53,861 bases of DNA from Planctomycetota bacterium (GTDB lineage: Bacteria; Planctomycetota; Planctomycetia; Planctomycetales; Planctomycetaceae). Positions 1-53,861 of the stretch are shown piece by piece. Within the stretch, counting starts at the first letter, position 1; each line of letters begins with the position of its first letter. The position numbers and the translations under genes are program-made. Under the pieces are notes generated by a model. That model saw only the letters and a list, made by a program, of their open reading frames with translations. It ran no database searches and had not been told where the DNA came from. The stretch spans positions 1 to 53,861 of the forward strand of contig JAURQH010000107.1 in the NCBI GenBank assembly GCA_030836185.1, written 5' to 3'.

Positions 1-37
1 AATGAAATTGCAAGATGAGTTAGAGCGATCATTTTTT

Positions 38-75
38 TGACGCAAAGCCGCCAAGAGGCGAAGAAACGCAAAGGG
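38..75 (+). repeat. Solo copy of the GxxExxY-cassette terminal repeat
   Basis: The stretch begins TGACGCAAAG, preceded by a T-run, and continues with further GCGAAGAAACGCAAAG-like units. The same start and the same A/T-flanked arrangement are found at both ends of the GxxExxY cassette at 23673-24172. No GxxExxY gene is next to this copy. It may be a remnant end left after loss of a cassette, or the cassette may lie outside the window. Confidence 0.6.
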
Positions 76-95
76 TTCATTCTCTTCTTGGGTGG

Positions 96-118
96 CACTG
101 GCGGCTTGCCCGCCAGTG
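96..118. repeat. Hairpin repeat, 9-bp perfect stem
   Basis: CACTGGCGG (96-104) and CCGCCAGTG (110-118) are perfect inverse complements around a 5-nt loop. There is no T-run after it, so it is not a typical intrinsic terminator. It resembles the GC-rich palindromes at 25683-25710 and 26552-26573 in being intergenic and isolated. Confidence 0.6.
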
Positions 119-444
119 AGATGGGAGGAAACCATAATTAATTCACCGCAAAGTTCGCATAGCCCGATCTGCGCCAGCAGTCGGGATGGTGGCAAGTGTC
201 ATTCGACGTGCAATGAAACTCGTCAGCCGGAGTCGTGAGAAAGAACTCACCACGAATGACTCGAATCAAGCGAATAAAAAAGGGTGGCGGTGGGCGCTCC
301 GTGAAACAGAAGCGCCCGATAATTGTCCGAGATGCATTTCACCGCGGATCACGCAGATATCACGGATGAAACTCACATTCTCACCCCAGCGAGAGTATGG
401 TACCCGACTGTTCTGCGGGAATCTTGATCGGTGTGCTGGGGAGA

Positions 445-1011
445 TCACCAGTAGCCTGCTGAGATATAACAGGTTTTATTTGAGTGTGAGAACCAAACAT
501 CAAAACCAGCTCCTCGTTGTGAGTGCCAACCCCGATAGACGACAACATCGGAGGGATACGACCATTCATACTGTTCGAATCTCATTATGAACTCATCGAT
601 CAGTAACTCCTCAATTTCTTCGTGACGCTGGAAAGGAATCGCGTCTGTATATTTACGACGCGATTCCGTGACTTGATTCATCCATTCCTCCAGAGACTCC
701 TGGGATGTTTGAAATTTTACCGCATGCCCGGAAGCATATTTATGCAGGACTATCTCACGAGCATCTGTAGGAAGATCGATGTATTTGTCATGGATTTGGG
801 ATGCTTCGGCGTAGGTAAATTCGCCATATACCACGAAACCAACAATTTCACTCACCACAATGAACCCAGGAACAAATGAGACAAAACAAATTAGCATGGC
901 CGCAAAGTTTGGCAACTTGAAATGCTTTCGCAAAGAGTATTTCAATCCAAAGAACAGACCGATCCAGAGGAAGCATGTAATGCAAAATGGTAAAATGAGT
1001 GGAGCTAACAT
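445..1011 (-). CDS. Hypothetical membrane protein, 188 aa
   Basis: I do not recognise the family. The N-terminus holds two hydrophobic segments, at about residues 4-22 and 36-65, separated by a short basic stretch with KYSLRK. The rest is a soluble domain rich in Trp and Tyr, with a helical middle part (about 75-150) and an aromatic C-terminus. This predicts a two-pass membrane protein with a soluble C-terminal domain. No clear ribosome binding site precedes the ATG at 1011. The upstream end overlaps the reading frame that carries the DinB-like fragment, which suggests a rearrangement junction here. The composition and helix pattern look like a real protein, but function is unknown. Confidence 0.6.
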   Translation of the reverse strand: MLAPLILPFCITCFLWIGLFFGLKYSLRKHFKLPNFAAMLICFVSFVPGFIVVSEIVGFVVYGEFTYAEASQIHDKYIDLPTDAREIVLHKYASGHAVKFQTSQESLEEWMNQVTESRRKYTDAIPFQRHEEIEELLIDEFIMRFEQYEWSYPSDVVVYRGWHSQRGAGFDVWFSHSNKTCYISAGYW

Positions 1012-1029
1012 TTTGATTTTCTAGCAGTT

Positions 1030-1171
1030 GCTCTATTAATTTAGACACTCGTCCTAAAGCATATTTCTTCTTCCAGCTCTCGGGGATTTCGCGTCGTAAG
1101 CCGTAAAGATAGCGAATCAGTTGCCCGTGGTGGCCCGCTTCGTGTTCCAACAGGTCGATCATCAGACTCAA
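1030..1171 (-). pseudogene. Truncated DinB-like protein, C-terminal remnant
   Basis: Reading on the minus strand from 1171, the frame gives LLEHEAGHHGQLIRYLYGL followed by a Pro-Ser-Trp-Lys stretch. This matches the C-terminal helix of DinB/YfiT-like metalloproteins, where the pattern HExxHxGQ carries metal-ligand histidines. The preceding 100 or more residues of a normal DinB protein are absent: an in-frame stop lies at about 1193, and the upstream DNA is the 3' end of an unrelated membrane protein gene. The frame then runs on into DNA used by the 445-1011 gene. I infer a fragment left by a deletion or recombination event. Confidence 0.55.
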
Positions 1172-1176
1172 AACAA

Positions 1177-1674
1177 TCAGAAAAACATTGCATTAAAAAG
1201 TTTCAGGTGAGAAACGGAGTCAAACCAAAGCGTAACCACGGCGTCAATGCTCGCGCAGACCAACACCGCAACTATCAGTGTTCGTCGTTGTGGTAATTTT
1301 CGTAGCTTCCACAAAACAGCAACGATGAACAAAGCGGGGAGCGTCACCATGATCGCCATCGCCCAGCCATGCGTGGCGCCGTAATCCGGCGAAAACGAGC
1401 CGTGGGAGTAACCCAGCGAATGCATCGCTGACATCATAGGCGTGTGTATGGCCGATTTCAGAAATGACTTTGGTAACTGAATGAGGGCCAGTACCGGAAT
1501 TTCACCCAACCAGAATTTATTCACAAACGGCAACGTCAACGCGCTCAGCAAGTAATAACATGCCGCGATGTTCACGAGAATCTTAGGCCAGCGACGCGCG
1601 ACAGAGTTTCCATTGGAGTGAGAGTTCGGGATGCTAGCCGAACTGCTGGCTGTGGGATTATGGGGAGTGTTCAT
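1177..1674 (-). CDS. Hypothetical multi-pass membrane protein, 165 aa
   Basis: I do not recognise the family. After a Ser/Asn/His-rich N-terminal tail of about 27 residues there are hydrophobic segments at about 30-50, 57-70, 102-121 and 129-147. This predicts three or four membrane passes. A GGGAGAG ribosome binding site lies about 11 nt before the ATG at 1674. The stop is directly followed by the DinB-like remnant on the same strand. No neighbouring gene suggests a function. Confidence 0.6.
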   Translation of the reverse strand: MNTPHNPTASSSASIPNSHSNGNSVARRWPKILVNIAACYYLLSALTLPFVNKFWLGEIPVLALIQLPKSFLKSAIHTPMMSAMHSLGYSHGSFSPDYGATHGWAMAIMVTLPALFIVAVLWKLRKLPQRRTLIVAVLVCASIDAVVTLWFDSVSHLKLFNAMFF

Positions 1675-1785
1675 TGGTGGCTTCTCTCCCTGCTCAAGAG
1701 GTCACCATCAAGATATCACATTTTCCCCTCAGTTCGCAAATAGTTTTCTCTTCGGCAGGGAGGCCCCTGCCCTACAAAACCAGAA

Positions 1786-2007
1786 TCACTTCTTACTTTT
1801 CTTCTTGGCGGCTTTTTTCTTGGCCGTTTTCTTTTTGGTCGCCTTCTTCTTCACAGAAGTTGTCTTTTTCTTGACGGACTTCTTTTTGGTGGCTTTCTTC
1901 TTGGTGCTCTTTTTGCCTTGAGGCTTGTCACCTTCGTCGCCGAAGATCTTGTCGTAGTTTTCCCAGAATAAGGGGGTCGTTCCTGTGCGGACAATAGGGC
2001 CACTCAT
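1786..2007 (-). CDS. Small basic protein with a lysine-rich repeat tail, 73 aa
   Basis: The first 27 residues are an ordinary sequence starting MSGPIVRTGTTPLFW. From about residue 32 to the end the protein is almost entirely KKK, AKKK, TKKK and VKKK units, like the tail of bacterial histone H1-like proteins. Small proteins of this design are, to my knowledge, widespread in planctomycetes. I infer nucleic acid or nucleoid binding from the charge, but no fold is recognisable in the head. An AGGAG ribosome binding site lies 9 nt before the ATG at 2007. The complementary strand of the tail reads as hydrophobic Phe/Leu-rich peptides, which are artefacts. Confidence 0.7.
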   Translation of the reverse strand: MSGPIVRTGTTPLFWENYDKIFGDEGDKPQGKKSTKKKATKKKSVKKKTTSVKKKATKKKTAKKKAAKKKSKK

Positions 2008-2160
2008 CGTTGATCACTCCTGGTGATGGCTGCGTTTTGGTTTTGTGTCTTGAATATCGAGGACGCATTTTCGCATCCTGACAGCCAGTGTCAATGCAGG
2101 GGCGAAATGACTGAAAATGCGAGAACTCTCCTTGAATCAATCTCCGCCAAGAGTGTTCAG

Positions 2161-2190
2161 TTGCTACCTGCTTTACCCCACTCCTATAAT
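2161..2190 (+). promoter_or_regulatory. Candidate sigma-70 promoter of uvrA
   Basis: TTGCTA at 2161-2166 and a perfect TATAAT at 2185-2190 are separated by 18 nt. The predicted start of transcription at about 2197 leaves a leader of roughly 46 nt before the ATG at 2244. I see no LexA-type operator around it. Confidence 0.5.
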
Positions 2191-2243
2191 CAGATCTTTG
2201 CTAAAACACAAGAACCCTCTCCCATCCCGAAATCGCACCAGGC

Positions 2244-5200
2244 ATGACTCTTTCCGACATCACGATTCGCGGCGCGCGTGAGCACAATCTTCAAAACGTC
2301 GACTTGGTCATCCCCCGCAATAAGCTGATCGTGATGACGGGCGTGTCCGGCTCGGGGAAAAGTTCACTCGCGTTTGACACCCTTTATGCCGAGGGACAAC
2401 GCCGGTATGTCGAATCGCTCTCCGCTTACGCGCGACAATTTCTGGGCCAGATGCCTAAACCGAATGTCGATTTGATTCAGGGGCTCGCACCGTCAATTTC
2501 GATTCAACAGAAAACGAGCGGACGTAACCCGCGCAGCACGGTGGGCACGATCACCGAGATCTATGATTATCTGCGAGTGTTGTTTGCGAGAGTGGGGCAG
2601 GGACATTGCACGGAATGCGACCGCCCGATTACTGCGCAATCGTCAGAGACAATTCTGGAATCGTTGCAACAAATCCCCGAGGGGACCAAGTACCTCGTCT
2701 TGGCTCCCCTGATTCAGCAACAAAAGGGGGAATACAAAGACCTGTTTGAAGATTTGCTCAAACAGGGATTTCTTCGTGCCCGTGTGAATGGTGAAGTGGT
2801 CCAACTGACTGACGACCTGCAACTTGGTCGGCATATGAAACATACGATTGAAGTCGTCATTGATCGATTGGTCGCCGGGAAAGTCACACGCACGCGATTA
2901 GCCGAGACGATTGAGACAGCGCTGCGGCAATCACAAGGCGCGTTACTTGTCGCCATTCAAAAAGAGAGCGATCAATTTGACGACCGACTTTACAGTTCCA
3001 AGTATGCCTGCACGCATTGTGGCATCAGTTACGAACCCCCATCGCCGCAGCTTTTCAGCTTTAACAGTCCGGTTGGGATGTGTCAGGAATGTAACGGCTT
3101 GGGGATGCGGCACGAGTTATTGATGGACAAGCTGATTCCCGACTCCTCCAAAACCTTGTGGTCGGGTGCGATTGACCTACTGGGACCGATTCGCAAAATT
3201 GGCCGTTGGAAGAAACATCTCTACAAAGGCATCGCACGCGCCATCGAAGAGGAACTGGAACTCGAAAAAGACACACTGCTGAAGACAGAATGGAGCGAAC
3301 TTCCTGAAGACGCCCGCCAACTGTTTCTCTACGGCATGAGTGACCGCAATATCACCTTTGAATGGCGACATTCGGGAGGCATTTGGAAGCACGGTGACAC
3401 TTACGATGGTGTTGTTGAAGAACTGCTGGAGAGTTATCGCAGCACGCGCAACCCGATGCGACGGCGACAAATCGAAAAGTACCTCGACTTCCGCGATTGC
3501 ACGGCATGTGCCGGGGAACGCCTGAACTCACAAGCACGCAGTGTGCGTCTCACCACGTCCAAAGCCTCCTTCGCTCGCAAGAAAGCAGATCGCTCATTGT
3601 CTCTGGGTGATGTCTGCGGCCTGAGTCTTGATAAAGCGTATGCCTTTTTCGAAGGTCTCGTGCTCGATGACATGCAGCAGATCATTGCCGAAGAAGCGAT
3701 CAAAGAAATTCGTGGGCGTCTTGAATTCTTGCTGCGTTGCGGCCTCAATTATCTCACTCTTGACCGCAAAGCGCCCACGCTTTCCGGGGGAGAGAGTCAG
3801 CGGATTCGGTTGGCCAGTCAGATTGGTTGCGGACTCGTCGGCGTGATTTACATCCTCGATGAACCATCCATCGGCCTGCATCCTCGCGACAACACGATGC
3901 TGCTGGATAGCCTGTGTGAACTCCGCGATCAGGGCAACACCGTCATCGTGGTTGAGCATGATGAAGAAACCATGAGAGCCGCCGATCAGATCATCGACTT
4001 CGGGCCGGGACCGGGTGTTCGCGGCGGGGAAGTGGTCGCGCAAGGCTCGTTGACGCAAGTCATGAAGAAACGGAAAAGTGTCACGGGCGCGTATCTCTCA
4101 GGAAAACGAACGATTGCAGTTCCCGAAGAACGGCGAGAGGGAAACGGCCATGCCATCCAAATGACCGGCGCGCGTCATAACAACCTGAAAGATGTTGATG
4201 TTGAAATTCCATTAGGCAAGTTTGTCTGTGTGACGGGCGTCAGCGGTTCGGGTAAAAGTTCGCTCATCAACGATATTCTCTGGCAAGCCGTCAACCGAGA
4301 CATCAACGGCGGCAAAGGAATGCCCGGCGATCATGACAAAATTGAAGGGTTCAAGCATATCGACAAAGCGATTGATATTGATCAATCCCCCATCGGTCGC
4401 ACCCCGCGCTCGAACCCCGCCACTTATGTCAAATTGTTTGATGAAATCCGCACGCTTTACACCAAGTTGCCCGAATCAAAATTGCGTGGCTACAAGCCAG
4501 GGCGATTCAGTTTTAATGTCGCGGCGGGTCGCTGCGAAGCGTGTGAAGGACATGGCTCGAACAAGTTGGAAATGGATTTTCTTGCCGACATTTGGGTGAC
4601 ATGCCCGGTGTGTGAAGGCAAACGGTTTCATCACGAAACGCTGGAAGTGAAATACAAAGGGAAGAGCATTGCCGATGTCCTGGATATGGACATTCAGGAA
4701 GCGTTGGAGCATTTCGAGAATCATCCCAAGATTCATCGACTGTTACAGACACTACATGATGTGGGTCTTGATTATTTGAAACTGGGTCAACCTTCGCCGA
4801 CACTCTCGGGCGGGGAAGCCCAACGGATTAAATTGGCAAGGGAATTGGGGAAACGCAGCACGGGTCAAACTCTATATCTACTCGACGAGCCAACAACCGG
4901 ATTGCATTTTGCAGACGTTGAAAAGTTACTCGAAGTGTTGCACGGCTTTGTCGATGCAGGGAACACGGTGCTGGTTGTCGAACACAATTCGGATGTGATC
5001 AAGACAGCAGACTGGGTGATCGATCTTGGTCCCGAGGGAGGCGAAGGTGGAGGTTCCATTATTGCGGAAGGACCTCCCGAGAAAATTGCAAAGACGCGAA
5101 AGTCTCATACCGGAGCGGCATTGTTGCCGTTTATCCCGGCATTGGTCACCAAAGCCAAATCGAAACGCCTCTCGGCACCGACCGATTCACCAGTCATGAA

Positions 5201-8200
5201 ACAACTGGCACGCCGCACGCCCGTCAAAGAGTTCAAGAACATCGAAGTGACGGGCGCGAGACAACACAATTTACAGAATCTCGACGTTAATATTCCTCGC
5301 GAGCAAATGTCTGTCTTCTGTGGGCCCTCCGGGAGCGGCAAGACGTCACTCGCCATGGACACAATCTACGCCGAGGGACAACGGCGGTATGTGGAATCGC
5401 TGTCCTCATACGCTCGACAGTTTCTCGGCCGGATGCCCAAGCCGCGGGTCGAACATATTCAGGGTCTCTCTCCCGCCATCGCCATCGAACAGAAAAACAC
5501 GGGATCGACTCCCCGCGCAACCGTCGGCACAATCACCGAGATTTACGACCATCTCCGCGTGTTGTTCGCACGTTTGGGTGATCAATACTGCCCCGATTGT
5601 CATCTCCCGGTCGAATCCCAGACGACCGACCAGGTGATTGATCGTCTGCTGGAATTTGAACGAGGCACAAAAATCATTCTGTTGGCACCACAAGAAGTGG
5701 CCATCAATCGTACCTTCCAATCGGTCTGGGAGAATTTGCAAGCGGAAGGGTTTACCCGTGTCCGCGTCGACGGGGAAATTTATCGATTCGAAGATGTTCC
5801 CGAAATAGATCATAAGCGCTATCACGATGTTGCCGTTGTTGTGGACCGCGTGACCGTTGATTCCAAAAAACGGGGACGGCTGGCAGACTCGGTCGAGACC
5901 GCTCTCGATCATGGTCGTGGCTTCATGATTGCCTTGGTTGAGAAAGACGACGACAACGTCGAAGAACGCCCGTTTTCTCTCGCACGATTCTGTCACTCGT
6001 GTGAACGAAGTTTCGAAGAGCATTCGCCGCATCACTTTTCGTTCAACAGCTCTCTCGGTTGGTGTCCGGCGTGTGAAGGACTCGGTACAGAATCGGGGTC
6101 AACACTCATCGAACAATTGATTGACCTGGATAAAACACTCGCCGATGGTGCGATTCTCGCTTGGCCAACATTCGAAGAGAACCCGGCCTTCGCAAAAATC
6201 ATGCAAGCGGTGTGTGATCATTACGAAATTCCGACCGACGAATACTTTGACTATCTCGAATCGGCACAGCGTCGAATTCTGTTATTTGGAGGAGACGCCG
6301 AAGAATGGATCCCCCTCGATAAGACGGGCAGACAGAAAATCCGGTTCAAGGGACTGATGTCGGCTCTCGAAGAAGCATCACAGCTTTCTTACACGTACCG
6401 TCGTAAATTACAGGGTCAACTCAGTCAGGGGCAATGCTCGGTTTGTCGCGGGAGTCGTTTACAGGAAGAAGCGGCCGCCGTGAAATTGCACGGACAAACC
6501 ATCGACGATGTCTGTCGGAAACCACTCAATGAAGCCATTGAGTTTTTCGATTCGATTGTGCTCTCGAAACGTGAAAAACAGATTGCCGGCGATTTGCTCT
6601 CCGAAGCGAGAAACCGCCTCTCTTTCCTCATTGATGTGGGACTCGAATATTTGAATCTTGGGCGTTCACTGCCGACACTCTCGGGCGGGGAAGCACAACG
6701 CATTCGTTTGGCGGGTCAACTCGGGCGCGCGTTAACAGGTGTCTTGTATGTCCTCGACGAACCGACCATCGGCCTTCATCCCCGTGATAACCGCCGGCTA
6801 TTGGAAGCCCTTAAGAAACTCCGCGACCTCGGGAACACTTTGGTGCTGGTCGAACATGATCGCGAAGTGCTCGAAGCATCCGACCGCTTGTACGATTTCG
6901 GTCCGGGAGCCGGTCGTCTGGGAGGAACGATTGTCGGCGAAGGAACTCACAAAGGACTCGGGCGATCAAAAACGTCTCTCACGGGGCGATACCTTGCGAA
7001 CAAAGAAGAGATCCCCATTCCCAAGTCCCGCCGAACATCGGGAGTCAAAAGTGATCAGCCACCGGGAGGAGGTTGGCTGGAATTATTGGGAGTCCGCCAT
7101 CGCAACCTGCGAGATGTCGATTTACAGATTCCGTTAGGGACGATGACCTGCGTGACGGGTGTTTCAGGATCGGGGAAAAGTTCGCTCATCGAAGAAACTT
7201 TGGCGCGAGCCGTCAATCGGCATTTTTCCAGGTCGGGAGATGAACCCGGCGAACATGCCGACCTGCTGGGTGTCCAAAATCTCAACAAACTCGTCGTCGT
7301 CGATCAGAAGCCACTGGGGTCGACACCCGCCTCAAACCCGGCCACTTATACCGGCGTATTCGATCACGTTCGAGATTTGTTTTCTCGTTTGCCGGAAGCG
7401 AAAGTTCGCGGCTATCGCCCGGGACGATTCAGTTTTAATCGTGCGGGTGGACGTTGCGACGATTGCGAAGGGAACGGCCAGATTTGTGTCGAGATGCATT
7501 TTCTGCCCGATGTATGGGTCGAATGCGAAACCTGCAAAGGTCGACGTTTCAATCAGGAAACTCTGGATGTGAAGTTCCGAGGAAAATCGATTGCCGACGT
7601 GTTGGAAATGTCGATTGGCGAAGCCAACGATCTGTTCAATAATGTCCCAAAAATTCGACAATATCTGGCGACGTTATGCGCCATCGGTCTCGATTACCTG
7701 ACGTTGGGACAATCGGCTCCAACGCTCTCCGGTGGTGAAGCACAGCGCGTCAAACTGGCTGCTGAGTTGGCGCGACCACAAACTGGCAAAACTCTCTACC
7801 TTTTGGATGAGCCAACGACGGGGCTGCATTTTGACGACATTCGTAAATTGCTCAAGGTGCTCGGTTCGCTGGTCGAAGCGGGGAACTCAGTCGTCGTCAT
7901 CGAACATAACATTGATGTCATCAAATGTGCTGATTGGATTGTCGATGTCGGTCCTGAAGCGGGGGACGGCGGGGGTTGGATTGTCGCAGCAGGAACTCCC
8001 GAACAAATCACGGGACTCGAAAAACTCCCCCAAGCCAAAGACAAGCAGTACTGTTTCACGACCAATCATCCGAGTTGGACGGCCGATATTTTGAAACCGG
8101 TCCTCAAACAGGGGAAACGAGCCGAAGTAGAAATCTTCAATGTCGGTGAAGTCGCCGAGAAAAAAACAGGCGACCTTGAACTGCGTCACATCGGCAAAGA

Positions 8201-9128
8201 CGAGAAGATGCCTTGGGAGCGTGACGGTCAAAAATGGCACACTCAAGACCGCCGGGCACACAATGGCAACGAATGCCAGTGGGAAGGAAACGCATTGCTG
8301 TCCGTTGTCGAGAGAATCAACAAACATAAACGATTCCCCGAGATCAATTGGAAGAACCGAGCCGTCGTGGAAATGACGGCAGAAGGAAAATCTTCGACCT
8401 GGTTCTTACACGCCATGACGGGGGAGGAATGGCTGCTGACTTTCAAATTCCGCGTGAAGAAAAACACCTTCAAGCAGGCCGATCTTGATGACGCTTTCAA
8501 TCTGCCGCCATTGGATGAGGTCGATGAGCTACCCGTTTACGGCAAGACCAAACGTGTTCGCGTGAAAAATAAGAACGGCCCGTGGCAGGAAGTTCAAATA
8601 GCCGTCCACTGGGCAGAAGAAATTGATACGCCCGAGTTTTGGGAGTTCCTAGAGACGGCGATGGAGTCTTATTTGAAGCAGGTCTCCGCAGAGAAATTGA
8701 ACATCGAAGATCTTTCTCCCTGGAAAGTGCTGGGACGTAAATGGCATTACACTCGCAAAGGATTCCCGAGTAACAAACGGGTATTATGGAAAATTGAGAC
8801 ACTCGAATCTTTGGAAGAGCTGTTAAATCAAACCTTCCCGAAAGCGGATTGGGATTGGCAGAACAAAACCATCGTCAACTTCACACCTGCGGGAAGTTCG
8901 ACTTCACTTTCCATCAATACCAAACGTCGAGAGGGCATCGATCTCAAACTCCCCGCGGATGCCGAACAATTTGCCTTAGGACAAATTGCCGGCTTGGGAA
9001 GTAAGCGTGACATTGCCGCCAAGTCGGATGGCAGCGAAGAACTTACGATCCGTTTCAAAACGGTCGATCAAGCGAGTTCGCCCGAGTTGCTCAGTTTTTT
9101 GAGGGAGTATGCGAAAAAAGTAATTTGA
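2244..9128 (+). CDS. uvrA: Tandem double UvrA (excinuclease ABC subunit A) with extra C-terminal repeat domain
   Basis: UvrA is the damage-sensing ATPase of nucleotide excision repair and normally acts as a dimer of about 940-residue chains. This 2294-residue protein holds two full UvrA units in one chain. Unit 1 (about 1-965) has Walker A motifs GVSGSGKSS at 33-41 and about 665-673, LSGGE signatures near 513 and 854, and UvrA zinc-finger CxxC pairs. Unit 2 (about 992-1930) has GPSGSGKT near 1027, GVSGSGKSS near 1639, and signatures near 1480 and 1828. All four ATPase sites look intact, so this is a pre-joined pseudo-dimer. Long UvrA proteins are known in planctomycetes. After unit 2, residues 1985-2294 form an unrelated region with two copies of a Trp-rich repeat. 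The start follows a weak CAGG site. No other repair gene is adjacent. Confidence 0.95.
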
Positions 9129-9157
9129 GATTTTTTCTGCAAGGCAAACATCATGTA

Positions 9158-9186
9158 TTGACCTGTACACCACATCGCTTTAGGCT
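9158..9186 (+). promoter_or_regulatory. Candidate promoter of the HEPN-like module
   Basis: TTGACC at 9158-9163 is followed by 17 nt and TAGGCT at 9181-9186. A strong GGAGGTG ribosome binding site at 9194-9200 precedes the ATG at 9205. The -35 matches five of six consensus bases, the -10 only three. The implied leader is very short. Confidence 0.4.
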
Positions 9187-9204
9187 ATTTCATGGAGGTG
9201 AAAG

Positions 9205-9534
9205 ATGTCTATTGCCAGCTTTGATAGAGATTCCATGGCGAAATGGTACGCCACAGAGCATTTGAATACCGACCCGGGAATCGTGAAAATTTACTATCTG
9301 CCGACAAACTCGGGTGATCGTGAGATACGACTTCTTGAAGTCAACAAGTTGATGGCGGAGCGGACTGAGGATGCTCTTGAGCCAATCGATTTTGGAGTCG
9401 ATAGAGGTCAACATACCGAGCATCATTTGTTCGTGCTAGATGTGACTCCTGAACAATGGGAACGAATTGAATCAGGAGAGTTACAACTACCTAGTGGGTG
9501 GTCACTAAAAAATTATGTCGAGTATCTTGGATGA
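9205..9534 (+). CDS. Hypothetical protein, first gene of a HEPN-like pair, 109 aa
   Basis: I do not recognise a named family. The protein is small and acidic (many Glu and Asp), with a central EIRLLEVN strand and a C-terminal LDVTPEQWERI segment, and has no signal or membrane segment. It has a strong GGAGGTG ribosome binding site. Its stop overlaps the start of the next gene in an ATGA arrangement, so the two are almost certainly translationally coupled. The size, order and coupling match toxin-antitoxin or nucleotidyltransferase-HEPN layouts, but this protein lacks nucleotidyltransferase motifs. I infer it may be the partner or antitoxin of the downstream HEPN-like protein. Confidence 0.75.
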   Translation: MSIASFDRDSMAKWYATEHLNTDPGIVKIYYLPTNSGDREIRLLEVNKLMAERTEDALEPIDFGVDRGQHTEHHLFVLDVTPEQWERIESGELQLPSGWSLKNYVEYLG

Positions 9535-10046
9535 ACAATTCTCAAAAGTTGTGGTGGCAACAGGCAAAATCTGATTTTGATATTTTTGAATTGATGCTCG
9601 AACAGGGTGTCGCGGATTGCCACAAACTTCACTACTTACAAATGGCAACCGAGAAGCTTGCGAAAGCGTTTCTCTGGAAGTTGGAAGCCGCACCCGCCAA
9701 AAGTCATGTCGGATTTGTGAAATTTTTGAAACTTCTTGTGGGTTCTGCACCAAAGTCGGAAAGGGAACGCCTCGCTCAACTCTTTTCTTTCCCGAATTTT
9801 GTCTCGCTACAATCTTGGATTAAATATTCAATCTGTCCAATAACTTATGATCTCGAAAGGATCACACCCGATTTGGCGAACGATGGCCCAAATCCAGAGT
9901 ATCCTTGGCCTCACATTAATCCTGTTGAGACTCCTGTTAATCACAGATTTGCAGTCTGGAAATCTCTACAGCAAAGTAAGGGGCGAGAGCTCATGCGATT
10001 TATCGGAACAGCTATCGACCGCTTTCCAGAGTTTGCAACACTTTGA
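9531..10046 (+). CDS. HEPN-like domain protein, 171 aa
   Basis: The N-terminal half has the helical pattern of HEPN domains: WWQQAKSDFDIFELML, then CHKLHYLQMATEKLAKAFL, then KSHVGFVKFL, equivalent to the usual 'EKxxKAxL ... KTHDL' core. HEPN proteins are often RNases or nucleotide-binding partners in toxin-antitoxin and defence modules. I do not see a clean catalytic Rx4-6H motif, so it may be non-catalytic or divergent. I chose the ATG at 9531 because it overlaps the upstream stop by 4 nt; a frame extension to 9498 lies inside the previous gene. It is adjacent to a convergent histidine kinase gene. Confidence 0.7.
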   Translation: MNNSQKLWWQQAKSDFDIFELMLEQGVADCHKLHYLQMATEKLAKAFLWKLEAAPAKSHVGFVKFLKLLVGSAPKSERERLAQLFSFPNFVSLQSWIKYSICPITYDLERITPDLANDGPNPEYPWPHINPVETPVNHRFAVWKSLQQSKGRELMRFIGTAIDRFPEFATL

Positions 10047-10059
10047 CCTGACAAAATTC

Positions 10060-10872
10060 TTAACCCGCTTCGCGGATCTCTTCGGCATTTTCGAGCTGCG
10101 GGATTTCTCGGAGGAGTGGGAACTTTAACGTGAAGGTCGTCCCTTTGCCCATTGCGGATTCCACGCGGATACGCCCTTCGTGACCGTCAATAATGTCTTT
10201 GCACAAGGCCAAGCCCAAACCGGTTCCTCCTTGACCTTGCTCATCGGCTTCTTTTGTCGTGTAGAACGGTTTGAAGATGTTGCGAAGTTTGTCGGCGGGT
10301 ATTCCCGAACCGGTATCGCGAACAGAGACCTCGGCCCAATTTTCTTCAAGGTTACTACGAACCGTGATAAAAAGTTGACCTCTCTCGCCCATTGCCTGGC
10401 GTGCATTCACGACAAGGTTCACGAGGACTTGTTGAATCTGTCCCGCATTCAGATTGGCTTCGGGATGTCCAAGATAGTCGGTCTGCCATTGAATGCGATT
10501 CATCTGCAAATCTTTTTCCACCAACACCATCACACTTTTCACCAACTGAACGACATCGGTGGGCTCTTGGCGGTTTCCTTGTTGCCGTGCGTATGACAAC
10601 ATGCCGCAGGTGATTTTCGAGGCTCGTTGACCGGCGGCCAGAATTTTTTCAAACGCTTTGACGCGGGTTTTTTCGTCTTTGTGACGCAGTCCCATCTTGG
10701 CGTAATTGATGACGGTGGTCAGAATATTATTGAACTCGTGAGTCGTCGAAGACGCCAGCGCGCCGACGGAACTGAGTTTCTGGGTCTGCATCAGACTCGA
10801 TTGCAGTTCCTGAATTTGTTCGTTCAGTTCTTGCACTTCATGGAGCAAATCTTCTTCAGAGGGGTCAGTCAT
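10060..10872 (-). CDS. Soluble sensor histidine kinase, 270 aa
   Basis: The protein autophosphorylates a histidine and would pass the phosphate to a response regulator. A coiled coil (about 6-35) leads into the H box with H45 in SSTTHEFNNIL. It continues with an N box around N152-N156, G1 DTGSG at 186-190, FKPFYTTK and G2 GGTGLGL near 215-221. This order matches HisKA/HATPase_c kinases of the NtrB-like class. There is no membrane segment or input domain, so the signal must come from a partner or the coiled coil. I chose the ATG at 10872 because AAGGA lies 11 nt upstream; the frame stays open to 10944 without a better site. No response regulator is in the window, so it is an orphan here. Confidence 0.85.
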   Translation of the reverse strand: MTDPSEEDLLHEVQELNEQIQELQSSLMQTQKLSSVGALASSTTHEFNNILTTVINYAKMGLRHKDEKTRVKAFEKILAAGQRASKITCGMLSYARQQGNRQEPTDVVQLVKSVMVLVEKDLQMNRIQWQTDYLGHPEANLNAGQIQQVLVNLVVNARQAMGERGQLFITVRSNLEENWAEVSVRDTGSGIPADKLRNIFKPFYTTKEADEQGQGGTGLGLALCKDIIDGHEGRIRVESAMGKGTTFTLKFPLLREIPQLENAEEIREAG

Positions 10873-11140
10873 CTTCTGCACCATCCTTGTTCGTTCAGCT
10901 CTCGCGTTGATCGCTCTCTCAGCGAAAAATCCATTTCTCGCCAATCACGCTCTATTACAAGTATCGGAAGGTGGCAAGCTGCGATTCAATCAGAGACGTT
11001 GATCCTAGCGGGATCTCTCCAGATGCCCCCGGTTGCTGGAAGCGGGTAAGCCACTGGAGATCGATAAGATAGGTAGCTATGAGGAAGTATTCCCATTGTA
11101 GGCCCAAATCAAAGATCAGTCTTGGAGGATAGCCCCCTTT

Positions 11141-12614
11141 CTATTGCCGATCTTTCATCATCTGTATCGCTTCGGGGGGAAGATCGAGAATTGAAATCGA
11201 ATACGGTCGGATAATTTTCGCTCCATTATTGTCGAGAATCGTGAGTTTAAATTTTCCCCCAACAACAACCCGAATCCGATAGCTGAAATAAAATTCATGA
11301 GGAGTCAGGTCTTCAGCACTCGCACCTAAAGTGACAATAATTCGATCAGGCCGAACTCCGCTTTTCCAAGCCGGCGACTGTGGTCCTATCAGAGGCCGAA
11401 ATGCCATTCTGCCAACGAGATTAAGTTTCTTTCGGGTGGCCTCATCGAGTGGCTCGACCAAATATCCGGGATGACTTGCCAACACTGACTGATTGATTGA
11501 TTGTCGCCAAGTGAGATCGTAATTAAAAACTTGATTCAAGTAACTCTTGAATTCCAGCTTTTCGACTTGATCTCCACGAACCACAAAGAGGGTCGGTGGA
11601 GTTCCTTATCGATGGCAATAAATTCTCGATCCTGGTAGGCGTTGAGCAACGCGCGAAACTCGGTTGACGAGAAGACACGTTTTCCCTTCAGGACACCAAA
11701 ACGATCAGCAACTTTTAACTCATTTGCGAAAATCGAATCGGCTTCCACTTGTGTCAACTCGGGAGTGACTTCATCCACAACGCCCACTCCGATTTTTTTC
11801 GCAGGAGGCCAGATCCAGTAATCGTTTTTCATGCGAAACTTTTTGGCCAAATCTTTTTCGACCCAAAGAATATCCTGCATTTGGTGACAACAAATGCACT
11901 GACCATTATTTTTCAGTCACCCAAATATTCAGCACCGGCTTTCCATTTCTGAAATCCAGAATTCTCAGCAATGGATCGTGTTGCAATGGTGCTGGGAACA
12001 GCTTCTCCATCGGCATTCCATTCCGGGCGTCTGGGATCCCAATGATGATTGAGAACAGATGTCATCCATTCCAGCGCATGTTCCCAAGTAATCTCCGGGG
12101 ATTCAGGACTGATTTTTCCCAACACACTGTAAACTTGCGCTTCGGGCGAGAGAATCCAGCACCACCAAGTTTGATCAGGATCCTGATAACGCCGAAACGG
12201 CATGCGATTCAGGTCGATCTTTTGTCCATCTGTCAGATGGACTGTCACAAATTGGCGTAATAAGGTCGCCATTTCGGGAGTGGGATTCAGCAAATCCTCG
12301 GCAAATTGTCCCGATTTTGTTGAGCCGGGGCAGCTCACAAGAACCAGCATTGGTCGCCCCTCTTTTTTTACCTCTGCCCAACCTTCTTCGAGACTTTCAA
12401 ACCACGTGAGAACCGGAGCTGCTTCGGGCCAATCTCCCAGTGGCTTAGTCAACAACATCTCAGACATGAAATCTCTGGGAGGTTCTGAAGGGGGAGCTTT
12501 GTCTTTGACGACTGGTCGTGGAGCGGGCGTGCTTTGTGGCAATTCTTCCACCGTATCGCAGCCGGATAAAACGGCAGTGATCAAAAAAAGAACCTTGATA
12601 GATGCTCTTGCCAT
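11141..12614 (-). pseudogene. Trx-like/CxxCH/PDZ lipoprotein, paralog 2, broken by two frameshifts
   Basis: Three consecutive reading segments (12614-11913, then about 11916-11600, then about 11600-11141) together match the neighbouring paralog from end to end. The first carries a lipoprotein signal ending LSGC, and a thioredoxin-like domain with LVSCPGST. The second carries a CICCH motif (CxxCH type, possible haem site) and the start of a PDZ-like domain. The third finishes the PDZ region with HPGYLVEP and SPAWKSGVRP. The first break, near 11916, is restored by adding one base (GGTGACTG to GGTGACCTG); the second, near 11600-11606, also needs one added base. NCBI names a planctomycete family 'Trx7/PDZ domain-containing (seleno)protein', which I think this is. 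A GGTGGAG site precedes the ATG at 12614. Confidence 0.75.
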
Positions 12615-12740
12615 TAAAGGACTCCACCATTGAGGGAAACGATCGGGTGGTAGTATCCTCTCTCACAGCATGAGGAGCTAATTAAGAATCGATGAAGATT
12701 ATTATTCACCAAACTCGAATTGAACATGGTCAATTGCTGA

Positions 12741-14210
12741 TTAACGTGTCTTCGCTTCCTTCATCATCTCAATCGCTTCGGGAGGCAGGTCCAGAATCGA
12801 GATTGCTTCGAGTTCAATTCGTTCAGCCAGTCCCGGAGTGTCAAGATTGCGCACAGTGATACTCGACTTTGAACCGATGGCCGTCATTTTGAAGGCGACC
12901 ATAAACTGTCGAGGGGTAAAGTCTTCACCCAGCTCCTCTAATCTCACAATGACATGACCGGGTCGCACGCCGGCATTCCACGCGGGAGAATCGTCACCAA
13001 TCAAAGGTCTCAGCGCCATTCGACCATCGAGTTGCATTTTGGAGCGAACAGATTCGGAGGCAGGTTCCAACAAAAATCCGGGATGAGACCCCAAGACTGA
13101 TTCTTCGATACTCGTTCGCCACGTAATGTCGTGACCGCGATTATGGGAAGATTGTTCGGGAAATTTGTAGCGGACAACATGCTGATTTTGGGCAACATAA
13201 AATTCAAAAGCAGCAACCTGATTCAGATAAGAGCGAATATCGGCTGATGAAAAGACTCGTTTCTGATCAATGACACCAATCCGGTCGCCGGCTTTCAGCA
13301 ACGAACGGTCTGCAGGAGTATTTGGGACAACCTCGGAGACAGCCCCGTTCGACGCATTTTCCAGAATGATGCCGGTACTCTCGGCAGGAGGCCAGATCCA
13401 GTAATCGGCACTCGGATGAAATTGACCGCTGAGATTTTGTTCGCTCCAGAAAACATCCTGCACTTGATGGCAGCACATGCAGCTTCCTGAATCTTTGAGA
13501 TTTCCGAGGTACTCGGCTCCCTCTTTCCATGGCGCGTAGCCCGAATTGGCGGTAATCGACTGACTGGGCGTTGCAACCACAACCACTTCTCCATCCGCCT
13601 GCCAATCCGTACGTCGAGGATCCCAGTGATGATCGAGAACGGCTGTCAGCCATTGAATCGCATCGGCGACTTCCAAATCGGGTGAGGTCGGGCTTTCTTT
13701 TCCCAACACACTGTAGACCTGACCATCCGGTGACATGATCCAACACCACCAAGTTTGATCAGGATCCTGATATTTCCGAAACGGCATTCGAGCCAAATCA
13801 ATTTGTTAAGCGTCGGTCAGTTTGACGGTTACAAACTGACGGAGAACTTCAGAGAGTTCGGGAGGCGGAATCGTCATTTCATCGGCCAGGTTCCCTGACG
13901 ATGTTGACACGGGGCAATGCACGAGAACCAGTAGAGGTCGCCCTTCTTTGCGGACTTCGTTCCAACCCTCTTCGAGAGATTCCCACCAGGTCAGAGACGG
14001 CAGTGGATCGAGCCATTCTCCTTCGGGAGGAGTCACCAGCATTTCGTAGACGAAGTCGCGCCCCCGATTCGCAATGATGGTTTCCCGAACAGGATCTTCA
14101 GGATCAATAACAACCGTTCCGCTTTGCTGTTCGATTTCTTGGAGTGCATCGCAACCAACGAACAAGGAAACAAACAACAGGCACATAATGAGCGAAAGGG
14201 AACTTCGCAT
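12741..14210 (-). pseudogene. Trx-like/CxxCH/PDZ lipoprotein, paralog 1, interrupted by an in-frame TAA
   Basis: The gene reads from the ATG at 14210 (GGAG 8 nt upstream) through a lipoprotein signal ending LFVGC and a thioredoxin-like domain with LVHCPVST, to a TAA at 13806-13808. The same frame then continues without shift to 12741. The paralog has GQKIDLNRMPFR where this copy has A-stop-QIDLARMPFR, so the TAA replaces a Gln codon, consistent with a single CAA to TAA change. Downstream parts are intact: CMCCH (CxxCH type), a PDZ-like region with SPAWNAGVRP, and the conserved end ISILDLPPEAIEMM. A truncated 134-residue product, or reinitiation at 13796, is possible. The protein would be exported and lipid-anchored. 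Function of the family is unknown to me beyond a redox guess. Confidence 0.75.
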
Positions 14211-14353
14211 GGCAGAATCTCCGTGAGTCAATGATACCTAATATGTAGATGTTAACTGGCCCCTCGACGAACAGTGTATCTCATACATGGGCCAGTTGTT
14301 ACCACCGAAACCAAAGAATCCTGAGCGTTCAATGATCGACCCACCAGAATTGT

Positions 14354-15079
14354 TCACCCGTTATGAACATCTTCTCGCAACAGTCGACCATCGGCCAGAT
14401 GAAGTAAACGATCGGCTTTTTCGAGATATCGCTCATCATGGGTAACAACAATCACCGTGGTTTGTTGCTCTTCGTGAAGTTGACGTAAATAGCGAAAGAC
14501 CTCGGCACCGCTCTCACTATCGAGTTCTCCGGTCGGCTCGTCGGCAAGAACAAGTTCGGGTTTCTTCAAGAGAGCGCGGGCAATGGCGACACGCTGTTGT
14601 TCACCCCCCGATAAATGATGAGGATGATGTTCGAGACGATGTTCTAACCCCACTTGTTTTAACAAGTCCACGGCACGCTGACGAAGATCGGCACTGATTC
14701 CTTGTGGTAAGAAAGGAACCAACACATTATCGACGGCGTTCAAAGTTTTCAAAAGATTAAAACTTTGAAAGATAAATCCTACCTGCTCACGACGGTAATG
14801 ATCACGCTGTGGTTCCGTCAAAGAGTCCAATGATTGGCCCTGAAAACAAACCTCTCCTGCACTGGGATCATCGAGAGCCCCCAGCAAATACAACAGCGTA
14901 CTTTTACCACTTCCCGAAGGCCCCAGAACAAAATTGAACGAACCCTTCTCAAACGCACACGAGAGCCCTCGTAACGCAGGGACTTGGGTCTCACCTCGCA
15001 TGTGAATTTTTTCGAGATCTCTGACCGCGAGAAACTGTTGTTCTTCGTTCGTGGAATTGTCGTGATGGTTTTCATTCAT
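14354..15079 (-). CDS. ABC transporter ATP-binding protein, MacB/LolD type
   Basis: This is the ATPase of an ABC system that works with the FtsX-like permease encoded just upstream. It has Walker [10 protein letters not shown], the Q loop FIFQSFNLL, signature [15 protein letters not shown], Walker [12 protein letters not shown] and the H loop VVTHD, all in the normal order. LolD/MacB-type ATPases move lipoproteins or export substrates using a mechanotransmission permease. I chose the ATG at 15079; an alternative ATG at 15124 lies inside the permease 3' end and would add 15 residues. The two genes are therefore either 25 nt apart or overlapping, and form one operon. No adaptor gene is present next to them. 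Confidence 0.9.
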
Positions 15080-15104
15080 TTTGATCTCACACTTCCAGAC
15101 ACCA

Positions 15105-16487
15105 TCATCCTCGACGAATCGCATCCATTGGCATCATTCGCATCGCCCAGATGGCAGGATACAAACCGGCAAGCAGCCCCAAGACGATCGAGAAGAACAA
15201 ACTAAAACAGAGCAACTGTGGACTCGCATAGAGCTCCACACGATCCGGGAAGCTGACATTCACGATCAGCGTCGCAATCCATCCGAACAAACAACCCAGG
15301 CATCCACCACCGAATCCCAAAATTCCGCTCTCGTACGAAATCAGACTTAACACGTGTTTCTTTGACCAACCGTTCGCTTTCAAAATTCCGATCTCGATAA
15401 TTCGTTCACTGACACTCATCAGCATCGTATTGACAACTCCTAAAGCGGCAATCGTCATTCCAATGCTGGTCAGGATGAACATGATAAAATCAAGCTCGGA
15501 CATGAAATCACCGAACTTCTCACCCCAGGTATCGGCAGTCTGCACATCAATCGGAATCGATTCATCCACTTGTAGTCGTTCTTCGATTTCCAAATCATCT
15601 TCGGTGACGATTTTGTCTTCTGCGGGAGAAACATCCAACGGTTCGGATGAACTCTTGGGCTCTTCCGACAATTGTGGTGGGCTTGCGGATGAGGCCGATT
15701 TGAGCCAGCGATCCAATCCCTCAATCATTGTTTCCAGGGGATTTTCCTCGATGGATAAGACAGAGGATGTCGGAACCCAACGATCTCCTTTTCGTCCACG
15801 AAACACATCCCGGATATCCTCGATCACTTCCTCGTTGAGATCGTCATCCACGGCTTCCACGTAATACGCGGACACGGCGGTTGGATCAAATCGTGCCTGT
15901 TCGCGCACGCTACCGATATCCATGATGATTGTCACGTCGATCAGGATTGAGCCGGTTTCATAGACGCCTACCAGCGTGGCATCTTCGCCGTTGAGCGAAA
16001 AACTTTCGCCCAGTTTAAGTTTCATTTCTCGTTGAATCGATTCCGAGAGAACGACATTTCGAGTACCGATATCGTCGTTGTTCAGAAATCGTCCCTCCAC
16101 GAGATCATCACGATAGAGGGCGTGACTGAGTGCGTTCCAAAGTTCAACATCGACTCCGAGTAGAAATCTGGGGGGGTTGAGAATCATTTTACCTTCCAGG
16201 ACGTTGACACGTACCCAGATCTCTGGACAGACAATCTTCACTCCCTCCACCTTTTTCAGATCTTCTCCCCACTCTGCCGGCAATCGCGAAAATAGCGGAA
16301 TGGGCGCGCCCGTTTGCATCACCAGGATACCGGGAATGCGACTGAAGCTCTCCTCGGTGATCCGATCGAGCCCTTCCACGATGGAGAAAAGTCCCACCAT
16401 GCCGGCAATCGCGACTGTGAGCCCGAGCAATGCCAGCGTCGAGCGGGCTTTACGGTTGAGCAAGTTGGAGAGGGCAAATCGGAACAT
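15105..16487 (-). CDS. FtsX/MacB-like ABC transporter permease, 460 aa
   Basis: The layout is that of MacB/LolC-like permeases. An N-terminal membrane helix (about 15-40, starting with NLLNRKARSTLALLGLTVAI) is followed by a large extracytoplasmic domain (about 45-335). Three more membrane helices lie at about 340-365, 390-420 and 428-452. The C-terminal FtsX core shows GVVNTMLMSVSERIIEIGIL, typical of the family. The periplasmic domain contains a Ser/Glu/Asp-rich low-complexity insert at about 260-325 that looks unstructured and is unusual for the family. The gene is first in a two-gene operon with the ATPase. The substrate cannot be read from sequence. Confidence 0.88.
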   Translation of the reverse strand: MFRFALSNLLNRKARSTLALLGLTVAIAGMVGLFSIVEGLDRITEESFSRIPGILVMQTGAPIPLFSRLPAEWGEDLKKVEGVKIVCPEIWVRVNVLEGKMILNPPRFLLGVDVELWNALSHALYRDDLVEGRFLNNDDIGTRNVVLSESIQREMKLKLGESFSLNGEDATLVGVYETGSILIDVTIIMDIGSVREQARFDPTAVSAYYVEAVDDDLNEEVIEDIRDVFRGRKGDRWVPTSSVLSIEENPLETMIEGLDRWLKSASSASPPQLSEEPKSSSEPLDVSPAEDKIVTEDDLEIEERLQVDESIPIDVQTADTWGEKFGDFMSELDFIMFILTSIGMTIAALGVVNTMLMSVSERIIEIGILKANGWSKKHVLSLISYESGILGFGGGCLGCLFGWIATLIVNVSFPDRVELYASPQLLCFSLFFSIVLGLLAGLYPAIWAMRMMPMDAIRRG

Positions 16488-16644
16488 AAAATCAGGGTTT
16501 CTGCACGTATCCTTGATCGTGCGAGTAGACGAGACGTAGAATGATGACGGAACAGTGTCAAAGTCCGCAACTGTTCCTCAGTCCGCAATTCCACTTTTTT
16601 TCATAACTCAACTATTCACCGAGTGATCAGAAACCGATATTCCG

Positions 16645-17577
16645 ATGCCAGCAGATGATTATTACCAGAGTTTGGGAGTCTCCAAGTCGGCTTCTCAGGA
16701 AGAAATCCGAAAAGCGTACAAAAAACTCGCACGGAAGTATCATCCTGATGTCAAACCGGATGACAAAGCCGCCGCGACCAAATTCAAGGAAATCCAGGAA
16801 GCTTACGACGTTCTGGGCGACAAAGACAAACGGCAAAAATACGATCAGTTTGGATCGGCCTGGAAACAAGCGGGAGCCGGGGCGGGAGGTGGACCGCACC
16901 ACTGGGCCGGAGGAGGAGGTGGTGGCCCCGTTGATCTGGATGACATTTTTGGCGGTGGATTCGACTTTCAGGATCTTTTCGGAGGTGGTCGCACTAGCCG
17001 AGGTCGTGCTCAACCGAGACCTCGCAAAGGAGCCGATCTCACCACCGAGATACACGTGGACTTCGACATTGCCGCACTCGGTGGAAAACATGACCTCAGC
17101 TATCGTGTCGATGGTCAACCACAACAGATCACAATTACGATTCCTGCTGGGATCGAATCGGGAAAACAAATTCGACTGGCCGGGCAAGGTTCTCCGGGCG
17201 CTGCGGGGGGGCCAGCCGGTGATCTCCTCATCACGGTGCAAGTCGGCGTTCATCCCTGGTTTCGTCGCGACGGAAACAACCTCTTACTCGATCTTCCACT
17301 CACTGCCCCAGAAGCGGCGCTCGGAACACAAGTGGAAGTCCCCACCCTGGAAGAGGGGCCCGTCATGTTGACCGTTCCGCCAGGAACTTCCAGCAACATG
17401 AAATTACGACTGAAAGGAAAGGGAATCATTGATCGTAAGACGAAGCAAATGGGCGATCAATTTGTCGTTGTGAAAATTGTGTCACCGAAAGAACTGACCG
17501 ACGAACAACGCAAACTCTATGAACAGTTGCAAGAGGCCAGCCAAGAGCACCCCAGAACCAATCTCTGGAATTGTTAA
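16645..17577 (+). CDS. dnaJ: DnaJ-family co-chaperone without zinc finger (CbpA-like), 310 aa
   Basis: J-domain proteins stimulate the ATPase of DnaK and deliver substrates to it. Residues 5-70 form the J domain with HPD at 33-35. A Gly-rich linker follows at about 75-115, with three GGG runs and a DDIF/DLF pair. Two beta-sandwich substrate-binding domains occupy about 128-300. The CxxCxGxG zinc-finger repeats of type I DnaJ are absent, so it is a type II (CbpA-like) protein. It starts at an ATG 157 nt from a divergent permease gene. It is followed within 11 nt by a small membrane protein and then rnpA and yidD, so it may head that operon. Confidence 0.92.
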   Translation: MPADDYYQSLGVSKSASQEEIRKAYKKLARKYHPDVKPDDKAAATKFKEIQEAYDVLGDKDKRQKYDQFGSAWKQAGAGAGGGPHHWAGGGGGGPVDLDDIFGGGFDFQDLFGGGRTSRGRAQPRPRKGADLTTEIHVDFDIAALGGKHDLSYRVDGQPQQITITIPAGIESGKQIRLAGQGSPGAAGGPAGDLLITVQVGVHPWFRRDGNNLLLDLPLTAPEAALGTQVEVPTLEEGPVMLTVPPGTSSNMKLRLKGKGIIDRKTKQMGDQFVVVKIVSPKELTDEQRKLYEQLQEASQEHPRTNLWNC

Positions 17578-17588
17578 AAGGCTCTCGC

Positions 17589-17966
17589 ATGCACTCCTCC
17601 AAACTGATCTTGCTCTGCTTGATGCTTTCTGTCTCCTCAACAGTTTCCGCGCAAGAGTCAACGCCGACTCTTTCAAGCGAACAACAGGTGACCGATACCG
17701 AGCAATCCGCCAGTGAGAACTCTGATGCTGAGGAGAAAGACCTGCAAAAACGAAAACTCGAAATTGGAATCATTCTGACAGCGGGAATTTTTCTTGTCGG
17801 GTTATTTCTAGTGGCCGTCACTCTCATCTATGGTCGACGCACTCGCCGGCAGATTGCAATGAATCGTGGTCCCTCCCAGGTTCGAGACGAACTTTGGTAT
17901 CTCAAACATGCGAAGGATCCATCCAACGAAGATGAGAGCGATGAAACACAAGAGGATACCAAATGA
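17589..17966 (+). CDS. Small signal-peptide-bearing single-pass membrane protein, 125 aa
   Basis: No family is recognised. Residues 1-21 look like a signal peptide ending VSAQE. A Ser/Glu/Asp-rich spacer follows, then one membrane helix (about 60-85, IGIILTAGIFLVGLFLVAVTLIYG) bounded by the basic GRRTRRQ. The C-terminal tail is cytoplasmic by the positive-inside rule and ends acidic. An AAGG site precedes the ATG at 17589; the frame is open further back into dnaJ. The stop overlaps the rnpA start as ATGA, so it is coupled to rnpA. Position among rnpA and yidD suggests a link to membrane biogenesis, but that is inference only. Confidence 0.72.
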   Translation: MHSSKLILLCLMLSVSSTVSAQESTPTLSSEQQVTDTEQSASENSDAEEKDLQKRKLEIGIILTAGIFLVGLFLVAVTLIYGRRTRRQIAMNRGPSQVRDELWYLKHAKDPSNEDESDETQEDTK

Positions 17967-18340
17967 CCGATTGGCGGTTTCGCAAACAACAACACCTACG
18001 ATTGCCGACGGAGTTTCAACGCGTCTACGATCTCCGCAACCGATCTTCAGACCATCACTTACTGATCTATTCGGCGTCTAATGATTCTCGTCAGACTGAG
18101 ACGCCGGTCTCGCGGATCGGTCTATCTGTCTCCCGCAAGCATGGCCCGGCTGTGGTGAGAAATCGAATCAAACGCCTGTTGCGTGAAGCCTTTCGGCTCT
18201 CCCAACACGAACTCCCCGCGGGTTACGATCTGATTTTCATTCCGCGTAATGGTTCCCAAGCGACCTTGCAAGATTATCGACGATCTTTGAAACGGCTGTG
18301 TCACAAGCTGGCTGATCGTGAGCAGGAGAAGGACGCATGA
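17963..18340 (+). CDS. rnpA: Ribonuclease P protein component
   Basis: RnpA is the protein subunit that helps the RNase P RNA bind and mature tRNA 5' ends. The chain is 125 residues, the usual length. It shows the hallmark RNR motif in [13 protein letters not shown] at 66-78, and the family pattern [16 protein letters not shown] just before it. The gene overlaps its upstream neighbour and yidD by ATGA junctions on both sides, so translation is coupled. rpmH and yidC, its common neighbours in other bacteria, are not here. Confidence 0.95.
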
Positions 18341-18576
18341 AATCGTTCGCGCGTGCTCTCTGGAATTTGCCCGGCAATTGTGTGATCGGCCTGGTGAAAA
18401 TTTATCAGTGGACACTCAGTCCGATCATTGGGCGACAATGTCGTTTTCAACCGACCTGTAGCCACTACATGATACAAGCCATCCGAAAGTATGGAGCCAT
18501 CAAAGGAGTCGCCAAAGGAACTTGGCGTGTCCTTCGCTGCAATCCGTTTGGGAAACCAGGTTACGATCCCCCCTGA
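18337..18576 (+). CDS. yidD: YidD membrane protein insertion efficiency factor
   Basis: YidD is a small peripheral protein at the cytoplasmic membrane that aids YidC-dependent insertion. The 79 residues match the family closely: an amphipathic N-terminal stretch, the [20 protein letters not shown] core with C35 and C41, then AIRKYG and a C-terminal [13 protein letters not shown]. The start overlaps the rnpA stop by 4 nt. The 3' end overlaps the convergent mnmM gene by 16 nt. Confidence 0.95.
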
Positions 18577-19133
18577 CTCGATAAGAGAAACAATCGCGGG
18601 GCCGTCTCGCTTTCGGCAACCGCTTCGATGATTTCCAAACACCAGCCATCAGCTTCACGAGCCCGGAAGAAGTCGGTAACAGTTCCTGTTTCATCTCGCC
18701 CAGCGTTGTGTCCCGGATAAGCGATGACTGAAATTATTCCCTCGGGATGCAGAAGTCCACACGCGGCCTCAATCGCAACTAATGTACTCTCGGCATGAGT
18801 CGTGACCGCTTTGTCACCACCTGGTAAGTATCCCAGGTTGAACATAACCACTTTCATGTGACCACGATGTTCGGGTTCAATCCACTGATTCATCTCAGCG
18901 TGCGAGTGAAGAAGGAAGATGACTCGTGATAAATATTCCTGTCCAAGTTTTTGTCGGGTTTGTTCTAAAGCAGCTTCTTGAACATCGAAACCATAGACTC
19001 GCCCTGATGGACCAACGACCTTCGCCAAGAAGAGAGTGTCGTGACCGTTGCCGACAGTCGCGTCGACGGCAATGTCTCCGGGCTGTAAAAAACGCTGGCA
19101 AATCTCATGAGCGCGGTCCGTCAATCGAATCAT
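18561..19133 (-). CDS. mnmM: MnmM-like tRNA wobble-uridine methyltransferase (YtqB family)
   Basis: YtqB/MnmM proteins methylate 5-aminomethyl-2-thiouridine at tRNA position 34 using S-adenosylmethionine. The 190-residue chain shows the Rossmann motif [10 protein letters not shown] at 24-33, an acidic residue D50 ending the second strand, and [11 protein letters not shown] at 98-108, which is diagnostic of the family. Ordinary small-molecule methyltransferases lack that last motif. The start shares one base with the stop of the upstream FAD oxidoreductase (TGATG), so the two are coupled. That pairing supports a joint role in making mnm5(s2)U. It overlaps yidD tail to tail. Confidence 0.85.
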
Positions 19134-20209
19134 CAGGTAAGATCCACTTTTTGATGAAGGTCGTATTTGTCATCGACGGCAATCCCCTCACACAGCAGAC
19201 CGATCATTTGATCCGCCAAAACGGGAGACAGCAAAGCTCCCCGCGAACCCAAGCCGTTGAAAAATCCGAGGCGTGCGTCATTCGGGTGAAGTCCCATTCT
19301 TGGCGAACGTCCATGAATCACGGGACGTATTGCTGCACGGTGTTCGACGATGTCCCCTTCTCGTGAAACATTTTGTAACTGGTTCCATTTCTGAAGAAGA
19401 TCGGTTCGGCCTGCTTCTGTGGGACATTGATCAAGTTGTTCTCGTTCGTAAGTGGCACCAATTCGGATGCGATGATTGTTCTCAGGAGCCACCCATAATC
19501 CTGCATGAACAACACGAGACTCTCTCCAATCCGGTACATTCAAAGTGAGAATTTCCCCCTTGGCAGCATCAAAAGGGACGTCTCGAAACCACGGATTTTT
19601 TGTTGCTTCAAACCCCTGACAGAAAATTATCTGGTTACACACGACGTTCAACTGCGGAACTGAGATTTGATCTTTCTCAATCTGCAAATCTTCAGGCAGC
19701 GATAATGTGACCTCTCGATAGCCACCCCGCGACTCGAAGTATTTTTGTGTGGCCGTTAAATATGATTTTGTATCAAGCCGAGCGGCTGACAACATTTCAA
19801 ATCCACCAAAGGGCGATGAAACTGCTTGAGGTAATGCTGATTCTTCACACAAGCTGACATCATCGGCGTCGCGATATTTCTTGAGAAATCGTTCCCGTTC
19901 TTGTCTCGATGCGAAGAGCCGCACCATCGGTGATTCCGAAAAGAATCTTTCATCGGTTTGTTTTTCGACGAATTGATAGAACTTTCTAGCAGCGTCATAA
20001 CACTGTCCCCAGTCGGGATAGCGAGTGAGTCGTTGACCGGTGATCGGCGTGAGCAAACCGGCTGCAATCCGCGAGGAGGAAGACTCGTCACCGCGGTCAA
20101 CCAACAACACCGATTCTCCGCGTTCATGAAGTTTCCATGCAAGTGCGGAACCGGCAAGCCCTTGCCCTAGAACGACAGTTTCAAATCGATGTGCGGAAGT
20201 GTTGGCCAT
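19133..20209 (-). CDS. FAD-dependent oxidoreductase (DAO fold), candidate MnmC(o)/MnmL-like
   Basis: The protein has the D-amino-acid-oxidase fold: GxGxxG at 15-20 (GQGLAG), an acidic residue D38 ending the second strand, SSSSRIAAGLLTPITGQR at about 43-60, and a C-terminal FNGLGSRGALLSP segment that closes over FAD. Enzymes of this fold oxidise amines; the C-terminal half of E. coli MnmC is one, converting cmnm5U to nm5U in tRNA. The gene is coupled to mnmM, whose enzyme performs the next step, so a tRNA-modifying role is a reasonable inference. A thiazole/glycine-oxidase-like role is the main alternative. The ATG at 20209 has only a weak ribosome binding site. Confidence 0.85.
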   Translation of the reverse strand: MANTSAHRFETVVLGQGLAGSALAWKLHERGESVLLVDRGDESSSSRIAAGLLTPITGQRLTRYPDWGQCYDAARKFYQFVEKQTDERFFSESPMVRLFASRQERERFLKKYRDADDVSLCEESALPQAVSSPFGGFEMLSAARLDTKSYLTATQKYFESRGGYREVTLSLPEDLQIEKDQISVPQLNVVCNQIIFCQGFEATKNPWFRDVPFDAAKGEILTLNVPDWRESRVVHAGLWVAPENNHRIRIGATYEREQLDQCPTEAGRTDLLQKWNQLQNVSREGDIVEHRAAIRPVIHGRSPRMGLHPNDARLGFFNGLGSRGALLSPVLADQMIGLLCEGIAVDDKYDLHQKVDLT

Positions 20210-20265
20210 GAAGGTATGAAGTCACAATCAGAAAACCCTCAGACTTTTCAAAGGGCTTCCTGACT

Positions 20266-20610
20266 CTACTCTTCAGCCGCTCCACGAATGGTTGCGCTCT
20301 GACGCTGTTTCTTCACCACTTGATCTCGCTTTCGAGCCAAGGTATGCACAGTTCGATCAAGAGCCCCCGTCAATGCAGAACCAACATTCTCGGCCGTCTC
20401 TTCAATCACCGTCTCGCCGGTCATCTCGCAGTTCAAATGGACACGACACTGGATATCGACGCCTCCCTTGGGGCCATTCAAGTCGCGAAGAGTGACCGAA
20501 ACATCTTTAATTTGCTCTTGGAAACGGCTGAGTTTTGAAACCACTCGTTCTTCTGTGGTTTCGCGAATCTGACTCGGCAACGATTTATCAATATGGCATT
20601 CGAGGTGCAT
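20266..20610 (-). CDS. HPF/RaiA-like ribosome-associated protein, 114 aa
   Basis: The sequence has the S30AE-domain character of hibernation factors: about 110 residues, an early strand, ERVVSKLSRFQEQIKDVSVTLRD, then a GGVDIQCRVHL strand and a long basic helix with DRTVHTLARKRDQVVKKQ. Such proteins bind the 30S decoding region and stabilise idle ribosomes. It is a short-form type without the C-terminal dimerisation domain. A strong AAGGAG site lies 8 nt before the ATG at 20610. The match is by pattern rather than strong identity, so the exact role is uncertain. Confidence 0.7.
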   Translation of the reverse strand: MHLECHIDKSLPSQIRETTEERVVSKLSRFQEQIKDVSVTLRDLNGPKGGVDIQCRVHLNCEMTGETVIEETAENVGSALTGALDRTVHTLARKRDQVVKKQRQSATIRGAAEE

Positions 20611-20783
20611 GAATCACTCCTTGGATAAGTCGATTTTTTGTGTCTCTATCAGACCAACGAAGTTCCTTTAGTTTAGGATCACCACGATAGTTTCCAAAGA
20701 GAAATTTCATTGGGAATAACGGAAATCGTAATTTTGTGATGTGTCTCATTTACTCCCGATAGTAGTCGTCGCGCAGGACGCCG

Positions 20784-20951
20784 TCAAAAACAACCTTTCT
20801 TCAGGCAGCATTTCTTGAATCGCTTGCCAGATCCACAGGGACACAAGTCATTACGACCGAGCTTCTCGACGAGCAGTTTCTCGCCGTGTACAACACGCAC
20901 ACCTCGTTTGACATGCGTCTCAGACGGATAACCGCGACGCCGTTTACTCAT
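20784..20951 (-). CDS. Small SEC-C zinc-binding protein, 55 aa
   Basis: The C-terminus carries the SEC-C motif as [18 protein letters not shown], with the CPCGSGxxxKxCC zinc ligands seen at the end of SecA and in many small proteins. The rest is a basic segment, [18 protein letters not shown] chose the ATG at 20951; the frame stays open to 21161, but that extension overlaps the next gene and is low-complexity Arg/Ser-rich. No strong ribosome binding site is visible. Role unknown; the motif can bind zinc and sometimes the ribosome or SecB. Confidence 0.65.
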
Positions 20952-21124
20952 CGTCTCGACGGCAGTGGCCTCGAAAGCAGGGATGATCCGATTCGAAGTT
21001 AATGAACTGCTTGTGTTGCTGTGATGACATAACTCACCTCCTCCTCTGTCAGAATGTCGTTGGTCAACGCATCTCTCCGACAGACGAAAAGGGAATCTGG
21101 TTCGGCATCTTCGACTACCGTGGC

Positions 21125-22060
21125 CTAGCCAACAGCAGCCGTATCTTCCTGACGACTCCAAAAGTAATCAGAAACATACTGTGCGATTTCCGAATTGGGA
21201 GTCGCCCATCGCCAAGCTCCTTCATCGCCTAAAACAAGATCAGCGACAGCATCGGTCGGTTGTTCACTTAAGAAATGGTGCCGTCCATCATATTGACGAT
21301 TGGTATAGTCTCCATGCCAAAGCTGAACCAAGGTTCCCGAGATGCAATCTACAGTCATCCCGGATCGTTGACGGATTTGATGGCTCCAGCCTTCAAACGC
21401 CCGGTCAAACATCGGACCGGAGGAAAGATGTGACTGGAAGGACGCTTCCATTCCCTTCATCAGGGAAGGCAACGCGCAGTCTCCACTTCCAATGATGCAT
21501 TGATCAAATAAACCGATCCCTTCCAGGCAGTCTCGGCGTGCCGCCCAAGCTAATCCGGTCCGACCATAGTTTTGAGCGCGAAGATAGGGCATCATTTTCC
21601 GTGGGTCAAAGTCGGCCCTCTGAGCACGATTGGCGAAGCTGAAGTTCAACTCAACTTTGGAAGCATCCAAATTGTTTAATTCCCTGTCAGTTTGATTCGC
21701 CTGATAAGCGAATTCAAACGGCTGTACGAAATCAGAATGTTTCAGAGCCTCGCTCGTTGCTTCCGCCCAATCATCTCGCGTAAAGACAATATCGCAATCC
21801 AGCCACGCGATTTCCGTGCAGTCATCGGGAATATAACTCTCGATCAGAATGTTGAGTAAGCGTTCCTTTTGGAACATCACATCGCCATCTTCGATGCGAA
21901 CCATGATCTCGGCATCATATGCATCGAGATCGAAGTGTCCATTGAAGCCTAATTCTATCGCAATCAAAGGCACATTGAGATGCTCGCGAAAGAGGTGGTA
22001 ATTTTTGAGGCGGTTGGCATAGTGACAAGGATTAAAATAACTCGTGATTGCGTACAACAT
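21125..22060 (-). CDS. GT-A-like glycosyltransferase family protein, 311 aa
   Basis: The N-terminus [11 protein letters not shown] begins the first strand of a nucleotide-sugar fold, and a DxD-type motif follows in AWLDCDIVF (D88, D90), which would bind a metal and the sugar nucleotide. Later segments such as [22 protein letters not shown] resemble the acceptor-side region of GT2-like enzymes. No signal or membrane segment is seen. I chose the ATG at 22060, which has AAGGAAA 7-8 nt upstream; the open frame reaches 22144 but lacks a site. The substrate is not predictable, and it is not in a polysaccharide cluster. Confidence 0.75.
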
Positions 22061-22555
22061 TGTGATTTCCTTTTCACACGTTTCGAAGAATGTCGAAGTG
22101 AGGGCTTCTTGCATCCCAATGGGATTCAGATTTCCAGCGTGCATACTGAGTCAAGACTTCGCGCAATTCCATCAAATAATGACGCATTTCTAAGAGTGCC
22201 AATAATCGCAGGTGGATGCCTCACATGATTCTCGTTCTATTCAGGCCACTCTCGAACCTCAAGCGGACGACCGTATTCTAAATGAGGAGATCATGAACCA
22301 GCAACGTGGACGAATACGCGGTTTCGGCTATGATTTCAGGGAGTCGACAATGATTGCAAACCGCATCCCATTCCGACACAATGGATGATCGGCAGTTCGC
22401 CCGGCGACTGCTCCCACCTGATGACCCTCCACGGATTCGGTCGGTTTTTTCAAAATCAAACACACTTTCAATCCTCCTATTGGCTCAGGAATCCCCCAAG
22501 CCCGGGTTGAGATTGATCAGACATTATTATCACCCTTTCGAAACAGGATCTCATC
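22061..22555. other. Intergenic region without a recognisable gene
   Basis: This 495-nt region separates two divergent genes. On the minus strand a TTGACT lies at 22148-22153, but no convincing -10 follows. On the plus side a CAGGA site precedes the GTG start at 22556. I see no tRNA, repeat or hairpin of note. Confidence 0.5.
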
Positions 22556-23653
22556 GTGAGTACGACTCTGGAAGACAAAGTGAAAGCCGCTCGCGAAGCG
22601 GTCGACAAACAAGCCGTCGAAATCGTGCAACTGCACTTCCACCCGGAAGACGGTGCCCCCTACTGGCTCGAAAAAGCCAAAGGGTTTGACTTCGACCCAC
22701 TCACCGATGTGAACTGCTTCGACGACCTGAAAAAGTTCCCCCTCTTCGAGGACGACGATCTTCGCGGCGGTCCCGTTGATCGATTCCTGCCGAAAAAATG
22801 GCACGACAAAGGACGTTACGTTTTTGAAACGGGTGGCACGACGGGAACTCCCAAAAGTCGTTGCGTCGTGGATGACTTCCGTATCGATTACGAAGAGTTC
22901 TCCAAAACTCTTCCCGATGAACATTTCCCCCGCGGTGCCAACTGGTTGATGCTCGGCCCGTCCGGCCCACGTCGATTACGACTTGCCGTTGAACATCTTT
23001 GCCAAACTCGTGGAGGCATCTGCTTCTGTGTCGATCTCGATCCTCGCTGGGTCGTGAAATTGATCAAGCAAGGCAAGATCGATGAAGCCAAGGCCTACAG
23101 CGCGCACGTCATCGATCAAGCCATGACCATCCTGACATCGAACCACAACGTCCAATGCATGTTCGCCACGCCCAAACTGCTTGAAGCGCTGGCCCTGCGA
23201 CTCATCGATGAAGACAGCAGCATCGAAGAAGCTGGCATCACGGGTATTTTTGCCGGCGGAACCGAGTTCACGCCACAATGGTATCGCTTCTGCAAAGAAG
23301 AGTTACTGGGCGAAAATGTTTACATCACGCCGACCTACGGCAACACATTGATGGGTCTCGCTTGTGGCAAGCCTTTCGATCCTGCCGATAATTTCAAGAT
23401 CACCTATTACGCACCACAACCACGAGCCGTCGTGGAGGTCGTCAACTTCGACAACTACGACGAACTGGTTGACTACGATGAAACCGGCCGCGTCAAACTC
23501 TACACGTTGACTCACGAACTGTTTATCCCCGGCTTCATGGAACGTGATGAAGGAGAACGCGAACGTCCACACGAAAAATATCCATGGGACGGCGTCTCGG
23601 GAACTCGACCGTTTCATGAAATCGCCAAGAGCACAACAGTGGGAGTTTATTGA
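22556..23653 (+). CDS. AMP-forming acyl ligase, LuxE/phenylacetate-CoA-ligase-like, 365 aa
   Basis: The enzyme would activate a carboxylic acid as an acyl-adenylate. The phosphate-binding loop appears as ETGGTTGTPKS at 91-101. Later adenylate-forming motifs are visible as AGGTEFTP and ITPTYGNTLMG. The length is close to LuxE acyl-protein synthetase rather than to full CoA ligases, which are longer by a C-terminal domain. It starts at GTG 22556 with CAGGA upstream. The next catalytic gene downstream is an aldehyde dehydrogenase-like protein, interrupted by a GxxExxY cassette. A ligase plus acyl reductase pair would convert an acid to an aldehyde, as in LuxE-LuxC. The acid substrate is unknown. 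Confidence 0.8.
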   Translation: MSTTLEDKVKAAREAVDKQAVEIVQLHFHPEDGAPYWLEKAKGFDFDPLTDVNCFDDLKKFPLFEDDDLRGGPVDRFLPKKWHDKGRYVFETGGTTGTPKSRCVVDDFRIDYEEFSKTLPDEHFPRGANWLMLGPSGPRRLRLAVEHLCQTRGGICFCVDLDPRWVVKLIKQGKIDEAKAYSAHVIDQAMTILTSNHNVQCMFATPKLLEALALRLIDEDSSIEEAGITGIFAGGTEFTPQWYRFCKEELLGENVYITPTYGNTLMGLACGKPFDPADNFKITYYAPQPRAVVEVVNFDNYDELVDYDETGRVKLYTLTHELFIPGFMERDEGERERPHEKYPWDGVSGTRPFHEIAKSTTVGVY

Positions 23654-23672
23654 GCTTGAGTGGATTATTTTC

Positions 23673-24172
23673 TGACGCAAAGCCGCGAAGAAACAAAGAA
23701 TCGCGAAGAGTCGAATGAAGCATGCGGGGTGGTATGACATGATGAATGAAAATGATCTGAGTCATGTCATCATCGGTGCAGCCATTGAAGTTCATCGCGA
23801 ACTTGGTGGTCCCGGCCTTCTCGAAAGTCTTTATGAGGAAGCTCTGAAGTTTGAATTGGAAAGTCAGGGTTTGAAAGCTGAGCGTCAGATTGAAGTGCCG
23901 ATTTTTTACAAAGGGAATCAATTATCAAAAGTGTTTCGTATTGATCTCCTGGTGAACGATCTTGTACTTGTGGAATGTAAAGCGACCGAAGAAGATCACG
24001 ACATCTACCGATCACAATGTTTAACTTACTTAAAATTGACTGACAAACGGTTGGGACTGGTGATTAACTTCGGCCAGAAACTCCTCAAAAATGGAGTCCA
24101 CCGAGTCGTCAATCAGTTGGATTAAAATACTTAACTCTTTGCGTTTCTTACCGTCTTTGCGTCTTTGCGTCA
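23673..24172 (+). mobile_element. GxxExxY cassette bounded by imperfect inverted repeats
   Basis: The left end at 23673 starts TGACGCAAAG; the right end at 24172 is its exact reverse complement, CTTTGCGTCA. The similarity extends inward for about 39 nt with roughly three quarters of positions alike, and outward into a short T/A run. The cassette contains only the GxxExxY gene. Taking it out would leave the ligase stop and the dehydrogenase ribosome binding site about 40 nt apart, as expected for a normal operon. A third copy of the end lies at 38-75. No transposase is encoded, so movement would need another factor. Confidence 0.65.
23715..24125 (+). CDS. GxxExxY family protein, 136 aa
   Basis: The name-giving motif is present as GLLESLYEEAL, preceded by the typical GAAIEVHRELGGPG. 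It continues with VEFRIDLLVND-like strands (VFRIDLLVNDLVLVECKA) and a C-terminal GLVINFGQ segment. The ID...VECKA pattern resembles a PD-(D/E)XK nuclease core, as proposed for this family. The function is not known. Genes of this family are often flanked by short 'CGCAAAG' repeats, exactly as here. It sits between two apparently functionally linked genes on the same strand but is unlikely to be part of their pathway. Confidence 0.88.
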   Translation: MKHAGWYDMMNENDLSHVIIGAAIEVHRELGGPGLLESLYEEALKFELESQGLKAERQIEVPIFYKGNQLSKVFRIDLLVNDLVLVECKATEEDHDIYRSQCLTYLKLTDKRLGLVINFGQKLLKNGVHRVVNQLD

Positions 24173-24194
24173 AAAATTGAAAGGACCATCAACC

Positions 24195-25637
24195 ATGCTC
24201 GAAATACCCGTAATCCGCTGGGGCAAGCCCTACGAATCGATGGATCAATCGCCCGTCGTCCATTTTGAAACCGGTGAAGAACTTGCTAAAGTCCATCAAG
24301 CCAACGGCGGCATCATCAAGATGGATATGCGCAAAGCCAAAAAAGCACGCGATCTCCTGCGTCAGCATTCCATCGAAGACCTCATCGGCATGTGCGAAAA
24401 AGCGGCCGACTATTATGTCAACGATGAACTTCCGATGGGCAACGGCACGCAAACTCCCGATGAATTCTGCCGTATTCAATCGGCCTCAACCGGCCTGCCC
24501 GAACATATGTGCAAATTCAACATGGGCAAGAGCGCCTATGTGATGAAAAACATGGGCAAAGTCCTTGACGCACTCACTCGCGGCTTGCCTCTCGATGTCT
24601 TCAGTAAAGGCTACGGCGAAGAAGGACGCGGCATCAATATCAGTTATCAGGCGACAACCAACGCTTGTGGCTGGGTCTTGCCTTCCAACTCACCCGGCGT
24701 GCATACATTGTGGCTCCCCGTGATCCCGCTGCAAATCGGCCTCGTCCTCAAGCCGGGTTCTTCCGAACCGTGGACACCTTACCGGATGTTTGAAGCGATG
24801 GTGAAAGCCGGCATCCCGCGCGAAGCATTCTGTTTGTACCCCGGACCTCACGAATGTGGCTCGGCGATTATGGAAACCTGCGAACGCTCGACTATTTTTG
24901 GTGGGCAGGCCACCGTCGATCAACATGCCGGCAATCCCAAAGTCGCCGCTCACGGTCCCGGTTACAGTAAGATCGTCATTGGCGAAGACAAAATCGAAGA
25001 TTGGGAACAGTACATCGATTTGATGGTCGACAGTCTCTACGTGAACAGTGGACGCAGTTGCATCTCGGCGTCCGGTATCTGGGTACCTAAATACGGAGCC
25101 GAAATCGCCGATGCCATCGCCAAAAAACTTGGCACTGTGCAGCCAAAACCAATGACCGACCCGGACTCCGGTCTCGCTGCGTTTACGATGAAGGGTGCTG
25201 CCGAGGCGATGAACAACATGATCGACGAAGGTTGTAAGTCGGCAGCCGTCACCGATGTCACGGCCAAGTATCGCGATGGCGAGCGATTGATTCAGGAAGA
25301 ACGCTGCGACTTCCTGCTTCCTACTGTCTTACATGTGACCGACCCTGACGATGCCATGGCGAACACCGAGTTCATGTTTCCGTTCGGCTCGGTCGTCGAA
25401 TGTCCGCAGGACAAGTTCCTCAAGAAGTGTGGCTACACTTTGGTCTGTACAGCCATCACCGACGATGAAGATTTTCAAAGAGATCTGATCGACGCGACCA
25501 ATGTCGACCGTCTCAACATCGGCGAAGTGCGGACGTACCAGATCCACTGGATGCAGCCGCACGAAGGAAACATCATCGACTTCCTGTTCCGCAACCGAGC
25601 GTTTCAGACAGAACCACCCCCGGCGACGGAAGTGTGA
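24195..25637 (+). CDS. Aldehyde dehydrogenase superfamily / LuxC-like acyl reductase, 480 aa
   Basis: The chain has the aldehyde dehydrogenase fold: NAD-binding region with LPSNSPGVHTLWLP and KPGSSEPWTP, and a catalytic cysteine C289 in NSGRSCISASG. An unusual N-terminus and the pairing with a ligase suggest that it reduces an activated acyl group to an aldehyde instead of oxidising aldehydes, as LuxC does; this is inference. I chose the ATG at 24195 because AAAGGA lies 9 nt upstream. A hairpin with a GGGGGC stem at 25683-25710 follows the stop. The upstream ligase is separated from it only by the GxxExxY cassette. Confidence 0.8.
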   Translation: MLEIPVIRWGKPYESMDQSPVVHFETGEELAKVHQANGGIIKMDMRKAKKARDLLRQHSIEDLIGMCEKAADYYVNDELPMGNGTQTPDEFCRIQSASTGLPEHMCKFNMGKSAYVMKNMGKVLDALTRGLPLDVFSKGYGEEGRGINISYQATTNACGWVLPSNSPGVHTLWLPVIPLQIGLVLKPGSSEPWTPYRMFEAMVKAGIPREAFCLYPGPHECGSAIMETCERSTIFGGQATVDQHAGNPKVAAHGPGYSKIVIGEDKIEDWEQYIDLMVDSLYVNSGRSCISASGIWVPKYGAEIADAIAKKLGTVQPKPMTDPDSGLAAFTMKGAAEAMNNMIDEGCKSAAVTDVTAKYRDGERLIQEERCDFLLPTVLHVTDPDDAMANTEFMFPFGSVVECPQDKFLKKCGYTLVCTAITDDEDFQRDLIDATNVDRLNIGEVRTYQIHWMQPHEGNIIDFLFRNRAFQTEPPPATEV

Positions 25638-25682
25638 GAAGAAGGAATCAGGAGCCGGGATTCAGGAGTCAGGATGGGTGCC

Positions 25683-25710
25683 GGGGGCGCTTCGCGTAGC
25701 GAAAGCCCCC
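25683..25710. repeat. GC-rich hairpin downstream of the dehydrogenase gene
   Basis: GGGGGC at the left pairs with GCCCCC at the right, and an inner TTCGC pairs with GCGAA around a GTA loop. It lies 46 nt after the stop at 25637. No T-run follows, so termination by this hairpin would be atypical. It looks like a dispersed palindromic repeat. Confidence 0.5.
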
Positions 25711-25788
25711 GTGAAAACCGTTCTCTCTTTGATTCAAACTCCGCGGGCCGTATCGTAAACACGCTACATCTCAAGAGTCCGAAACCTC

Positions 25789-25902
25789 ATACTCTTATTT
25801 TCGTCGTAAATCGTGGACTCGCCGACCTTTCCAAGAGTCTTCAAGGGTATGGGACACAGACACACACTTCTCATACTCTTGACGATACTCTTCCATACTC
25901 TT
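25789..25902. repeat. Cluster of four ATACTCTT octamers
   Basis: ATACTCTT occurs at 25789-25796, 25873-25880, 25885-25892 and 25895-25902. The last three are spaced by 12 and 10 nt, close to one helical turn. AAGAGT and AAGGGTAT, which are inverted or near forms, lie between the first and second copies. This could be a set of protein-binding sites, but no gene start is close. Confidence 0.45.
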
Positions 25903-26551
25903 GAGCAACTTCCGGCTGCTTGACGAGTTACGTCGATTGTCATTTCAACCCCTGAGTGTCTCGTTCTGACGACATTTCGTCGGTGATTTTCAGACAGAGA
26001 AAAAGGTAATTTGTTTTTTGTACTTAATGATTTGCCGACCAAGCTCAAAGAACAAAATCCAAAGCACTCAAGACGAATTCCAAATTGTCAAAGATCGTAT
26101 CCAGAACGCTAACTCTGGTAAGATTCATAATTCAAGAGCAGATTCGCAGGGGACTGATGTGCGAATCGTGGTGAAGGCGACGAGAAACGGAACACTCATT
26201 TTCGTTGATCGGCACTCATCAATTTCGATGCTCCCGAATCGTGATGGATGATTTGATAAGGAAGCCAGGAACTCAGGAGGGGTATAGCCCGATCTGCGAG
26301 CAAGTGAAGGCCGCCGAACAGTCGTGAGGAAATAAGGCATCACGCGCTAGTAATCGCATCTCCGTATTCAGTCGGGATGGGTTCGAGAGTCGTTCCGTAT
26401 TCATATTCGATGCCCCTCCGTCCTCAGGGGAGTTGGCAGGGGTGAAAGGACCACGGATCACGCCGATTTCGCGGATCAGAGGTAAGGTATCATCGTGAGT
26501 GACACGAATCGTTCGCACCCGCATGATGAGTCATCCTGTGACATTCTGTCA

Positions 26552-26573
26552 CCCGGCCAGAAAACTGGCCGGG
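26552..26573. repeat. Perfect 9-bp palindromic hairpin
   Basis: CCCGGCCAG (26552-26560) and CTGGCCGGG (26565-26573) are exact inverse complements around AAAA. It is about 140 nt after the convergent PD-(D/E)XK gene. There is no T-run on either side. Its form matches intergenic palindromic repeats. Confidence 0.55.
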
Positions 26574-26710
26574 CCACCCTGCGCTCACCAAAAATCTCAG
26601 CTCACATACCCAAGCTGAACTAAAAGGTATTGCAGTCCCTCTTTGATTGGAAACCAATCTATCGAGTAAGTTCCTACAAGCTCTAATACCTTATCTTTTT
26701 TGCCGGTAGG

Positions 26711-27163
26711 TTACTGAACCTCACCTTTGAGAGGTTTGTTTGACCGAAAATATTCGTAGATGGGACTTGCAATCTTTCCAGAAAAAAACTTTGAGTCCTC
26801 ACAGAGCGCCAATACAAATCCAGTCGAGAATCCATTTTGATTGAGTTGCTCAACAAAGGCTATGTCTTTGCAAATATCAAACATCGACTCTGGAACTCTT
26901 CCATTACGTGGATATTTCAATTCGATAGCGCAAACCTGCTTTTTTGAATTCCTGTCCGAGATAGAAAGATCAATTTCCTTTTTATGTAATCCTTCCTTCG
27001 AAATACCAAAATGTGACACGTTTCGCTCAAATTCCACCTTTTTTTCTGGGAGTCGATCCCTTAAAAAAATGCCTAACTCATGCTGGAGGCTGAACTCATT
27101 GTAGACCTCTATTTCTGCTGTCTTGAGAGATTCAATAAAATCAAGAATTAGCTGTTTCAACAT
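26711..27163 (-). CDS. PD-(D/E)XK nuclease-like protein, 150 aa
   Basis: A restriction-nuclease-like core is visible: E29 in LQHELGIFL, then KKEIDLSI with D65, a spacer, and AIELKYP giving E81 and K83. This D-x(n)-ExK spacing is what PD-(D/E)XK enzymes use for metal-dependent DNA cleavage. The rest is a helix-rich C-terminus with IAFVEQLNQNGFSTGFVLAL. I chose the ATG at 27163, which has GAGGAG 5 nt upstream; the frame is open to 27232. No methyltransferase or helicase is next to it, so a restriction system is not supported. It lies in an accessory stretch beside toxin-antitoxin-like genes. Confidence 0.65.
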   Translation of the reverse strand: MLKQLILDFIESLKTAEIEVYNEFSLQHELGIFLRDRLPEKKVEFERNVSHFGISKEGLHKKEIDLSISDRNSKKQVCAIELKYPRNGRVPESMFDICKDIAFVEQLNQNGFSTGFVLALCEDSKFFSGKIASPIYEYFRSNKPLKGEVQ

Positions 27164-27198
27164 CAAACTCCTCTGAGGTTTCTTTGCATGGGACCATA

Positions 27199-27326
27199 TC
27201 CTCGCTTGCGTGGGCATGTGAGTCAAAGGCAAACGTCCAGTGTGGACCAGACGGAAGTTGTTGAGAGTGAATTACAAGTTCACTCACAATCATCGTCCCC
27301 TGCGTGCTGGCGCACGCGGCTCAATT
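27199..27326. repeat. Dispersed intergenic repeat, copy A
   Basis: The copy begins TCCTCGCTTGCGTGG and ends near GCGGCTCAATT. The 3' part includes ACTCACAATCATCGTCCCC and the hairpin GCGTGC-TGG-CGCACGC. It shares the first block with copy B and the last roughly 50 nt with copy C. It lies directly upstream of the PD-(D/E)XK gene. Confidence 0.7.
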
Positions 27327-27331
27327 CATCA

Positions 27332-27580
27332 TCACGATTTGACGAACGCGTTCAGTTCATGCAATGCTTCGGGGGCAAAATCGGCACCATTTGGCCAGAC
27401 GACAGTCCCGCAGACAGCATCCAACTCCACTCGTGCAAAGTAGTCTGCATCCTTGAGTGGCTCGAAGACCGCCCCCGACAATAACGGCAGTAGATCGACC
27501 GTCTTCCGAGTGCCGTCATTGAAGGCTAAATCGAGGGCCGAATTCCCCACGACATCGACTTCAGTGATTCGTAATATCAT
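27332..27580 (-). CDS. DUF2442 protein, 82 aa
   Basis: The sequence has the DUF2442 pattern: ITEVDVVGNSALDLAFNDG, then KTVDLLPLL, LKDADYFARVELD and a C-terminal VVWPNGADFAPEAL. DUF2442 proteins are small, DNA- or partner-binding-like, and very often sit next to a DUF4160 gene, as here (9 nt upstream). The pair is widely regarded as toxin-antitoxin-like, though which member is the toxin is not settled. Transcription order is DUF4160 then DUF2442. Confidence 0.88.
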   Translation of the reverse strand: MILRITEVDVVGNSALDLAFNDGTRKTVDLLPLLSGAVFEPLKDADYFARVELDAVCGTVVWPNGADFAPEALHELNAFVKS

Positions 27581-27589
27581 ATCGGCACC

Positions 27590-27850
27590 TTATTGCAGTG
27601 GTTGAATTTGATTGAGAGGTTGCGACTCACGAGCCAATTCCCAGTTTTTCTGGAGCTCACCTATGTGTTCCGTGGCCCAGTCCCGAACCAAAGTACGAGC
27701 GCGACGAGGTAGTTTTCCCATCAAAATTTCTCCGCTGGCAATCTCGAATGTCGCCTCTTCTTGACCATAGATTGCGTGAAAGTGCGGAGGAGCATGATCG
27801 CGATAATACATGTAAACGGCGATCCCATAAAATTCTGATATGCGAGGCAT
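27590..27850 (-). CDS. DUF4160 protein, 86 aa
   Basis: The chain begins MPRISEFYGIAVYMYYRDH and contains the PHFHAIYG motif that defines DUF4160, followed by EATFEIASGEILMGKLPRRA. The His residues of PHFH are the family hallmark. I chose the ATG at 27850; a GTG two codons earlier at 27856 is possible. It forms a two-gene unit with the DUF2442 gene, typical of toxin-antitoxin-like modules. Confidence 0.88.
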   Translation of the reverse strand: MPRISEFYGIAVYMYYRDHAPPHFHAIYGQEEATFEIASGEILMGKLPRRARTLVRDWATEHIGELQKNWELARESQPLNQIQPLQ

Positions 27851-27924
27851 GATCACATTGTCTCATTGGATGTGCTCTTTTGTCAATTTTATTCTTTAAC
27901 GACATCTGAATCTCTCCACAAGCG

Positions 27925-27953
27925 TTTCATCACCTTTCGCAGCATGGTAAAAT
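27925..27953 (+). promoter_or_regulatory. Candidate promoter of the nucleotidyltransferase module
   Basis: TTTCAT at 27925-27930 and TAAAAT at 27948-27953 are 17 nt apart. The surrounding 50 nt, including AGCATGGTAAAATGCAG, recurs at about 29965-30000 with TTTCAT, an 18-nt spacer and TAGAAT. The first gene starts at 27993. Confidence 0.45.
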
Positions 27954-27992
27954 GCAGGTCGTACTCGTTGGTTTCAGAACAACAGGCTCAAC

Positions 27993-28241
27993 ATGACCGA
28001 TATTGAACAGGAATACCGAGTCCGCCTCTCGACGATGTCGGTTGCCGAGAAAGTGGCTCGCTCTCAAGCGATGTTCCTCTGGTCGCGGGAGGTGATCGCC
28101 AAGCAGATCTCCGAGGAGCATCCCGAATACAGTTCCGAGCGATTGAAGTGGGAAGTCGCTGCCCGCATTTATGCGGATGAGCCAGAAACGATGAAACTCG
28201 TCGAAAGGATGCTCGAACGTGTTTCCCATCGAAGCCTTTGA
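27993..28241 (+). CDS. Small helical protein, first gene of a nucleotidyltransferase module, 82 aa
   Basis: The protein is predicted all-helical, with RLSTMSVAEKVARSQAMFLWSREVIAKQI followed by a PEYSSERLKWEVAARIY helix; I give the segments only as landmarks at about residues 11-39 and 44-62. It resembles in style the small 'Rv0078B-related antitoxin' proteins of planctomycetes, but I cannot confirm that. The end overlaps the start of the nucleotidyltransferase gene by 23 nt, so the two are one unit. I infer an antitoxin or regulator role. Confidence 0.7.
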   Translation: MTDIEQEYRVRLSTMSVAEKVARSQAMFLWSREVIAKQISEEHPEYSSERLKWEVAARIYADEPETMKLVERMLERVSHRSL

Positions 28242-28794
28242 AAAGACTCTCTCCAAAGTTGCAGCGATTCTCGACAAACTCTCGATCCGCTTTCACCTGA
28301 CCGGTGGACTCACTACGGTCGCTTATGGTGAGCCCCGCATGACACAAGATCTGGATCTTGTGGTTGATCCAGAAGCGATCATGAATCAATTCGAGGAATT
28401 CTTCGCGGAACTGGCAATTTCTGACTTCCTCTACGATGAGATAGCCATTCGCAACGCCATCAAAGACAAACGAGGATTCCAACTTCTTGATACTCGCGAA
28501 ACATTGAAGCTAGACCTTTACCCTCGCGAGCTGATTCCTGGAGAGCTGGATCGATCAATTTTGAGCGACGTATTCTCCGGTCGTCAATTTCCTGTCGCCT
28601 CGCTAGCTGATGCCGTCATTTCCAAGTTGATCTGGGTGAGCAAAGGAAGTCACAAAAATCGTCAGGATGTACGACGGATGTTCCTTTCCAGCAATCCACA
28701 AGAACAAGCCGACATTCAAGTGCTGGCTCAGCAAGTGGATCTCGTAGAACTGTTGAATCAGTTAATCGCAGAATTTGATAATCCGATTGAATAA
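28219..28794 (+). CDS. Nucleotidyltransferase-fold protein (AbiEii/MNT-like), 191 aa
   Basis: The nucleotidyltransferase signature is present: GG at 29-30 in HLTGGLTTVAYG, then MTQDLDLVVD with D44 and D46, which would bind the metal. Proteins of this kind act as toxins that modify tRNA or partners, or as antitoxins that AMPylate a HEPN toxin. The downstream helical part contains SLADAVISKLIW, which is common in the family. It starts at GTG 28219 with AAGGA about 10 nt upstream, overlapping the small protein gene by 23 nt. A toxin-antitoxin role is the most likely reading. A copy of the dispersed repeat follows. Confidence 0.78.
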   Translation: MFPIEAFEKTLSKVAAILDKLSIRFHLTGGLTTVAYGEPRMTQDLDLVVDPEAIMNQFEEFFAELAISDFLYDEIAIRNAIKDKRGFQLLDTRETLKLDLYPRELIPGELDRSILSDVFSGRQFPVASLADAVISKLIWVSKGSHKNRQDVRRMFLSSNPQEQADIQVLAQQVDLVELLNQLIAEFDNPIE

Positions 28795-28810
28795 TCTACC
28801 GGGTGACATG

Positions 28811-28941
28811 TCCTCGCTTGCGTGGACATGTGAGTTGATTGGCCATGCCCAAGGTGTCCCAACCAGAGTCAACTGCGTGGCGCAGTCACAAAAAATGACT
28901 CACAATCATCGTCCCCGGCGTGCTGGCGCAGGCGGTTCATT
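28811..28941. repeat. Dispersed intergenic repeat, copy B
   Basis: It starts TCCTCGCTTGCGTGG like copy A and ends with the ACTCACAATCATCGTCCCC block and a GCGTGC-TGG-CGCAGGC hairpin carrying one mismatch. The middle 60 nt differ between copies A and B. It lies just after the nucleotidyltransferase gene. Confidence 0.7.
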
Positions 28942-29032
28942 ACGACGGAATTTCTGGCATTGCTTTTCTTGCGGTGCCATAATGTGAGCAGATTAAATTC
29001 GGTCGAACAATTTGCCACTGGGAGCTTTCCGC

Positions 29033-29911
29033 ATGAACCATCGATCTATCGGTTTGTTTGCTATTCCGCTGCTTTGCTTGACGAGTCTCTGTCAGGCGCA
29101 GAAACTGACCTCCGACATTCCCTATGTGGAAAACGGACACGAGCGACAGGTCCTCGATGTCTACGTGCCGGAAAAGTCCGTAGAGAAGCCGCTGCCGGTG
29201 ATGTTCTGGATCCATGGAGGCGGTTGGACGGTCGGTGATAAAAGTGATGTTGCACTGAAACCCAAAGTGCTCACCGAACGAGGCTTTGTTTTTGTCTCGA
29301 CCAACTACCGACTGCTCCCCGATGTGGAAATGGATGTCCTCACCCGTGATGTCGCGAAGGCGCTCGGCTGGGTTCATCAAAATATTGGCGAGTACGGCGG
29401 CGATCCGAAACGTATCTTTGTCGGAGGACATTCTGCCGGTGCGCAGCTTGCCGCCTTGCTATGTACCGACGACCGATACCTCAAAGAAGTGGGGGTTTCG
29501 TTCGATGCGTTGCGGGGATGTGTGCCGGTGGATGGAGATACCTACGATATTCCCAAGATCATCATGACGGCAGAATTTCGTCAGACACTTTACGGCGGCA
29601 AGATGTTTACCTTCGGTCATCGCCAGAAATTTGGGAACGATCCAGAGAAGCACATCGACTTTTCTGCCGTCACTCATGTGGCGAAAGACAAAGGGATTCC
29701 TCCGTTTTTGATTTTTTACTTTCCGGGAAACCCCAACACACGCGCTCAAGCTGGTCGCTTGGCGGAAGTGTTGAAAGAGGCCGAGATTCCGGTGAAAGCG
29801 TTCGGTAAATCAGACAGTAATCACAGTCGATTGAATAACGACCTCGGGAAGCCGGATGATCCTGCTACCCAAGAGCTCTTCAAATTTCTGGATGGTTTAA
29901 CGGGCAAATAA
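29033..29911 (+). CDS. Secreted alpha/beta hydrolase, HSL/carboxylesterase-like, 292 aa
   Basis: The protein has a signal peptide (about 1-23, ending CQAQ), the oxyanion loop HGGGW at 61-65, and the nucleophile elbow GGHSAGAQ with S134. A likely catalytic His lies in [10 protein letters not shown] near the C-terminus. This layout is that of hormone-sensitive-lipase and arylformamidase-like esterases, which cleave ester bonds outside the cytoplasm. I chose the ATG at 29033, with GGGAG 8 nt upstream; the frame is open from 29012. It is a single gene between repeats. The natural substrate is unknown. Confidence 0.85.
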
Positions 29912-30070
29912 ATTCAGCTCACGGAAGACTGACTATGTCCAAACCTGCTCAGATTATGTTGCCTCGTTTCATCCTCTTATCTTAGCATGGTAGAATGCAG
30001 TCCCAACTCGTTTACGCAGAAATATGAATAAGTAATTAGATGCCCAAAGTCTCCCCATCGCAATCTGTTG

Positions 30071-30132
30071 GGTCGAATTACAAGCTCACTCACAATCATC
30101 GTCCCCTGCGTGCCCTCGCACGCGGCTCAATT
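30071..30132. repeat. Dispersed intergenic repeat, copy C
   Basis: It carries ATTACAAG, ACTCACAATCATCGTCCCC and the hairpin GCGTGC-CCT-CGCACGC, ending GCGGCTCAATT. It is nearly identical to the last part of copy A; the loop differs while the stem is kept. The first block of copies A and B is missing. Confidence 0.7.
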
Positions 30133-30244
30133 TATCTGCGGTGATGTTTACTCCTTCGTTCGTTTGGCCAACGGTCGTCTGATCAGCATCTTGAGACGGG
30201 TGGTGGACTCATCGATTATCCTCAATCTCCGAGAACTGATTGGG

Positions 30245-30281
30245 AAAAAAAGCCTCGTCCAGTTTTCACCAGACGAGGCTT
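30245..30281 (-). terminator. Rho-independent terminator of the Gfo/Idh/MocA gene
   Basis: AAGCCTCGTC (30250-30259) and GACGAGGCTT (30272-30281) form a perfect 10-bp stem. On the minus strand the stem is followed by a run of at least six T. It lies 29 nt after the stop of the oxidoreductase gene. Confidence 0.88.
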
Positions 30282-30309
30282 GAATCAATCATCATAAGAT
30301 GCCGCAAGG

Positions 30310-31680
30310 TTACATGTTGATTTCGTAACCTTTGCGATATTCGCGTGACAGGAACGAGTTGGCTTGTTCGTCGCCGATGACTTCACGCTTCGTCGGATCC
30401 CATTTCAGTTCCCGATCCAGACGAATCGCAATGTTCGAGAGATGGCAGATTTCCAACATGCGGTTGTGAGTCCAGACATCCGAAATCGGCTGCTTGCGGG
30501 ACTTCATCCCTTCAATGAAGTTGGCCGTATGATTTTCACTGACAGGGCCGCCGTAAACTTCTTCAATCGCACCTTCCGGTAGCGGATTGTCTTTGAGGTC
30601 TTCGACAGGCTTACCAACAATTTTACCGCGGTTGACGAAGAAACGCCCTTTCGTTCCTTCGAAGAGAATGCCGTTGTCACCTTCGTCGGTGATGAGCATC
30701 TCGACGCCGTTGGGCATGTCGGCCTGAATGTTGAAGTTGGTCGCGATGTTGTACTGGTCATCAACGACTGGATAACCATCCTTGTACTCGACGGCCAGCT
30801 TGTAATTGAGAGGCGTGATTTTGCTCGGTCCGGTATCGCCAGCACCAAGTGCCCAACAGGCAATATCGACATGATGAGCGCCCCAGTCGGTCAGTTTACC
30901 ACCCGAGTATTCGTGCCAGTTACGGAAGGAGTAGTGACAGTTGCTATAAAGTGGCACGCCGCCGCCGTAACCTTTGCGCATTTCTGGCAAAGCACGATAA
31001 TCGACTTTGGGAGCGGGGCCGAGCCAGACATCCCAATCAATTTCTTCGGGGACCGGAGCAACGGGAATCTTTGGTGATGGCCCGAAACCACCGATACCAC
31101 ACGTCACTTTTTTGATCTCGCCGATGCGGCCACTTTTGACGAGTGCGACGGCTTGCAAGAAGCGTTTTCCCGACTCGGTGCGTTGCATTGTTCCGACCTG
31201 GAAAACGCGACCAGTGTCTTTGACCACTTTTTCGATCAACTTACCTTCGGCGATGGTCAGCGTGAGTGGTTTTTCGCAGTACACATCTTTCCCGGCGAGC
31301 ATGGCTTCGACGGCAATTTTTGTATGCCAATGATCGGGAGTCGCGATCATGACAGCATCGATGTCTTTACGATCAAGAACCTTGCGATAGTCGGCATACC
31401 CATCAGGTTTTTTGCCTTGCTTGCTGAGTGCATTTTCGAGATTTTCACCGAGGACTTTCGAATCCACATCGGCAAGTGCCGCGAAGTCGGCGAATTTGAA
31501 CGACTTGTTGGTGATCGTTCTTCCCTGATTGCGTTGTCCGATGGTTGCAAAGACAGGACGTTCGTTAGGCGACTGATATCCAACCGCGCGATGGGCGTTG
31601 GAAAGGAAGAGTCCGGCGGACCCGGTAGCAGCCATCCCCTGAATAAATTGACGGCGTGTTGTTTGCTGAGGAGTTGTCAT
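30310..31680 (-). CDS. Tat-exported Gfo/Idh/MocA family oxidoreductase, 456 aa
   Basis: The N-terminus carries a twin-arginine signal TTRRQFIQGMAATG, so the folded enzyme is exported. The mature part has a Rossmann domain with FATIGQRNQGR, ALADVD, and the family motif CEKPLTLT, where the Lys helps catalysis, followed by an alpha/beta C-terminal domain with GGKLTDWGAHHVD. Such enzymes oxidise or reduce sugars and polyols with NAD(P) and are very numerous in planctomycetes. AAGGA lies 9 nt before the ATG at 31680, and a perfect terminator follows the stop. The substrate is unknown. Confidence 0.92.
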   Translation of the reverse strand: MTTPQQTTRRQFIQGMAATGSAGLFLSNAHRAVGYQSPNERPVFATIGQRNQGRTITNKSFKFADFAALADVDSKVLGENLENALSKQGKKPDGYADYRKVLDRKDIDAVMIATPDHWHTKIAVEAMLAGKDVYCEKPLTLTIAEGKLIEKVVKDTGRVFQVGTMQRTESGKRFLQAVALVKSGRIGEIKKVTCGIGGFGPSPKIPVAPVPEEIDWDVWLGPAPKVDYRALPEMRKGYGGGVPLYSNCHYSFRNWHEYSGGKLTDWGAHHVDIACWALGAGDTGPSKITPLNYKLAVEYKDGYPVVDDQYNIATNFNIQADMPNGVEMLITDEGDNGILFEGTKGRFFVNRGKIVGKPVEDLKDNPLPEGAIEEVYGGPVSENHTANFIEGMKSRKQPISDVWTHNRMLEICHLSNIAIRLDRELKWDPTKREVIGDEQANSFLSREYRKGYEINM

Positions 31681-32054
31681 GTGGTGTTATCCTTGATGGT
31701 GTGGTGTGTGAAGGTCGCGGGAACCTCAAAATTGTTTTCGGCAATCTGCCAAAAAGGTTGTCTGATATTCAGTACCTGCTCAATTCTACGCCAGCGAACG
31801 CAAAATCTCTATTCAAAATCTTTGATAGACTCAGGAACACGATGATGGCGACGATCTCACCCATTTAACCCTTAAATTCACCTTTCTTGGTCACGCCCGA
31901 AATGCATCCTCTGAACGGAGTTAACCGCGAGAGCGCAGCTTGATTTGTCTTGTTGCGGCGGCCATTGTTTGCCGTTTACCGATCTTGGTATGTGCACTAT
32001 ATTTCCACGGCGCTGAAGATTTCTCCAAAGATACATGACCAGGATGCTCTCTCG
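31681..32054. other. Divergent intergenic region
   Basis: This 374-nt region lies between the oxidoreductase (minus) and the GT-C-like gene (plus). It should contain both promoters, but I see no pair of hexamers good enough to call. The frame of the downstream gene is open back to 31950 without a ribosome binding site. There are no repeats or RNA genes. Confidence 0.45.
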
Positions 32055-33629
32055 ATGAGTACGGCTGCCGAACTTTCACCAGATGTAAATCTTGAGACTG
32101 ATCAACGACTGGGAAGTCGTCTGGACACGTTGTTGACTGACGCGGGATGGAAACGTGCCTGTCTGGCTTTTCTCTGTCTCGGCGTCTTCGTACCTGTGGT
32201 TCGTTATCTATTGTGTTTCCCGTTGTGGAATGATGAGACATCACTGGTCGAGAATTTCATCAGTCGAGATCCGTGGGGACTTCTCGCCCCACTCGCGAAT
32301 CAGCAAGTCGCCCCGATTTTGTTCATGTGGACAGAAATTGCAATCGCCAATGTCGCAGGATTCTCTGAATACTCGCTGCGATTTTTTCCATTTGTTTGCG
32401 GGACTGTTGGGCTGTTTGTGTTTTATTATGTTGCCCGGCATTATCTCAAAGGTTTACCGTTGGTAATGTCGGTGGCTCTGATTTCGGTCTCTTACTTTCC
32501 AATTCGACATTCTGCTGAAGTGAAGCCTTACGCCGTCGATTTGTTGATCACGGCCCTCTTGCTTTATGTGGTGACGGCCTATTGGAAGAGTGGCCAAATC
32601 AAATGGTTGGTGGGTCTCATTGTGTTGACTCCTCTGGCATTGGGATATTCGTTTCCGTCCGTGTTCGTCCTGGGAGGAATTAGCCTTTCACTATTGATGC
32701 CGGTTTTTGTTCGCGGTTCACGGAACGAACGGCTGGCGTATGTTGTGTTCAACTTGTGTTTAGTGTCGACATTTCTCTTGTTGCATTTTGCCACCACCGG
32801 CGACAGCTACAACGTACAGTTTGAACAGATCATGGGTTGGTATTGGGTGGAAGGGTATCTCCCTGTTGAGCAACCCTGGATGATTCCGTTCTGGTTTCTG
32901 AAAGTTTGTGCGAGTCATTGTTTCGAATATCCTCTGGGAGGAGATAATGGCTCGGGAACCGTTTCGTTTATTGGATTGGTACTTGGGGTGACAATCTTTC
33001 TGCGACGGTGCGATAGACGAGTTGTGACATTAGGAGCGGGCATCATCTTCCTGGCGTTAATTGCCTCGGGATTAAAACGATACCCGTTCGGTGCTCACGC
33101 CCGCTTAATGCAATATCTGGGACCGTTGGCTTGTCTCTTCATAGGGCCGGGTTTTGTGGCGATGCTGGAATTCTTCCGACAGAAGCGAGTACAGCAAAGA
33201 GCGATTGTTCTCACGCTAGGCATTCTGGCTGCAATCCCGGTGACAGTTGTCATACAGGATATAGTTCGCCCTTACAAAAGAATTCGTTATCAACAACATC
33301 GTGAGTTGGCCCACAACATCTGGACGCAAACCAAAAATGAAAACCCGCTCCACTGTCTGATGAACAGCCCTGCTTACGCACCAGCCTGGGAGCATCATCC
33401 TTACACATGTTCTCAAGAGTTCGAAACGGGTGGCGAATTTATGACGCTACCAGCTTGGGAAAAACTCGATCCCAGCCAAACGTATCGAGGTGTCGTGTGG
33501 TACCGTATTCGAGATTTCAAGCGTGCTTTTCCCGCTTGGAAAAACAACATCGAGCAGCAATTTGTCATCCATGATCGTGAATATATACGATTAAAGCAGA
33601 AGTCTTCACCGAAGTGTTTGAGATCCTGA
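32055..33629 (+). CDS. Multi-pass membrane protein, GT39/ArnT-like (GT-C fold), 524 aa
   Basis: The chain has about ten hydrophobic helices followed by a soluble C-terminal part (from about residue 430). The first loop contains WNDETSLVENF, resembling the acidic D/E motif in loop 1 of GT-C transferases. The segment RFFPFVCGTVGLFVFYYVAR is typical of the PMT_2/ArnT group. These enzymes move sugars from polyprenyl phosphate carriers onto protein or lipid acceptors on the outer face of the membrane. I chose the ATG at 32055 with AGGA about 10 nt upstream. The acceptor is unknown; no polysaccharide cluster is adjacent. Confidence 0.75.
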   Translation: MSTAAELSPDVNLETDQRLGSRLDTLLTDAGWKRACLAFLCLGVFVPVVRYLLCFPLWNDETSLVENFISRDPWGLLAPLANQQVAPILFMWTEIAIANVAGFSEYSLRFFPFVCGTVGLFVFYYVARHYLKGLPLVMSVALISVSYFPIRHSAEVKPYAVDLLITALLLYVVTAYWKSGQIKWLVGLIVLTPLALGYSFPSVFVLGGISLSLLMPVFVRGSRNERLAYVVFNLCLVSTFLLLHFATTGDSYNVQFEQIMGWYWVEGYLPVEQPWMIPFWFLKVCASHCFEYPLGGDNGSGTVSFIGLVLGVTIFLRRCDRRVVTLGAGIIFLALIASGLKRYPFGAHARLMQYLGPLACLFIGPGFVAMLEFFRQKRVQQRAIVLTLGILAAIPVTVVIQDIVRPYKRIRYQQHRELAHNIWTQTKNENPLHCLMNSPAYAPAWEHHPYTCSQEFETGGEFMTLPAWEKLDPSQTYRGVVWYRIRDFKRAFPAWKNNIEQQFVIHDREYIRLKQKSSPKCLRS

Positions 33630-33739
33630 CACTCCAACCCCGTTCCGACTATCAGCCCCCTGAGATGACCGCTTCAAAATTGAAACAGGAACTGACGAGA
33701 CAGTAATACGGTACAAGCCATTCCATCTGCCATTGCCTG

Positions 33740-34438
33740 TCAGGAATGTTGGCGACTTCTATTGCGTCGTCGAACGGCAACACCCACGCCCAATAGCCCG
33801 AGAAGACTCATCGTCGAAGGTTCTGGGACGGCTGCCGTAGTCGATTCAAAATCAACCAAGGTTTGTGTGGGGGCAAATGACAGCTCAGTAATGTATTCCT
33901 CACCAAAATTGACATCGACCATTTGCATAGAAGAGGGGTTGATGCCTCCAAAGTTGTTGGAATTCATGATGGTCCCCGTGCCGCCCGGATTGAATTCGAC
34001 GTAAGAGGGGTGATATCGTCCCGTTCCAACTTCCCGGCCATTGAAGATGAATGAGCCGACCAGTTCGTTAAACTGAATCCCATCCGAAAGATCGGCAGCC
34101 GCATCGATTTCAAAGTTCAAGGAACTCCCCTGAGCATAAAAATCGGGTCCGGTAATTGTGCGACTCAGAGCAAAGGCAGGAAACCCGGAAGGCGTTCCGG
34201 GAGCAAGACTTCCCGAGACATTGTACGTGATCGAATTGATAGTTGGATTGCTGTAAACTCCCGTCCCAATCTGATCCACCAGATCAATACTGAAATTGAA
34301 GATGGTCACATTGCTGAATGTGGGATTTAACGAAAAGTCGGAAGCCTGGAAAGTGATCATTCCCGCTGACGAAGAAGAGACGACGGAAAGCAGAGAAATC
34401 GTCGCAAATAATACGGGGTTCAACAAATTGAGTCGCAT
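33740..34438 (-). CDS. PEP-CTERM sorting domain protein, 232 aa
   Basis: A signal peptide (about 1-25, ending SSSAG) leads into a beta-rich domain with many Asn, Ser and Thr. The C-terminus is VPEPSTMSLLGLLGVGV followed by RRRNR, the PEP-CTERM tripartite signal (motif, membrane helix, basic tail). Such proteins are processed by an exosortase and exported to the surface or matrix. I chose the ATG at 34438; the frame is open to 34543 but that part crosses a terminator. No exosortase is in the window. The binding function is unknown. Confidence 0.88.
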   Translation of the reverse strand: MRLNLLNPVLFATISLLSVVSSSSAGMITFQASDFSLNPTFSNVTIFNFSIDLVDQIGTGVYSNPTINSITYNVSGSLAPGTPSGFPAFALSRTITGPDFYAQGSSLNFEIDAAADLSDGIQFNELVGSFIFNGREVGTGRYHPSYVEFNPGGTGTIMNSNNFGGINPSSMQMVDVNFGEEYITELSFAPTQTLVDFESTTAAVPEPSTMSLLGLLGVGVAVRRRNRSRQHS

Positions 34439-34534
34439 CGATGGCTCCAGTGAATACATCCTCTTCACATCCAAGGGTATATCACAAACCGTCGTGTTGC
34501 GAGTCAAAGTTGAAAAATCTGAAACTCCGTGAAT

Positions 34535-34573
34535 AAAAAACACTCCCCATCCCTCTGAAGGACAAGAAGTGTT
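34535..34573 (-). terminator. Candidate terminator of the DUF1559 gene
   Basis: On the minus strand AACACT and AGTGTT pair as the base of a long hairpin, and the 3' side runs into TTTTTT. It lies 37 nt after the stop of the DUF1559 gene and before the PEP-CTERM start. The loop is long, with weaker inner pairing, so confidence is moderate. Confidence 0.5.
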
Positions 34574-34609
34574 AAGGGTTGTTATGTGCTTGAGACACTT
34601 GTGGCTTTT

Positions 34610-35522
34610 TTAGGGTGTAAAGCCTCCGGCCGGTAGTTGATCAGCCCGTTGTGCCACTTGTCGATAGATATTGATATCAATGTTCTCGCTCAGAAACTGA
34701 GTGGATCCATCTGCCATCAACATGTGACACCCGCCCGTATGATAGCTACTGAAGCCACGAGTTGCATTTTGACCACGGACTCCATAATCATGACGATTAA
34801 TTTGTTCTTGAGCTCCCGCCAGATTTCGAGGGAAATGGCAGCTATCCTGTTTCGCACTGGCTCCCCATTCTGCGCTGGAATAACGTGTCTCCCCGACTAG
34901 AAAGACGTTCGTCGTACCGTCGAGAGCATCGCGCATTCGAGTAAAGGAACCTCCGAACAGCATACCGGTGATGTAATGAGCGCGGGCATTCGATGCGTTA
35001 CAACCCGTATTTTGACAATCAGGACTTGAAGAAGTAAGTTCCATGGTCCTGTAGTCGTCCCATGTCAGCATCCGATGGACACTGATAAACCGTCATTGGA
35101 CTCGCATCCTGAACAAGCTGATAATTGATTGTGCTGGTATCCATCTTGTTGCTGGTCGCTTGAAACGGAATATCGAAATTCATTTGGTTGTAAACGGGAG
35201 CCTGATCAAGGAACGGCAAAATGAGCACTGTCCACGGAGCCCATTGCACAGAACTAGGAAACGGACCGCTCGACCGGCACCAACTACTGTTATTCGTTGC
35301 GGGGCGATCCGAAATGTAGCCGGGAGGAAAACTACTGTGTGTATCGTGATAATTGTGAAGCGCCAAGCCAATTTGCTTCATATTATTCTTACAAGCACTG
35401 CGACGGGCCGCCTCACGTGCTTGTTGCACAGCAGGTAATAACAAAGCCACGAGGACTGCAATAATGGCAATGACGACTAGCAATTCTATGAGGGTAAACC
35501 CCCTCCGCGTCAATTTTTTCAT
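34610..35522 (-). pseudogene. DUF1559 pilin-like protein, one frameshift
   Basis: The first segment, from the ATG at 35522, has the type IV prepilin-like start [20 protein letters not shown] and the DUF1559 head [20 protein letters not shown], reaching YQCPSDADM. The second segment, in the next frame, continues ARAHYITGMLFGGS, DALDGTTNVFLVGETRY and ends GSTQFLSENIDINIYRQV. Both match one DUF1559 protein. The frames are joined if one G is removed from the GGG near 35058, giving [14 protein letters not shown]1559 proteins are exported pilin-like proteins present in hundreds of copies in planctomycetes. Whether this is a real mutation or a sequence error cannot be told here. Confidence 0.8.
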
Positions 35523-35761
35523 AGCAGATATCATTCGTGTGTGAGAAAAAACAAATATGAAGAACAAGTGAAGCATCTATTACTGTAATCGGTCAAGCAG
35601 GCTACGAAAAGACATCTTTTATGAATCAATTTCTTCAAACAGAGGCAGTTACGAAGTTTTTCACGTCCGAAAATGATCGAATCGCGGCTTATGGTTTGTT
35701 ACCGTGAAGATTCGCATCTGTCAGCGCTTGCTCACTGATATCTCGTCTAAAGGATTCACCA

Positions 35762-37363
35762 ATGCCGTCGTCTGACCAATTTTCTCGCCGTGATTTTCTC
35801 CAATCCTCAGCCGTTGCCTCCGCCGGGATTTGGGGTCTCACGGCCGGTGGCCAGATAGTCTCTGCAAACGTACCAAATGATGTCATCGATATCGGCTCGC
35901 GTCGAGAACTTTTTGTTGACCACTATCTCATTGAAGACTTGGGTGGAAAAACTCAGTTGCAACTTCATCACCCCGTCCCGCGCGAAGTCGTGCTGAAACA
36001 TGACGCCCCGTGGGAAGGAACAGGCAGCGGCTATCATTCTGTCTTTCAGGATGGCGACCGCTATCGCATGTATTACAAAGCCTGGCATCTTGAAGTAACC
36101 GAAAAGAAACTCAATACCAGCCGGCATCCCCTTTATCTCTGTTACGCCGAGAGCAAAGATGGCATCAACTGGGAAAAACCGAATCTCGGATTACACGAAT
36201 TCGAAGGATCCAAACAGAACAACATCATGGTGACAAGTGGCCCTGTCGGGTCGCTCAATCTCGATGCCGGTCATCCTGCGATCTTCAAAGACGAAAACCC
36301 GAATGCCCCTGCCGAAGGCAAGTACAAAGCCATCTTTCGTTCTCAAAAACCGAATGGGTTGTTACCGTTCCAATCGCCCGATGGAGTTCATTGGACGCCG
36401 ATGACCGACAAGCCGATTCTGAACGGAATTGGCGCATTCGATTCACAGAATCTTGCCTTCTGGGACTCGACCATCGGAAAGTATCGAGCCTATTGGCGTA
36501 TTTTCACGGCGGGCGTCACCAATGATAAAGAATGGAAGCCCGGCGGTATTCGTGCCATTCGCACCGCTGTCTCTGATGACCTCGTGAATTGGGGGCCATT
36601 TACCGATCTCACCTACGTCGATTCACCTCCTCAACAACTCTATACCAATCAAATCAAACCGTACCATCGCGCTCCACATCTACTGGTGGGTTTTCCCACT
36701 CGTTATATCGAGCGCGGATGGTCGGAGTCGATGAAGTCGCTCCCGGCACTGGAACAACGAAAAATGAGAGCGGCCGCCAGTGAGAGATATGGAACCGCCA
36801 TTACCGATGCACTGTTTATGTCGAGCCGAGACGGCACCAAATTTCATCGCTGGAATGAAGCCTTCTTGCGGCCCGGTCCCGAACGGCCTGAAACCTGGCA
36901 TTATGGGCATCAATACATCGCCTGGCATCTGGTCGAAACAAAATCTTCACTCGCGGGGGCAGCGGATGAGCTTTCTCTATATGCCACGGAAAGTTACTGG
37001 CATGGCAAGGGAAGCGAAGTACGGCGATACACTTTGCGTCTCGATGGGTTTGTGTCTGTCAACGGTTCAACAGATGACGGCAACGAATTAGTTACCAAGC
37101 CGATGAAATTCGCAGGTGCGAGACTCACTTTTAATTTTGCCACATCGGCTGCCGGTAGCTTAAAAGTGGAACTGCAAAAACCGGACGGCTCACCCTATGA
37201 CGGATTTGCTCTGTCTGAGAGTGATCTCATTTTTGGAGATACGATTGATCGTACGGTCACCTGGGGCGGACGATCTGACGTCAGTCGCCTGCAAGGGAAA
37301 CCGGTGCGTATGCGAGTCGTCTTGAACGATGCCGACCTCTATTCCTTTCAGTTTACTTCTTGA
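35762..37363 (+). CDS. Tat-exported beta-propeller protein, GH32/GH43-like, 533 aa
   Basis: A twin-arginine signal FSRRDFLQSSAVASAG opens the chain. After it, VIDIGSRRELFVDHYLIE starts a series of repeated segments such as YHSVFQDGDRYRMYYKAW, SPDGVHWTPM and SSRDGTKFHRW. Asp-Gly-x-x-Trp turns of this kind mark five-bladed beta-propellers related to glycoside hydrolase families 32 and 43. The C-terminal 120 residues form a beta-sandwich-like domain. I infer a carbohydrate-active or binding role. Catalytic residues cannot be assigned by eye. AAGGA lies 7 nt upstream of the ATG. Confidence 0.75.
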   Translation: MPSSDQFSRRDFLQSSAVASAGIWGLTAGGQIVSANVPNDVIDIGSRRELFVDHYLIEDLGGKTQLQLHHPVPREVVLKHDAPWEGTGSGYHSVFQDGDRYRMYYKAWHLEVTEKKLNTSRHPLYLCYAESKDGINWEKPNLGLHEFEGSKQNNIMVTSGPVGSLNLDAGHPAIFKDENPNAPAEGKYKAIFRSQKPNGLLPFQSPDGVHWTPMTDKPILNGIGAFDSQNLAFWDSTIGKYRAYWRIFTAGVTNDKEWKPGGIRAIRTAVSDDLVNWGPFTDLTYVDSPPQQLYTNQIKPYHRAPHLLVGFPTRYIERGWSESMKSLPALEQRKMRAAASERYGTAITDALFMSSRDGTKFHRWNEAFLRPGPERPETWHYGHQYIAWHLVETKSSLAGAADELSLYATESYWHGKGSEVRRYTLRLDGFVSVNGSTDDGNELVTKPMKFAGARLTFNFATSAAGSLKVELQKPDGSPYDGFALSESDLIFGDTIDRTVTWGGRSDVSRLQGKPVRMRVVLNDADLYSFQFTS

Positions 37364-37411
37364 AGATCAATTGCAGGTTTGCAGGAAATCTCGCGAAACA
37401 CAACCATTGAT

Positions 37412-39352
37412 TCACTTCAGTGATTCTTCAATCGCTTTCAGAAACTCCGGATCGGCAAGGCCGCCTGTGTGATTGCTATTCCCATCTTTTTGAGGGTATG
37501 GTTTTGGACGAGTAATGACTTTACCACCTTCCCAATGCAAATCGGAAAAGGTCGGGATCGCTCCGTTCCATTGTGACAAGTTCCTCTCGTCTGGTTTCAA
37601 TTTTTTTGCCGAACTTAGAATCAATTCGGTGATGCCGTCCCAGTTGGCAAGCGAATCTCCCTTCTCGGTTTTGAAATCACTCGCAGCCAAAATAACATTT
37701 TGTTGACCCGTATTCTGGAGTGGTACGAGGGCCGTGTAAGTCTTTGGTTGACGCTTTGCGTAACCTCGCCAGCGATCCGTTTCAACTTGAACTCCCAGAG
37801 TGTTATCAGGTTCGAATGTAGTCACACTGAAAACCAATTTTCCACCTTTTGGTCCCGACCATCTGGGATCGACTAACTTGCGAGTTGAAAAGAACCAATG
37901 ATGACGATTGTTCCCTGAAAGCAGATACCAGTCTTGATAACCCCGAGAGAAATCGTCTATCAGACGCTGATGTTTTTCCGTCGCTTTAATGCCAGCTTCC
38001 TGCATCGCCTTCGGATAGACACTGTCTGCAACGCTGAGCAGAAATGTCTCGGGGTCGTTTTCACGGCGTTCTGCTTCTGTCAGGCGATACGAAATACTCC
38101 CCAACACAAACAGCGGTTCATCAAGGTCATGAACGGGGCATTCACCTTCCCAAACGTCTCCTTTTTTTGTGAGGTTGGCAGCCGTCCAGAATCGATTCCG
38201 AGGGTCGCGTTCGTAGCCGTAATAAATTTCGACCTTGGCAATCTCTCGCGACATGTCAGGCATAACACGATAAACGGGAATACCGGTGTCACGATTCAAG
38301 AGGAGTTCCGCGCTCGCTGTTGCGGGAATCGTCAGTCGATTTTGCAGATGAGCATCAAACCACAATTTGCGAGAGACTTCTGCATCGAGCGTGAATCGAT
38401 GATTCAAATGGATCGCGTACGTCGTGCGTTTGTTGTCGTGAGGAACCTGTTTCATACCCTGTTCGACGAATTCCATCGGTGCGTTGAAATCGTTCGTTGC
38501 ACTCAAGTACAGGATCGGGCAAGTCACGTGCGGAAGATAGGCTTCCCCCGCAATCGTCTTGCGAAACAGCGCCATGTTGCCGTTGACACGACGCGCCGAA
38601 CCAGGCAATCCCCACATGTTATATTGCAAAAATCCACTTCCACCAACAGAGGGAGATGCGGCTTTTACTCGCTTGTCGCTTCCCGCGACGAGACCCGTGA
38701 GTCGTCCACCCATCGAATGTCCCATAATGCCAATTCGCTCGGCATCGACCTCCGGTTGCTGTTCCAGAAAAGTGATCCCTCGACGACAACCAACAGTCAG
38801 TAGAAACCAGTTATTGTTCCGGGGGGATTCGACGGCGTCAATCGTGTTGTCCTTTGGCAGTAAGCTCGCATAACCGGAGACGTTGCTTTGAGTGGGGTCA
38901 ACGGCCCCCCAGTTGGTGTTGGCATCACCTGCCTCGGCGGTTTCCATCTCTCGACCTCCCCAATTCACCGACAAGACCGCATAGCCTCTGCGAGCAAACT
39001 CAATCGCCCCGCGTAAATAGGCGCGTTGCCCTCCGCCGTGCATGTGGAGTAACGCAGGTAATTTCCCAACTGTTTCTTGAGGGAATACATAAAAAGCGGC
39101 CATCCGGGCCGGCGTCCCCTTGAACGTTCCAATGTCATAAATCACGTAACGGATGACGACATCCTGATCGGTCCACTCGCGGATGAGAGTTGTCTTTATT
39201 GGTTCTGTACGCGGATCGTAATCGGCCCATAACTCTTTCACCGATTGTGGTGGCAGATCGGTGACGAGAGGTGTCAGTGAATCGGCGGCTTCTACAGAGA
39301 ATGTGTTCAGAAAAAAGATTGAAAACAAGAATAATGAGATGTAATGATTCAT
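37412..39352 (-). CDS. Secreted alpha/beta hydrolase, acetylxylan esterase/DLH-like, 646 aa
   Basis: A signal peptide (about 1-22, ending VEAAD) precedes an alpha/beta hydrolase domain. It shows LHMHGGGQRAYL as the oxyanion loop, IGIMGHSMGGRLTGLVAG as the nucleophile elbow, and later the LSATNDFNAP and HLNHRF segments that would carry the acid and His. About 200 C-terminal residues form one or two beta-rich accessory domains. The whole resembles exported carbohydrate esterases or dienelactone-hydrolase-like proteins. It converges with the beta-propeller gene, only 48 nt apart, and both could act on polysaccharides, which is inference. Confidence 0.8.
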   Translation of the reverse strand: MNHYISLFLFSIFFLNTFSVEAADSLTPLVTDLPPQSVKELWADYDPRTEPIKTTLIREWTDQDVVIRYVIYDIGTFKGTPARMAAFYVFPQETVGKLPALLHMHGGGQRAYLRGAIEFARRGYAVLSVNWGGREMETAEAGDANTNWGAVDPTQSNVSGYASLLPKDNTIDAVESPRNNNWFLLTVGCRRGITFLEQQPEVDAERIGIMGHSMGGRLTGLVAGSDKRVKAASPSVGGSGFLQYNMWGLPGSARRVNGNMALFRKTIAGEAYLPHVTCPILYLSATNDFNAPMEFVEQGMKQVPHDNKRTTYAIHLNHRFTLDAEVSRKLWFDAHLQNRLTIPATASAELLLNRDTGIPVYRVMPDMSREIAKVEIYYGYERDPRNRFWTAANLTKKGDVWEGECPVHDLDEPLFVLGSISYRLTEAERRENDPETFLLSVADSVYPKAMQEAGIKATEKHQRLIDDFSRGYQDWYLLSGNNRHHWFFSTRKLVDPRWSGPKGGKLVFSVTTFEPDNTLGVQVETDRWRGYAKRQPKTYTALVPLQNTGQQNVILAASDFKTEKGDSLANWDGITELILSSAKKLKPDERNLSQWNGAIPTFSDLHWEGGKVITRPKPYPQKDGNSNHTGGLADPEFLKAIEESLK

Positions 39353-39516
39353 TGAATGATTTTCAAATACAAAGTGTCAGTGTCGGTCAGAGTTCTCTAC
39401 TATACCCGTTATCGAGCGAATTATTAATTCGACTTTCCTGAAATAATTTGACTCATCAATCCTGCGCGACTCCAATACAAAGCGCCAATCGTCCAACACA
39501 AACGGGAGACGCACCC

Positions 39517-40659
39517 ATGATGTTTTTTCTGCAACTGGTCGGGGCTGTTTTCGTTGCGCTCATCCTGTTGATTCTGGCGGCGGTGATTTACATCAAGTGG
39601 AAACTTCGATCAGCATTCGGAAAATTCGCCGACCTGCTGAAAAATTTGGGAGGTGGTGGTGTTCCTCCATTCCGTATCAAGCTCAAAAAGAAGAGCGACG
39701 TTTTTGATGACGACGAAGAGGATGATTCCGAGAATCAGGTATCGTTTCAACAAGGCTGCGAAAATTTTGTCTCTCTCGGTTTTGTCAGGATCGAAGATTA
39801 TGACATCGAAGACATCCCCTTGTCGATGACGGCATATATTGATCGAAAGACTTCCACGTATGGGGTTGTCTACGATCATCCGATGGCCGGTGTCTGGTCT
39901 GATTTGGTTCGCCGTTATGAAGATGGTTCTGCGTGGACCTTCGGTAGCAATCAGGATCCGTTAGTCGATTATCCCGAGAACAAAACCATCAAATATTTCC
40001 CAGAGTTCTCTCTCGCAGAGATGCGGGAGAAATTTCTGCAGGAAGCGCCATGTAACGGAATGATTGTGGTTTCTGATGAAGAGTTTCCCAAATTCTTTGA
40101 ACGAGCGTATGCCGAAGAAATGGATTGGAGAATCGCACGCGGTGGTGCAACAGAAGCCGAGATTCGACGCATTGCTGAACGGGACGGGACTGAATGCACG
40201 CCAGAGCATGTCCAGACAGTTCAGCTTCAATGGCGACAAGCCATCTCGGAGTTCCATTCTCAACGCGTATTACGCAGATATCGTAAAGAAGCAGAACTCT
40301 CGCGGAGCCAGCGGGAAGAATTAGAAGATTATGGGATCGTCGTGCATCAGGAAATGCAAGCCGAGGAGATTTTGCAGTCCTTCGATGACGAATATTATCC
40401 CGGCTCACCCTTCGATATGCCCGATGACAGCGATCCCGAATACCAGGACGAACGCGACAAATGGAAACGGCAACTCGAAGAGATTCGCGAACAGCTCAAA
40501 ACAGCACCTCCGCAAACCATTATGAAAGCTTTGGTGGAAGCAAGCGACAACAAAGAGGTGGAGTGGGAACTGAAAGCTTCCGTCGAGACACCGATCCCGG
40601 CAGACATCTGGTTGCGGAATTGGAAAGACGAAGACGACGAGTGGAATGACGACGATTGA
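39517..40659 (+). CDS. Membrane-anchored acidic protein of unknown function, 380 aa
   Basis: No family is recognised. Residues 1-28 form a single hydrophobic anchor (FLQLVGAVFVALILLILAAV), followed by a basic patch KWKLRS. The long soluble part is acidic, with clusters such as DDDEEDDSEN near 70, and a C-terminal EDEDDE-type end. A coiled-coil-like helix (about 245-330) is rich in Glu, Arg and Gln. GGGAG lies 9 nt before the ATG at 39517. The following small gene may share its transcript. Confidence 0.68.
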   Translation: MMFFLQLVGAVFVALILLILAAVIYIKWKLRSAFGKFADLLKNLGGGGVPPFRIKLKKKSDVFDDDEEDDSENQVSFQQGCENFVSLGFVRIEDYDIEDIPLSMTAYIDRKTSTYGVVYDHPMAGVWSDLVRRYEDGSAWTFGSNQDPLVDYPENKTIKYFPEFSLAEMREKFLQEAPCNGMIVVSDEEFPKFFERAYAEEMDWRIARGGATEAEIRRIAERDGTECTPEHVQTVQLQWRQAISEFHSQRVLRRYRKEAELSRSQREELEDYGIVVHQEMQAEEILQSFDDEYYPGSPFDMPDDSDPEYQDERDKWKRQLEEIREQLKTAPPQTIMKALVEASDNKEVEWELKASVETPIPADIWLRNWKDEDDEWNDDD

Positions 40660-40807
40660 AGATGACCGCACAATCGTTACGACCGATCTCATCCGCAGAG
40701 AGCCTCTGGAGAATTCTACCGAATAAATGCGGATGACCGCATCGCATGAACTAAGTTAGAGTACGTACAACTTGGAACAGCACCAACGACTCGGGGATCC
40801 CAATGCC

Positions 40808-41068
40808 ATGAAAGATTACTCCGAAATTTGCTTTATCGAAACGTGTGATCGCAACGGTAAAATCTACATCATTCGGGCCAAACGTGTCGTCATGATTGCC
40901 TTTGGTCAGATACAGAACTATGGCAAGTGGATCTATAAAACGGTGGAGGGATTGAGTGTCCGACCGAGTTCCGTGGATGACACCTTCATGCTCTATCCCG
41001 GCAACATTCGCTTAATGCCGATGCCAAAAAACACGGCCTCCGAAACAGAGAAGGAAAAAGCCTTCTGA
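40808..41068 (+). CDS. Small hypothetical protein, 86 aa
   Basis: I do not recognise the family. The chain has a compact alternating pattern, ICFIETCDRNGKIYIIRAKR, suggesting a small beta-barrel or Sm-like strand set, and a polar C-terminal tail. I chose the ATG at 40808 with GGGGA about 11 nt upstream; a TTG at 40772 would add 12 residues. No signal or membrane segment is present. It lies between an unknown membrane protein and the RND efflux genes, with no evident link to either. Confidence 0.6.
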   Translation: MKDYSEICFIETCDRNGKIYIIRAKRVVMIAFGQIQNYGKWIYKTVEGLSVRPSSVDDTFMLYPGNIRLMPMPKNTASETEKEKAF

Positions 41069-41297
41069 GATGGCTCTTTGAGGATCGAAACCGGACGAGT
41101 CAACAAGGATGAGCCTTTCACCTCATCGACAGTTGACTCTTCGGAAGTCGTAATACCCTGACATGATTGAGATTACGATCAGTTTCCGGTCCCTCAGGTT
41201 GTGACGGTTGTGCCGCCCTTGCCACAAATCCCAAACTTCCAAGTTCCTACGGTCGATTCAGATTGAAAGGAAATATTGTCTGCAAGGGAGGCAGAAC

Positions 41298-42773
41298 GTG
41301 CGACTATCGGAACGATTATCGGGGAGAAAGAACCGGGCTCATGTTCTGATGATTCTGGTGTGCTTCTCGGTTTCCTCATGCCTGGTAATTTCCGGCTGTA
41401 AAGTGACCACCTATTGTGATCAAAAATGCCAAGTCAATTCAAAATTGACTCAGAACATGGGTGCTTCCCTTGGTCCCAGTATGTGTCCCGATGAAACGGC
41501 CATTCCCCCCAGTGTCGATCTTTCTGATGGTCTCTCTGAAGAAGAAGCCGTTGCGACTGCTTTGTGGAACAACGCCGCGTATCTCGAAATGCTTTCACAA
41601 CTCGGTCTTTCTCGCGCTCAGTTGCTGGATGCCGGTTTGTTGACCGACCCGGAAATGACAATCTTCTTTCCGCTTGGTCCCAAGCAATTGGAGTTCGCCT
41701 TCTTTCAGTCAATCAGCGCGATCTGGCTGCGTCCCGTTCGTATGCGTGCGGCTGAACTGGATTTGATTCAACTGTCGGAACAGATGGTGCAAAACGGTTT
41801 GAACGTCATCCGCGATGTTCGCTCTGCTCACGCACAACTGTTGTTGGCGCAATCCCGTGTTGAATTGGCCGAGCAAACTCTGACGCTTCAAACGGGGATT
41901 GCGGATCTCGCTCAAAAACGACTCGATGCCGGTGACATCAGCGAACTGGAATCGATGAATTCGCAAGTCGATGCCTTTCAATCGACTGCCGATCTGGCAC
42001 GGTTCCAGAAAGATCAGGAGATCGCCCGCGAACAACTACGAGTGTTACTCGGCATCACGATGCATGAAGACTCTTTGACGGCTGTCGGCTCGGAAGAGCG
42101 CGTGACGACCACCGACTCCACCGAAGATTTGCTGGCACAAGCCTTGGCAATGCGTCCCGATTTACGAGCGGCGGAATTGCAAATTGAAGCGGCTTGCGAA
42201 CGACTGGAACTGTCTGAATTGCAGTTCATGAATCTGGATGCCATCTATGATGCCAACGGTCAGGGACGGAATGGTTTTGAGTCAGGCCCTGGTTTGCGTT
42301 TGACGATACCCATTTTCAATCGTAATCAAGGGGGCATCGCTATTGCCGATGCTCAACTCCAACAGGCACTCCGACGTTATATTACGGTCCGAGATCAGGT
42401 CGTGCTCGATGTCCGCAATGCTCATCTTCAATATCAACAAGCCCACGAAAACCTGAAGATGATTCAAGAGATGGTGCTTCCCACGTTGGAGGAATCGGTA
42501 AAACTGTCGAAAAAGAGTTTTCAGGACGGCGACTCCAACTACTTCATCGTGCTCATTACGACACAACGCTTTGTCGTCGCAAAGACACAAGAATTGCAAC
42601 TCGAAGCAGATTTGCGTCGCTCGTTGGCCGAGTTGGACCGCAGCGTGGGTCACCGTGTGTCAGCACCCGCTTCGACAACGGATATCTATGAAAACTCCGA
42701 TAGCCCCAAATTGCTCCCGGCACCAGCTCCCGTCGAAATCGTCACGATCAGTTTCGTTGAGAGTGATAAGTGA
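41298..42773 (+). CDS. TolC-family outer membrane efflux lipoprotein, 491 aa
   Basis: This is the outer membrane channel of the tripartite efflux system encoded here. A lipoprotein signal ends VISGC, and two TolC/OEP repeats of long helices follow, with VRSAHAQLLLAQSRVELAEQ and the equivalent VRNAHLQYQQAHENLKMIQE; each is a family hallmark. I chose the GTG at 41298 because AAGGGAGG lies 6 nt upstream and it gives a basic n-region; an ATG at 41349 would shorten the signal. The adaptor and pump genes follow on the same strand, so one operon is likely. Confidence 0.88.
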   Translation: MRLSERLSGRKNRAHVLMILVCFSVSSCLVISGCKVTTYCDQKCQVNSKLTQNMGASLGPSMCPDETAIPPSVDLSDGLSEEEAVATALWNNAAYLEMLSQLGLSRAQLLDAGLLTDPEMTIFFPLGPKQLEFAFFQSISAIWLRPVRMRAAELDLIQLSEQMVQNGLNVIRDVRSAHAQLLLAQSRVELAEQTLTLQTGIADLAQKRLDAGDISELESMNSQVDAFQSTADLARFQKDQEIAREQLRVLLGITMHEDSLTAVGSEERVTTTDSTEDLLAQALAMRPDLRAAELQIEAACERLELSELQFMNLDAIYDANGQGRNGFESGPGLRLTIPIFNRNQGGIAIADAQLQQALRRYITVRDQVVLDVRNAHLQYQQAHENLKMIQEMVLPTLEESVKLSKKSFQDGDSNYFIVLITTQRFVVAKTQELQLEADLRRSLAELDRSVGHRVSAPASTTDIYENSDSPKLLPAPAPVEIVTISFVESDK

Positions 42774-42879
42774 AACTGACAATTCTGACAGATTGGGAGA
42801 ATTCGACTCGTTGTCTGCCATTATGGTGTATTCTTCGGTATAGTCTCAGCATCGCCTCCTCCTGAGATGGAATGAATTC

Positions 42880-44166
42880 ATGTCGCAACGAGGGTTTTTG
42901 TTTGCCGTCGTGATCGGTTTACAGATCTGCTTTCTAGCGGGTTGTGATCAATCAACCAAGAAGCCGAAGGCTGAGAAAAAGTCTCCTTCCAAAGTTGAAG
43001 CTCATCCCGATGAAAGTGATATCTATCGTGTCACGCTGACTCCCAAAGCGGTCGAACGATTAGGAATCACCACGACGACCGTCGAAAGCAAATCGGTCCC
43101 TCGTTTCCGTAAGGTTGGGGGAATCGCGATGGTTCCTCCCGGACAGTCACAGATTATCTCGGCACCCGTCACCGGGAAAGTAGAGTTTCCCGGTTCGCAG
43201 TCATTGCCGAAACCGGGAGTCCAAATTTCAATGGGTGAACCATTGATGCTGCTCATCCCGCTGCTGTCACCCGAACGAGATGTTCCGACACCCGCGGAAC
43301 GTGTGCAGATTGCTAATGCTCAGGTGATGTTGAAGTCGGCTCAAATTGCGGCAGCCGGTGACGTGGAACGATCCACGGCGGAAGTGGCCGGTGCGAAAAT
43401 CGCATTTGACCGCGCACAGAAACTGCTGGCCGATAAGGCGGGCAGCGTCCGTGCTGTCGATGAAACTGAGGCGACTCTTGCGGTGGCACAGAAGACATTG
43501 GAAGCCGCTCAAATGCGCAAGAAGGCGCTCGATGCTTTAAGCCTCGATTCCAAAACCACCGAAGCACAACCGATTCCGATTCTGACACCCGACTCGGGGA
43601 CTTTGATGAATGTCGCCGTCACTCGTGGGCAAACCGTCACGGTTGGCTCTCCGCTGGTGGAACTGGCCGATCTGGAAACGATGTGGATTCGCGTTCCCCT
43701 CTATGCCGGTTTGTTGGAAGAAATTCGCCTCAAAGATTCGGTACAGATATTAAACCTACAAAGTGATTCCAAAGAGAGTTCGCAAGTCGCCAAGCCGGTG
43801 GATGCACCACCGACCGGCGACATGTTGTCAGCGAGTATCGACTTGTATTATCAAATCGATAATCAGTCGCACAATGTTCGCCCCGGTCAACGTGTAACGG
43901 TGCAATTGCCCCTGATTGGGGACGCTGAGAATCTTGTCGTCCCGTTGGCAGCCGTCGTGCATGACTCGCATGGAACGGCGTGGGTATATGGGCAAGACTC
44001 CGAGAACGTCTTTCGACGACATCGCGTTTTCATGAAGTACAGCGTGGTCGATGCGGAAACGGGAAAATCGCTGGCGGTGCTTTCCAGTGGCCCTGAAACG
44101 GGGACCACCATTGTGGTGGAGGGAGTGGCCGAATTGTTCGGTACAGAATTTGGCACGGGCAAATAA
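42880..44166 (+). CDS. RND efflux periplasmic adaptor lipoprotein, 428 aa
   Basis: The adaptor bridges the inner membrane pump and the outer membrane channel. A lipoprotein signal ends FLAGC. A barrel-sandwich half (APVTGKVEF) is followed by a helical hairpin (about 145-225) with LKSAQIAAAG and AQKTLEAAQMRKK. The second half motif TPDSGTLMNVAVTRGQTV and a beta-barrel with LADLETMWIRVPLY follow. The order matches HlyD_D23/CusB-like adaptors. No His/Met-rich metal tail is visible. The pump gene begins 28 nt after its stop. Confidence 0.9.
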   Translation: MSQRGFLFAVVIGLQICFLAGCDQSTKKPKAEKKSPSKVEAHPDESDIYRVTLTPKAVERLGITTTTVESKSVPRFRKVGGIAMVPPGQSQIISAPVTGKVEFPGSQSLPKPGVQISMGEPLMLLIPLLSPERDVPTPAERVQIANAQVMLKSAQIAAAGDVERSTAEVAGAKIAFDRAQKLLADKAGSVRAVDETEATLAVAQKTLEAAQMRKKALDALSLDSKTTEAQPIPILTPDSGTLMNVAVTRGQTVTVGSPLVELADLETMWIRVPLYAGLLEEIRLKDSVQILNLQSDSKESSQVAKPVDAPPTGDMLSASIDLYYQIDNQSHNVRPGQRVTVQLPLIGDAENLVVPLAAVVHDSHGTAWVYGQDSENVFRRHRVFMKYSVVDAETGKSLAVLSSGPETGTTIVVEGVAELFGTEFGTGK

Positions 44167-44193
44167 TCGCGACCACTTGCGGATCAAACCGAT

Positions 44194-47100
44194 ATGAACT
44201 GGATTGTGACCACCGCTTTACGCTTTCGCGCTTTGATGCTGGCGCTGGCGATCACTTTGATTGTGGTCGGCGTTCGCTCCGCCGATCAGATTCCACTCGA
44301 TGTCTTCCCCGAATTTGCGCCGCCGGTCGTCGAAATTCAAACCGAAGCCCCCGGCATCTCGACCGAAGAAGTCGAAGCGCTGATTACAGTCCCCATTGAA
44401 AATTCTCTCAGCGGTATTCCGTATGTCGAAGCGATTCGATCAAAATCTGTCCTCGGACTCTCTTCGGTCAAAATGATTTTCAAGCGGGGCACGGATTTAA
44501 TCATTGCGCGTCAGTTGGTCAACGAACGTCTCGCCCAGGCGGTTCCCAACTTGCCGCAGGTTTCCAGTTCGCCCGTCATCTTGCCACCGCTCTCTTCTCT
44601 CAGTCGTGCGATGAAGATCGGCTTACAGTCCGAGAAACTGTCGCAGATGGATTTGACCGTTCTCTCGAAGTGGACAATTCGCCCTCGGTTGATGTCGATA
44701 CCGGGTATCGCCAATGTCGCCATCTGGGGAGATTACGACCGGCAGTTTCAGGTTTTGATCGATCCCGACCGCCTTCAAAAGAACGGCGTCACGATGGCCG
44801 AGGTGGAACTGGCCGTCCGCAATGCAACCACAGTGGGATCGGGAGGATTTGTCGATACTCCCAATCAGCGTTTCCCCGTCCGACACGATTCCTACATCAA
44901 ATCTGCCGATGATTTAGCGCAGGTCTCCGTCGCCTTTCGTAATGGGTCCACTTTACGATTGGGAGATGTTGCCGATGTCGAAATCGGTTCTCCCCCTCCT
45001 ATCGGCGATGCGATCATCAACGATGTTCCCGGCATTATGCTGATTGTCGAAAAACAACCCTGGGCCAACACCCTCGAAGTGACTCATCAAGTCGAACAGG
45101 CGATGGCAGAACTCGCACCGGGTATGCCCAATGTGCATGTCGATACCACCATCTTTCGCCCGGCCACATTTATCGAACGGGCTCTCGAAAATCTCAGCCG
45201 TTCGTTACTGATCGGCTGCGTTCTGGTGGTGGTGGTTTTGATCTTCTTTCTCTATGACTGGCGGGCGGCGGTCATTAGTTCGCTGGCCATCCCACTTTCT
45301 CTCATCACGGCAGCGCTCGTCTTGTATTACCGGGGGCAAACCATTAACACGATGGTCCTCGCTGGCTTAATCATTGCGCTGGGTGAAGTGGTCGATGATG
45401 CGATCATCGATGTCGAGAACATCCTGCGACGCTTGAAACTCAATTCCAAACTGGAAAAACCGGCAAGCGCTTTTCGCGTTGTTCTGGATGCCTCGTTGGA
45501 AGTCCGCAGTGCGGTTGTGTATGCCAGTGTTATTGTGGTGCTGACTCTGGTGCCGGTTTTCTTTCTGGAAGGATTGGCGGGAAGCTTCTTCCGACCATTG
45601 GCGGCGTCATATGTCTTGGCGATTCTTGCGTCGCTCGCCGTCGCCTTAACGATCACGCCGGCACTCTCGCTCATCCTGCTTCCGGGAGCCGCTCATCGGA
45701 AAAAAGACGCCCCACTCACGGCGGGATTGAAAGCCGTCTATCGCTGGATTCTCCCCTTGATGATGTCGGGAAGTCGTACAGTGATCGGGACTGCTGTGAT
45801 ACTGGTCGCCGGTGCGGTTTGTGCGTATCCCTATCTGGGAGAAGAACTGTTACCCAAATTCAAAGAGACCGATTTTCTGATGCACTGGGTCGAAAAGCCG
45901 GGAATCGGCATTGATGCCATGAATCGGATTACCATTCGTGCCAGCAAAGAATTGCGATCCATTGACGGCGTGCGAAACTTTGGCGCACACATCGGTCGTG
46001 CCAAGGTGGCCGATGAAGTGGTTGGCCCCAACTTCACCGAATTGTGGATCAGCATCGATGAAGAAGCTCCCTACGATGAAACGGTCGCAAAGGTTCAGGA
46101 AGTGGTGGATGGTTACCCGGGTCTTTATCGCGATCTGCTGACGTATCTCACCGAGCGCATCAAAGAAGTGCTCAGTGGTGCGAGCGGCGCGATTGTCGTT
46201 CGCATCTATGGACCGAATCTGGACGAATTACGGGGGACCGCTGAAGAAGTCGCCGCGGCGATGAAAGACATCGAAGGCGTCTCCAGCCTGAAAGTCGAAC
46301 AACAGGTTCTGGTCCCTCAAATCCTCGTAAAGTTTCTACCCGAGAAAATGGCCGAATTCGGACTGACACCCGCAGAGATCATCAATGCTTCGTCCACATT
46401 GATCAAGGGAAAGAAAGTCGGAGAAGTTTACGAGGACCAAATGATTTTTGATGTGGTTTTGTGGGGCGAAGAATCACTCCGTAAAGACATCGACTCTCTC
46501 AGTCACCTGATGATTGAAACGACGAGCGGTGCCAGAATCCCCATGTCGGAAGTCGCCGACATCGACATCGTGCCAACGCCCAATGCGATTCAACGTGAAA
46601 AGACATCCCGCCGGATCGATGTCATCTGTAATGCCGAGGGACGCGATCTCGGTTCGGTCGCTCGCGAAATTGAAGAGAAAGTTCTCGCCAACGTCGAATT
46701 CAAGCAAGGCTATCACCCCGAGTTTCTGGGAGAGTACGCCGAAGCGAAAGCCTCCAAAGAGAAGTTGATGTTGCTATCGCTCTTCTCGTTATCGGGCGTC
46801 TTTTTGTTATTGCTGGCCGATTTTCAATCGATGCGATTGGCTTTGATCGTCTTTCTATCATTGCCGTTCGCGTTGATCGGTGGTATTGCGGGAGCCTTCC
46901 TCGGAGGCGGTATCATCTCGCTTGGTTCGCTCATTGGCTTTGTGACGGTTCTCGGTGTGGCGGCGCGTAACGGCATCATGCTCATCGGCCACTATCAATA
47001 TCTGCAAGACGAAGAAGGGATGCCATTTGGTCGCGAACTGATCCTCAAAGGTGCCGAGGAACGACTGGCTCCCATTCTCATGACGGCTCTCACCACGGGA

Positions 47101-47265
47101 CTGGCTTTAGTCCCTCTCGTGATCAGCGGCAACTTACCGGGCCACGAGATCGAATACCCAATGGCGTTCGTGATTCTCGGTGGCCTGACCACATCGACGG
47201 TGATGAACCTGTTGGTTCTCCCGGTGCTGTATTCCAAATGGGGCCAAATATCTGCTTCGTCGTGA
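44194..47265 (+). CDS. RND efflux pump, CusA/CzcA-like inner membrane subunit, 1023 aa
   Basis: The pump uses proton influx to export substrates through the tripartite channel. It starts with a membrane helix and [19 protein letters not shown], the family pore-domain start. The TM4 motif is [18 protein letters not shown], with the paired Asp residues used for proton relay in the heavy-metal (HME) type. Two sets of six membrane helices surround two large periplasmic loops, as usual for a chain near 1030 residues. The CzcA/CusA resemblance suggests metal-ion export, but the ion is not predictable by eye. It is last in the three-gene unit. Confidence 0.92.
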
Positions 47266-47334
47266 TGAATCGAGTCGCTCGCCGAAGAGGCAAGATTGAA
47301 GGCTAAATGCGGCCGAGAATCGAGCTCGGCGCAT

Positions 47335-47374
47335 GAAAAAACCCCACCGAAACGAATTTCGCTCCAGTGAGGTT
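47335..47374 (-). terminator. Rho-independent terminator of the initiator tRNA gene
   Basis: On the minus strand AACCTCACT pairs with GGTGGGGTT (nine pairs, two of them G-T) and is followed by six T. It starts directly after the tRNA 3' end, as expected for a single-tRNA transcript. Confidence 0.75.
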
Positions 47375-47378
47375 CAAA

Positions 47379-47861
<483 letters not shown>

Positions 47862-49214
47862 TCAATTTGCTCCATATCCTTCACTTGTCTCCCGTGGGTG
47901 AAGAGAGTCAGGATTTTCGATCACGTAACGGACCAAATCGACAATTTCGTCTGAAGGAGAATAGTTCCAATTGGGCGATGATATGTCCGCTGAGTTCTTG
48001 AAGAATCCAGATTGAAACTGAATTGGAAGTATTGGCATAAATGTTGCCGCTTCATTATTGTTTTTGATCCGTTTCATAACAAGCAATTTGGAAATATCAA
48101 CACCATCGATGCTGAGGCTTGCTGCTTCACTTTGATTAGAAATTTGTAGATGGACCGTAGAAAGAAGTTGCTGTCGGAGCTTTTCGGCTCCATAACCCAA
48201 ACCCGTCGGAGATTTCACAAACGGATCCCCAGTTCGTTCTAAAAAATTACCACGAAGAAAAGACTTTAGCATCCAATCTGGATATGCATCGAATGAAAAG
48301 GGGGCTTGATTGGTATCAGAGATCAACGTGTGAAGTTGCCCGTCCGATCCAATCAGAACTTGCCGGGTCTGTTCTGAACGATGATCAAGATCAACATACC
48401 AACGGTCGTCACGGATCATTCGTGCGGCAGGAGTCAGTTCCAAACAAATCCAGATGTCTTTCTCACGAAAATAATCGGGCCATTCGACATTCAAATGCGC
48501 TGGACTCATTTTCGCTTTTTTCTTCGGGCAAGTCACTGTCAGGTCAAATGCAGACCCCACCTTGCCGACAATCTCTTCCTTGAATTCTTCACCCCAACTC
48601 ATCGCGACAGAGAGTTTCATATTTCCCGGTTTCACAAGACCGAAATTGACCAGTCCCATTTTTTGGGGTGAGAGTGTTATTGATGAAGTCTTGTTAGAAC
48701 CCAAAAGATTTTGTCCACTCAGAGTGACCTGAATAGACCGATCCGTCACGGGTTCGCCATCTTCATATTCCAGCTTGACCGTCACCGGGATCCAGTCCAG
48801 ATATTTCATCTGTTCGTCATTGGAAGTCGATTTCACCTGCTCGCTCAATTCACGAACTTCTGCAATCAAACCCATGGTCAAGGTTTGGCTGGCATACATG
48901 GTTTGCAGGATCGAGTAGGCACCGAAGATCGAGCAGGCTCAAAGTACCGCGACGAAGCCGAGACTAATGCGTTGAATCATGATCTTGCCCCACATGGCGT
49001 CCCACCAGAGTTGGCAGGCGATGGTTGCTGGATTTCCAAAACGCGAGAGAACCAACTCTCGCGCGGCCTCTTCGCCTTTGCCTTGAATCTGTTCGTGTTC
49101 GAGTGACGATTGCAGATGGTCGTGCAGTTCATCGAGAATATCACTGCGCAACATCGGCGGTTCATCGGGCCTAGGTGCGGGTAGGTCGTTCGAGATGTCT
49201 TCAGGCCATTCCAT
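47862..49214 (-). pseudogene. PadR-associated membrane protein, interrupted by an in-frame TGA
   Basis: The ATG at 49214 opens a domain MEWPEDISNDLPAPRPDEP with LRSDILDELHDHLQSSLEHE and FGNPATIACQLWWDAMWGK, a planctomycete-type prefix found in proteins encoded next to PadR regulators. It enters a membrane helix (QRISLGFVAVL) and meets a TGA at 48939-48941. The same frame continues as ACSIFGAYSILQTMYASQ and then a long soluble region with beta-rich segments to 47862. The helix is hydrophobic on both sides of the stop, so the TGA most likely replaces a sense codon such as TGG. A second product starting at 48899 is possible. The start overlaps the padR stop by 14 nt. Confidence 0.75.
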
Positions 49215-49533
49215 AATTGAACCCCAGCACATCGTTGACGCCGTTCGAAAACTGCTTCCACTCGTCTCGCTTTGCTGCTAATGCCTTCTTCCCGGCGGCA
49301 GTCAGCTTGTAGTATTTGCGTCGTCGGCCGTCGGCTTCTTCCCAATAAGAGGCAAGCAACTTCTGGCGTTCCAGGCGGTGTAATGCCGGGTAGAGGCTGC
49401 CCTCTTTCAATTCGAAAGTCCCTTGCGAACGCTCTAACACAGAGCGAACGATGCGATAGCCGTAAAGATTGGCTTCGGATAAAACTTCAAGAATCAGCAT
49501 CTCGACGGTGCCGGAAAGTAATCGTGAATCCAT
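49201..49533 (-). CDS. PadR-family transcriptional regulator, 110 aa
   Basis: PadR proteins are small winged-helix regulators. The sequence MDSRLLSGTVEMLILEVLSE and the wing region GTFELKEGSLYPALHRLERQKLL followed by YYKLTAAGKKALA are diagnostic. The C-terminal helix needed for dimerisation is short, giving the compact subfamily common in planctomycetes. I chose the ATG at 49533 with GAGG 8 nt upstream. A sigma-70-like promoter with TAGGTAT-type sites lies just upstream, so self-regulation is likely. The downstream membrane protein overlaps its stop and is probably co-transcribed. Confidence 0.92.
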   Translation of the reverse strand: MDSRLLSGTVEMLILEVLSEANLYGYRIVRSVLERSQGTFELKEGSLYPALHRLERQKLLASYWEEADGRRRKYYKLTAAGKKALAAKRDEWKQFSNGVNDVLGFNYGMA

Positions 49534-49545
49534 AACTTCGTCCTC

Positions 49546-49587
49546 ATACCTAGCGTGATTAGGTATTAGCATAGCCTGACTAGGTAT
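49546..49587 (-). promoter_or_regulatory. Candidate PadR operator
   Basis: ATACCTA (49546-49552) and TAGGTAT (49560-49566) form a perfect 7-bp inverted repeat with a 7-nt spacer. A third half-site TAGGTAT lies at 49581-49587, exactly 21 nt (two helical turns) from the second. The sites lie downstream of the -10 and between the -10 and -35, ideal for repression. Confidence 0.6.
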
Positions 49588-49596
49588 GGCGGTCAA
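49568..49596 (-). promoter_or_regulatory. Candidate sigma-70 promoter of padR
   Basis: TTGACC (49591-49596) and TATGCT (49568-49573), read on the minus strand, are 17 nt apart. The expected start lies near 49560, inside the inverted repeat of the operator. Confidence 0.6.
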
Positions 49597-49691
49597 GAAG
49601 AATTTCAGGGACTTGATAAAATAGACGGTGAACATGTCGCTGAATTCGCAAGAATTCAGACGAAATGCGTGGGCAGGGTTGATCCTTCTGA

Positions 49692-49750
49692 GCTCTTGCG
49701 AGCCCAGCTACGGGAGAGGGGGATGTCGATCATTCTGGACTCTTGCGAGT
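49692..49750. repeat. Two short hairpins with compensatory stem changes
   Basis: GCTCTTGCGAGC (49692-49703) and ACTCTTGCGAGT (49739-49750) have the same TTGC loop and a 4-bp stem in which the outer pair changes from G-C to A-T on both sides. The flanks AGCTACGGG and CAGTAGG also look related. They lie between padR and the metal transporter operon. The sequence resembles planctomycete intergenic repeats. Confidence 0.4.
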
Positions 49751-49780
49751 CTCAGTAGGTCGGGGACTTGATCGAAGCTT

Positions 49781-51235
49781 TCAAATCGCGTGGGGACTGT
49801 CGGGGACGCGAAGATGCGGGTACTGCTGACCGAGTGCCGTTTCTAATTCTTCCAGCACTTCGGGAGAGAGAACGTGCTCGATCATGTCGGCGTCGCGGTC
49901 CACATGACTGGGAGCAATCTCGGCATAGCGGATGAGAAACAATTCCCACATGCGATGATTTCGGGCCGCGCGGACGGCTTTTGTCGCGCCTTCGGCAGTC
50001 AGTTGATAGCCGGCTTCTCCTTGACGTATCAGTAAGTCGTCTCGAATCGCCCGGTTCAGCAGAGATTGTACGCGGGCCGGTTTCCAGGTTCGTCGCGACA
50101 GTAACGAATTGAGAGTCAACATGCGGTCGGTCATTTGATCGCTGTGTAACATCATCCCCTCTGGGAGATTTTGCTCCAGGTGCTCGTAACAGGCACGCAG
50201 CAGATCGAGTCGGCCATGACGAATTCGAGAAATTCGCAGGCGTCTTAATCGTGTGATGACGCCTCGTTGAGTCCCGAAGAGCATACTGATGGTGAACAGT
50301 AGAGATCCCGAAAGCACAATCATGGGGCCAGTGGATAGCAGTGGAAATGTTGCTGACAAAATCACACCCGCGATTGCGCTGACGCCTCCGATGGCAGCCG
50401 AAATCCAGGACATGGTGCGCAGTGAGTCGGTCCAGAACCGTGCGGCTGCTGCGGGAATGACGGGCAAAGCGACGACGAGTAGTAGGCCGACCGATTGCAG
50501 GCCAATCACCGTGACCAGCACAATGAGCCCCATCAATAAACTGTCTAACAACAACACCGGCCAACCCTGGGCATGGGCGAACTCCTGATCGAATGAAAGG
50601 ATTGTCATCTCTTTGAACAGAAAGACGGTCACGAGAATAACCAATACAGCGAGACCGGCGAACAGCTTGACATCGTTGGCGAGTAACGAAGATGTTTTGC
50701 CGAACACGAATTGATGCAGGCCAGCCGCGTTCCCGGTACTCATGCGTTGCACAATCGTGAAGAGTGCGACTCCCACGCCGAAGAAAATACTCAGCACAAT
50801 GGCGAGAGCCGCGTCGTCTTTAATGCGTGTGTAATGCTTGATGGCGAGGGTACACAAGGCACCGCACAACCCACTGACAAAAGCCCCCGTTAATAATCCC
50901 GGAAGTGATTTTCCGCTACCCGGTTCGATCGATTCCATCACAAGGTACGCAATACCGATGCCCGGCAGAGAGGCGTGACCAACAACATCGCCGACCAGCG
51001 ACCGCTTGCGTAACAGCATAAACGTGCCGACAACTCCTCCCGAGATGCCGAGGAGGCAGGTTCCCATCAAGACAATACGAGTATTGTAATCTTGCAGTGA
51101 GAGCGTTCTGATCAGTCGATCAGAGACGCTGCGTGTTTCTTGTGCCAACAGATCACTGGGCGAGAAAATTGCGATGACGACCAGCAGAAACAAGATCGTT
51201 TTGAAGAATGACATGCTGCGAGAGACACCCGTCAT
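49781..51235 (-). CDS. Metal ABC transporter permease fused to a DtxR/MntR-like domain, 484 aa
   Basis: The N-terminal part (about 1-330) is an ABC-3 type permease with signal-like start, [20 protein letters not shown] and the EFAHAQGWP loop that contacts the ATPase. The C-terminal part (about 345-484) reads as a DtxR/MntR regulator: a winged helix with [20 protein letters not shown] and YQLTAEG, then [12 protein letters not shown] and [12 protein letters not shown]. The residues H, D, E and H occupy the positions of the MntR metal ligands. The permease would import Mn, Fe or Zn, and the fused domain could sense metal at the membrane. Such fusions occur in planctomycetes. The start overlaps the ATPase stop as ATGA. 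Confidence 0.88.
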
Positions 51236-52038
51236 TCTCCCATCTCCGAGAGTTTCATACGGTGCCCGACTTGTTCCAACAGTGCCAGTTTACCGCCGTA
51301 AGTGGCCCGCAGGTTGTCTTCTGTAAACACTTCTTCCACTGCACCAGCCGCCACGATTCGCATATTGAGCAGCATCACTTCATCAAAATACTCTGTGACG
51401 GTTTGCAAGTCATGATGGACAACTAATGCCGTCTTTCCTGCCGAACGTAACTCACGCAAGAGATCGACAATGGCTCGTTCGGTGGCTGCATCGACGCCAA
51501 TGAACGGTTCATCCATCAGATACAGGTCGGCGTCTTGTACCAATGCTCGTGCGAGAAAGACGCGCTGTTGTTGGCCTCCCGAAAGCTGACTGATTTGCCG
51601 GTCGGCATAATCAACCAGGCCCACTCGGTCGAGTGCTTCGAGAGCCTGCTGTTTGTATTTCTTCGTGACCGGACGGAACCAACCGATTTTACGATACAGC
51701 CCCATCTCGACGACTTGTCGCGCGCTGACGGGAAAGTCCCAATCGACCGAACCACGTTGCGGGACATACGCAATCCGCTGACGTTCTTTGCCATATGGCT
51801 GGCCGAACATCAAGACCATTCCCGAGATACGAGGAACCAGATCGAGGGCCGCTTTGATGAGCGTACTTTTCCCCGCACCGTTAGGGCCGACGATGGCGAC
51901 GAGTTTCCCGGCGGGCGCATCGTAATCAATGTCCCACAAAACCGGCTTTCGCTGATAGGCAACCGTCATGTCGTGAATTGATAGCGGAGAGGAGGCCGGA
52001 TGCTCGGCCCGCATTTGTTCGAGTTGTGATTGTGACAT
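51232..52038 (-). CDS. Metal ABC transporter ATP-binding protein, 268 aa
   Basis: This ATPase powers the metal uptake permease encoded next. It shows Walker [10 protein letters not shown], a [12 protein letters not shown]-loop region typical of Mn/Zn systems, signature [15 protein letters not shown], and Walker [11 protein letters not shown]. The H-loop is VVHHD. It lies 36 nt after the binding-protein gene and overlaps the permease by 4 nt. The C-terminus ends after the usual alpha/beta core. Confidence 0.94.
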
Positions 52039-52074
52039 AACATTGATTTCCGTTGAAAGAAAATCAGACCTCTC

Positions 52075-53061
52075 TTATTCCGCGGTTTTCAACTTCCCCT
52101 GAAAACCGTCTTCCGGTGCATCTCCCCCCAGAGCGCGGGTGATTGTCGTCGCGTTGTGATCCATCATGCCGAGGTATGTACCGGTATAACTTCCCGCCGC
52201 CCCCATCGCATCCGAGAAGAGTTCACCACCGATGACCACTTTATGTCCGCGACTTTCACATCCTTCTAACAGTGCCTTGATCCCTTCCTGGTTCACGCTG
52301 CTCTCAACAAAGATTGCTTGAATCTTACGCTCGACCAGAAAACTGACCAGTTGATTCACATCATCGACACTCGCTTCGGCTTCGGTGGTGATTCCTTGCA
52401 AGGCTTTCACGGGAATGTCATACGCCGTCGAAAAATATCCAAATGCATCATGAGCCGTAATCAAAACTCGTGACGATTCAGGAATCGTCGCGATGGCTGT
52501 CTTTGTGTATTCATGCAACTCGGCAAGTTTGGCTCGATAGGTTTTCGCGTTGGCTCGATAGTCGTTTGCGTGAGCGGGATCGAAGTCGGCCAGCTTGTCA
52601 GCGACAAACTCGACACACTCCGACCACATCGAAACATCCATCCAGACATGGGGGTCGTAGTGACCGGAGAATTCGGGAGGTTCGTGTAGTTGTGCGGTAT
52701 CGAGTCCTTCCGTCACCGGGAAGACCGGAATGTTGGCCCGTCCAACTTTCACGAACGCATCCGTCATCCGTCCTTCAAGCATCAAACCGACATAGAAAAC
52801 GATGTCCGCGACGAACAGCGTATTCATATCGTCGCGAGTCGGCTTATAGAGATGCGGGTCGACTCCTTCATTCATCAGGCCGACAACTTCTGCATGTTCG
52901 CCGGCGACTTGCCGAACGATGTCGGTCACCATGCAACAGGTCGTGACGATTTTGTACGGCTGCGATGGATCGCGATCTGATTTTTGATCAGAGGAGGAGT
53001 GACAGCCGAACTGAGAGAGAGTCATCAGAAGTGTACTGATGGCGACGTAACAATAACGCAT
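52075..53061 (-). CDS. Metal ABC transporter substrate-binding lipoprotein (TroA/MntA-like), 328 aa
   Basis: The protein binds the metal outside the inner membrane. A lipoprotein signal ends SQFGC. The cluster A-I fold has its metal ligands in the usual places: the first His in GVDPHLYKPT, the second in HYDPHVWMD, an acid in IFVESSV and an Asp in GGELFSDAMG. The His-His-Glu-Asp set fits Mn or Fe uptake better than Zn, where a third His replaces the Glu. No His-rich loop is seen, which also argues against Zn. An AGGA site lies about 10 nt before the ATG at 53061. It is the first gene of the three-gene operon. Confidence 0.9.
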   Translation of the reverse strand: MRYCYVAISTLLMTLSQFGCHSSSDQKSDRDPSQPYKIVTTCCMVTDIVRQVAGEHAEVVGLMNEGVDPHLYKPTRDDMNTLFVADIVFYVGLMLEGRMTDAFVKVGRANIPVFPVTEGLDTAQLHEPPEFSGHYDPHVWMDVSMWSECVEFVADKLADFDPAHANDYRANAKTYRAKLAELHEYTKTAIATIPESSRVLITAHDAFGYFSTAYDIPVKALQGITTEAEASVDDVNQLVSFLVERKIQAIFVESSVNQEGIKALLEGCESRGHKVVIGGELFSDAMGAAGSYTGTYLGMMDHNATTITRALGGDAPEDGFQGKLKTAE

Positions 53062-53089
53062 TCAATGAGTTCCTACAATCATGATAAAT

Positions 53090-53107
53090 ATTTTGACTCA
53101 TCAAAAT
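53090..53107. promoter_or_regulatory. Perfect 7-4-7 palindrome at the metal uptake promoter
   Basis: ATTTTGA-CTCA-TCAAAAT is a perfect palindrome with a 4-nt centre. It overlaps the end of the -10 and the expected transcription start of the operon. The form resembles DtxR/MntR-type operators, though it does not match the MntR box of Bacillus exactly. Confidence 0.6.
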
Positions 53108-53135
53108 CATAGGGTCATTCGGGTGTTCGTGTCAA
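53106..53135 (-). promoter_or_regulatory. Sigma-70-like promoter of the metal uptake operon
   Basis: On the minus strand a perfect TTGACA (53130-53135) and TATGAT (53106-53111) are 18 nt apart. This is the best promoter in the window. The palindrome begins inside the -10. Confidence 0.7.
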
Positions 53136-53154
53136 GGAGCGGCGTTGGTGAATG

Positions 53155-53184
53155 AAAAAAGCTCCGAGTGATGACACCCGGAGC
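53155..53184 (-). terminator. Rho-independent terminator of the vWA protein gene
   Basis: GCTCCG and CGGAGC form the base of a hairpin with an inner GTG-CAC set, and on the minus strand TTTTTT follows. It lies about 33 nt after the stop of the vWA gene and just upstream of the metal operon promoter. Confidence 0.85.
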
Positions 53185-53216
53185 GATGTTCTCTGTTCTG
53201 AAATAAATCTGCCACA

Positions 53217-53861
53217 TCACTTCCGTTGGTCGAGACGTTTTGCCAGTTTGACCAGTTCGACGAATTCGCGGCGGTAGCTTTCCGGGTTGTCACCCAGAGA
53301 CTCTTCTGCGATCTCCAGGACGCTGTCGTAGTTCGCATGACCAACATACTTTGAGCCTCGCAGAATCATCCCGAAAGAGGCGACTGACGCCGCAAACCGA
53401 AAGTCTCGTGACTGACGAGCCAGTTGTTCAGTTTTATTGGCGACATTCATCTTCAACAAAGCGCTGTGGTCTTCGTCCGGTTTCTTGTACCGCAATTTGA
53501 CGACCATCATGTCCCCTGCTTTAGCAGCTTTGGTCGGCTTCAACGGTTTCTGGAACTCCAGGTCGTCGACTTCTTTATCAACCGCCTCGCTGGCGGGGAT
53601 CAGTTCATAGAACGCCGTGACCGTATGGCCGGCACCAATTTCTCCTGCGTCTTTAGCATCGTCATTGAAGTCGCGAGCGGCGAGAATGCGGTTTTCGTAG
53701 CCGATCAATCGATACGCGGATACTTCGAGAGGATTGAATTCGAGTTGCAGCTTCACATCTTTGGCGATGGTGTGCAGCGTGCTGCCCATTTCGTCGATCA
53801 ACACCTTGCGTCCTTCCTGCAACGTGTCGATGTAGGAGTAGTTGCCGTTCCCTTTGTCGGC
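53217..53861 (-). CDS. vWA/DUF3520 protein (YfbK-like), C-terminal part, cut by the window edge
   Basis: The frame is open to the right edge and reads ADKGNGNYSYIDTL, the strand after the MIDAS domain in YfbK-like von Willebrand factor A proteins. DUF3520 follows: KLQLEFNPLEVSAYRLIGYENR, RDFNDDAKDAGEIGAGHTVTA and a C-terminal helical region. The MIDAS DxSxS motif would lie outside the window. Such proteins are usually exported or membrane-bound. A strong terminator follows the stop. Confidence 0.9.
   Translation of the reverse strand, partial: ADKGNGNYSYIDTLQEGRKVLIDEMGSTLHTIAKDVKLQLEFNPLEVSAYRLIGYENRILAARDFNDDAKDAGEIGAGHTVTAFYELIPASEAVDKEVDDLEFQKPLKPTKAAKAGDMMVVKLRYKKPDEDHSALLKMNVANKTEQLARQSRDFRFAASVASFGMILRGSKYVGHANYDSVLEIAEESLGDNPESYRREFVELVKLAKRLDQRK

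Follow-up and report, generated by a model that had tools for sequence, protein, structure and literature searches.

Between a ligase-like gene and an aldehyde dehydrogenase gene of a planctomycete lies a small gene of the GxxExxY family framed by inverted repeats, which raises the question of whether this segment is a mobile cassette and, if so, what moves it. We analysed the window (the whole stretch of 53,861 nucleotides that carries the locus), the genome to which it belongs (G000), the same operon in relatives and GxxExxY loci of more than 10 phyla. Together, the results point to very small bacterial mobile elements of a family not yet described, in which a nuclease gene is held in a frame of repeats. 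GxxExxY is a widespread family for which we know of no assigned role, and a search of the open part of the literature found no account of GxxExxY repeats or of their movement.

The cassette in the window and its repeats

The sequence-only reading of this DNA had described a GxxExxY gene framed by imperfect inverted repeats of about 39 nt. An inverted-repeat search bore this out, giving two arms of 43 nt each that are identical at 34 of 43 positions (79%) and enclose 422 nt (Table 1). The arms are built of three to four copies of the 7-mer CRCRRAG (here CGCAAAG and near copies) with a spacing of 8-10 nt. As proposed, removal of the cassette would leave only a short gap between the ligase stop (23651-23653) and the dehydrogenase ATG (24195); the figure of about 40 nt has to be corrected to 33 nt, i.e. 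the 15 and 18 nt outside the arms. The arms also coincide with the segment that varies between relatives (see below), as expected of cassette ends, with the correction that the likeness to other arrays extends 5' of the noted start at 23665, up to the ligase stop (GAGCTTGAGTGGATTATTTTC compared with GAGTTTGAGTGATCATTTTTT). The GxxExxY frame that opens at 23715 meets a TAG codon in the sister species G002, so translation probably starts at 23739.

Table 1. Coordinates of the features at the cassette locus and of the solo array within the window.
Feature	Position	Strand	Basis or remark
AMP-dependent CoA-ligase-like protein, upstream operon gene	22556..23653	+	AMP-binding and DVU_1553-type ligase matches, both below cut-off
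Leader, from the ligase stop to the arm	23654..23668	+	resembles the sequence 5' of solo arrays
5' arm, array TGACGCAAAG-CCGCGAAG-AAACAAAG-AATCGCGAAG	23669..23711	+	inverted-repeat search; array family of the genome
GxxExxY gene, predicted PD-(D/E)XK nuclease (TIGR04256 / PF13366)	23715..24125	+	likely start 23739
3' arm, inverted array, minus-strand reading TTTTTGACGCAAAGACGCAAAGACGGTAAGAAACGCAAAGAGT	24134..24176	-	
Aldehyde dehydrogenase family, downstream operon gene	24195..25637	+	PF00171, 76.3 bits
Solo array of the same family as the arms, then sequence read as REP-like	38..75	+	

The view that the cassette lacks a transposase was upheld by a Pfam scan of the window protein, which returned PF13366 only (128.1 bits, cut-off 22; TIGR04256, 135.8 bits, cut-off 35). 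The gene itself encodes a complete Cas4/RecB-type catalytic set in a Cas4-like predicted fold. In an alignment of 38 proteins (the window protein and 37 of the 80 named loci described below), D77, K89 and Q101 are invariant, position 87 is E in 33 and D in 5, and Y105 is kept in 35 of 38; D77, E87 and K89 are the PD-(D/E)XK catalytic residues of the window protein, and the order D ... E-x-K ... Q-x3-Y is the RecB/Cas4 pattern. A sequence search of the PDB gave no match at an E-value of 1. The AlphaFold2 model (pLDDT 92.3, pTM 0.86) has as its best structural match Cas4 SSO0001 (Foldseek E-value 7.7e-4; VIA-align Z 8.9, 2.8 A over 98 residues), the Z score being that of VIA-align, as the Foldseek superposition on this match is poor (rmsd 11 A). 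A restriction-endonuclease-like protein follows with Z 8.2, and Hjc, AddAB and others score lower, where values under 8 may reflect only a common arrangement. The protein thus resembles the Cas4/RecB-family nucleases (lambda exonuclease, AddB, with Hjc near in fold) in its catalytic D, E-x-K and Q-x3-Y pattern and in its predicted fold, and differs from them in standing alone, with about 125 aa, in a repeat-bounded cassette. It is kept by purifying selection, as its dN/dS between G000 and G002 is 0.055 (0.025 for the dehydrogenase part).

We then listed the repeat in the window and in its genome. The 10-mer TGACGCAAAG has 6 matches in the window at no more than one mismatch against 4.8 expected, and was rejected as evidence by itself because it is not above chance there. 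The longer array ACGCAAAGNCGCNAAG, searched in the same way, is found 61 times in the genome of 5.16 Mb, compared with 3 times for its reversal (overlapping matches entered separately), and the arms are therefore members of a genome-wide family. A solo end noted near the start of the window proved to be a real array, followed by a GGGTGGCACTGGCGG... sequence that is common to other solo arrays and that we read by eye as REP-like. In a looser list of 87 array sites in the genome stretches examined, most have no nearby inverted partner. Two of the three GxxExxY genes of this genome have arms, namely that of the window and L001, whose CACGAAT-type array was recognised by eye and reaches an inverted-repeat score of only 22; no arms were seen at the third, L003. 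For target duplications, 18 array sites were queried in sister species and 10 compared with G002, which yielded no clean junction: at 8 of the 10 sites the alignment ends at the array or before it, and the array is common to both genomes in 2 (C45a and C27a).

Two other sites of this genome were recorded. At G000:C23:47733-48645 (L031), inverted CGCAAAG arrays surround a RAYT-like gene (MPDHVH motif, by eye) which carries its own REP-like inverted repeats, also by eye, so that two repeat systems are nested. Near 33 kb of G000:C93 (L021, with L275 and L280), one intergenic site holds an array in G000 and three different inserts in three sister species.

The ligase-dehydrogenase gap in relatives

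Orthologues of the ligase-like gene adjoin the dehydrogenase in relatives too, and we read the gap between them in 93 loci, of which 63 were resolved and 30 were without an identified ligase end or dehydrogenase start; two pairs of loci with equal gap length and ends were counted as the same genomes. Among the 63 resolved relatives, 36 have a short, armless gap of 58-160 nt, so the gene is not found at this place in all of them. GxxExxY occupies the gap in 9 loci from 7 genomes. In four others (G001, of the same genus, G003, G023 and G135) it is replaced by an unrelated gene, 23S_rRNA_IVP (PF05635, hereafter IVP), with inverted arms of its own and of another type, and in G094 a gap of 153 nt keeps both CGCAAAG arms without the gene. 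Such alleles also differ within genera: in g31, G097 and G098 carry GxxExxY and G095, G096 and G032 have gaps of 64-82 nt; in g23, GxxExxY with CACAGAG arms is present in one genome, against a gap of 105 nt in two; in g72, one genome has IVP and three have gaps of 75-148 nt, the longest holding an unrelated palindrome. Because filled, empty, replaced and gene-less alleles are found across relatives, some of them within a genus, the gap segment is a unit that is gained and lost. In the closest filled and empty pairs, the intergenic sequence is too diverged to fix the exact ends or a target duplication.

Several loci were noted beside this survey. In L077, L082 and L087, from three other genera, two small genes share the gap, one of which resembles, by eye, an aspartic protease of clan AA, and no clear inverted arms were seen around these two-gene inserts. 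L365 looks by eye like a decayed IVP gene, which our script did not flag. L149 (G000:C24 near 95.6 kb) and L163 (G002:C103) are one site with two different IVP cassettes, and outside the new cassette of L149 G000 keeps a left arm of the G002 type, like the scar of a replacement.

The cassettes of G000, G002, G097, G098 and G119 at this gap are homologous, and the cassettes diverge in step with the dehydrogenase (r 0.81 for 21 pairs, G116 and G024 included), which suggests that these five descend from one old insertion. A recent insertion of the window's copy was rejected on the same ground; of the idea that the cassette interrupts the host operon, presence and absence at the gap stand and recency does not. 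The cassettes of G116 and G024 look like separate arrivals: between G116 and G097 or G098 the dehydrogenase is 86-91% identical and GxxExxY 69-70%. The outer edges, which are the same in both arms, read TGACGC in G000, G002, G097 and G098, CAGCGC in G116, AACGC in G119 and GCCAC in G024. In 6 of the 7 cassettes the 5' arm finds its best partner in the 3' arm of the same cassette. The window's cassette is the exception: its 5' arm pairs with the 3' arm of G097 at a score of 60, compared with 43 for its own 3' arm.

An alternative is that GxxExxY is a settled host gene, currently immobile, with arms serving as regulators or terminators of the operon. The homologous cassette in five genomes, with a divergence like that of the dehydrogenase, and the purifying selection speak for this explanation, as does a conserved placement elsewhere between genes of one complex or pathway, each common to members of a clade, with examples identified in mutA/mutB, meaB/methylmalonyl-CoA epimerase, gatA/gatB and cysD/cysN, and beside nuoL. 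We nevertheless consider it very unlikely in view of the empty, replaced or gene-less alleles at the gap within genera, of the several copies per genome and of the many gene-less pairs.

Arms and gene-less arrays across genomes

For the survey across phyla we used the best 80 of 389 relatives of the window protein, which are close to it and come from more than 10 phyla (named loci). They are partly orthologous, and the counts are not independent; two were dropped for short flanks, leaving 78. A planctomycete set comprised one locus from each of 30 of the 35 genomes with a match and two more loci of the window's genome, making 32, of which two were dropped for the array and partner counts. Matching inverted arms with a score of at least 30 flank 60 of the 78 named loci (from the best 80 of 389), the other 18 scoring below 30, against 2 of 408 positions shifted by 1.2-3 kb within the same loci. 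A comparison with mismatched arms is harder to pass, because arms of different loci resemble each other: 25 of these 78 loci lie above the 99th percentile of mismatched arms, as do 19 of the 32 planctomycete loci against 0 of 26 for the dehydrogenase control. When all arms of a set are compared as partners, the own 3' arm comes out alone at the top in 18 of 30 planctomycete loci, 25 of the 78 named ones (again of the best 80 of 389), 20 of 30 IVP cassettes and 3 of 26 controls. Arms thus differ between elements and yet match within one element.

CRCVRAG arrays stand on both sides in the expected orientation at 40 of the 78 named loci (best 80 of 389) and 13 of 30 planctomycete loci, against 0 of 30 IVP and 0 of 26 dehydrogenase controls. 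Both sides have the wrong orientation in 5 of 78 and 2 of 30, respectively, and the reversed motif is present on one side at 11-13 of the 78 named loci. Chance, in which low-complexity purine-rich flanks would mimic inverted repeats, draws on the 10-mer not being enriched in the window, but the pattern was not reproduced by the shifted, mismatched, reversed or wrong-orientation controls, and we find this explanation hardly credible.

In annotated records, GxxExxY lies in the fabD/fabG gap of Sphingomonas and by radA in Bacteroides. Methylmalonyl-CoA mutase operons carry it at the meaB/epimerase junction in L175, L182, L190 and L194 (Desulfuromonadales-type) and at the mutA/mutB junction in L187, L199, L203 and L239 (Bacteroidales), the operon genes being named in L175 and L187 and placed by synteny in the remaining loci. 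With 8 of the 80 named loci set aside for want of two genes nearby (within 800 nt), GxxExxY shares the direction of both neighbours at 50 of the remaining 72 and opposes both at 1, many of these loci (from the best 80 of 389) being orthologous. In planctomycetes (2 of 32 loci dropped) the counts with and against both neighbours are 15 and 5 of 30 for GxxExxY, 18 and 4 of 30 for IVP and 13 and 1 of 25 for the ordinary dehydrogenase. Since the latter shows the same bias, orientation is not a distinguishing mark, and we dropped it as evidence for an RNA route. A tblastn search with the window protein gave no match in 50,697 phage records and matches in 8 of 72,556 plasmid records, for 5 of which the context was read.

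To count arrays irrespective of genes, we used three exact 7-mer-pair patterns in 59 relatives, one palindrome giving two to four pairs; the census includes the cassettes' own arms and its statistics ignore phylogeny. It yielded 1139 pairs against 111 for the reversed patterns. The 35 genomes that carry GxxExxY account for 1080 of these and the 24 that lack it for 59 (p 6e-4), the top four genomes holding 736 of the 1080; the reversed control is also unequal (88 with GxxExxY, 23 without, p 0.009). The number of arrays follows that of GxxExxY genes with a rank correlation of 0.58 and a partial rank correlation of 0.33 (p 0.013) given IVP, Y1 transposase, reverse transcriptase, genome size and control pattern; the corresponding partial values are 0.13 for IVP, 0.00 (p 0.99) for Y1 and -0.03 (p 0.83) for reverse transcriptase. 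With the arms measured at 49 loci (23 pairs) removed, the difference stayed at p 7e-4 and the partial correlation was 0.32 (p 0.015); removing 0.5 pair per gene (113 gene matches) gave p 0.009 and 0.15 (p 0.25), and removing 1 pair per gene match gave p 0.09. As the counts contain the genes' own arms, which make up part of the excess, the link between GxxExxY and array numbers is moderate. Genomes with a given array type in the examined GxxExxY arms hold more further copies of that type (CACAGAG, 2 vs 28 genomes, p 0.007; CACGGAG, 5 vs 25, p 0.03; CGCAAAG, 2 vs 28, p 0.07).

The genome richest in CACGGAG is G031, with 226 7-mer pairs, and the CACGGAG array is absent from all 6 GxxExxY loci examined of its 7. 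Of 22 gene-less copies read there, 12 are arranged head-out, span 61-80 nt and differ in their loops, 9 are head-in pairs and 1 is incomplete. Some have common flanks (L387 with L396; L319 with L399 and L403), several others differ, and no consistent target duplication was seen by eye.

These counts bear on whether some other enzyme, for example a RAYT, moves the array repeats, with GxxExxY genes merely landing in or between them. Such a mover would fit the inverted arrays that enclose the RAYT-like gene of the window's genome (by eye), the solo arrays that adjoin REP-like sequences, the weakening of the array-GxxExxY link once the genes' own arms are allowed for, and the commonest array of G031, which flanks none of the six GxxExxY genes examined there. 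On the other side, Y1 counts are unrelated to arrays given GxxExxY, also after removal of 0.5 pair per gene (-0.03, p 0.85), and among genomes with at least 5 Y1 genes those that carry GxxExxY hold more arrays (p 0.009; 0.06 after the same removal). Arrays frame GxxExxY by the same rule in many phyla, and G054, with 36 array pairs and no Y1 match, hints against a RAYT. Weighing these, we regard another mover as decidedly unlikely; with Y1 and reverse transcriptase partial correlations of about 0, neither RAYT nor reverse transcriptase is supported as the driver of array numbers.

A possible mode of spread and related systems

The reading that we prefer, though tentatively and with somewhat less than even confidence, is that the cassette is a REP/RAYT-like mobile unit that has a nuclease in place of the RAYT transposase and arms that fold into a stem in the transcript. 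A minimal Cas4/RecB-type nuclease gene would lie between two inverted copies of a dispersed unit, in which a T-rich head is joined to about three CRCRRAG 7-mers. The nuclease would recognise the arms and drive the spread of the cassette and of the gene-less inverted pairs, the latter being a non-autonomous form presumably spread in trans. The cassette would settle in gaps between genes of one operon and be co-transcribed with them, and its arms would close a long stem in the RNA; the host operon might tolerate it because, as we propose, RNase III could cleave this stem, as it does in 23S rRNA intervening sequences. Recognition of the arrays by the nuclease, the way in which new copies insert and the processing of the RNA are the steps that we infer. 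In the RNA minimum-energy fold, the arms pair around the whole gene (z -3.84, with 0 of 100 shuffles as stable).

RAYT/REP units are described in PMC2817692 as a gene for a DNA-cutting enzyme with two inverted copies of a dispersed repeat, accompanied by gene-less doublets; REPINs are described in PMC3116915. The GxxExxY cassettes are like RAYT/REP (REPtron) units and REPINs in having one gene for a (here putative) DNA-cutting enzyme between two inverted copies of a short dispersed repeat, many gene-less inverted doublets in both orders and no target duplication seen. They differ in the enzyme, which would be a PD-(D/E)XK nuclease of the Cas4/RecB type and not an HuH Y1 transposase (PF01797), and in the unit, which by our reading is a direct array of CRCRRAG 7-mers and not a tagged palindrome with its own hairpin, so that only inverted pairs are palindromic; moreover, the examples named here sit inside operons. 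MITEs are likewise short, dispersed, gene-less palindromes, but the gene-bearing GxxExxY form has no transposase and no consistent target duplication, and the match of the cassette gene to PF13366 only, with no transposase, also sets it apart from classical IS elements and transposons.

The 23S rRNA intervening sequences are, according to PMC4990558, elements with a terminal stem and a small ORF, set within a transcript and patchily distributed. Those with an S23p/IVP ORF (PF05635) resemble the cassettes in being short, with terminal inverted repeats that form a long stem round the ORF, and an IVP cassette occurs in the identical operon gap of relatives. The window's cassette lies between two protein genes and not in 23S rRNA, it encodes a different protein, IVP cassettes are without CRCRRAG array arms (0 of 30), and no Rfam family reached its gathering score within positions 20000-28000 of the window.

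The likeness allows another account, in which the cassette is an IVS-like RNA element defined by its stem, excised by RNase III and spread by a reverse transcriptase of the host or of a group II intron, GxxExxY and the 23S-IVP protein being interchangeable passengers or stem-binding helpers. It would explain why IVP cassettes with arms of their own occupy the same gap, their protein being known from 23S rRNA intervening sequences (PMC4990558), and it agrees with the pairing of the arms in the predicted RNA, with outer edges that agree within an element and differ between elements at the gap, and with the preference for the own arm in GxxExxY cassettes there (6 of 7) and in IVP cassettes (20 of 30). 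It does not account for array numbers that fail to track those of reverse transcriptases, for a specific 7-mer kept in arms across phyla beyond what a stem needs, for the head-in pairs of G031 (9 of the 22 examined), which are not cassettes, or for the window's 5' arm pairing better with a 3' arm from G097; gene orientation gives it no help, as the dehydrogenase is similarly biased in planctomycetes. Overall, we judge an RNA element of this kind to be unlikely. Returning to the nuclease-driven unit, the nuclease may not be the mover, because IVP cassettes share the architecture without it; these cassettes and G031 are the strongest arguments that something else may move the unit.

A wider proposal, which we see as possible but still on the unlikely side, is that GxxExxY cassettes form a separate, cross-phylum class of mobile elements, whose nuclease would cut the hairpin formed by the arms, either in single-stranded DNA or in an RNA:DNA hybrid, and thereby move itself and many gene-less CRCRRAG pairs, settling between co-transcribed genes; IVP cassettes would be a second branch and the 23S rRNA intervening sequences its best-known corner. 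If the reading preferred here is right, the GxxExxY family would gain a function and REP/RAYT a nuclease-driven counterpart, a class of purine-rich palindromes in many genomes would be explained, and these palindromes would be tied to intervening sequences through the alternation at one operon gap.

Two further genes of the window were noted apart from the cassette. An ORF of 2294 aa at 2244-9128 contains two UvrA interaction and two UvrA DNA-binding stretches and looks like a tandem, double-length UvrA. At 49781-51235 on the minus strand, an ABC-3 permease domain is fused to the metal-binding and dimerisation domain of an iron-dependent repressor.
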